A program made the position numbers and the translations under genes. Source: Gemmatimonadota bacterium (lineage in GTDB: Bacteria; Latescibacterota; UBA2968; UBA8231). Taken from it: a stretch of DNA of 33,464 bases. The notes below the pieces were generated by a model that saw nothing but the letters and a program-made list of their open reading frames with translations, ran no database searches and was not told where the DNA came from. This document shows positions 1-33,464 of this stretch, one piece after another; position 1 is the first letter of the stretch, and each line of letters opens with the position of its first letter. The stretch is from NCBI GenBank assembly GCA_002724215.1, contig PBOD01000021.1:53354-86817 (forward strand), written 5' to 3'.

Positions 1-1214
1 TGCTCGTCGAAAAGACCGGTATGTTGGGCGGGACGACAACCACAGGCGGGGTCAATTTCCCCGGCCTTTTCCATGCCTGGGGCCAGCAGGTAATCGCCGG
101 AATTGGCTGGGAACTAGTTACTCGTTGCGTGGCCGAAGCAGGTGGAAGCCTACCAAATTTTGCAGACTATCACCGCCCCCACTGGCAGCTCCAAATCCGC
201 GTGAACCGTTTTCTCTATGCAGCACTCTGCGACGAGGCGGTAGTCGATGCCGGTGTCGAGGTCCTCTTCCACAGCATGCTCGCCAGCCTCGACGTACCAG
301 GCGCAGGACAGCACTGGACAGCCACGCTCTGCACCAAAGATGGGCTGACCGAGGTCAATGCTGCGGTGGTGATCGATACCACGGGGGACGCCAATGCCAC
401 TGCACTGGCCGGTTTGCCAATGCATATCCCAAGCGAAAACCAGCCGGCCACATTATCCTGTCAGGCCCTTGGCTACGATCCGCAAGATCTCGATATCGAC
501 GTCATCAACCGCGCCTTTGATGCCGAAGTAAAAGCGGGGCGATTAGCCTATACCGATGCGTCCTGGAATACCAACAGTCCCAACATCGGCCGTTGGCTCG
601 AAAGCCGCGGCGTTAGTGCCAACCATATTCATCACATCAACGCCCGGAACAGCGAGGGCAAAACTCGATTGGAACTGGCGTCGCGCAAGAGCCTACTTCG
701 ACTCTACCGTTTCCTCAAGCAACAAGCCGGTTTGGAGCAACTGATCATCGAACAGATTTCACCCGAGTGTGGAGTACGTGAAACAGCTACCATCCAAGGC
801 AAGTGCACAGTGACCGTCGAGGACTACCAAGCCGGTCGCGTTTGGGATGATGCGGTCTGTTATTCCTTCTATCCCATTGACCTTCACAAATCTACGGGCG
901 GCGGGCTACAAATGGAGCCGCTCGCCGAGGGAGTCGTGCCAACATTGCCGCGCAGAGCGCTGCTGCCGGCAGGCAGCAATAACTTCCTGGTGGCAGGGCG
1001 TTGTATCGCCAGCGATCGTTTGGCCAACTCTGCTTTGCGCGTACAGGCGACCTGTATGGCTACTGGTCAGGCTGCCGGCGCAATGGCCGCACTCAGCGCA
1101 TCGACAGGGGTCGACCCAGAAGATATCCTCATATCAGAAGTGCATGCCCTCCTTCGTGATCACGGTGCAATTATACCGGGAGATGTTCCGATCCTCGCTG
1201 AACAAGAGCGTTGA
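1..1214 (+). CDS. FAD-dependent oxidoreductase, C-terminal part (cut by left edge)
   Basis: The frame is already open at the first bases and reads LVEKTGMLGGTTTTGG before the first ATG at 21, so the true start and the N-terminal FAD-binding GxGxxG strand lie outside the window. VEKTGMLGG followed by a Gly/Thr-rich stretch is what follows the dinucleotide-binding fold in the FAD_oxidored family (PF12831). The C-terminal part has the usual FAD-closing segment: a PECGVRET motif, then FLVAGRCIASDRLANSALRVQ, then a hydrophobic ATGQAAGAMAA helix. These proteins are flavoenzymes of mostly unknown substrate, often found near carbohydrate or sulfatase genes. Codon and base use is less GC-rich than in most later genes, as in the spacer that follows. 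The family call is firm and the substrate is unknown. Confidence 0.85.
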   Translation, partial: LVEKTGMLGGTTTTGGVNFPGLFHAWGQQVIAGIGWELVTRCVAEAGGSLPNFADYHRPHWQLQIRVNRFLYAALCDEAVVDAGVEVLFHSMLASLDVPGAGQHWTATLCTKDGLTEVNAAVVIDTTGDANATALAGLPMHIPSENQPATLSCQALGYDPQDLDIDVINRAFDAEVKAGRLAYTDASWNTNSPNIGRWLESRGVSANHIHHINARNSEGKTRLELASRKSLLRLYRFLKQQAGLEQLIIEQISPECGVRETATIQGKCTVTVEDYQAGRVWDDAVCYSFYPIDLHKSTGGGLQMEPLAEGVVPTLPRRALLPAGSNNFLVAGRCIASDRLANSALRVQATCMATGQAAGAMAALSASTGVDPEDILISEVHALLRDHGAIIPGDVPILAEQER

Positions 1215-1613
1215 GTTCGTACAGACAAGCGTATATCTCAGACCGATAGTTCGTTAGCGTTTTTGCAGAGCTCAGATCCCAGGTCAGCTATCACCGATGT
1301 ACAAAGGAGATGAGAATATGAGATGGCGAGACCTCAATGGCATAACGACACTGGTTTTCTCACGGACAATGGTTGCTCTCCCATCCTCACATTCTTTGGG
1401 ATTGATCGCCAGGATGATATCATTTGGATGGTCTGGGCGCAGTCATTACCTTGCTGTCAGTGGAAGCCGAACAGTACCTTCGAAACACTAGTACACACAG
1501 TACACCACGCGATCATCGATAAATGACGATGGGCGATGCTCTGCACCTCTACCTTCGGGCAAAATGTAACTATACGTACCTAAACTTTATTTTTTTGAAA
1601 AAAAGGGACTCGG
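1215..1613. other. AT-richer spacer with a possible decayed short gene
   Basis: This 399-base spacer is clearly less GC-rich than its surroundings. A good ribosome-binding sequence (AAAGGAGAT at about 1302-1310) sits 8 nt before an ATG at 1318, but that frame (1318-1491, 57 aa) does not look like a known protein. The overlapping frame from ATG 1323 to 1526 (67 aa) reads more like protein, with the segment TFFGIDRQDDIIWMVWAQS. The third frame then continues plausibly with LLSVEAEQYLRN. That pattern fits a small gene broken by frameshifts. Just before the next gene lies TTTATTTTTTTGAAAAAAAGGG, with a possible -10-like TATACG at 1571-1576. No RNA gene was recognised. Confidence 0.35.
1318..1526 (+). 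pseudogene. Possible frameshifted small coding remnant
   Basis: Two or three overlapping frames share protein-like character. From 1323 the frame gives MARPQWHNDTGFLTDNG and then a Trp-rich segment (IIWMVWAQS). After about 1440 the neighbouring frame gives ITLLSVEAEQYLRN, and the first frame ends with VHTVHHAIIDK. A strong Shine-Dalgarno sequence precedes ATG 1318. One frameshifted gene would explain this, but no family is recognised, and chance open frames in an AT-richer spacer remain possible. Confidence 0.25.
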
Positions 1614-2306
1614 ATGCAAAAGACGCTAAGCGCTCTACTGACGGTTGCACTGATTGTTGGTCTGGCGGGCAATTCGGAGGGTGAGACTTACACGGAGGAA
1701 GCGGTGGATCAGGCGCCGAATCCACACTATTCTCGGTATTTTTTCGCGCCGACGGCTTTTCCGCTGCAAAAGGGGAATGGCTATATACAAACGACCTGGC
1801 TGGTGGCCTGGTCGGCACATTACGGTATCGCGGATTATGGCTCGATCGGTTTTGTGACCACCCCTGTGGGCAGGCCGTTTTTCCTCACGCCCAAGATCGG
1901 TATGCGGGTTGCGGACAAGTGGTACACGGGTGGTGGAGTGATGCTGGGCTATGTCGACGGAGATCCATTGGGCATCGGCTACGGACTGAGTACCTGGGGC
2001 GATATCGAGCAAAATCTGACATTCGGCTTGGGTTGGGCCTTCGGTGCGGGCGACGTCGAGCAGTCGCCGCTACTGAGCATCAATGCGATGAAGCGATTTG
2101 CCGATTCGTGGATGATGATGTTTGAGTCCTGGATCTTTACCGAGGACGTGTCGGATTTACACCTGCTGCTCTACGGAGTGAGGTGGCATCGCGGCGGCCA
2201 GAACAGTCTGGATCTCGGATTCATCATTCACCGCGAATTCGTGGAAGAGTGGAACAATACCTTTTTTCTGGGCATTCCCTATTTCGGCTGGACCTTCGGT
2301 TTCTAA
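1614..2306 (+). CDS. Putative outer-membrane beta-barrel protein
   Basis: The 230-aa product starts with a Sec-type signal peptide (about residues 1-23: basic Gln-Lys start, hydrophobic LLTVALIVGLAG core). The rest is rich in alternating aromatic and glycine residues. The segment SRYFFAPTAFPLQKGNGYIQ opens a series of predicted beta strands such as IGYGLSTWGDIEQNLTFGLG, and the chain ends in GWTFGF. A terminal Phe after an aromatic-alternating strand is the usual recognition signal for the outer-membrane BAM machinery. It resembles uncharacterised small barrels of other Gram-negative phyla; ligand and role are unknown. The ATG at 1614 is preceded by a weak purine run (AAAAAAAGGGA) and places the signal peptide at the very N-terminus. 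No same-strand partner adjoins it. Confidence 0.75.
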   Translation: MQKTLSALLTVALIVGLAGNSEGETYTEEAVDQAPNPHYSRYFFAPTAFPLQKGNGYIQTTWLVAWSAHYGIADYGSIGFVTTPVGRPFFLTPKIGMRVADKWYTGGGVMLGYVDGDPLGIGYGLSTWGDIEQNLTFGLGWAFGAGDVEQSPLLSINAMKRFADSWMMMFESWIFTEDVSDLHLLLYGVRWHRGGQNSLDLGFIIHREFVEEWNNTFFLGIPYFGWTFGF

Positions 2307-2452
2307 ACTCTGTTCTCGCTGGTGCTGTCTGGCTGGATGGCACCAGTGTCCGGCAAGGGCATCAATCGCTCGGCAGTGCGCTCAATGTACGCCATCGCCG
2401 CCAGGTCGTACCCGCCCGAGGTGTCGCCCCGGTCTACGGTGGTGTATACTCT
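2303..2452 (-). pseudogene. Start-less protein-like frame downstream of the DMT exporter
   Basis: After an in-frame TGA (2453-2455) the minus strand stays open for 49 codons and reads very like protein: VYTTVDRGDTSGGYDLAAM, then AYIERTAERLMPLPDTG. Its TAG stop overlaps the stop of the convergent barrel gene. The only ATG is at 2395, which would give 30 residues, yet the sequence before it is equally protein-like. A 3' remnant of a lost gene or a frameshifted reading frame fits best. No family is recognised. Confidence 0.3.
2319..2346. repeat. Inverted repeat between convergent genes
   Basis: CTGGTGC (2319-2325) and GCACCAG (2340-2346) form a perfect 7-bp stem with a 14-nt loop, between the convergent barrel gene and DMT exporter. 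The position suits a bidirectional terminator, but no T tract follows on either strand, so termination is only a guess. Confidence 0.3.
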
Positions 2453-2489
2453 TCAGCTCAAGGCTGCGGTCTTCAAGTAAAAACGCCCC

Positions 2490-3380
2490 TCATATCACCA
2501 CCCACACCCCCACCAGACACAACCCCATCCCCGCCACTACCTGCCAGGTCACCTGCTCCTTGAGAAAGACCATTGCCATCGCCATGCCGAATACCGGCGA
2601 GATCGACGTCAGTACCGCGACCTTGCCGACTGTAGACTGGGTAATGGCGTAGAGGAAGAGATTGGCGCCCAGCCCCATCCCCAGACCCCCGGTGAGTCCG
2701 ACGATCACAAAGCTGCGCCAACTGATGCCCCGCAGCGATTCGTTGCCGCTGGGCAGGATGCGGAAGAAGTAGACCAGCAGCGCGATAAGCGGCATGCGCA
2801 CCGCGTTGGCATGGGTGGTGTCGAGATGGGATGTCGCGGGTTTGAGCAGCGTGGAGGACAGGCCCCAGAGGACGGAGGCAGCCAGCGCGAGGAAGACGCC
2901 ATAGCGCAGGCGCATGTCCTGCGCGTCCTCCTCTTTCTCGCCGAGGCCCGAAAGCAGCGCGACCCCGGCGACCACCAGCACTGAGCCCAATACCAGCGCC
3001 AGGGTCATTGGCTCGCCCAATAGCGCGCTTTCCCACAACAGGGTCGTCAGTGGAAAAGTACCGGTCAGCGCCATGGTGCGCGAAACGCCGATCTCCTTGA
3101 TGCCGCCCAGGTAGAGGGTGTCGCCCAGGGCGATGCCGAGGGCGCAGCCGATAAATAGCAGCGCCCAATCTTGCCACGGCACGAGGGCCAGATCGGCGAT
3201 GGGCGGCGCAACGAAGGGTACGGCCACCCACAGCATGAGACCAGCGACTCCGCAGCGGATGCAGTTCATGGCCGCAGGGGAGACCAGGTGCGATTGGGTG
3301 CGGAGGATCAGCCCGTTGAGCGCCCAGACGAAGGCACACCCCAGCGCGGCCAGCTCGGCCGCGGAGACGAAGCCGGGCAA
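2490..3380 (-). CDS. DMT-superfamily transporter (EamA family), copy 1
   Basis: The 296-aa protein is almost entirely hydrophobic, with about ten membrane segments in two EamA repeats. The first repeat begins AELAALGCAFVWALNGLILR and the second begins around VFLALAASVLWGLSSTLLKP. EamA proteins of this length are inner-membrane exporters or importers of small metabolites such as amino acids, sugars or nucleosides; substrate cannot be read from sequence. The start is a TTG only 6 nt after the TAA of the upstream gene, and no ATG occurs until well inside the first repeat, so TTG is the most reasonable choice. It is the last gene of a three-gene operon after two tandem proteins of unknown function, which suggests it moves something they make or use. 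Confidence 0.85.
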   Translation of the reverse strand: MPGFVSAAELAALGCAFVWALNGLILRTQSHLVSPAAMNCIRCGVAGLMLWVAVPFVAPPIADLALVPWQDWALLFIGCALGIALGDTLYLGGIKEIGVSRTMALTGTFPLTTLLWESALLGEPMTLALVLGSVLVVAGVALLSGLGEKEEDAQDMRLRYGVFLALAASVLWGLSSTLLKPATSHLDTTHANAVRMPLIALLVYFFRILPSGNESLRGISWRSFVIVGLTGGLGMGLGANLFLYAITQSTVGKVAVLTSISPVFGMAMAMVFLKEQVTWQVVAGMGLCLVGVWVVI

Positions 3381-3386
3381 GAAGTG

Positions 3387-4568
3387 TTAAAAGCGGCCGT
3401 GGTGCGACTCGGCTGGGGCCTGGTATGCGACGTTGAGGTGCGGCGTCGCAAGCAGTTGGTGGCCCTCGACCCTGGAGGTCAGGCAGCTTTCTAACGCACC
3501 GCTGACGATGAGGGTGCGCTCGGCGGGATAGGGGGCCACTCCCGTTTCGATCATCTCCCATATTTTGGCCACGAAACAGGCCGAATAGGTGACATTGGGC
3601 GTCGGCGTGAGGAAGAATTGCGTCGAGACGGGATTTTCTTCGCCCTTGAGCTTGCAGGCGAAGGTATAGTCGCGGATCGCGCCGTTGAGCATCAGCAGCG
3701 TGGTCTTGAGGCCGTCGTTGTGCTCGATAAAATAGGCGGCCGGCTCTTTAACCAGCCCGGGCAGCTCGCCATTGCCGAGCAGATCCTGGGTGCGGCCGTC
3801 CTCGTCGGTCTTGCCGCACGGGGTGTCGCTGCGCGAGAGCGCAGATTCTAAGAGCTCCAGCGAATAGCGGCCGTCCTCGCCGGCTTTCCACACCTCGTCG
3901 CCTTCGATCAACTGCACCGATTTGACCCCGGTCTCGCCGCCCGCGCGTCGCTCGATCATGCACTGCATGGCCTCAAGCGCGTGGTAGTCCATCGGGTCGG
4001 AGCCGCCGCAGCCGACCATCAGCGCTTCTTCGATCTCGCAGCCCAGCGGCAGCTCGACGTCGGGCAGGCGGTAGGTGACCGGCAGCGAGGAGCCGGCCAG
4101 GATCGGGAAGCCGAGCCGATGGCCGTCGTCGACCATCTCCCTGGCCTTGTCGAAGCTGTAGGAGAGGTGCTTGTCGTTGTAGACGGGCACGACGCGGCCG
4201 TCCTCTTCGAAGACTTTGACGCACTCCTTGAAGAATTCGTAGCGTGGGTAGAGCACCTGGCCCTTGTCGTTTTTGGGATAGTCGCCGTGCTCGCCGATGA
4301 TCAGCACCGCGTCACAGGCCAGCTCGTCGCCGCCGCAGCGCAGGGCCTCGGCGATGGTCGGATAGACCGCGCCCCCGAACTCCCGCGCGCGGTCTTCGCT
4401 CTGGTCGCCCTCGGGTTTCTGATCGACGTAGATCGAAACCAGTTTGCAATCGGGGCGGTGCCACTGGCCGCCGTAGGGATAGCCGACGAAAAAGCGGTCG
4501 GCGAAGTGCTGGGCGTGCGAAAGATAGCGGTAGATGGTGGCGATGACGGCGATGCGCTTGGTGGCCAT
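3387..4568 (-). CDS. Conserved protein of unknown function, tandem paralog B
   Basis: This 393-aa soluble protein has no signal peptide or membrane segment. It opens with a Rossmann-like strand (KRIAVIATIYRYLSHAQH). Motifs shared with its neighbour follow: IGEHGDYP near residue 110, LYPRYE, YNDKHLSY near 150, GSSLPVTYR near 180, ALEAMQCMIERR near 215, then PAERTLI and TPHLNVAYQ near the C-terminus. Similar unannotated proteins occur in Planctomycetota-type genomes. I cannot assign a reaction; a distant Gfo/Idh-like fold is possible for the N-terminus but not shown. The ATG lies 3 nt after the stop of paralog A, with GGAG inside the end of that gene as its ribosome site. The EamA exporter follows 6 nt downstream, so all three are probably co-transcribed. 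Confidence 0.8.
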   Translation of the reverse strand: MATKRIAVIATIYRYLSHAQHFADRFFVGYPYGGQWHRPDCKLVSIYVDQKPEGDQSEDRAREFGGAVYPTIAEALRCGGDELACDAVLIIGEHGDYPKNDKGQVLYPRYEFFKECVKVFEEDGRVVPVYNDKHLSYSFDKAREMVDDGHRLGFPILAGSSLPVTYRLPDVELPLGCEIEEALMVGCGGSDPMDYHALEAMQCMIERRAGGETGVKSVQLIEGDEVWKAGEDGRYSLELLESALSRSDTPCGKTDEDGRTQDLLGNGELPGLVKEPAAYFIEHNDGLKTTLLMLNGAIRDYTFACKLKGEENPVSTQFFLTPTPNVTYSACFVAKIWEMIETGVAPYPAERTLIVSGALESCLTSRVEGHQLLATPHLNVAYQAPAESHHGRF

Positions 4569-4571
4569 GGA

Positions 4572-5780
4572 TTACGTTCTCCAGAAAGTCGATTCGGCGG
4601 TCGGCTGGTAGGCAATATTGAGATGCGGGGTGTCGATTTTGGCCTGGTCCTGGTCGAGGCTATCGACCCCGGCGATGACCAGGCCGGAGGTCAGCAGCGT
4701 GCGCTCGACCGGGTAGGTGGCCTTACCGGTCAGGAACATCTGCTCGATGTTGTTGACCAGCGGGCTGAAGAAATTGGCCAGCGTGGTGCGGGCCGGGGGC
4801 ATCGGCAGGTACATCTGAGTTGAGAAGATATCCCCCCCTTTGAGTCGTGCGGCGAAGTTGAAATCCTGAACCAGGCCGTTCATCAGGATCATCGTCGAGA
4901 GCAGACCGTCTTGGTGCTCGTACTGATAAGCGACGGGGCTTTCGACGATCTGCTTCATCTCGTCGATGGTGGGAAAGGGATTGTTGAAGCCGGGTCGGCC
5001 GGGCGTGAGCGTGTGGCTGCGGCAGAGGTTGGCCTCAAAGAGCTCGCGCGACCACACCCCGTCGGCATGGGCCTGCCAGAAGTTGTCGTCGCGGTAGGCC
5101 TGGAGCCATTTGACGCCCGACTCGCCGCCCTGGCGGCGCTCGACCATGCACTGCAGCGTCTCCAGCCCGTGGAAGTCGTAGCTGTCGACGCCGCCGTAGC
5201 AGACGGTGACGGCCTCTTCGGCCTCGGCGCTGGTCGGGAACTCCAAAGAGGGCGTGCGCCAGGTGACCGGTAGCGAAGAGCCGGACATAAAGGCGAAGCC
5301 CATCTCCTGCGAGATATCGTACATTTCCTGGCACCAATCCCAGTTCCACGACAGATGCTTGTCGTTGAAAATGGGTGCGGTTTTGCCGGTGGTGCGGTAG
5401 ACCGAGACGATTTGCTTGAAGAGTTCGTAGCGCGGATAGAGGTGCTGGCCTTTGGGGTTGTGGGCGTAGGACCCGTGCTCGGCGACCAGCAGCACGCCAT
5501 CGACGGCGAGGTCGTCGCCACCCAGGGTTAGCGCGTCGGCGACGGTGGGATAGATCTGCATCTGCGGGAAGCGCTCGGCGCGGTCGCGGCTGAGGTCGGG
5601 CCGGTCTGCCTCGGGGTCGGGATCGACCTGGTCGACGTAGAGAGAGACCAGATCCATCGGTGGGCGGTGGTGGCGTCCGTTCCAGCCATAGCCTTCGAGG
5701 AAGCGATCGACGATGTGCTGGGTGTGGGAGTACTTGTGGTAGATGGTGGTGATGGCGGCGATTTTGGGGCGGTCGGCCAT
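4572..5780 (-). CDS. Conserved protein of unknown function, tandem paralog A
   Basis: The 402-aa product is clearly homologous along its whole length to the next gene. Shared blocks include the TTIYHKYSHTQH start, VAEHGSYA, LYPRYELF, FNDKHLSW, GSSLPVTWR, LETLQCMVERRQGGESGVK, EHQDGLLSTM, YPVERTLL and TPHLNIAYQ. Invariant His, Asp, Lys and Arg residues inside these blocks suggest an active site, but no known catalytic signature is recognised. It is cytosolic by appearance. It is the first gene of the operon, with a promoter-like TTGCCC-17-TATCTT 48 nt upstream and an AGGA about 10 nt before the ATG. The divergence between the copies looks too large for a recent duplication, so both have probably been kept for different substrates or as a heteromer. 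Confidence 0.8.
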   Translation of the reverse strand: MADRPKIAAITTIYHKYSHTQHIVDRFLEGYGWNGRHHRPPMDLVSLYVDQVDPDPEADRPDLSRDRAERFPQMQIYPTVADALTLGGDDLAVDGVLLVAEHGSYAHNPKGQHLYPRYELFKQIVSVYRTTGKTAPIFNDKHLSWNWDWCQEMYDISQEMGFAFMSGSSLPVTWRTPSLEFPTSAEAEEAVTVCYGGVDSYDFHGLETLQCMVERRQGGESGVKWLQAYRDDNFWQAHADGVWSRELFEANLCRSHTLTPGRPGFNNPFPTIDEMKQIVESPVAYQYEHQDGLLSTMILMNGLVQDFNFAARLKGGDIFSTQMYLPMPPARTTLANFFSPLVNNIEQMFLTGKATYPVERTLLTSGLVIAGVDSLDQDQAKIDTPHLNIAYQPTAESTFWRT

Positions 5781-5827
5781 GAGTCTCGGTCCTGAGGGTG
5801 AGCGGGTACAGGGCTAGATGCGCGGCT

Positions 5828-5856
5828 AAGATAGGAGACAGAGGGTTTGGGGGCAA
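5828..5856 (-). promoter_or_regulatory. Sigma-70-type promoter of the tandem-paralog operon
   Basis: On the minus strand TTGCCC (5856-5851) is followed after exactly 17 nt by TATCTT (5833-5828). Each hexamer matches consensus at four of six positions. Transcription would begin near 5820, giving a 5' leader of about 40 nt before the ATG at 5780. Confidence 0.5.
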
Positions 5857-5950
5857 ATAATGGTCCAGGGCCTTGCAGTTCTACAGAACAGAGCGTGCGG
5901 GAACGGTACTGCAGACCCGTTGCGGGCAGATCACCAAAGTGGCAGACGGC

Positions 5951-7447
5951 TCAGTCCGCGTCGATCCAGCCGAGACTGCGCGCGACGGCCTTTTGCCAGC
6001 GGGCGTAGCCCTCGGTCCGGGCGCGGTCGTCGCGACCGGGCATCCAGCGCCGGTCCTCGCTCCAGTTGGCGCACATCTCCTCGCTACTGTCCCAGAAGCC
6101 GACCGCCAGCCCGGCGGCATAGGCCGCGCCCAGCGCGGTGGTTTCGGCGACGGCAGGGCGGATTACCGGTACGCTGAGGGCGTCGGCCTGGAATTGCATC
6201 AGCAGCTCGTTCTGCACCATGCCGCCGTCGACTTTCAATGCTCGCAAGTCTACCCCGGAATCGGCGCGCATTGCATCGAGCACGTCGCGGGTCTGGTAGG
6301 CGGTGGCTTCCAGGGCTGCGCGGGCGATATGGCCCTTGTTGGCATAGCTGGTCAAGCCGGCGATGACCCCGCGCGCGTCGTCGCGCCAGTGGGGTGCGTA
6401 GAGTCCGGAGAAGGCCGGGACGAAATAGACGCCGCCATTGTTGTCGACGCTGCGCGCCAACTCTTCGACCTCGGGCGCACTGGCGATCAGACCGAGGTTG
6501 TCGCGCAGCCACTGCACCAGTGCGCCGGCGATGGCGATGGATCCCTCCAGCGCGTATGCTGCCGGCTCCGTCGCGAACTGATAACACACCGTCGTCAGCA
6601 GCCCGTGCGCGGAAGGTACGATCTGCTCCCCGGTGTTGAGCAGCATAAAGCAGCCGGTGCCGTAAGTGTTCTTGGCCTCGCCCGCGTCGAAGCAGGCCTG
6701 GCCGACTGTGGCCGCCTGCTGGTCGCCGAGGATGCCGCAAACGGGTAAAGTGGTGCCAAAGGGTCCGTCGGCATCGGTGTGGCCGTAGGGTGTGGCAGCA
6801 CTGCTGGGTTGGATGGCGGGAAGCATGGCGCGGGGAATGTCCATGGCCTGGAGCAAGTCGTCGCTCCAGTCGAGTGTTTCCAGATCCATCAGCAGGGTGC
6901 GCGAGGCGTTGGTCGGGTCGGTGATGTGGGTGCCGGTCAGTTGCCACGCCAGCCAGCTATCGATGGTGCCGAAGAGCGCATCGCCGCGCTCGGCATCCGG
7001 GCGCAGCCCATCGACATGGTCGAGCAACCACTTGATTTTGGGACCCGAGAAATAGGTGGCCAGCGGCAGGCCGGTGCGGGCGCGGAAGCGGTCCTGGCCG
7101 GCGTTTCCGGCGAGCGCGCGGCAGATTGCGTCGGTGCGGGTATCCTGCCAGACGATGGCGTTGTAATAGGGCTGTCCGGTGTGGCGGTTCCAGACAACGG
7201 TGGTCTCGCGCTGGTTGGCAATGCCGACGGCGGCGATTTTGGCGCGGGGGGCTTTGGCGAGCGCGGTGCGTACGGCTTCCTGGGTGCACTGCCAGATTTC
7301 GAGCGGATCGTGCTCGACCCAGCCGGGTTGCGGGTAGAGCTGGCGGTGTTCGAGCTGGTGGGCGGCGACGGCGCGACCCGTGTGGTTGAAGAGCATGCAG
7401 CGGGTGCTGGTGGTGCCTTGGTCGATGGCGGCGATGAGTTGGGTCAT
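5951..7447 (-). CDS. glpK: Glycerol kinase
   Basis: The 498-aa enzyme phosphorylates glycerol with ATP to sn-glycerol 3-phosphate in the cytosol. It has the FGGY-kinase N-terminal phosphate loop ([11 protein letters not shown] at residues 6-16), the RQTT-type region [18 protein letters not shown], the family signature [14 protein letters not shown], and the second ATP-site block [13 protein letters not shown] with [14 protein letters not shown]. Length matches the family norm (about 500). The ATG overlaps the TGA of a short upstream open frame by 4 nt (ATGA), and only a weak purine stretch precedes it. No glycerol facilitator or glycerol-3-phosphate dehydrogenase lies beside it. The product could feed phospholipid synthesis or glycolysis. 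Confidence 0.96.
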
Positions 7448-7620
7448 GGAGCGTCTTCCGCTGCAAATAGCCGGGCCATCTGTAGCAGCGCTTCACCCGC
7501 ACCTGCGACTTCGATCATAGCCCGTTGAATTGCCTCCTTGAAACGTGCGTTATCCGCCGTAAGCGCATTTTGTCCATGGACCCCTGTCCAATTTCCACTG
7601 CGCCGAGCGTTGTCGTGCCA
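7444..7620 (-). pseudogene. Start-less open frame coupled to the glpK start
   Basis: After an in-frame TAA (7621-7623) the minus strand is open for 58 codons and reads like the tail of a protein: TGVHGQNALTADNARFKEAI followed by a helix-forming [18 protein letters not shown]. Its TGA overlaps the glpK ATG. The only plausible start is ATG 7518 (24 aa), with AAGGAGG about 14 nt upstream, which is rather far. It is either a remnant of a gene once coupled to glpK or a short leader peptide. Confidence 0.3.
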
Positions 7621-7857
7621 TTAGCACTCCGTTACGCTTTTTGCCGATGTTGCAGCTGCTAGCGGTCGCAGGGTTCGGAAGATTGCGGGAGTGGATCGGG
7701 CGATCCGCGAGGCGTCCGCGCCATTTCATTCTCCCCCACCCTCCGGTTGGAAGTATAGTAAGATATGTGAGTCTGCAACCGCAACCATTTTCGCGACGGC
7801 TGGACGGCGCGGGCATCGAGGGTTTGCAGATAGCGCACGGCGCCGCCGAGCAGGTCA
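7448..7857. other. Spacer of 410 bases between the DUF4932 gene and glpK
   Basis: No complete gene is visible. On the minus strand, from high to low coordinates, there are three items. First is the start of a short frame overlapping the DUF4932 stop. Second is a promoter-like TATACT at 7754-7759, followed by a purine-rich GGAGGGTGGGGGAG stretch and a 21-codon frame (MARTPRG... ending in CDR). Third is the start-less frame leading into glpK. A tight GGATCG-GG-CGATCC repeat lies near 7694-7707. The spacer looks like the scar of a deleted gene, which is an inference. Confidence 0.35.
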
Positions 7858-7868
7858 TTAGCCGACAT
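7659..7868 (-). pseudogene. Truncated frame coupled to the end of the DUF4932 gene
   Basis: ATG 7868 lies 11 nt inside the end of the DUF4932 gene, in another frame, a typical coupled start. The first 28 residues (MSANDLLGGAVRYLQTLDAR, then AVQPSRKW) look like a genuine protein N-terminus. After that the composition turns unprotein-like and the frame stops after 69 codons. A gene whose 5' end survived a deletion would look like this. The N-terminal segment loosely recalls PLP-dependent decarboxylases, but it is too short for a call. Confidence 0.3.
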
Positions 7869-8910
7869 GGTGCCGCAGGGCGATATCGTCGAAACACCGC
7901 ATCAGGTCGGGCATAAAGGCGGTCAGCGAGGGGTAGCGGTCGCGGTTTTGCTCGTAGTCATCCATGGCGTCGACTATCTCGGGCAGGTGGCGGCAACCGT
8001 ACTGGTCGATATGGTGCTGCAACAGGCGCGCCGCGTCCTGGGGTTGGTTCGCCACCAGCGCGATGCGGACCTCGCAGGCGCGGATGATGTGCTCGGCGAC
8101 ATTGACCCGGGGCGACCAGCCCATCTGCCCGCTTTCGCGCTCGGCTGCGTAGAGCGCGACGAAACGCTCGATGACATCGGCGTAGTGCGGCGGCTCGAGC
8201 AGGTGGTTGACGAAGGAATGCCCGAATTCGTGGACCGATAGCTCGGCCAGGCTCTGCGGCGAGTCGAAGCCGTGACCGTCTGCGTCGGGCTCGACTGAGC
8301 AGAATGGCGCGAAGGTGTGGTAGATTTCGATCTCGTCGTCGCGGTGCACACTATTGCCGAAGCCGTGGCCAGCGATGCTCAGCGGTGAAGGGACCAGGTA
8401 AAAACCACGCGCATCGTCGCCGGCGCCGGCGCCGTAGTAGTTGCCGACCAAGTCGAGCCAGGAGGCGTCGGGCAAGCAGGCGCTGACCTCGGCCATAATG
8501 CCCTCGTAGCGCGGTTGTTGCTCGCGGTAAAAATTGTCGAAGCGGGCTCGCTCGTAAAAGTCGTCGACCAGCGGCAGGAAGTCGGCGATGGCCCTTTTGC
8601 CGGCCTCGGCGTCTCCGTCTCCGGCCTCGGCGTATCGGGAGTTGGGCAGGGGTGTCGTGAGTATGGCCACGGGGAAGGCGGTGCAGGTCAGCGCTAGTTG
8701 GATCATCGCGTCCCACCAGAAACCCTGTGCGTGCAACTGGTTGGCCTTTTGCACGGCGGGGTGCTCGCGCAGGTGGGCGAAGCGCTGCATGACTGCGCGG
8801 CGGTAGGGCTGGGACGGCATACCGGCGTTCCACTCTCCGGCGCCGTTTGCCGTGAGGTTGAGCAGAGTGGTAATGACCTCGACGTTGGGATCGATGCGGG
8901 CCTGGAGCAT
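7858..8910 (-). CDS. DUF4932-type putative zinc metallopeptidase
   Basis: The 350-aa protein has the DUF4932 layout: an N-terminal VDP-like segment (RIDPNVEVITTLLNL), a helical middle part, and SVHEFGHSFVNH at residues 225-236. HEFGH (His227, Glu228, His231) is the zinc-binding HExxH of gluzincin-type metallopeptidases; a third ligand may be Glu in the downstream NVAEHIIRACE segment. No signal peptide is evident, although many relatives are exported. Substrate and proteolytic activity are inferred from the motif only. ATG 8910 has TGGAG about 12 nt upstream. It follows the PHP gene after a 178-nt spacer holding a long inverted repeat. Confidence 0.75.
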   Translation of the reverse strand: MLQARIDPNVEVITTLLNLTANGAGEWNAGMPSQPYRRAVMQRFAHLREHPAVQKANQLHAQGFWWDAMIQLALTCTAFPVAILTTPLPNSRYAEAGDGDAEAGKRAIADFLPLVDDFYERARFDNFYREQQPRYEGIMAEVSACLPDASWLDLVGNYYGAGAGDDARGFYLVPSPLSIAGHGFGNSVHRDDEIEIYHTFAPFCSVEPDADGHGFDSPQSLAELSVHEFGHSFVNHLLEPPHYADVIERFVALYAAERESGQMGWSPRVNVAEHIIRACEVRIALVANQPQDAARLLQHHIDQYGCRHLPEIVDAMDDYEQNRDRYPSLTAFMPDLMRCFDDIALRHHVG

Positions 8911-8927
8911 TATTCAGTCGTCTCCAG

Positions 8928-9041
8928 TTATGCCGCTGCCTCCGCTCCCAATCCGCCGACCAGATGGGCAATACTGTCGAAGCCTACGGCGAGCTGATCG
9001 TGGAGCGTTGCCGCGATGGCGGCGAATCGCTCCACGATCAT
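8928..9041 (-). CDS. Possible small protein or remnant upstream of the DUF4932 gene
   Basis: ATG 9041 opens 37 codons (MIVERFAAIAATLHDQLAVG, then FDSIAHLVGGLGAEAAA), ending 17 nt before the DUF4932 ATG. Third codon positions are GC-rich, as in real genes here. The frame stays open and protein-like upstream of the ATG (CAIAPWDASGCGKN), which argues for a 3' remnant rather than an intact small gene. There is no good ribosome site. The 13-bp inverted repeat at 8995-9040 lies inside it. Confidence 0.25.
   Translation of the reverse strand: MIVERFAAIAATLHDQLAVGFDSIAHLVGGLGAEAAA
8995..9040. repeat. Long perfect inverted repeat (13-bp arms)
   Basis: TGATCGTGGAGCG (8995-9007) pairs perfectly with CGCTCCACGATCA (9028-9040). 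The 20-nt interval contains a second stem, GCCGC/GCGGC around GATG, so the transcript could form an 18-bp two-stage hairpin. It sits in the spacer between the PHP gene and the DUF4932 gene. No T tract follows on the minus strand, so it is not a standard intrinsic terminator; RNA stabilisation, rho-independent pausing or a protein-binding site are alternatives. Confidence 0.6.
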
Positions 9042-9088
9042 ATTCTTGCCGCAGCCCGATGCGTCCCAGGGGGCGATCGCGCAAATGC

Positions 9089-10054
9089 TTAAGCCCGCGC
9101 GAGCCCGGTCAGGTCGAAGGGATTGGACCAGGCCTTAAGGCCGCGTTGATCGACGATCTCGAAGCGCACCCAGCGCGAATTGGCTCGCAGCGGGAAGGTC
9201 GCGGTCTCAAACAGCTCGCCGTGCTGGTGGTATTCGGTGCCGGTGCTGTCGGAGATCGCGGCGATGCGCTGCGCTGGCGAGCAGGCGACGGTGGCTTCGC
9301 ACGGGGTTTTTTCGTCGCCCTCCCGGTCGCTGCAGCGGATTTGAATATCGCGGATCTCGGGGCCGGTGCTGGCATAGGAGGCACCGGCGGCCAGCGCGGC
9401 GACGATCGCGGCGCCGGTGCGCTCTTTGACGCGGACCCAGGTCCAGCCCTGGTAGGTGTCGCGCCGCGCCGACTCCAGCGCGTGAGAGTCGTCGTTGGCC
9501 AGCGCCGGGTAGAGGCGGTTTTGCTGTTGCATCCAGTCGTCCCAGTGCACCGACGACTCGCCGCGCCCGGCGCAGCGGCAGGTCGTGTTGAAGACCTCGA
9601 TGCCGGCGAAGCCGGTCAGGGGCAGAACATCGCGCATGACGTTGATCGAGCTCCAGTGGGGGTGTGCCAAAAAGACGGCCCCCCCCTGGCGATTAACCTC
9701 GTCGATCACGTGCTGTGGCGGCATTTTCTCGGCGTCCATATCCTCGCTCAGGTTGAGGCAGACGAAGTGGTGGCGCTGGCCGCCGAAGGGGTTGTCGGGA
9801 TGCAGTTCCGCACCCTGGACGAGGACAAAATCATCGGGGGCCTGGACCGTGTCGATGCGGGTGATCTCGTGGTGGTCTGAGAGGCAGAGGTAGTCGTAGC
9901 CCTGGCCGACATAGCCGTCTAGCCGTTCCTGGGGCGAGGGCTGCCCATCGGAGTTGGTGGTGTGCGAGTGGAGGTTGCCCTTGAGCCAGGTGTAGCCTTC
10001 CGAGTCAGGGAGGGAAAAGGGATTGGTGATGGTGCCGGTGGGAGCAGCGGACAT
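9089..10054 (-). CDS. PHP-domain metal-dependent hydrolase
   Basis: The 321-aa product has the PHP (polymerase and histidinol phosphatase) metal-site motifs in order: GNLHSHTTNSDG (His29, His31), a SDHHE motif near residue 68, GAELHPDN, an AHPHW motif and NDDSHALE near the C-terminal third. These give the trinuclear metal centre of PHP phosphoesterases. The C-terminal 80 residues look like a small beta-sandwich. ATG 10054 is chosen because AAAGGA sits 8 nt upstream and conserved sequence starts just after. Longer in-frame extension upstream overlaps the preceding gene and is unlikely. It lies 17 nt after the histidine phosphatase, so the two probably form an operon of phosphoester-hydrolysing enzymes. 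The substrate is unknown. Confidence 0.88.
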   Translation of the reverse strand: MSAAPTGTITNPFSLPDSEGYTWLKGNLHSHTTNSDGQPSPQERLDGYVGQGYDYLCLSDHHEITRIDTVQAPDDFVLVQGAELHPDNPFGGQRHHFVCLNLSEDMDAEKMPPQHVIDEVNRQGGAVFLAHPHWSSINVMRDVLPLTGFAGIEVFNTTCRCAGRGESSVHWDDWMQQQNRLYPALANDDSHALESARRDTYQGWTWVRVKERTGAAIVAALAAGASYASTGPEIRDIQIRCSDREGDEKTPCEATVACSPAQRIAAISDSTGTEYHQHGELFETATFPLRANSRWVRFEIVDQRGLKAWSNPFDLTGLARA

Positions 10055-10071
10055 GATGGGATCCTTTCGGA

Positions 10072-10659
10072 TTACAGGGTGGTTTCCAAGCCGGGGACGT
10101 GGCCGTGGTCGTTCCAGTATTCCAACTGGCGGATGCTCTCGTCGGTGATGACGAGTTTGGATACGGCGGTGTTCTCGTTGATAGCGCGGGTTTCGTCGGC
10201 GGTATCGACATTGAAGAAGGATTTGAAAATCTGGCTGAAAATGCCCCAGTGGCCGAAGACGACGAAGGATGCTCCGGGCGCGGCGATGATCTCGGCGATC
10301 AGCAGTTCGGCGCGGTCTCGCGTGGGGAGCAGATGGTGGTCGCTCGGGTCTATTTCGGCGATGTCGGCGAGGCTGTGGAAATCGACTTCGGCATAGGCGT
10401 CGTCGCGCCCCCAGTTGGATTCCAGGGCGCATTTGTTAAAGGCGATTCTATCGCCGCGGATCTGCGATAACTGATACGTGCGGCAGGCGCGGATGAGGGG
10501 GCTGATAAAGATGACATCGGGGTGTAGGTCTTTGACGCGCGGGATAAGGGCGCGGGCCTGTTGTTCGCCGAGGGGGCTCAGCGGCGGGTTGAGCCCGGGG
10601 ACGGTTGCGTCGATCTGCGACATGCTTTGGCCGTGTCGGATGAGCCAGATGTGTTTCAT
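10072..10659 (-). CDS. Histidine phosphatase family protein, copy 1
   Basis: The 195-aa protein opens with the phosphohistidine motif IWLIRHGQS (Arg8-His9-Gly10). It continues with the FISPLIRACRT segment that supplies the second arginine, and has the second catalytic histidine in VVFGHWG. This is the phosphoglycerate-mutase-like fold, acting on small phosphomonoesters or phosphoproteins in the cytosol. The middle is shorter and more divergent than in cofactor-dependent mutases, so phosphatase is more likely than mutase. It is first in a unit with the PHP hydrolase, and a strong -10-like TATACT lies about 60 nt upstream. Confidence 0.85.
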   Translation of the reverse strand: MKHIWLIRHGQSMSQIDATVPGLNPPLSPLGEQQARALIPRVKDLHPDVIFISPLIRACRTYQLSQIRGDRIAFNKCALESNWGRDDAYAEVDFHSLADIAEIDPSDHHLLPTRDRAELLIAEIIAAPGASFVVFGHWGIFSQIFKSFFNVDTADETRAINENTAVSKLVITDESIRQLEYWNDHGHVPGLETTL

Positions 10660-10720
10660 CGGGGTACGGTTGCCTTTCTCCGCAACGGATGGCGATGTAC
10701 CTATTGGGACGAAAAAGAAT

Positions 10721-10756
10721 AGTATAAGTAGTGAGTAGAATCGGCACGGTTGTCAA
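10721..10756 (-). promoter_or_regulatory. Possible promoter of the histidine phosphatase / PHP unit
   Basis: On the minus strand a perfect TTGACA (10756-10751) is followed by TATACT (10726-10721), but the gap is 24 nt rather than about 17. Each hexamer looks real alone. Either TATACT works with a poor -35 element, or the long spacer implies an activator. Confidence 0.35.
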
Positions 10757-10851
10757 ATAGCAGGGATCGAGTGCCGCGTCAAAGTACTGCAGGAACTGGA
10801 GTTCGAAATCGCGCTCATGGGCCAGGTCGAGTCGCGCGCCGCTATGGCCTA
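10752..10851 (-). pseudogene. Protein-like fragment after the second DMT exporter
   Basis: Just past the exporter stop the minus strand, in another frame, reads HSGARLDLAHERDFELQFLQ and then YFDAALDPCY. This has strong protein character and GC-rich third positions, but no start codon of its own. It runs into the promoter region of the histidine phosphatase unit. It is probably a remnant of a lost gene; no family is recognised. Confidence 0.25.
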
Positions 10852-11721
10852 GTCCGCGCGCCGCCCGCCCAGTTGGGAGACCAGCATCCCCCCAAACATC
10901 AGCCCGCATCCCGCCAGCCCGCGCAGGGACATCGCTTCGCTCAACAGCCACCAGCCGCCCAGCGCGGCGAACACCGTTTCCAGGCTCAGGATAATGGCCG
11001 CGTGGCTGGCCGGCGCCTGGCGCTGGGCCACCACCTGCAGCGTATAGGCCACGCCTACTGAGAGCACTCCGCCGTAAAATACCGGCCACGCCGCATCCAC
11101 GAGCGGTTGCCAGGCGACCGGCTCGACGGCCAGGGCTACGCCGAAGCTCAGCAGCGAGCAGGTGAGGAATTGCAGGAAGGCCAGCGCCGCCCAGTCTATT
11201 TGCTGTGCGAAGCGGCCGATGATCAACACGTGGCCGGCCCAGAACAGCGCACCGATTAGCACTAGCGCGTCGCCGTAGGCGATGGAGAAGGGCGGCTCGA
11301 CGCTCAGCAGATAGAGCCCTGCCGTCGCCACCAGCGCGCCGAGCCAGGTGTTGCGACCGCTCTGCTGACCCAAAGCAAGCCCCAGAATCGGCACCAGAAT
11401 TACGTAGAGCCCGGTGATGAAGCCGGCTTTGCCGGCCGTAGTGTAGACGATGCCGACCTGTTGCAACGACGAGCCGGCGAAGAGGAAGAGCCCGGCCAGC
11501 AGGCTGCCTGGGGCAGCGCGTAACAGATGGGGTAGCAAGGGGCCAGAGGCGTTTTGGGCGACGAAGGGCATAAGGGGCAGGCAGCCCAGGGCGAAGCGCG
11601 CGGCGTTGAAGAGATAGGGACCGACGTATTCCATCCCCATGCGCTGGGCGACGAAGGCGAAACCCCAGATAAAGGCGGTGAGCAAGAGCAGCAGGTCGGC
11701 GCGGAGCGAGTTGGAGCGCAA
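10849..11721 (-). CDS. DMT-superfamily transporter (EamA family), copy 2
   Basis: The 290-aa protein has about ten hydrophobic segments in two EamA repeats. Family hallmarks are TAFIWGFAFVAQRMGMEYVG at residues 15-34, the LQQVGIVYTTAGKAGFITG turn near 105, and LETVFAALGGWWLLSEAM in repeat two. It is closer to the YdcZ/RhaT-like LLLLTAFIWG subgroup than to copy 1 at 2490-3380, so the two probably carry different substrates. The start is a TTG 8 nt after the stop of the DUF4159 gene; no ATG occurs before the first membrane segment. Co-transcription with the DUF4159 gene is likely. Confidence 0.88.
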   Translation of the reverse strand: MRSNSLRADLLLLLTAFIWGFAFVAQRMGMEYVGPYLFNAARFALGCLPLMPFVAQNASGPLLPHLLRAAPGSLLAGLFLFAGSSLQQVGIVYTTAGKAGFITGLYVILVPILGLALGQQSGRNTWLGALVATAGLYLLSVEPPFSIAYGDALVLIGALFWAGHVLIIGRFAQQIDWAALAFLQFLTCSLLSFGVALAVEPVAWQPLVDAAWPVFYGGVLSVGVAYTLQVVAQRQAPASHAAIILSLETVFAALGGWWLLSEAMSLRGLAGCGLMFGGMLVSQLGGRRAD

Positions 11722-11729
11722 GGGAGACC

Positions 11730-12512
11730 TTAGCGCAGCGCAGGGCCGGCCTGTTGCCTGGCGATGGCAAAGACCAGCAGGTTGACGCCGAACCGCAGGC
11801 TCGGCGCGCGGCTGTGGGCCTGGGGATCGCCCCAGAAGTAGGTGAGGTTCAAATCGCTGAAGAGCACCGCGACCCGGCCGCGGTATTCGAGCATTTCGAG
11901 GTCGGTTATGGTGCCGGGCTGGTGGGCGCCGGGTGGCGGTCCGTCGGGCAGGGCGAAGAAGCTCGAATAGAGCGCGTGGTCGCGCGGCACTTTGCGCCAG
12001 CGGCTGCCGCCGGCGCCGAGGATATCGGGATCCTTCACCAGCTCCTTAAACTGCCGGTCGAAGGGCGTGCCCGACCGCCCCGCGTCGCCGAAGCGGAAGC
12101 GCCCCAGGCCGCGCGGGCGCACGTCTTCGGCGTAGAGCAGACCGCCGTCCTGCAAAAACCGGCCGAGCCGCCGCCGGTCTTCCGCGCCGATGCGCAATTG
12201 CGCGTTGTTGCCCGACATGTAGAGCAGGGTGATGCCGTCGAGCTGCCGCAGGGTGCGGTCCTCGCCGCGCAGGCGAACGTCGAGTTCGGTATTGTCTTCG
12301 ACGTATTGGATCAGTTCGGGCACGGCCAGCGGAAAGCGGTCGATGCCGTCCTCGGCGTCCTTGTAGATCAAGGAGGCGAGGACGTAGGTGCGGGCGCGGG
12401 CACCGCGCTCGGGTTCGCGAATGGAAAGGTCGGGGCGGGCGTCTTCCTGGGCGGCGAGCGGCGCGGCAGCCAGCAGCCAGAGCAGCGCGGTTATGAAGCG
12501 CATTTGTGCCAT
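11730..12512 (-). CDS. DUF4159 domain protein, copy 1 (exported)
   Basis: The 260-aa product has a signal peptide at about residues 1-21 (RFITALLWLLAAAPLAAQ). The DUF4159 domain follows, with YVLASLIYKDAEDGIDRFP, ITLLYMSG, a GGLLYAED turn, GTPFDRQFKELVKDP, YSSFF and FSDLNLTYFWGD. DUF4159 proteins have a class-I-glutamine-amidotransferase-like fold; no catalytic triad is evident, so a binding or structural role in the envelope is as likely as enzymatic activity. The second copy at 14560-15348 shares most of these motifs. The exporter gene follows 8 nt downstream. The 5' region contains three overlapping hairpins and a possible leader frame, suggesting post-transcriptional control. Confidence 0.83.
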   Translation of the reverse strand: MAQMRFITALLWLLAAAPLAAQEDARPDLSIREPERGARARTYVLASLIYKDAEDGIDRFPLAVPELIQYVEDNTELDVRLRGEDRTLRQLDGITLLYMSGNNAQLRIGAEDRRRLGRFLQDGGLLYAEDVRPRGLGRFRFGDAGRSGTPFDRQFKELVKDPDILGAGGSRWRKVPRDHALYSSFFALPDGPPPGAHQPGTITDLEMLEYRGRVAVLFSDLNLTYFWGDPQAHSRAPSLRFGVNLLVFAIARQQAGPALR

Positions 12513-12652
12513 CGCGCTTCTAAAATAGCCCGGGTGCCGCGCGGCACCAAACGCTCCTTGGTGCGACAGACGTTGCGCGTTTTTTGGCCCTGCCCGACGG
12601 GATGCACAAACACTCCCAGTGGTCGCAGGATCATTGCTCGGTGATGGCGCAT
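12491..12652 (-). other. Possible leader frame overlapping the DUF4159 start
   Basis: A minus-strand frame from ATG 12652 (53 aa, starting MRHHRAM, with GGTGGGA just upstream) overlaps the first 22 nt of the DUF4159 gene. Inside it, AAGGAG is followed 6 nt later by GTG 12547, which could start an 18-aa peptide (MPRGTRAILEARWHKCAS). No conserved family is seen. Its interest is that it runs through the hairpin region, so its translation could change RNA folding. Confidence 0.25.
12533..12578 (-). promoter_or_regulatory. Three mutually exclusive hairpins in the DUF4159 leader
   Basis: Read 5' to 3' on the minus strand, GCGCAAC (12578-12572) can pair with GTCGCAC (12567-12561, one G-U). GCACCAA (12564-12558) can pair with TTGGTGC (12550-12544). 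GGTGCC and GGCACC are halves of the 16-bp palindrome at 12533-12548. Neighbouring stems share bases, so stem 1-2 excludes 2-3, and 2-3 excludes 3-4, as in an attenuator. The 2-3 loop contains GGAG. The palindrome ends 20 nt before the DUF4159 ATG and is followed by CGGGCTATTTT, a weak T-rich stretch. Function is inferred from geometry only. Confidence 0.4.
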
Positions 12653-12740
12653 TCCCACCTGCTTATTGCCGGCAGCCCCGCCTGTCGCGCCGGCGGCGGA
12701 ATGGCGGGCACGGGCGCGGGTTTTGTTGGGGGAGTCGCCT

Positions 12741-13829
12741 TCAGAGAAATAGCGTCTGCAGATTTCCGCCCAGTATCTTGGCGCGCTCGCGGTCGCCGAG
12801 GAAATCGCAGTAATCCAGGTACGACAGCGACTGGCCGTAGGTGCAGTAGCGCTCGACATTGGGCATGTCGGAGCCCCAGATCAGGCGGTCGGGGCCGAGC
12901 AGGTCGCAGAGCTGGCGGAGGTGGTGGCGCGCTCGATCGTAGGGATAGTCGGTCTTGCCGCCCCAGGCGATGGGATAGAGCACTTCGGAGTAGACGGGGA
13001 AGTTGCGCATGATTTCCATCATATAGTCGGGCAGCGCGATGTGGTCCTGATCGTCGGCGAAGAGCGCGGTGGGCAGGCCGTGGACCAGGACCGAGGGGAT
13101 AGTCGGATAGCGCTCCAGCCAGGTCCTGAATAACCCCATTTCTTCCTCAAAGCCCCCTGCCGGCGAATCCCCCAGAAAGACCCAGAACACCGGAATTCCC
13201 AACGCCTGCACTTGATCCCAAAATGGATAGTACTCCGCTTCACTGAAATACTGGCAGTAGCCATTGCGGAAAAAACCCGCGAGCGTGTAGTAGAGCCCCT
13301 GCATGCCTAGCTCGTCAATCGCGCGGTGCAGTCTCTGTAATTGATCGTCGCGATAGGCGCAGGACTCGTCGACATTGGCCAGGCCGACAAAGCGGCCGGG
13401 AAAGCGGGTGCGTGCCGCGGCGAAATAGTCGGCCAGGTCGCCGTAGATGTGGTCGTTTTGCAGCACGGCGGTTTGGACACCGGCGTAGTCCATCTGTGCC
13501 ACCAGCGCCGCGGGTGGGAAGTGCATGTCCTGCAGGCTTGGCGGCAGGAATTGCACGTAGTAGTCCTCGCCGTCTTTGCTCCATTCGAAGCGGCCCATTG
13601 CGCCGACGCGGAAGTCGACATCGGTAGCGCGTCCGGCTTCGGAGGGGTCGTTCGGGTCCCATAAATCGCGCGCTGCAATAATCGCATCGTCGCGCAAGCG
13701 GCGCACTGGCTGGTTGCCGTGGGTGTGCATGGCGCGCTGCTGGTAGAGTCGGTGGGTTGCGGCGTCGGGTAGACCGCAGGCGCCCGCAAGCGGTGGGAAG
13801 ATATGCGCGTGGCAGTCGATGATAGCCAT
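12741..13829 (-). CDS. Amidohydrolase family protein (Amidohydro_2 type)
   Basis: The 362-aa TIM-barrel hydrolase starts AIIDCHAHIFPP, whose His7 and His9 are the metal ligands of the first barrel strand. It ends with IWGSDMPNVE, whose Asp is the catalytic base on strand eight. PF04909 members include decarboxylases and lactone or amide hydrolases of aromatic and sugar-acid pathways. The middle section has FVGLANVDES and GMQGLYYTL, typical strands of this family. The gene starts 3 nt after the stop of the membrane-protein gene, so it is the last member of that operon. Next to mannonate-dehydratase-like enzymes, a sugar-lactone role is possible but not shown. Confidence 0.88.
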   Translation of the reverse strand: MAIIDCHAHIFPPLAGACGLPDAATHRLYQQRAMHTHGNQPVRRLRDDAIIAARDLWDPNDPSEAGRATDVDFRVGAMGRFEWSKDGEDYYVQFLPPSLQDMHFPPAALVAQMDYAGVQTAVLQNDHIYGDLADYFAAARTRFPGRFVGLANVDESCAYRDDQLQRLHRAIDELGMQGLYYTLAGFFRNGYCQYFSEAEYYPFWDQVQALGIPVFWVFLGDSPAGGFEEEMGLFRTWLERYPTIPSVLVHGLPTALFADDQDHIALPDYMMEIMRNFPVYSEVLYPIAWGGKTDYPYDRARHHLRQLCDLLGPDRLIWGSDMPNVERYCTYGQSLSYLDYCDFLGDRERAKILGGNLQTLFL

Positions 13830-13832
13830 AGC

Positions 13833-14558
13833 TCAGGTTCTTTGCGGCGCCAGCGCGTCCTGGGTCCATAGCCGCAGGGTCAGTGGCCAGAGCACTGCGA
13901 GATAGACCGCCCAGCTGATGAGCAAGCCCCCGGCCAATCCGCAAGTATCCTGTGCGGTATAGATGGCCGCCAACATGGCGCACATCGCCGTCATCAGCAC
14001 CGGCACCTGGCGGCAGACCGTCCACAGCCCCTTGCGCGCCTCGTAAGAGCCGATCACGCCGAGGATGGGAAAAAGGGTGGCGAAACCCTGGAGCGACTCC
14101 TTGATCAGCAGCAACAATCCGACGATCGCGCCAATGGCGGGCAGTTTGAGGTAAATCGGCAGCGGCGTGCGGTGGTCGGGCTCGGTGCGCGGCGAATGCA
14201 GGAAGTAAAGCGCCAGTGCCAGGGCAGAGGCCGCGAGTGCGGCGGGCCAGAAGGGCAGGTCGGCCGCGGTTTTGAGCAACAGGTGGCTCAGCAGGATATA
14301 TCCGACCAGTCCGCAGGCCAGCGCCGGGACGATCGGCAGGCGCTGGTGCAGCAGCCGAATGCCGTGGAAAAAGAGCAACAACAACACCAGGGCCAGGATT
14401 TGGCTCGTGCCGACGGGCCGGCCTTGGGAAAGCACGAGGGCGGTGAAGGGGAAGGGTAGGCTCAGCACCAGCGCTTTCCAGCGCGGTCGGGGCAAATAGG
14501 CAATGGCAGTGGCCTGGAGCGTGACGACGCCCAATAGCGCCAGGTCCCAGTATGACAC
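13833..14558 (-). CDS. Uncharacterised integral membrane protein
   Basis: The product of about 241 aa has seven to eight hydrophobic segments, for example LALLGVVTLQATAIAYL, ILALVLLLLFFHGIRLL, LPAIGAIVGLLLLI and LISWAVYLAVLWPLTL. A conserved-looking loop, TLFPILGVIGSYEARKGLW, lies between segments. I do not recognise a family. I chose the GTG at 14558, which follows the TAG of the upstream DUF4159 gene after one base. A TTG at 14591 would add 11 residues and overlap that gene by 32 nt. The amidohydrolase gene follows 3 nt downstream, so this protein sits in the middle of a tightly coupled operon, perhaps as a transporter or an anchor for the exported DUF4159 partner. Confidence 0.75.
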   Translation of the reverse strand: MSYWDLALLGVVTLQATAIAYLPRPRWKALVLSLPFPFTALVLSQGRPVGTSQILALVLLLLFFHGIRLLHQRLPIVPALACGLVGYILLSHLLLKTAADLPFWPAALAASALALALYFLHSPRTEPDHRTPLPIYLKLPAIGAIVGLLLLIKESLQGFATLFPILGVIGSYEARKGLWTVCRQVPVLMTAMCAMLAAIYTAQDTCGLAGGLLISWAVYLAVLWPLTLRLWTQDALAPQRT

Positions 14559-14559
14559 G

Positions 14560-15348
14560 CTAACGGCCGACAGGTAGCGGCCGGCCGGCAAATTGCTTGG
14601 TTAGCGCGAAGACGACGAGATTGGTGCCGAACTGCAGGTTGCGGTCGCGGCCGTCGGCGTCGCGATTGCCCCAGAACCAGCTGATGTTGAGGTCGCTGAA
14701 GACCACGGCGGTGCGGCCTCGCAGCTCGAGGGCTTCCAGCGCGAAGACATTGCCGCGGCGGGCGCCGTTCATCGGCGGGCCGTCGGGAAAGTCGAAGTAG
14801 GACGAGTAGATCGGGTCGTTCTTGGGGATCTTGCGCCAGCGCCCGCCCTGGCCGCCGAGGACTTTGGGATCCTTCAGCAGCGCCTTGAACTGGCGGTCGA
14901 AGGGGGTGCCGGTGATGCCGGCATTGAGGGTGCGGCGATCGGTTTCGAGGGGCAGGATGTCCTCGGCGTAGAGAAAGCCTCCCTGCCGGAGATACTGGGC
15001 AAGCCCCTGTTTCTCGGCATCGCTCAACCGCACCACGCCGTCGGACCCGGTCATATAGAGCATCAGCGCGTCGGCGATGCGAGGGTTGTCGAGCGACAGC
15101 ATGCGCCAGTTCAATTGCACCTCGAGCCTGGCGGCCGCGCTGGTATACGACACCAACTCCTGCGCGGCCATCGACAGGTAGTCGCGTTCCTTTATGGCAT
15201 CGTTGTAGTCGACCTGGACAATGGTGAACTCACCCTCGGGACTGGGCGTTGAGCGCTGGCGGGTGGGCTCGGGCACAGAGAGGCTCGAGCGGTCGTCTTC
15301 GGCCGCGGCCGGGACGCACATCAGCGCGATCAGCAAGAGCGGCTTCAT
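14560..15348 (-). CDS. DUF4159 domain protein, copy 2 (exported)
   Basis: This 262-aa protein has a short signal peptide (KPLLLIALMCVPAAAE at residues 2-17). Its DUF4159 domain closely parallels copy 1: FTIVQVDYNDAIKERDY, ALMLYMTGSDG, a GGFLYAED turn, GTPFDRQFKALLKDPKVLGG, WRKIPKNDPIYSSYF and FSDLNISWFWGN. The ATG overlaps the TGA of the upstream UxuA-like gene (ATGA), fixing the start and implying coupled translation. The membrane-protein gene starts one base after its stop. An envelope protein translated directly after a cytosolic sugar-acid enzyme suggests a pathway that spans the membrane. Confidence 0.84.
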   Translation of the reverse strand: MKPLLLIALMCVPAAAEDDRSSLSVPEPTRQRSTPSPEGEFTIVQVDYNDAIKERDYLSMAAQELVSYTSAAARLEVQLNWRMLSLDNPRIADALMLYMTGSDGVVRLSDAEKQGLAQYLRQGGFLYAEDILPLETDRRTLNAGITGTPFDRQFKALLKDPKVLGGQGGRWRKIPKNDPIYSSYFDFPDGPPMNGARRGNVFALEALELRGRTAVVFSDLNISWFWGNRDADGRDRNLQFGTNLVVFALTKQFAGRPLPVGR

Positions 15349-16337
15349 CTGCTGTTGGCCAAGCCCTGGAGCATCCCGCGCGCGTGGCCGACGCAGAAGG
15401 CGATGTACTCGCGGCCGACCGGCGTGTCGGTGGAGATGCCCATGATGTGGTCGTAGTCGATGGCGCCCTCGTAGCCGACCTCGTGCAGGGCGCGGACGAC
15501 CTGGTACATATCGAGGTCGCCGCGATCGGGGAAGACTTCCTCGTAGCCTTGATTGGCGGGGATAGTGCCGTGGACATTGCGGAAGTGGACGTGGACGATC
15601 TTGTGGCCGAAGCGGCGGATGCCCTCGAAGATGTCCTCGCCCGACTCGTAGCGGGTGCCGACGCAGAAGGTCATGCAATTGGCGGGTGAGTCGACTGCGC
15701 TGAACAGCCGGTCGAAGGCGTCGAAGTTGTAGAGAATCTGCGGCACGCCGTAAAGCGCGGGGACCGGCGGGTCGTTGCCGTGCATGGCGAGCTTGACGCC
15801 ATTGCTCTCGGCGACCGGCACGGTTTCGCCAAAGATGCGCAGGGTGCGCTCCCACAGCTCGTCGTGGGTGGGTGCCCCTTCCGGCGGGGGCTGGTCTTTG
15901 AGCGCGTCGATCAGGTCCATGCGCAGATGACTGGAGCCGTCGGGGTTGGTGACGCGCTCGTGGATGGGTTTGGGAAAGGTGCCCAGGCCACCGGCCTGGA
16001 AGCACTGGATGCCCATCACCGGAAAGCCGAATTCACCGCAGAGCTCGGCGTTGATTTGTGCGCTCTCCAATTCGTAGTCGGCGCCTTCTTGCCCCAGGAA
16101 GACTTTTTGGAAGTGGCTGTTGAGGGTGTTGGCGCGCTCGACTTTGAGGCCGGCTTTGTCGATGGCCTCGGCGACCTGGGTGAGGCCGTCGCGGTTGGCG
16201 CGGCCGCCGGCCTCGTTGTAGCCGGGGCAGATGTCCATGGTGATGTCGACGACGTCGACGCCGATTTGCTTGAGAAAGGCGAGGTCGCCGGGGCGGTCGA
16301 GCCAGTCGGGGCTGATGCGGGTGCCGATTTTCATCAT
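15345..16337 (-). CDS. Mannonate dehydratase-like TIM-barrel enzyme, copy 1
   Basis: The 330-aa protein follows the UxuA fold. LAMHGNDPP (His186) occupies the place of the UxuA LALHPDDPP signature. CMTFCVGTR carries Cys225, VHVHFRNVHG carries His251, DRGDLDMYQVVRAL matches the UxuA GDVDMYEVVKA block, and IDYDHIMG carries Asp296 and His297. UxuA removes water from D-mannonate to give 2-keto-3-deoxygluconate. Here Pro-Asp is replaced by Gly-Asn and the protein is shorter than E. coli UxuA (394 aa), so the substrate may be another sugar acid, or it may act as an isomerase. ATG 16337 has AAGGA about 10 nt upstream. It heads an operon with DUF4159, the membrane protein and the amidohydrolase. Confidence 0.82.
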   Translation of the reverse strand: MMKIGTRISPDWLDRPGDLAFLKQIGVDVVDITMDICPGYNEAGGRANRDGLTQVAEAIDKAGLKVERANTLNSHFQKVFLGQEGADYELESAQINAELCGEFGFPVMGIQCFQAGGLGTFPKPIHERVTNPDGSSHLRMDLIDALKDQPPPEGAPTHDELWERTLRIFGETVPVAESNGVKLAMHGNDPPVPALYGVPQILYNFDAFDRLFSAVDSPANCMTFCVGTRYESGEDIFEGIRRFGHKIVHVHFRNVHGTIPANQGYEEVFPDRGDLDMYQVVRALHEVGYEGAIDYDHIMGISTDTPVGREYIAFCVGHARGMLQGLANSR

Positions 16338-16487
16338 TTTGCGTGGTCCTTGGTCGCGCGGTGATGATCCCTAACGCCTGCGGTGCGGGGGCGGCCTGGG
16401 TAGGGTCGTCTGTCGCTAGGTCAAGTAAGGGTGTGGGAGGGGCCGAGTCAAGATTGGTTCGCCGACATGATGCCTGCGCCGGGGACC

Positions 16488-16502
16488 GGGCGATTGTCGC
16501 CC
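16488..16502 (-). terminator. Hairpin just after the histidine phosphatase gene
   Basis: GGGCGA and TCGCCC form a perfect 6-bp GC-rich stem with a 3-nt loop, beginning 3 nt past the TAA of the histidine phosphatase on the minus strand. No U run follows, so this would be a weak or U-less terminator, or an mRNA 3'-end stabiliser. Confidence 0.35.
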
Positions 16503-16505
16503 AGA

Positions 16506-17138
16506 TTATGCGATGTCGTCCAGCGCCCCGCCCTGCAGATGGCTGATGTCGCCCATCGTTTCGATGCGCCAGCCGTCGCCGGTGTTGCTGACGAGATTGT
16601 AGCCGGTATTGGGGATGGCGAAGTTCCGCGGGGCGTTGATCGCCAGCCCGAGGATGTGATTGAAGATTGCGGTCAGTACGCCGCCGTGGGTGACGACGGC
16701 GATTTGCTCGCCCCAGTGGCGCTGGCCGAGCCGGTCGAGCGCGGCGACGACCCGCGTGTGAAATTGGCGGGTGCTCTCGCCGCCGGGAATGACGTAGTCG
16801 GGGTCAGCGGTCAGGTGGGCGGTGTATTCCTCGGGGTATTTGTCCTGGACAGCCGACTTGTCGATGCCCTGGAAAATGCCATAGCCGCGCTCGCCCAGAT
16901 CCGGCTCGGCGACGATCTCCAGCCCGAGCGCCAGGGCGGTGGGTGCGGCGGTGGCGTGGGTGCGAGCCAGATCGCTGGCGTAGAGCGCGGTTATCGGCGA
17001 GTGGTGCCGCATGCGCTCGCCCATGCGCTCGGCCTGCGCCAGGCCCTCGTCGGTAAGCGGGCTGTCGAGCTGGCCCTGGTAGAGCCCGCGCGCGTTCCAT
17101 TCGGTCTCGCCATGGCGTATGAGGACCAGGTGCGTCAT
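16506..17138 (-). CDS. Histidine phosphatase family protein, copy 2
   Basis: The 210-aa enzyme has the classic start THLVLIRHGETEWN (Arg8-His9-Gly10), YASDLARTHATA for the second arginine, ERGYGIFQG with the acid residue, and VVTHGGVLTAIF with the second catalytic histidine. It resembles cobalamin-phosphatase and GpmB-type broad-specificity phosphatases more than copy 1 does. ATG 17138 overlaps the TGA of the upstream UxuA-like gene (ATGA), so the start is well supported and translation is probably coupled. This suggests a phosphorylated sugar or sugar-acid substrate in the same pathway, which is an inference. Confidence 0.9.
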   Translation of the reverse strand: MTHLVLIRHGETEWNARGLYQGQLDSPLTDEGLAQAERMGERMRHHSPITALYASDLARTHATAAPTALALGLEIVAEPDLGERGYGIFQGIDKSAVQDKYPEEYTAHLTADPDYVIPGGESTRQFHTRVVAALDRLGQRHWGEQIAVVTHGGVLTAIFNHILGLAINAPRNFAIPNTGYNLVSNTGDGWRIETMGDISHLQGGALDDIA

Positions 17139-18115
17139 GCGCCGAGCTTGTCGGCGACCTGGATCAGCGCCTGCATAAAGCCCACGCAATGCGCGCGGCC
17201 CCGGTGGCCCCAGGGCGAGTCGTCGACGATGTGCGGCACGTGGTCGGTGATCATAAAGCCGTCGAATCCGACCTCCTTGAGCGTTCGCACAACCTCGAAG
17301 GTATCGACCTGGCCGCAGTCGATAAAGGTCTCGTGGAAATCCTCGACCGGGCCGACCACGTCGCGGAAGTGGATGTAGATGATCTTGCCCTGGCCGCCGA
17401 AGTGCCGCACCGCGCGGATTACATTGTCGTGGCCGCCCATCTCCGACCAGCAGCCCATGCAGAAGTCAAGGCCGTGGTAGTGGCTGTCGAAGGTGTCCAT
17501 ATTGCGCTTGAAGTCATCGAAAGAGCTGCAGATCCGCGCGATACCGCCCAGAGTGGTGCCGGTGGGTGGGTCGTCGGGGTGCAGCGCCAAGCGCACGTCG
17601 GCTTTTTCGGCCACCGGCAGAATGCGCTCCAGGTACCAGCAGTAATTGTCCCACATCTCCTCGTGGGTGAAGACGCGGCCGTGGGTCAACTCTTCGGGGT
17701 CGTGTTCGGCCAGCGCGAAGCGGGTGCCGCGGGCACCGCCGCGCAACACCGCCGGCTCGGGTGTGCGCCAGACGCTGTTGGGGATCCAGTGGTAGCCGAG
17801 GATCGGGATGCCGGCCTTGCCCATATTGCGCACGGTGTTGATCATGTGCTGGAGCTGCTCTTGGCGGCCGTCCTGGCCCAGCATGATCTTGTCGTAGAAG
17901 GGGGTGGGCACGTTTTCCAGCGCCATCAGCCGCAGGTCGGCGGCGTCGGCGCGGGCTTTGTATGCGGCCAGGTCTTCGTACTCCCATTGCTTGTCGCCGG
18001 GCAGCCTGGGGGTGTTCATCAGGAAGTCATCGCACCCCATCTGCTTTATGAAAGTGAGTTTTTCGTCGGTCAGCTCATTGAACTGGCCTAGACCCACGCG
18101 CATCGGCAGGGACAT
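17135..18115 (-). CDS. Mannonate dehydratase-like TIM-barrel enzyme, copy 2
   Basis: The 326-aa protein keeps the UxuA hallmarks: RLALHPDDPP with His179, GLDFCMGCWSEMGG with Cys219, IIYIHFRDVVG with His249, CGQVDTFEVVRTLKEVG, and MITDHVPH with Asp291 and His292. The canonical HPDDPP supports metal-dependent dehydration of mannonate or a related aldonate. The length (E. coli UxuA has 394) shows it belongs to a shorter branch, so the substrate remains open. GGAGG lies 7 nt before the ATG. The histidine phosphatase is co-translated from its 3' end. It is only distantly similar to copy 1 upstream of DUF4159, which has lost the Pro-Asp of the signature. Confidence 0.86.
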   Translation of the reverse strand: MSLPMRVGLGQFNELTDEKLTFIKQMGCDDFLMNTPRLPGDKQWEYEDLAAYKARADAADLRLMALENVPTPFYDKIMLGQDGRQEQLQHMINTVRNMGKAGIPILGYHWIPNSVWRTPEPAVLRGGARGTRFALAEHDPEELTHGRVFTHEEMWDNYCWYLERILPVAEKADVRLALHPDDPPTGTTLGGIARICSSFDDFKRNMDTFDSHYHGLDFCMGCWSEMGGHDNVIRAVRHFGGQGKIIYIHFRDVVGPVEDFHETFIDCGQVDTFEVVRTLKEVGFDGFMITDHVPHIVDDSPWGHRGRAHCVGFMQALIQVADKLGA

Positions 18116-18172
18116 AGCTAGCCTCCAGATTCGGTTGTGGGCGGGAAAATCTGTCGAATCGGGTGTGCGGCG

Positions 18173-19099
18173 TCAAGCGCGTTTGCCGACCCCGGCGCCG
18201 GTGCGGACATGGACTTCGAGCCCGGCGGCCGAGTCGGTGACCAGGTCGTCGTCGAAGGCGACGGTTCCCGGCGCGAAGAGCAGGACGATGGTCGAGCCGC
18301 CGAACTGGAAATAGCCCTTTTCTCCACCGCGGGCACAGGGGCCGGGCGCGTAGGTTTGGACGATGCTGGCGACGTTGAGGGCCCCTACTTCGACGCAGGC
18401 GATTTTGCCGAAATGCGGGGTATCGAGCTGGCAGATGGCGCGGTGGTTGCGGTGGAAGATATCCGGTACCCGCTCGAGCGCCAGCGGGTTGACCGAGTGG
18501 TAGCCGCCGGCGACCATCGCCGCCGGGGTGGCCTGGCCATCGGCGGGGAAGTGGAAGCGGTGGTAGTCGTAGGGCGCCAGCCGCACGACGAGGGCCGCGC
18601 CGCCGCGATAGGGCGCGGGATCGACGATTTCGCCCAGGAGCGAATCGACGGTGAAGGCGCAGCTCTTGACCGGCAGGCGGTCCACCGGGTCGAGCCTGGG
18701 GTAGACCAGGACCTTGCCGTCGGCCGGACTGCAGAGACGGGTCGGATCGGGGTCGCAGGGGCGGGCTTGGGGCTTGAGGCGGCGGATGAAGAAGTCGTTG
18801 AAATTGCGGTAGTGGTCGAGCGGGAGCTCGAGTTCTTCGAGGTCGATGCGATAGCGCTCGGCAAAGGGGCGGATCTGACGGCGGGTCCAGGCCGATTGCT
18901 GCCAGCGACCGACGAGGCGTGAGCAGAAAGGACGGTTGAGGAAGGTGCGGAAGAACAGGCGGCCGGTGGCGGTGGCGTAGAGCCAGTGGAGCAGGGATTG
19001 GGCCGGTACGCATTCTGGGACGATGTCGCCGGTTTGGCGGTCGCGGTAGCGGACCTGGGTGTGGGATGAGGCGGCGATGGTGGCTTCGGGGGTGGGCAT
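18173..19099 (-). CDS. psd: Phosphatidylserine decarboxylase proenzyme
   Basis: The 308-aa proenzyme makes phosphatidylethanolamine in the inner membrane. Supporting motifs are NFNDFFIRRLKP near residue 100, CSPADGKVLVYP at 123-134, APYDYHRFHFPADG with His180, and the self-cleavage site GYFQFGGST (residues 262-270), where Ser269 becomes the pyruvoyl group of the alpha chain. The GGST form, rather than the LGST of E. coli Psd, is typical of the longer phosphatidylserine-decarboxylase branch related to plant and fungal PSD2/3. Start at ATG 19099 has no clear ribosome site, but the conserved region begins shortly after. It is divergent from hemF and 57 nt ahead of the UxuA-like gene. Confidence 0.94.
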   Translation of the reverse strand: MPTPEATIAASSHTQVRYRDRQTGDIVPECVPAQSLLHWLYATATGRLFFRTFLNRPFCSRLVGRWQQSAWTRRQIRPFAERYRIDLEELELPLDHYRNFNDFFIRRLKPQARPCDPDPTRLCSPADGKVLVYPRLDPVDRLPVKSCAFTVDSLLGEIVDPAPYRGGAALVVRLAPYDYHRFHFPADGQATPAAMVAGGYHSVNPLALERVPDIFHRNHRAICQLDTPHFGKIACVEVGALNVASIVQTYAPGPCARGGEKGYFQFGGSTIVLLFAPGTVAFDDDLVTDSAAGLEVHVRTGAGVGKRA

Positions 19100-19101
19100 G
19101 A

Positions 19102-20118
<1,017 letters not shown>

Positions 20119-20178
20119 GGATAGGCGAGTATCTCAAACAGAGCGTGCTCGGACCCGAGGATGAACCGGCCTGCCGTC

Positions 20179-21081
20179 CTATACGCATTCCACCCACAGC
20201 TCGAACGATGCTTCTAGCCCTTGCCCCGGTTCGAGCACGGCGATGCCGCTGGTCTGGTCGCCGTGCGCGTAGAGGTTGACGCCGTCGTTGGCGTTGGTGA
20301 CCGGCTCGATGGCGAAGTAGGGCTTGCCCGGGGGATTGTAGAGGATCAAGTGTGTACAGGCCGCGGAGCAGGCGAAGCGCAGGCGGATGCCGCTTGCGGG
20401 CCAGGCGATGTGGCCGCCACCGTCGTAGCCGTGGAAGCAGGTGTCGAGGAAATTGTCGGGGGCGAGCGGCTTTGCGACGCGAAAATCCTGGTGATCGGCC
20501 AGCGGCTCGGCGGGGCCGGAGGGGATGCGGTTACCATAGCCGTCGGGATAGGCGGCCCCGACCTGGAATTCGAGATGGACGGCTGTGTCGGCGGTGGTGG
20601 GCGCGCGGTTGAAGAAGGGATGCCAGCCGCAGCCGGCGGGCATCGGTCGGTCGGCGCGATTTTCGAGGACCAGACTTTGGCGCAGGGCGGGGCCGTCCAG
20701 CTCGTACTCGGCGCGGACGGCAAAGGCCCAGGGCCAGTTGACGTTTTCGCAGTCGACCGAATCGAACGTGCAAACGAGGCGCTGATCGCTTTGTGATGCG
20801 ATGGTCCAGGGCCTATTGCGCACGTCGCCGTGGATCGCGTGGTTTGCGGCGTTTTGCAGTTCGTAGCGCTGGCCGGCGAAGGTGAAAGCGCCGTCGGCGA
20901 TGCGGTTGGAGTAGGGTACCATCAGGAAGCTGGCGGCGGCCAGGTCACAAGACGGATCCTCGACGTCGGGCATCAGCGATAGCCAGGCGCCCTCGCGCCA
21001 GACCTGGAACGAATGCAGGCTAGTGCCCTGGTCGGGGTCGATGACGGTGCGCAAGTGATCGTTGGCGAGTGCGATGGGCAT
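20179..21081 (-). CDS. Aldose 1-epimerase (mutarotase) family protein
   Basis: The 300-aa beta-sandwich enzyme interconverts alpha and beta anomers of free sugars. Visible catalytic residues are His84 in AIHGDVRNRPW, His154 in CGWHPFFN and Glu259 in FAIEPVTNANDGVN, all in the usual family order, with Arg60 in PYSNRI near the substrate site. Length fits GalM-like proteins (about 300-340). ATG 21081 lies 18 nt after the NUDIX gene. It closes the five-gene unit that begins with glutathione peroxidase and includes a sulfatase, so it may act on sugars released after desulfation. Confidence 0.92.
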   Translation of the reverse strand: MPIALANDHLRTVIDPDQGTSLHSFQVWREGAWLSLMPDVEDPSCDLAAASFLMVPYSNRIADGAFTFAGQRYELQNAANHAIHGDVRNRPWTIASQSDQRLVCTFDSVDCENVNWPWAFAVRAEYELDGPALRQSLVLENRADRPMPAGCGWHPFFNRAPTTADTAVHLEFQVGAAYPDGYGNRIPSGPAEPLADHQDFRVAKPLAPDNFLDTCFHGYDGGGHIAWPASGIRLRFACSAACTHLILYNPPGKPYFAIEPVTNANDGVNLYAHGDQTSGIAVLEPGQGLEASFELWVECV

Positions 21082-21099
21082 CGGTGGATTTTCTCGCGT

Positions 21100-21642
21100 T
21101 CAATCGTTGGTTTCGATTCGGTCCGCGTCTGCTTCGGTCGCTGCGAAGAGGGTTTTGATGTCCTCCAGGGTCATCGCGCCCGCGGCCAACTGGCGGCGGA
21201 GGTCGCCCAGGTCCTCGGCTCCGGCGAAGGGCCAGGGCGCGAGCTGCCGGCAGGCCAGGCCGCGGGTGCCACTCAGCGTATCGGCAATGCGCCGGCGGTC
21301 GAGGTGGATGAAGGGCTCGGGCAAGTTTTCGGGCGGGAAGAAGCCGGCGTCGAGCGTCTCGTCGCCCTCGCGCGCCAACTCGCCGCCGACCGGTCGGGCG
21401 CGAAAGAGCAGATCGTGGTCGCCGCCCCGGCACCAATCCGGGTGCGAATAGACGCCGACCAGATGTTGTAGTTCGATCTCCAGCCCCGTCTCTTCGCGCG
21501 CTTCGCGCACCGCGGCTTCGGCGGCTGATTCGCCGTCGTCGACCCCGCCGCCGGGCAGGGCCCAGACCTGAAAATCGCGTCGCTTGATCAGCAAGACCTC
21601 GCCGTCTGCGACGATGGCGATTTGCACGCCCAGGGTCGGCAC
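21100..21642 (-). CDS. NUDIX hydrolase
   Basis: The 180-aa protein carries a full NUDIX box. Gly32, Glu38, Arg46-Glu47, Glu50-Glu51 and Gly53 fit GX5EX7REUXEEXGU, preceded by FQVWALPGGGVDDGES. NUDIX enzymes hydrolyse nucleoside diphosphates linked to another group, such as ADP-ribose, NDP-sugars or oxidised nucleotides. The start is a GTG at 21642, 2 nt after the cupin stop. The C-terminal 60 residues continue past the usual NUDIX core with an acidic helix. In this operon an NDP-sugar substrate is plausible but not shown. Confidence 0.93.
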   Translation of the reverse strand: MPTLGVQIAIVADGEVLLIKRRDFQVWALPGGGVDDGESAAEAAVREAREETGLEIELQHLVGVYSHPDWCRGGDHDLLFRARPVGGELAREGDETLDAGFFPPENLPEPFIHLDRRRIADTLSGTRGLACRQLAPWPFAGAEDLGDLRRQLAAGAMTLEDIKTLFAATEADADRIETND

Positions 21643-21644
21643 GG

Positions 21645-22004
21645 TCAGCGCAGCCCGATGACCAGGACGCGCAGCTCCTCGTCGCCATCATTGGCCAGCC
21701 CGTGCGAGCCGCCCGGATAGACGGCGGTGATATCGCCGGGTCCGACCGCGATTTCTTCGCCGTCGAGAGTCATTGTACCCCGGCCCGAGAGGATATAGTA
21801 GTACTCCTCGTCGGCGTGGGCGTGGACGCCGATCGACACGCCCGGGGCCAGCACGTCGTCGTGCATAAAGCGCAATTGGCGGCCCTCCAATTGACCGGGG
21901 GCGAGGACCTCGGTCCAGTCGAGCGCGCCCGCGCCGTCGTGGCAGTTGGGCAGCGGCTGGCGGCGCATGGCGGGGCGTTTGACGATCAGGGTGGTGTCGC
22001 TCAA
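21645..22004 (-). CDS. Cupin-domain protein, copy 1
   Basis: The 119-aa single-domain cupin has complete metal-binding motifs: His61, His63 and Glu67 in GVHAHADEEYYY, and His101 in VYPGGSHGLAN. It could be a small dioxygenase, an isomerase or a sugar-binding protein. The start is a TTG whose last two bases overlap the TGA of the sulfatase gene (TTGA), suggesting coupled translation; an in-frame ATG at 21968 would remove 12 residues. The NUDIX gene begins 2 nt after its stop. Confidence 0.88.
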   Translation of the reverse strand: MSDTTLIVKRPAMRRQPLPNCHDGAGALDWTEVLAPGQLEGRQLRFMHDDVLAPGVSIGVHAHADEEYYYILSGRGTMTLDGEEIAVGPGDITAVYPGGSHGLANDGDEELRVLVIGLR

Positions 22005-23407
22005 GCGGGGCTCCCGTCGGGGTTGGGCTGCGGTATTTTGGCCTCGACTTTTTCGCGCCAGGCTTTGAGTTGGGCGTGCAGGCGGTCGCGGGTCTGCGGG
22101 TCATCTGCCGCCAAGTCGCGGTCCTCGCCGATATCGTCGCGCAGATTGTAGAGCTCCAACCGTCCGTCCTCGAAAAACTCGATCAGCTTGTAATCGCCTT
22201 TCCGCACCGACGAGCCGGGCGTGCCGCCCTGGTTGCCGTAGTGGGGGTAGTGCCAGAAGATCGCCCCGCGGTCGAGCGCCTCGCCGCGCAAAAGCGGCGC
22301 GATATTCTCGCCGTCGCAGTGCTGCGCTGGCAGCGGGTCGAGGCCGGCGAGGTCGAGCAGGGTCGGGTAGAAGTCGGGGCTGGTCACCGGCGCGTCGCAG
22401 GTGTCGCCCGCTGCGATGTGGCCTGGCCAGCGCACCAAAAGCGGCTCGCGGGTGCCGCCCTCGTACATCCAGCCCTTGCCTTCGGCCAGCGGCGCGTTGC
22501 AGGTCGGTGAGCCTTCGGAGGTGGCCAGGCCGCCATTGTCGGAGGTGAAGAATACGGCGGTGTCGTCGGCCAACCCGAGCTCGTCGAGCAGGTCGAAGAG
22601 GCGCCCGAGGTTTTCATCGAGGCTCTCGATCATCGCCGCGTAGACCGGGTCGGACTGCACCAGGCGCCGCCGTACGCGCTGGTCTTTCTTGTGCTCGCAG
22701 GGATAGTGCTCGCCCTCGGCGAAGGCTTGCAACGGGTCGAGGCCCAGATCTTTGGCTTTGGCCTCGTATTTGGCGATTTTTTCTGGTTTGGCCTGGATCG
22801 GGGTATGGACGGTGTAGTACCAGAGATTTAGAAAGAACGGGCGCTCGTCGCGGTCGCGAATCAGGTCAAGCGCTCCGTCGGTCAGATAGTCGGTCAGATA
22901 GGTGCCCGCGGGCACGTCGGCGTCCGCTAAGGGCGGGACGGTCCAGGGGCTGAAGTAGCCGCCGCGGCCGGGCGAGCCCTGGTGCGCGCCGCCGATGTTG
23001 ATCTCGAATCCGTGGTCCTCGGGCAGGTGTCCCGCGCCGCCCAGATGCCACTTGCCGACGTGCCAGGTCTGGTAGCCACCCTCGTTGAGCGCCCGCGCCA
23101 GCGAGTGTTCTTGCTGCGGCAGATGCTTGAGATAGGGCACGTCGATGACCCGGCCGCGGGCCGGGTGCAGGTGCCCGTGCGCGTCGATCCAGTCGGTGAT
23201 GCCGACCGTGGCTGGGTACTTGCCGGTGAGGATACTGGCGCGGGTCGGAGAACAGACCGGGCAGGCGGCGTAGGCGTCGCTAAAGCGCATGCCCTCTGCG
23301 GCCAGCCGGTCGATATTGGGCGTCTCGTAAAAGGAGCTGCCGTAGCAGACCAGATCCCTCCAACCCATATCGTCGATGAGAATAAAGACGATATTGGGTC
23401 GCGTCAC
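22001..23407 (-). CDS. Type I sulfatase (formylglycine-dependent), no signal peptide
   Basis: The 468-aa enzyme hydrolyses sulfate esters. It opens with TRPNIVFILIDDMGW, giving the Asp pair that binds calcium. It carries the activation motif Cys52-Ser-Pro-Thr-Arg56, in which the Cys is oxidised to formylglycine by a sulfatase-modifying enzyme, then HVGKWHLGG, and FFTSDNGG for the remaining metal ligands. Length matches S1-family carbohydrate sulfatases. The start is a GTG overlapping the TGA of the glutathione peroxidase gene (GTGA). This leaves no room for a signal peptide, so the enzyme appears cytosolic, unlike most polysaccharide sulfatases. It may act on imported sulfated mono- or oligosaccharides. 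No FGE gene is in the window. Confidence 0.95.
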   Translation of the reverse strand: MTRPNIVFILIDDMGWRDLVCYGSSFYETPNIDRLAAEGMRFSDAYAACPVCSPTRASILTGKYPATVGITDWIDAHGHLHPARGRVIDVPYLKHLPQQEHSLARALNEGGYQTWHVGKWHLGGAGHLPEDHGFEINIGGAHQGSPGRGGYFSPWTVPPLADADVPAGTYLTDYLTDGALDLIRDRDERPFFLNLWYYTVHTPIQAKPEKIAKYEAKAKDLGLDPLQAFAEGEHYPCEHKKDQRVRRRLVQSDPVYAAMIESLDENLGRLFDLLDELGLADDTAVFFTSDNGGLATSEGSPTCNAPLAEGKGWMYEGGTREPLLVRWPGHIAAGDTCDAPVTSPDFYPTLLDLAGLDPLPAQHCDGENIAPLLRGEALDRGAIFWHYPHYGNQGGTPGSSVRKGDYKLIEFFEDGRLELYNLRDDIGEDRDLAADDPQTRDRLHAQLKAWREKVEAKIPQPNPDGSPA

Positions 23408-23880
23408 GACAGGGCGTCTTCTATCGCGGCAATGAGTGCGGGATCGTCGGGCGCGGTTCTGGGCTCGAAGCGAGCTAGCGGCGTGCCGTCCCTGGCGACG
23501 AGGAACTTCTCGAAGTTCCAGGTGATTTCGCCCGGAAATGCCGCCGCCTCGCCGCTGAGCGCGGTGTAGAGCGGGTGGCGACCGTCGCCGTTGACCTCGA
23601 TTTTGGCGAACAACGGAAAGCTGACCTCGTAGCGGGTCTGGCAGAAGTCGAGGATTTGCTCTTCGGTGCCCGGCTCCTGGCCCCCGAACTGGTTGCAGGG
23701 GAAGCCGAGCACGCAGAGTTCGGAGTATTTGCGGTGCAGTTCCTCCAGGCCGCTGTATTGCGGGGTCAGGCCGCATTCGCTGGCGACGTTGACAACGAGG
23801 AGGACCTTGCCGGCGAAATCGCCGATGGAGGCGTCAGCGCCGGCAATGGTTTTGATAGCGATGGCGTGGATGGCGCTCAT
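23404..23880 (-). CDS. Glutathione peroxidase family protein (probably thioredoxin-dependent)
   Basis: The 158-aa protein reduces hydroperoxides. The active site is visible: peroxidatic Cys36 in NVASECGLTPQY, Gln68 in FPCNQFGGQEPG, and Trp121-Asn122 in WNFEKFLV. Cys80 in ILDFCQTRYEVSFPLF occupies the resolving-cysteine position of two-cysteine, thioredoxin-dependent members, so despite the name glutathione is probably not the reductant. ATG 23880 is chosen over an upstream in-frame start because conserved sequence begins there. It leads the operon with the sulfatase, whose GTG overlaps its stop. Confidence 0.94.
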   Translation of the reverse strand: MSAIHAIAIKTIAGADASIGDFAGKVLLVVNVASECGLTPQYSGLEELHRKYSELCVLGFPCNQFGGQEPGTEEQILDFCQTRYEVSFPLFAKIEVNGDGRHPLYTALSGEAAAFPGEITWNFEKFLVARDGTPLARFEPRTAPDDPALIAAIEDALS

Positions 23881-24014
23881 GGGCTCTGCTTTCGGTATGG
23901 TAGTAGGTGATAGTCGCTCAGTTCGCAATGATAATGTAGTATTTATGCGGGGTTTGCTCTACTGCAGCGCGGGCGAGTGTTGGACCGACCTTTCGCGCAG
24001 CCCGGCTCGTTGCC

Positions 24015-24020
24015 TATCTT
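24015..24020 (+). promoter_or_regulatory. Possible -10 element of the cinA-like gene
   Basis: TATCTT followed by AAT lies 32 nt before the ATG at 24053, in the 172-nt divergent spacer between the glutathione peroxidase gene and this gene. No good -35 hexamer at the right distance is visible (TTTCGC at 18 nt is poor), so this is tentative. Confidence 0.25.
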
Positions 24021-24052
24021 AATCGGACACAATTAGGGAATAGAGAGCAGAT

Positions 24053-24862
24053 ATGAGCGACCGACCTTCCATTGAAATCTACTCCATCGGCACTGAGCTA
24101 CTCAACGGCCAGATCCAGGATACCAACTCCTTTTGGATGGCGCAGCAGATCGCGGCGCTGGGCGGCTACGTGCGCCGCATCGCCATTCTCGACGACGATA
24201 TGGCCGAGTTGACCGGCGTGCTCACCGACGCCTGTACGCGCGGCACCAGAGTGGTGATCACCACCGGCGGCCTCGGCCCGACCCCCGACGACATGACCGT
24301 CGAGGCCATTGCGCAGATCATGGGCGTGCAAACCGAGATCGACGAATCGCTGGTGGCTCGCTACATGGAGAGCCGCAATATCGCAACGCGCGAGGACGTC
24401 AATCCGGGCTTGGTCAAGATGGCGACCAAACCGGTGGGCGCCTGGGCGCATCCCAACCCGGCGGGCGTGGCACCCTGCGTCGAGTCGCAGATCGGCGATA
24501 CGACCATCTTCAGCCTGCCCGGGCCGCCGCGTGAGGTCGAGGCGCTGTTTCGGCAGTCGGTGGAGGACCGGCTGGCCGAGATCTACGACGATGTGCGGCT
24601 GGCACTCAGAGTGGTGGTCAACCTGCCCGAGTCGCAGTGCGGCCCGATTTTGCAGAGCGTGATGGAGCAGTGCCCCAACACCTACCTCAAGGCCTTTGTG
24701 GCGTTGAGTGAGCGCACCGCCGACGGACAGCGACTGCCGGTGGATATCGTGGCCTGGGCCCGGGATGAATCGGATGCCCGGGCGCTGCTCGACAGAGCGT
24801 TGGCGGAATTCGAAAAACAGGCCGCCGAGAAGGGCAGCGCGGTCGAAGCCATTGACGACTAG
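24053..24862 (+). CDS. CinA-type molybdopterin-binding domain protein (no amidase domain)
   Basis: The 269-aa protein matches the COG1058 N-terminal half of CinA: IEIYSIGTELLNGQIQDTNS at residues 7-26, and TTGGLGPTPDDMTVEAIA near 71-87. It also has a PNPAGVAPC segment and a FSLPGPPREVEALF block. In full-length CinA this domain acts as a pyrophosphatase on ADP-ribose-type dinucleotides, and a C-terminal PncC domain removes the amide of nicotinamide mononucleotide. That second domain is absent. A stand-alone role in NAD-metabolite recycling is likely but unproved. The PhyH gene starts 3 nt after its stop, so they are co-transcribed. Confidence 0.87.
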   Translation: MSDRPSIEIYSIGTELLNGQIQDTNSFWMAQQIAALGGYVRRIAILDDDMAELTGVLTDACTRGTRVVITTGGLGPTPDDMTVEAIAQIMGVQTEIDESLVARYMESRNIATREDVNPGLVKMATKPVGAWAHPNPAGVAPCVESQIGDTTIFSLPGPPREVEALFRQSVEDRLAEIYDDVRLALRVVVNLPESQCGPILQSVMEQCPNTYLKAFVALSERTADGQRLPVDIVAWARDESDARALLDRALAEFEKQAAEKGSAVEAIDD

Positions 24863-24865
24863 CTG

Positions 24866-25687
24866 ATGAGTATGCTCAGCACCCGAGACCTGACCCAGTA
24901 TGAGGAGGAGGGCTATCTGCTGCTGCGCGCGGCTTTCGCGCAGGAGCGGGTCGAGGCGCTGCGCCTGGCGGTGATCGCCATGATCGACCGCGGTCTCGCC
25001 GGCGCAATAGAGCTCAAGTGGATCGACCGCGCCAGGCGCCTGCCCGACCGCACCGGCCACATGCTGCACCCCGGCAAGTACGATCCGGCCTGGGGCGAGT
25101 GGTTGGCCGAGGATCTGACCCCATACATCGAGGCACTGATCGGCGGCCCGGCCCGCCACAGTCTCTTCGGCATGCTGGCCGGCGGCGGCGGCCGACCCTA
25201 CTGCCAGGCCTGGCACCGCGATATCGGCAAGCCCGGCGCCGCCGACGAGGCAGATTTCCTGGCCCGCTTCCACGGGCACTTCGTGCAATTCAACGCCCCA
25301 TTGATCACCGGCGACCGCTTCTTGCAGATCGTGCCCGCCAGCCACCTGCGCGCCTCTACCACCAGCGAGTTGCGGACGGCGCAAGACGGTTCCGAGGCCG
25401 GGGATATGCCGGGGGCGATGATGGTGGAGCTGGAGCCGGGGGATATCGCCTTTTACAACGCCAATCTCTGGCATCGCGGCTTCAACCCCGAGGGCGAGCA
25501 GCGATGGACCATGCACTGCGCCTTCTGGAAACGGGATTATGTGGTGATGAGCCACGAGTGGGGACAGCGCGCCGCTCTGGAGTCGGCAGGTCACCTCGAG
25601 CGGATGCCCGAGAAGACGGCGCAGTACATCCGGCGCTATCTGGACAAGTATCCAGAGAAAGATCCGCCGAGTTTGCTGGATTTATAA
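24866..25687 (+). CDS. Phytanoyl-CoA dioxygenase (PhyH) family protein
   Basis: The 273-aa protein is a predicted Fe(II)/2-oxoglutarate oxygenase. The N-terminal YEEEGYLLLRAAF helix is the usual PhyH start. The iron triad appears as His117 and Asp119 in CQAWHRDIGKPG and His203 in NLWHRGFNPEGEQRW; the following Arg would bind 2-oxoglutarate. PhyH-like proteins hydroxylate very diverse small molecules and are amplified in uncultured marine lineages, so substrate is open. The gene begins 3 nt after the CinA-like stop; ATG 24872 is an alternative start two codons later. A terminator candidate lies 140 nt downstream. Confidence 0.9.
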   Translation: MSMLSTRDLTQYEEEGYLLLRAAFAQERVEALRLAVIAMIDRGLAGAIELKWIDRARRLPDRTGHMLHPGKYDPAWGEWLAEDLTPYIEALIGGPARHSLFGMLAGGGGRPYCQAWHRDIGKPGAADEADFLARFHGHFVQFNAPLITGDRFLQIVPASHLRASTTSELRTAQDGSEAGDMPGAMMVELEPGDIAFYNANLWHRGFNPEGEQRWTMHCAFWKRDYVVMSHEWGQRAALESAGHLERMPEKTAQYIRRYLDKYPEKDPPSLLDL

Positions 25688-25825
25688 ATCCCTACCCGTT
25701 CCGTTCGCCGTCCAGTTTTCCACCGGCAGGCTGCGTTGTCTGCGCATCAGATCCGCCCTGGACGCTGACGCCGTCGCGGAGCCCTGCGAAGATCGACAGG
25801 TCTGGCGAGTACCCAAGATTGCGAC

Positions 25826-25849
25826 AATGGGAATCACATTCCCATTTTT
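25826..25849 (+). terminator. Rho-independent terminator candidate after the PhyH gene
   Basis: AATGGGAAT (25826-25834) and ATTCCCATT (25838-25846) form a perfect 9-bp stem with loop CAC, running into a TTTTT tract (25845-25849). It lies in the convergent spacer and is oriented for the + strand. On the minus strand no T tract follows the stem. Confidence 0.6.
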
Positions 25850-25861
25850 CATGGTAAAAAA

Positions 25862-26857
25862 TCAGGTCCAGGCGAATACCGTGCCGAGGTGGCGGTCTTT
25901 TTCGTCGCGGAGTTGATCGTAGGCTTGTTGCGCGTCATCGGGGTCGAAGACGGCGGTCAACAGCGGCGTCATTCGCAACGTATCCGTCACGATCAAATCA
26001 GCCAGGATTAGCGCGTTGCGCGCCATGCTGTGCCTGGCGGTGTGTTCGGGGTAGAGCGGGATTTTCCACTCGTGCGCGCCCTTGAGCGTCAGATCGCCCT
26101 GGGGCCGCCAAAGGTGGAAGCTGTTGAGGAAGGCGGTCAGGTCGGCAGGGTGTTCGCCGCGTGGCGAGCCGATCAGGATCAGTTGCGCCGCGCGGCCGGC
26201 GTAGCGGGTTGCGCCCTCGACGACGGTAGGGATGCCGGTGCATTCGAGGATGTGGTCGGCCCCTTGCCCTCGGGTGAGGTCCATTACGCGGTCTGCCGCG
26301 CCCGCCGCTGCGATCGCGTGCGCGACGCCGCATTGCCGCGCGATGTCCAACCGGCCCGGCACCGGATCGACGAGAATGGTGTTGACCCCGTTGAGCTGCA
26401 AGAGCTGTGCCGCGAACTGTCCCACCAGCCCGGCGCCCGTCACCACCGCCGCATCACCCAGTTCGGGCTGGGCCACGCGCAGCCCGGTGAGAGCCACAAG
26501 TGCCATGCCTAGCAGGGCCGTCTCGGGACGGTCGAGCGCATCCGGCAGTTTGACGACCAGTCCGTCTGCGGCGAAGTGGCTGGCGTGCGGGCCGTGGCAG
26601 AAGACGAAGTCGCCGGGCCGGAGATCGTCGCGATTAGAACCGGGCGCCAATACGCGGCCCACGGCGCGATTGCCCAGCGGTCCTAGAGGATAGTCGACCG
26701 GTTGCAGCCCGCCGAGCTTGGCCAACTCGGTGCCCGCGCTGATGCAGGTGTAGCGGAGTTCTACCAGCGCGCCTGTCGCGGGGGCATGTAATTCGCGCGC
26801 GACGGTCTCGCAGACGACCTGGTCGCGCGCAGCAAAAGTAATTTGCCGGGTTTGCAC
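25862..26857 (-). CDS. MDR (zinc-type alcohol dehydrogenase) family protein lacking zinc ligands
   Basis: The 331-aa protein has the two-domain MDR layout: a GroES-like N-terminal domain, then a Rossmann domain with VVTGAGLVGQFAAQLL (residues 138-153), and ILVDPVPGRLDIARQCG following for NAD(P) binding. Cys38 of the usual zinc site is kept, but the normal GHE motif reads LGNRAVGRV, so the catalytic His and Glu ligands are missing. It is therefore probably a zinc-independent reductase or dehydrogenase. The GTG start overlaps the TAG of the upstream TIM-barrel gene by one base (TAGTG), which supports this start over longer frames. It is last in a three-gene operon. Confidence 0.86.
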   Translation of the reverse strand: MQTRQITFAARDQVVCETVARELHAPATGALVELRYTCISAGTELAKLGGLQPVDYPLGPLGNRAVGRVLAPGSNRDDLRPGDFVFCHGPHASHFAADGLVVKLPDALDRPETALLGMALVALTGLRVAQPELGDAAVVTGAGLVGQFAAQLLQLNGVNTILVDPVPGRLDIARQCGVAHAIAAAGAADRVMDLTRGQGADHILECTGIPTVVEGATRYAGRAAQLILIGSPRGEHPADLTAFLNSFHLWRPQGDLTLKGAHEWKIPLYPEHTARHSMARNALILADLIVTDTLRMTPLLTAVFDPDDAQQAYDQLRDEKDRHLGTVFAWT

Positions 26858-27687
26858 TACCCCAGCGACGCCCGCGCCCTGGACAGCGCGTCGTAGCAAA
26901 ATTGCGCGGTGGCCCAGGCGTCGTAGCCCTCCGCGTTCCAGATCTGGCCGGTGACCTCGGGGCAAATGTACTTGTCCCAACCGGCGTCGCGCATCGCCCG
27001 GAAATAGACATTCATGTCCAGGTCGCCAGCACCGGGCAATTGGTAGCGCACCCGGCCCTCCTCGTCGAGATAGCCGTCCTTGATGTGGTTGTGGACCGCG
27101 TACTGGAGATTGAGGTCGAGCGAGTGCTGCAGGTCTATGCCCTCAACGGTGAAGTGGCTGTAGTCGAAGTTGAGCCCGAGGTGTTCGTGGTCGGTCCGCT
27201 CCATCAGCCAGGCGGCCTTTTCGGGGGTTTCGAAGTCGTCGCCGGCGTGCGGCTCTATGGCGACAACCGCGTCGTATTCGGCCGCCATATCGGCCACTTC
27301 CAGCACCAGTTCGACGATGCGCTCCTTGCCTTCATCCCAGGCCGGTTTGGGATGGCCGAGGGTGGTGCTTACGACTACGCGCTCGTCGCCCAGTCGCAGG
27401 TCGCGGCTCAATTCGAAAGTATCGCGGAACTGCGCCAGCTTGGCCGCGCGTGCGTCGCCCTCGACACAGGGGGACAAAAGCGCCATCAGTGCCGGGGTCG
27501 GCCAGTCGAGCTCAAGGAACAGGTCGGCGAGCTTTTTGCGCGCGGCGCGGTCCATGCTCTGCGGATCGGTGGGCCAGCCGGGCGTCACTGCGATTTCCAT
27601 GCCTTCGAAGCCCATATCCTTGAGTCGCGGCAGGGCCTCGAAGGCATCGAGCTGTTTCATTCCGTAGGTGCTGTAGTAGAGTTTCAC
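26857..27687 (-). CDS. Sugar phosphate isomerase/epimerase-like TIM barrel
   Basis: The 276-aa protein has the xylose-isomerase-like TIM-barrel pattern: KLYYSTYGMKQLDAFEALPR at the start, GFEGMEIAV on an early strand, VVAIEPHAGDD with a metal-binding Glu mid-chain, LGLNFDYSHF, and AVHNHIKDG with His residues on the later strands. Such enzymes epimerise or isomerise ketoses and inositol derivatives. The start is GTG 27687, overlapping the TGA of the DJ-1-like gene (GTGA) with AGGAGG about 10 nt upstream. The MDR dehydrogenase follows with a one-base overlap. Together they suggest a small inositol- or sugar-oxidising pathway, which is inferred. Confidence 0.88.
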   Translation of the reverse strand: MKLYYSTYGMKQLDAFEALPRLKDMGFEGMEIAVTPGWPTDPQSMDRAARKKLADLFLELDWPTPALMALLSPCVEGDARAAKLAQFRDTFELSRDLRLGDERVVVSTTLGHPKPAWDEGKERIVELVLEVADMAAEYDAVVAIEPHAGDDFETPEKAAWLMERTDHEHLGLNFDYSHFTVEGIDLQHSLDLNLQYAVHNHIKDGYLDEEGRVRYQLPGAGDLDMNVYFRAMRDAGWDKYICPEVTGQIWNAEGYDAWATAQFCYDALSRARASLG

Positions 27688-28283
27688 GTGGCGGAAACCT
27701 CCTGTTGTGGGGCGTTCATGCGTTCGCGCTCGGCGATGAGCAGGTTCATCCAGTGTTTCATGTACTGGCCGTGGTCGTGCCAGGTGCGGCCGCTGATCAA
27801 GTTGCCGTCGATGACGCAGGGCGCGTTGACGAAGGTGCCGCCGCAGACCTCGAGGTCGAACTGGCACTTGGGCACGGTGGCCATGCGGCGCCCCTCGACG
27901 CAGCCGGCGCGGGCCGGGATCTCGACGCCGTGGCAGACGCAGCCGATGGGCTTGTCGTGGGTGAAGAAGTAACGGGTGATGCGGATGAGGTCGGGGTCGT
28001 CGCGGGTGTATTCGGGCGCGCGGCCCCCCGAAAAGAAGATGCCGGCGTACTCCTCGGGCTGGATATCGCGGAAGGCGATGTCGGCCTGGATGGTATAGCC
28101 TTCGAATTCGCGGGTAATGTCCCAGCCCTCGGTGGGTACTTCGTGCAGCACCATGTTGTAGCGGCGGGCTTCGGGCCCGGCGACGACGGGCTCGAAGCCG
28201 TCTTCCTGGACGCGGAGCACGGGATAGAGGGTATCGACCGTTTCGGTGGCATCGCCGACGATGATAAGAACTTTGTCGCTCAT
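27684..28283 (-). CDS. DJ-1/PfpI family protein
   Basis: The 199-aa protein has the DJ-1/PfpI nucleophile elbow PIGCVCHGVEI (Cys117-His118-Gly119), preceded by a GIFFSGGRAPEY motif (residues 81-92) that forms the oxyanion side. The N-terminal VLIIVGDATETVDTLYPV provides the conserved acidic residue. Family members include glyoxalase III, deglycase, amidase and protease-like proteins; the amidase/glyoxalase branch is most likely for a protein of this size. ATG 28283 is supported by AAGGAG 9 nt upstream; a longer frame from 28415 has no support. It heads the operon with the TIM barrel and the MDR dehydrogenase. Confidence 0.9.
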   Translation of the reverse strand: MSDKVLIIVGDATETVDTLYPVLRVQEDGFEPVVAGPEARRYNMVLHEVPTEGWDITREFEGYTIQADIAFRDIQPEEYAGIFFSGGRAPEYTRDDPDLIRITRYFFTHDKPIGCVCHGVEIPARAGCVEGRRMATVPKCQFDLEVCGGTFVNAPCVIDGNLISGRTWHDHGQYMKHWMNLLIAERERMNAPQQEVSAT

Positions 28284-28348
28284 GGCGGAGTCTCCTTGGA
28301 CGGGATCAGCAGCCGGGTGCTCTGAGCTGCAGGCGGCGGTCCTCTGGC

Positions 28349-28378
28349 TTGAGTATAGGTGCCGAGGATGCGTATAAT
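28349..28378 (+). promoter_or_regulatory. Strong sigma-70-type promoter for the aldo/keto reductase
   Basis: TTGAGT (28349-28354), an 18-nt spacer, and a perfect TATAAT (28373-28378) lie 46 nt before the ATG at 28424. On the opposite strand TATACT (28357-28352) could be the -10 of the divergent DJ-1 operon, so the two promoters would overlap face to face. Confidence 0.65.
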
Positions 28379-28423
28379 GTATGAGCGATCTACGAGTCAT
28401 ACCAATTACAAGCAAGGAATGTT

Positions 28424-29302
28424 ATGCTAAAACGGAGATATGGCAACAAGCAAGAGGAACTGTCGATACTGGGCTTCGGGGGGATTCTGGTAAAAGATAC
28501 CGAGCCGGCGGCGGCCGAAGCCCTGGTCGGCCAGGCCATCGACAGCGGCATCAATTACTTCGACGTGGCGCCGGGTTATGGCAACGCCGAGGAGAAGCTG
28601 GGACCGCCTTTAGAGCCGTACCGCGATGATGTTTTTCTGGCGTGCAAGACCGGCGTGCGCGACGCGGCCGGGGCGCGGGAGGAGCTGGAGCGGTCGCTTG
28701 CGCGATTGCGCACGGATCGCTTTGACCTCTACCAATTGCACGGCATGACCACCGCTGAGGATTTCGCGCAGGCGACCGGGCCGGGCGGCGCGCTCGAGAC
28801 CTTCGTCGAGGCGCGGGAAGAGGGCAAGGTGCGCTATCTGGGCTTTTCGGCGCATTCGGCCGAGTGCGCGCTGGCGCTACTGGACCATTTCGATTTCGAC
28901 TCGGTGCTCTTCCCGGTCAACTGGGCGCACTTTTTGAGCGGCGGTGGGTTTGGTCCGCAGGTCGTGGAGCAGGCCGGGGCAAGGGGCGCGGCAGTGCTGG
29001 CGCTCAAGGCGATGGCCTATGGCAAAGTGCCCGCAGGGGCGGACCGGCCTTTCGCCAAGTGCTGGTACCAGCCCGTTGAAGAGCCGGAGCTACAGGATCT
29101 AGCGCTGCGCTATGCGCTGTCACAGCCAATTGTGGCGGCGTTGCCCCCGGGGGCGCAGGAGTTTTTCGGGCGAGCGATCGAGATCGCGCAACACTTTGCA
29201 CCGGTGACCGGGAGCGAGGTGGAGGAGTTGCAGCAGCGGGCGCGGGAGCCGCTGGCGATGTTCCAGACGGCGGAGGCGGGGGGGTTTCCGGGTTTTAGCT
29301 AG
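28424..29302 (+). CDS. Aldo/keto reductase, copy 1 (complete catalytic tetrad)
   Basis: The 292-aa (beta/alpha)8 NADPH-dependent reductase has the full tetrad: Asp47 and Tyr52 in YFDVAPGYGNAEEKLG, Lys75 in FLACKTG, and His106 in LYQLHGM. GKVRYLGFSAHS near residue 130 is the family's central motif. It reduces aldehydes or ketones of sugars or related carbonyls. AAGGA lies about 8 nt upstream of the ATG and the promoter at 28349-28378 fits well. The gene stands alone before the YHYH lipoprotein gene and is divergent from the DJ-1 operon, which could link both to reactive-carbonyl handling. Confidence 0.93.
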   Translation: MLKRRYGNKQEELSILGFGGILVKDTEPAAAEALVGQAIDSGINYFDVAPGYGNAEEKLGPPLEPYRDDVFLACKTGVRDAAGAREELERSLARLRTDRFDLYQLHGMTTAEDFAQATGPGGALETFVEAREEGKVRYLGFSAHSAECALALLDHFDFDSVLFPVNWAHFLSGGGFGPQVVEQAGARGAAVLALKAMAYGKVPAGADRPFAKCWYQPVEEPELQDLALRYALSQPIVAALPPGAQEFFGRAIEIAQHFAPVTGSEVEELQQRAREPLAMFQTAEAGGFPGFS

Positions 29303-29341
29303 CCCGCCGGTCGTGCGGAGGATTTTTTGGGCAGATTTTAG

Positions 29342-29347
29342 TATAGT
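29342..29347 (+). promoter_or_regulatory. Possible -10 element of the YHYH lipoprotein gene
   Basis: TATAGT, preceded by TTTTAG, lies 33 nt before the ATG at 29381. No clear -35 hexamer is visible upstream, but a GATTTTTTGG T-rich stretch lies there. The separate promoter and the strong AAAGGAGGT ribosome site suggest independent expression. Confidence 0.3.
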
Positions 29348-29380
29348 TCTGACGTTTCTATCGCGCGAAAGGAGGTCCGT

Positions 29381-30439
29381 ATGCGCATCTTATCGGCACT
29401 GGGCATTCTGCTGTGCTCGTCGCTGGCGTATATCGCCTGTGGCTCCGACGACGCTGGCGACACCAACCCGGTCGCGGTCGAAGCCGCCGCTGGTGATCGA
29501 GATAACGACGCCGATCCCGACGCCAGCACAGTCGATATCACCGGTGCGCTCTTCACCAATTTCGCCGCCAACTGCGCGGCCTACGCCGATTGTTATATCT
29601 CCTCGGTCGTGGATGTGCAGCGCGGTATCAGCTTTGCCGGCGACCTTAAGATCGCGGTCTCCGGCGACAAGTGCCTCTTCGCCAGCAACGCGATTCCCAA
29701 CCACGACTTCAACGCCAGCGGCAATTTTGCCACCCCGGTTTCGGCGCAGAGCGTCAATTACGAGATCCCGGCGAGCCCGACAGTCGCGGCGAGTGTCACG
29801 CGCCTGGTGCTGGGCGACGACGCAATCTTCCTCAACGGCGTAAAACTCGACCTGCTGGCCGCCGCCTGCTACGATGTCGGCAACGAGCCGCTGGGCCGCG
29901 AAAAGATCGGCTGTGGTCCCGATCAGATCGACCATCCCTGGCGCTACGATCCGATGTCGCCGCTCAACAACTTCGGCACCGACGAGCACAACGCCCACAC
30001 CCAGCCCGACGGCACTTACCACTACCACGGCAACCCGATGGCGATGTTCGAGAGCGACTGCGCGGTCGGAGTCGCGTCGCCGGTGGTCGGCTTCGCTGCC
30101 GACGGCTTTCCCATTTACGGCACGTGCTTCGACGACAATGGCACGGTGCGCCAGGTGCGGTCGAGCTACCAGCTAAAAGACGGGGGCGGGCCGCGGCAGC
30201 AGGTGGCCGGCTATACCACGCCTACGGTCGGTCGCGGGTCGGTCGCCAGCGACAATTACGATGGGCAGTTTCGCGGCGATTACGAATACGTGGCGGGCTC
30301 GGGCGATCTGGACGAGTGCAATGGCATGAAGGTCAACGGGCACTATGGATACTTCGTGACCGAGGCCTACCCCTGGGTTTTGGGGTGTTTTACCGGTACG
30401 CCGGACCCTTCTTTCGGCCTGGGGCCGCCCCGGAGGTAG
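29381..30439 (+). CDS. YHYH-domain lipoprotein
   Basis: The 352-aa protein has a lipoprotein-type signal peptide ending SSLAYIAC with Cys20, then an acidic GSDDAGD linker, so it is probably lipid-anchored in the envelope. The -3 position is Tyr, which is unusual for a lipobox. The YHYH domain is explicit: DEHNAHTQPDGTYHYHGNP, followed by VVGFAADGFPIYG, the region typical of PF14240. Further Cys residues (for example DECNGM and VLGCFTG) may form disulfides. The domain's function is not established; the His cluster suggests metal binding. AAAGGAGG lies 7 nt before the ATG. It sits between two aldo/keto reductase genes. Confidence 0.88.
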   Translation: MRILSALGILLCSSLAYIACGSDDAGDTNPVAVEAAAGDRDNDADPDASTVDITGALFTNFAANCAAYADCYISSVVDVQRGISFAGDLKIAVSGDKCLFASNAIPNHDFNASGNFATPVSAQSVNYEIPASPTVAASVTRLVLGDDAIFLNGVKLDLLAAACYDVGNEPLGREKIGCGPDQIDHPWRYDPMSPLNNFGTDEHNAHTQPDGTYHYHGNPMAMFESDCAVGVASPVVGFAADGFPIYGTCFDDNGTVRQVRSSYQLKDGGGPRQQVAGYTTPTVGRGSVASDNYDGQFRGDYEYVAGSGDLDECNGMKVNGHYGYFVTEAYPWVLGCFTGTPDPSFGLGPPRR

Positions 30440-30577
30440 CGTGCGAAACGGCGGCCGGGAGATTTCGCCGTAAATTTCCTTGTTAGCGGCCGCGGAGAGG
30501 GCTGGCGCGGGTATTCGTGTGCGGCGTGCGAATGTGCGATATTTGGACCGACCAACCTCTTGCGGAGGAACGCAAAC

Positions 30578-31450
30578 ATGGAATACCGCCGCTTCGGACA
30601 AACCCACCTGCACCTCAGCGCCGTCGGCCTGGGCGGCCTGCTGGCTCGCTACGAGGCCCATAATGGCCACCCGCCGCCCGAGGAGAAGCGCCGCATCTAC
30701 CTGCGGGCCGAAGAATTGGGCATCAATCTCTTCGACCTGGGCTACGGCGATGAGGTCTACGTTCCCGACGAGCTCAAAGGCCCCAAGGACGACCGCTATT
30801 TCTCGCTCAAGGCTGGCGCTCCTGCCGCCGCCGCGGTCGAGGACCTCGTCGACAAACACCTGACCAATATCCGCCGCGAAGCCATCGATATTCTCCGGGT
30901 GCACCACTACGCATATCTGCAAAACGAGGGCCTGGCCGAACAGATCGCTGCGCTCAAAGATAAGGGCAAGGTCCGCGCACTGTGTACGATCCGTCACATG
31001 CTCGCAGACCAGCAGGCCTATGCCGCGCGCGGGCCGGAGGAGGGTGCCGACGCCGATCTGGTGATCTACAACTACGTCTGTCGCTGGCAGGCGCCCGGCA
31101 TCGAAAGGTCGGCGCAGACCGGCAAGGGCGTGCTGATCATGAAGGCTTTGGGCGGCCAGTGGCTCAACTGGGCCGACCAGGCGCGGGCCAATTGGGCGGC
31201 GGCCGACGCGGAGCAGGTGATCGAGCTGGCGCCCAAGGGCGAGGGTCTGCGCCCCGATTTGCCGCTGATCTATCCCATCGTCAAGGGGCCCTGGCAGGAG
31301 TTGTGCGAGCCGGGGGAGGCGGTGCCGCGCACGAACAAGGCGATCGACTGGGTGCTGGCAACCGAGGGCGTGCACACGGCGCTGGTGGCTTTCGCCAGCG
31401 TTGAAGAATTGGAAGAGGGCCTCGGCGTGCTGGCCGGGGTAGCGGGTTAG
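30578..31450 (+). CDS. Aldo/keto reductase-like protein, copy 2 (altered tetrad spacing)
   Basis: The 290-aa protein begins EYRRFGQTHLHLSAVGLGG, a typical aldo/keto-reductase start, and ends with the family's TALVAFASVEELEEGL helix. Tetrad positions are Asp53, Lys78 (YFSLKAG) and His109 (ILRVHHY). The Tyr region reads NLFDLGYGDEVY, so Tyr56 lies three residues after Asp53 instead of five, two residues missing. Activity is therefore uncertain. ATG 30578 is chosen for its GGAGG ribosome site 9 nt upstream. The cupin gene follows 22 nt downstream, then the hydroxyacid dehydrogenase, forming one operon. Confidence 0.87.
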   Translation: MEYRRFGQTHLHLSAVGLGGLLARYEAHNGHPPPEEKRRIYLRAEELGINLFDLGYGDEVYVPDELKGPKDDRYFSLKAGAPAAAAVEDLVDKHLTNIRREAIDILRVHHYAYLQNEGLAEQIAALKDKGKVRALCTIRHMLADQQAYAARGPEEGADADLVIYNYVCRWQAPGIERSAQTGKGVLIMKALGGQWLNWADQARANWAAADAEQVIELAPKGEGLRPDLPLIYPIVKGPWQELCEPGEAVPRTNKAIDWVLATEGVHTALVAFASVEELEEGLGVLAGVAG

Positions 31451-31472
31451 CTATTATCAGGAGGGCTATACC

Positions 31473-31859
31473 ATGACGACAAAGACGACCGGGGCGTTCG
31501 CCGCCCACGCGAAGGACGCGCAGTGGGCTAGGGGGCTGCGGCCCTACTTCAAGTACCGCGATCTGGGTATCGAGGAGGCCACTGCGGGGCGGGTGCTGGC
31601 GCACGTGATTCGCGCCGACCAGCCCTGCGAGGGCCCGATGGGCTACCATTCGCACGATCTGGAATTTCAGATGAACTACCTGCTCAAGGGTTGGGCGCGG
31701 CTGTCGTTTGAGGATATCGGCGAGATCCGCGTCGAAGCCGGCGACGCCTGGTACCAGCCGCCCAATATCAAGCACGAGGTGCTGGAGTACTCCGCCGACT
31801 TCGAGGTCATCGAAATTACCCTGCCGGCCGACTTCCCGACCCGGGACGAAACGCGGTAG
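31473..31859 (+). CDS. Cupin-domain protein, copy 2
   Basis: The 128-aa cupin carries His59 and His61 in MGYHSHDLEFQMNYLL and His101 in PPNIKHEVLEY, consistent with a bound metal. The usual Glu of the first motif corresponds to Glu64 or Gln66. Long first and second motifs and the EAGDAWYQPPN turn are typical of small cupins next to sugar-acid genes. GGAGGG lies about 9 nt before the ATG. The next gene's GTG overlaps the TAG stop by one base. It shares little beyond the fold with copy 1 at 21645-22004. Confidence 0.88.
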   Translation: MTTKTTGAFAAHAKDAQWARGLRPYFKYRDLGIEEATAGRVLAHVIRADQPCEGPMGYHSHDLEFQMNYLLKGWARLSFEDIGEIRVEAGDAWYQPPNIKHEVLEYSADFEVIEITLPADFPTRDETR

Positions 31860-32737
31860 TGGACGTCGGATTTATCGGCCTGGGCCACATGGGCGAGCCG
31901 ATGACCGCCCGCATCCTCAAAGCCGGACACGCACTGACGCTCTGCGATATACGGCGCGAGCGGGGGCGGGCGCTGGAAGCGGACGGAGCGCTCCGAGTCG
32001 CTGGCCCGCGGGAGGTAGCCGCGCGGGCCGAGGTGGTGCTGACATCGCTGCCCGGGCCCGGTGAGGTCGAGGCGGTGGTGCGGGGCGATGCGGGGGTCTT
32101 CGCCGGATTGCGGCCGGGGTCGGGCTATATCGATTTGAGCACCAACGCGCCGCAGACCATGCGCGAGATCGCCGCGCTCGGAGCCGAGCGCGAAATCGCC
32201 GTGCTCGACGCGCCGATCAGCGGCGGGGTTTTCGGTGCGCGGGACGGGACGCTGACGGTCTTTGCCGGTGGGGAGCGGTCGGTCTTTGCGCGCTTTGAGC
32301 CCCTGCTGCGGTGCATCGGCGAAAATATCGTCCACATGGGGCCCAGTGGCAGTGGCTGCGCGACCAAGCTGGTCAACAACGCGATGATGTTTATCAATTA
32401 CCTGGGTGCCATCGAGGGCATGGCGCTGGGCGCGAAAGCGGGCCTCGATCCGCAACGGCTGGCCACGGTGATCAAGCCGAGCACCGGCCACAGCATGATT
32501 ATGGAGCGGACGATGGGTTTGTATGCAAAAAGGGAGACGATGGATTCGGCCGTCGAACTGGCGGTCAAGGATATGCAGCTGGCGGTCGATCTCGGCCGCC
32601 AGTTGGGCGTGCCGCTGGAGTTGAGCCCGCTGGTCGAAGATATGATCCGCCGCTACTGCGCTGACGGGCGGCGCGGTCAGGAGGATATCATCGAGTTGAT
32701 TGGCGATTTTATGCGGCGCTCAGACGTGCGCGGATAG
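31859..32737 (+). CDS. 3-hydroxyisobutyrate / tartronate-semialdehyde reductase family protein
   Basis: The 292-aa beta-hydroxyacid dehydrogenase has the NAD(P)-binding GFIGLGHMGEPM at residues 4-15, the substrate-binding DAPISGGVFGARDGTL at 117-131, and catalytic Lys170 in GCATKLVNNAMM. Known relatives oxidise 3-hydroxyisobutyrate or reduce tartronate semialdehyde in glucarate and glycolate pathways. The NAD/NADP choice is not determined, though Asp30 after the first beta strand (LTLCDIRRE) favours NAD. The GTG start overlaps the cupin TAG (TAGTG). Position among aldo/keto reductase, cupin and sugar-acid enzymes supports a sugar-acid role. Confidence 0.93.
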   Translation: MDVGFIGLGHMGEPMTARILKAGHALTLCDIRRERGRALEADGALRVAGPREVAARAEVVLTSLPGPGEVEAVVRGDAGVFAGLRPGSGYIDLSTNAPQTMREIAALGAEREIAVLDAPISGGVFGARDGTLTVFAGGERSVFARFEPLLRCIGENIVHMGPSGSGCATKLVNNAMMFINYLGAIEGMALGAKAGLDPQRLATVIKPSTGHSMIMERTMGLYAKRETMDSAVELAVKDMQLAVDLGRQLGVPLELSPLVEDMIRRYCADGRRGQEDIIELIGDFMRRSDVRG

Positions 32738-32758
32738 CGCAGCAACGGGGATTGTAAA

Positions 32759-33464
32759 ATGTCGATTGCAATACCGGATTGGGTCGTCTATCCCGACGAC
32801 GACTGGACCGAACGATCACCTGCTGAGGCCGGGCTCGACCCCGCGGCCTTCGCGGCCTTTATCGCCGGTTTGGACGTCAGGGGCGCGGCCTTCGGCGGCG
32901 AGGATCACAGCGGCGACCAGTACGGCGCCGTCATCGCGCGCGGCGGCTATCTGGTCCACGCCTGGGGCGATCGCCACTACCGACATCAGACCGCCTCGGT
33001 CGGCAAGGCCTTCGCGCGCGCGCTGGTCGGCTACGCCGTCGCCGACGGGCTGATCGATCCCGACGCGCCGATCGGGGAGTACTGGACCGGCGCGGGCGAA
33101 CTCTCGCACGAACACAAGCGGCTGGATCGGGGCCATCACCAGAAGCTGTCCTGGCGTCACCTGCTCGGCCCCCGGGACGAGCCGCTGCACTACGGCGGTT
33201 TTCCCATGGAGATGGGGATTCGCTGGAGCGAAAAGCGCACCGGCTTAGAAGAGGCCGATGCGCAACCGGGGGTCGTCGAGTGGGCCAACTGGACCGGCGA
33301 TCCTTTCTATGATCTCTACGCCCATATCGAGCCGGGCGCGGTCGGCCACTACAGCAGCGCCGGCTTCTGGCGCCTGGGCCAGGCGCTTACGGCGGTGTGG
33401 GGACGGGATCTGATGGATGTGTTGCAGGAGCGCTTGTTTGATCGGATCGGGATTCCGCGGGGGC
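32759..33464 (+). CDS. Serine hydrolase (beta-lactamase/PBP4-like fold), cut by right edge
   Basis: ATG 32759 opens a frame that runs to the window end (235 codons) with no stop. It belongs to the PF00144 beta-lactamase-like family: Ser80-Val-Gly-Lys83 in QTASVGKAFARA is the SxxK nucleophile motif, followed by GLIDPDAPIGEYW, and GHYSSAGFWRLGQAL supplies the YxN-like second motif as Tyr198-Ser-Ser200. The third motif (HKTG-like) would be outside the window. Such proteins are esterases, D-aminopeptidases or lactonases more often than true beta-lactamases. No signal peptide is seen. It follows the hydroxyacid dehydrogenase after 21 nt and probably belongs to the same operon. Confidence 0.88.
   Translation, partial: MSIAIPDWVVYPDDDWTERSPAEAGLDPAAFAAFIAGLDVRGAAFGGEDHSGDQYGAVIARGGYLVHAWGDRHYRHQTASVGKAFARALVGYAVADGLIDPDAPIGEYWTGAGELSHEHKRLDRGHHQKLSWRHLLGPRDEPLHYGGFPMEMGIRWSEKRTGLEEADAQPGVVEWANWTGDPFYDLYAHIEPGAVGHYSSAGFWRLGQALTAVWGRDLMDVLQERLFDRIGIPRG

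Follow-up and report, generated by a model that had tools for sequence, protein, structure and literature searches.

A conserved pair of paralogues with an altered Gfo/Idh/MocA-type fold, probably forming a heteromeric enzyme in diverse bacteria

The window (the whole stretch of DNA that was analysed, 33,464 nt) holds three consecutive minus-strand open reading frames, P1, P2 and an EamA/DMT transporter gene, separated by gaps of 3 and 6 nt (Table 1). We found that P1 and P2 are 46% identical from end to end and that the third gene product belongs to the EamA/DMT family (PF00892; E = 8.4e-42 and 143 bits, compared to a curated cut-off of 28.2), which confirms a preliminary description of the locus as tandem full-length homologues followed by an EamA gene. 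The same description placed the genes behind one recognizable promoter, a claim that did not hold up: a consensus scan of positions 2200–7600 found no sigma-70-like site on the minus strand. Upstream of P1, at a distance of 170 nt, lies the end of a glycerol kinase gene (FGGY family; 5951–7447, likewise minus strand), from which read-through into P1 is possible; this gene is not conserved beside the pair at other loci. A DUF4932 protein (PF16286) is encoded at 7858–8910.

Table 1. Genes and P1 motifs at the locus, with positions in the window
Feature	Position	Strand	Description
P1	4572..5780	-	402-aa ORF; Gfo/Idh/MocA fold predicted, GxGxxG missing; putative catalytic subunit
P2	3387..4568	-	393-aa ORF; paralogue of P1, proposed obligate partner subunit
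EamA/DMT transporter	2490..3380	-	296-aa ORF with TTG start; lineage-restricted third gene
P1 residues 10–19, TTIYHKYSHT	5724..5753	-	beta1-alpha1 loop at the GxGxxG position; strand 6–11 and helix 19–28 in the model
P1 residues 139–144, NDKHLS	5349..5366	-	EKP equivalent, with K141 at the catalytic Lys position in hmmsearch and hhalign alignments
P1 residues 199–207, DSYDFHGLE	5160..5186	-	strand 187–194, then helix 201–213; H204 and D199 are the candidate catalytic His and Asp

Neither P1 nor P2 matched Pfam or NCBIfam at E-values up to 1, or a defence family in PADLOC at E-values up to 0.1, and eight paralogues had no match to a Gfo/Idh/MocA family in Pfam at E-values up to 10. PHROGs returned a single chance-level match to P1 (E = 0.05) and no phage family. 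The Pfam, NCBIfam and PADLOC searches therefore placed the two proteins in no curated family and gave no profile match to a characterized one, and we found no description of the family in the literature searched. The earlier statement that the shared motifs match no known signature is borne out by the curated libraries, but the fold is a known one from which the cofactor motif is missing.

Relatives are numerous. A scan of ~85,000 species, each represented by one genome, detected at least 534 of them, and the best 80 come mostly from metagenome-assembled genomes labelled Latescibacterota, Poribacteria, Acidobacteriota, Planctomycetota, Chloroflexota, Gemmatimonadota and Verrucomicrobiota (labels as deposited, single cases of which may be wrong). 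The P1-P2 pair is common to at least seven bacterial phyla, and this conservation rules out a chance origin of the observation. In the tree, P1 and P2 form two ancient clades, each with 100/99 support and each spanning the same phyla. The window genome has nine members of the family. Four of them make up two pairs, the one in the window and L003/L005; L002 is a P1-type gene on its own, and the other four belong to a distinct clade of solitary genes.

We examined 80 P1-type loci, of which 78 were informative and two were cut by a contig end. In 68 of the 78, across phyla, P2 lies immediately after P1 (65 scored pairs and three overlapping pairs, L048, L054 and L065), which matches the earlier expectation of a conserved pair in distant genomes; the remaining loci comprise three fusions, three with an insert between the genes and four without P2. 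The intergenic gap has a median of 33 nt in the 65 scored pairs, and many genes overlap by a few bases. In the window's phylum, P1-type and P2-type genes occur in the same 33 of 64 genomes. The three fusions, all in the order P1-P2, are from Chloroflexota (L040, L041 and L044), and a further P1-P2 fusion was found in the window's own family (G011; L121, 874 aa). Because the Chloroflexota and G011 fusions have unrelated linkers and separate positions in the tree, at least two independent fusion events have occurred.

The inserts separating P1 and P2 lie in three Poribacteria (L030:9216-11315, L032:6882-7508 and L087:1373-2056). The one in L030 is a 699-aa ORF whose family also flanks other Poribacteria pairs and is possibly a mobile element. 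In a planctomycete (L086:9162-11826), two tandem P2 copies follow P1.

The paralogues could simply share an operon and be kept for dosage, without a physical or mechanistic link, and recent P2 duplicates such as those of the planctomycete are indeed also in tandem. However, the deep separation of the two clades, the fixed P1-then-P2 order, the two separate fusion events and the defined interface in the predicted structure (see below) all argue against dosage, which we find hardly credible.

The locus had initially been read as a module for producing a metabolite with P1 and P2 and exporting it through a dedicated EamA protein. The order P1-P2-EamA was found in four species only, namely three congeners (the window species G000, G005 and G006) and one further relative (L018). 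A distant homologue on the Arthrobacter plasmid pHiyo8-1 (30% identical) likewise adjoins transport genes, following a MarR gene and a split MFS transporter gene. However, EamA is absent from the pair at nearly all other loci, including those of most congeners, and it is conserved at 62–63% where P1 and P2 are conserved at 86–92%. Other genes lie downstream instead; for example, G004 and other congeners have an aldo/keto reductase and then a sigma-54 regulator, and several acidobacteria have a creatininase. Thus, distant genomes keep the pair but not the pair-plus-EamA arrangement, a dedicated exporter within a conserved unit was rejected, and a transported metabolite has little basis; we consider the export module very improbable.

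In the plasmid homologue's neighbourhood (L146:10704-13272), a frameshift seems to have broken the MFS transporter gene in two, and the annotation merges the latter half with the family homologue into one ORF. At three other loci (L017:10202-14383, L019:10547-14796 and L130:7985-12154), the pair is followed by an aldo/keto reductase and a protein of 1040–1063 aa in which two-component propeller repeats are combined with a sigma-54 activator domain. We also looked for a conserved third gene that would name the substrate, and rejected the candidates (creatininase, PhyH, M19 peptidase, aldo/keto reductase and outer-membrane barrels) as recurring within lineages only; no substrate clue was found among the genes neighbouring the pair.

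Structure prediction, which the preliminary description had suggested as a check, gave a confident AlphaFold2 model of P1 alone (pLDDT 94 and pTM 0.93, from a 106-sequence alignment). All 50 PDB matches listed by Foldseek are members of the Gfo/Idh/MocA superfamily or close fold relatives such as biliverdin reductase and Gal80p, with a best E-value of 2.7e-11, identities of 8–14% and TM-scores of up to 0.66 by target length. The model and its matches show the two-domain architecture of that superfamily, an N-terminal Rossmann domain and a C-terminal alpha/beta domain. Profile comparisons agree with this fold but are weak in both cases (E = 0.01–0.03 for PDB profile hits to Gfo/Idh/MocA; E = 6e-5 and a probability of 65% for profile-profile alignment to the window genome's canonical members), and both set NDKHLS opposite the EKP motif. 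The Pfam profile PF01408 found 143 proteins over its cut-off in the window genome, and neither P1 nor P2 is among them. By the predicted structure, it is near certain that P1 has the Gfo/Idh/MocA dehydrogenase fold, and the pair is taken to work in the manner of this fold family and probably descends from it. For a 5.85-Mb genome, 143 PF01408 matches are an unusually large expansion.

Canonical enzymes hold the cofactor's diphosphate with a GxGxxG motif in the beta1-alpha1 loop (PMC11489326). In the P1/P2 family this loop, which hhalign sets opposite the GLG of canonical members, has the pattern [TS]x[YW]xxxSH, and glycine is absent from its common variants among 106 sequences; nine of ten sampled canonical members from the same genome keep GxGxxG. 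A regular-expression search for GxGxxG matched 38 sequences, and the P1 sequence and model locate the match to a hairpin after helix 1, where some P1 proteins read GYGWNG (residues 30–35) and where G32 is proline in every P2. The cofactor motif that defines standard Gfo/Idh/MocA members was looked for and not found, so P1 and P2 should not be filed with them.

Canonical catalysis employs the EKP lysine together with an aspartate and a histidine of the C-terminal domain (PMC5969746). EKP reads DKH in the family, with the lysine position (K141) unchanged in 105 of 106 sequences; H204 and D199 show the same count, at a mutual spacing of 5 compared to the canonical 4. Compared with xDxGVHxLD in A7, DSYDFHGLE places FHxLE at the position of the catalytic histidine helix. 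In the P1 model, H19, E101–H102, N139–H142 and D199–H204 lie after or at the C-terminal ends of predicted strands (6–11, 95–99, 137–140 and 187–194, respectively). The C-terminal strand edge is the ligand-binding side in this fold. The shared motifs, previously noted as resembling an active site, are thus predicted to line the ligand-binding edge of an enzyme fold, and we infer from the model that the conserved residues form a single pocket. The quoted motifs are all present and most of their residues hold over 106 homologues, but the asparagine of TPHLN is not conserved; PAERTL is the P2 version of a motif that reads PVERTL in P1. Across 53 sequences, P1 keeps its site with essentially no exceptions. 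The full residue set is usually present in P2 as well as in P1, and a simple division into a catalytic protein and a helper would not predict this.

The pair could also carry out two related oxidations without needing to form one complex. The retained fold, lysine and histidine positions are consistent with this, as is the usual presence of a full site in both proteins. NAD-specific enzymes usually have an acidic residue at the end of strand 2, and P1 has D50 there. However, the common forms of the family's loop lack the glycines that canonical members of the same genome mostly keep, PF01408 passes over both proteins, and P2 is retained even where its site has decayed (see below). On balance, two separate oxidations are unlikely.

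We modelled a fused pair (L041, 810 aa) from an alignment that combined fusions with adjacent in-frame genes translated across the stop codon(s) between them. The model forms one compact body with a disordered linker (pLDDT 89, pTM 0.88). Because pTM is 0.88 despite the disordered linker, the domain arrangement is defined, and a much lower score would be expected for two 400-aa domains without a fixed mutual orientation, with the proviso that AlphaFold2 may impose on the fused model a homodimer packing learned from relatives. Together with the fusions, this score favours the earlier suggestion that the pair is heteromeric rather than merely duplicated, and a P1-P2 heteromer is likely.

In one acidobacterial species, P2 (L091) has lost H19, E101, H102, Y105, R117, N139, K141, H142, D199, D202 and H204, and still has S168, S169, R175, E207, Q210, E214–R216, D291, R360 and Y391. 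A second acidobacterial species (G065) has the same decayed P2, 88% identical to the first, and the two share the substitutions E101G, H102Q, R117G, K141E, H142P, D199R and H204R. The reading frame of this P2 remains open, with a dN/dS of 0.25 that indicates purifying selection; the neighbouring P1 is intact and has a dN/dS of 0.13. Consequently, a P2 without its site is still selected for, as is expected of a subunit.

Gal80p has the Gfo/Idh/MocA fold and acts in regulation, and the pair could likewise be a ligand-sensing, non-catalytic module. Gal80p is among the best fold matches, and the decayed P2 shows that catalytic residues can go while the protein stays. Both the near-invariance of the P1 site and the lack of a regulator or DNA-binding partner conserved beside the pair speak against a sensing role, which we regard as improbable.

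The data supports, with a probability of roughly 0.6, a reading of P1-P2 as an obligate heteromeric cytoplasmic enzyme of the Gfo/Idh/MocA fold whose dinucleotide site is either non-canonical or missing. Counted in its favour are the fold, the missing GxGxxG, the near-strict lysine and histidine positions, the deep co-conservation and the two independent fusions. In such an enzyme, P1 and P2 would pack together, probably in the manner of Gfo/Idh/MocA dimers; P1 would bear the essential active site (K141, D199 and H204), and its E101 and H102 may take over the place where NAD would lie. P2 would be a second, specialized active subunit in most lineages, and may be purely structural or regulatory where its site has decayed. 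Against an obligate pair, P1 occurs without P2 at four loci and as the lone copy L002 in the window genome, which indicates that it can act without P2.

Small polar sugars, cyclitols and their acids are typical substrates of this fold. The substrate of P1-P2 may be a similarly small polar ring or chain (a sugar, a cyclitol or their acid; polyol- or sugar-like), with hydride or proton chemistry at a carbinol carbon, and the enzyme may use a non-canonically bound nucleotide or none, as a lyase or epimerase would. A bolder proposal is that the family gave up its dinucleotide site for a polar one (EHG, YPR, SH and DKH), becoming cofactor-independent or dependent on a different cofactor, with P2 as a pseudoenzyme partner in some lineages; we hold this to be possible, though somewhat doubtful.

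Widespread uncharacterized proteins, nine of them in the window genome alone, are thereby placed in a structural superfamily, and each motif is given a predicted role. The fused pairs, the lone P1 genes and the pairs with a decayed P2 constitute a natural experiment on the transition of a dehydrogenase fold from homomer to obligate heteromer and on the possible loss of its cofactor motif.

Compared to known systems, P1-P2 is a known fold in altered form and no categorically new system. EamA/DMT transporters (PF00892) include the window's third gene as an ordinary member whose link to the pair is sporadic. Gal80p, which ranks high in the Foldseek matches, shows the same fold in a non-standard role; unlike it, P1 keeps the catalytic positions, and no regulatory partner is conserved at the pair. 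With the Gfo/Idh/MocA enzymes (PF01408; 3nt2 myo-inositol dehydrogenase, GFOR 1ofg, GenD2 6nor and scyllo-inositol dehydrogenase), P1 shares the two-domain fold, and it has candidate counterparts of the catalytic residues: a lysine at the EKP position and a histidine, and probably an aspartate, after the first strand of the C-terminal domain (PMC5969746). In contrast to these enzymes, P1 and P2 have no GxGxxG loop and no Pfam match and carry DKH in place of EKP, and where a Gfo/Idh/MocA enzyme is the homo-oligomeric product of one gene, here there are two dedicated paralogues.
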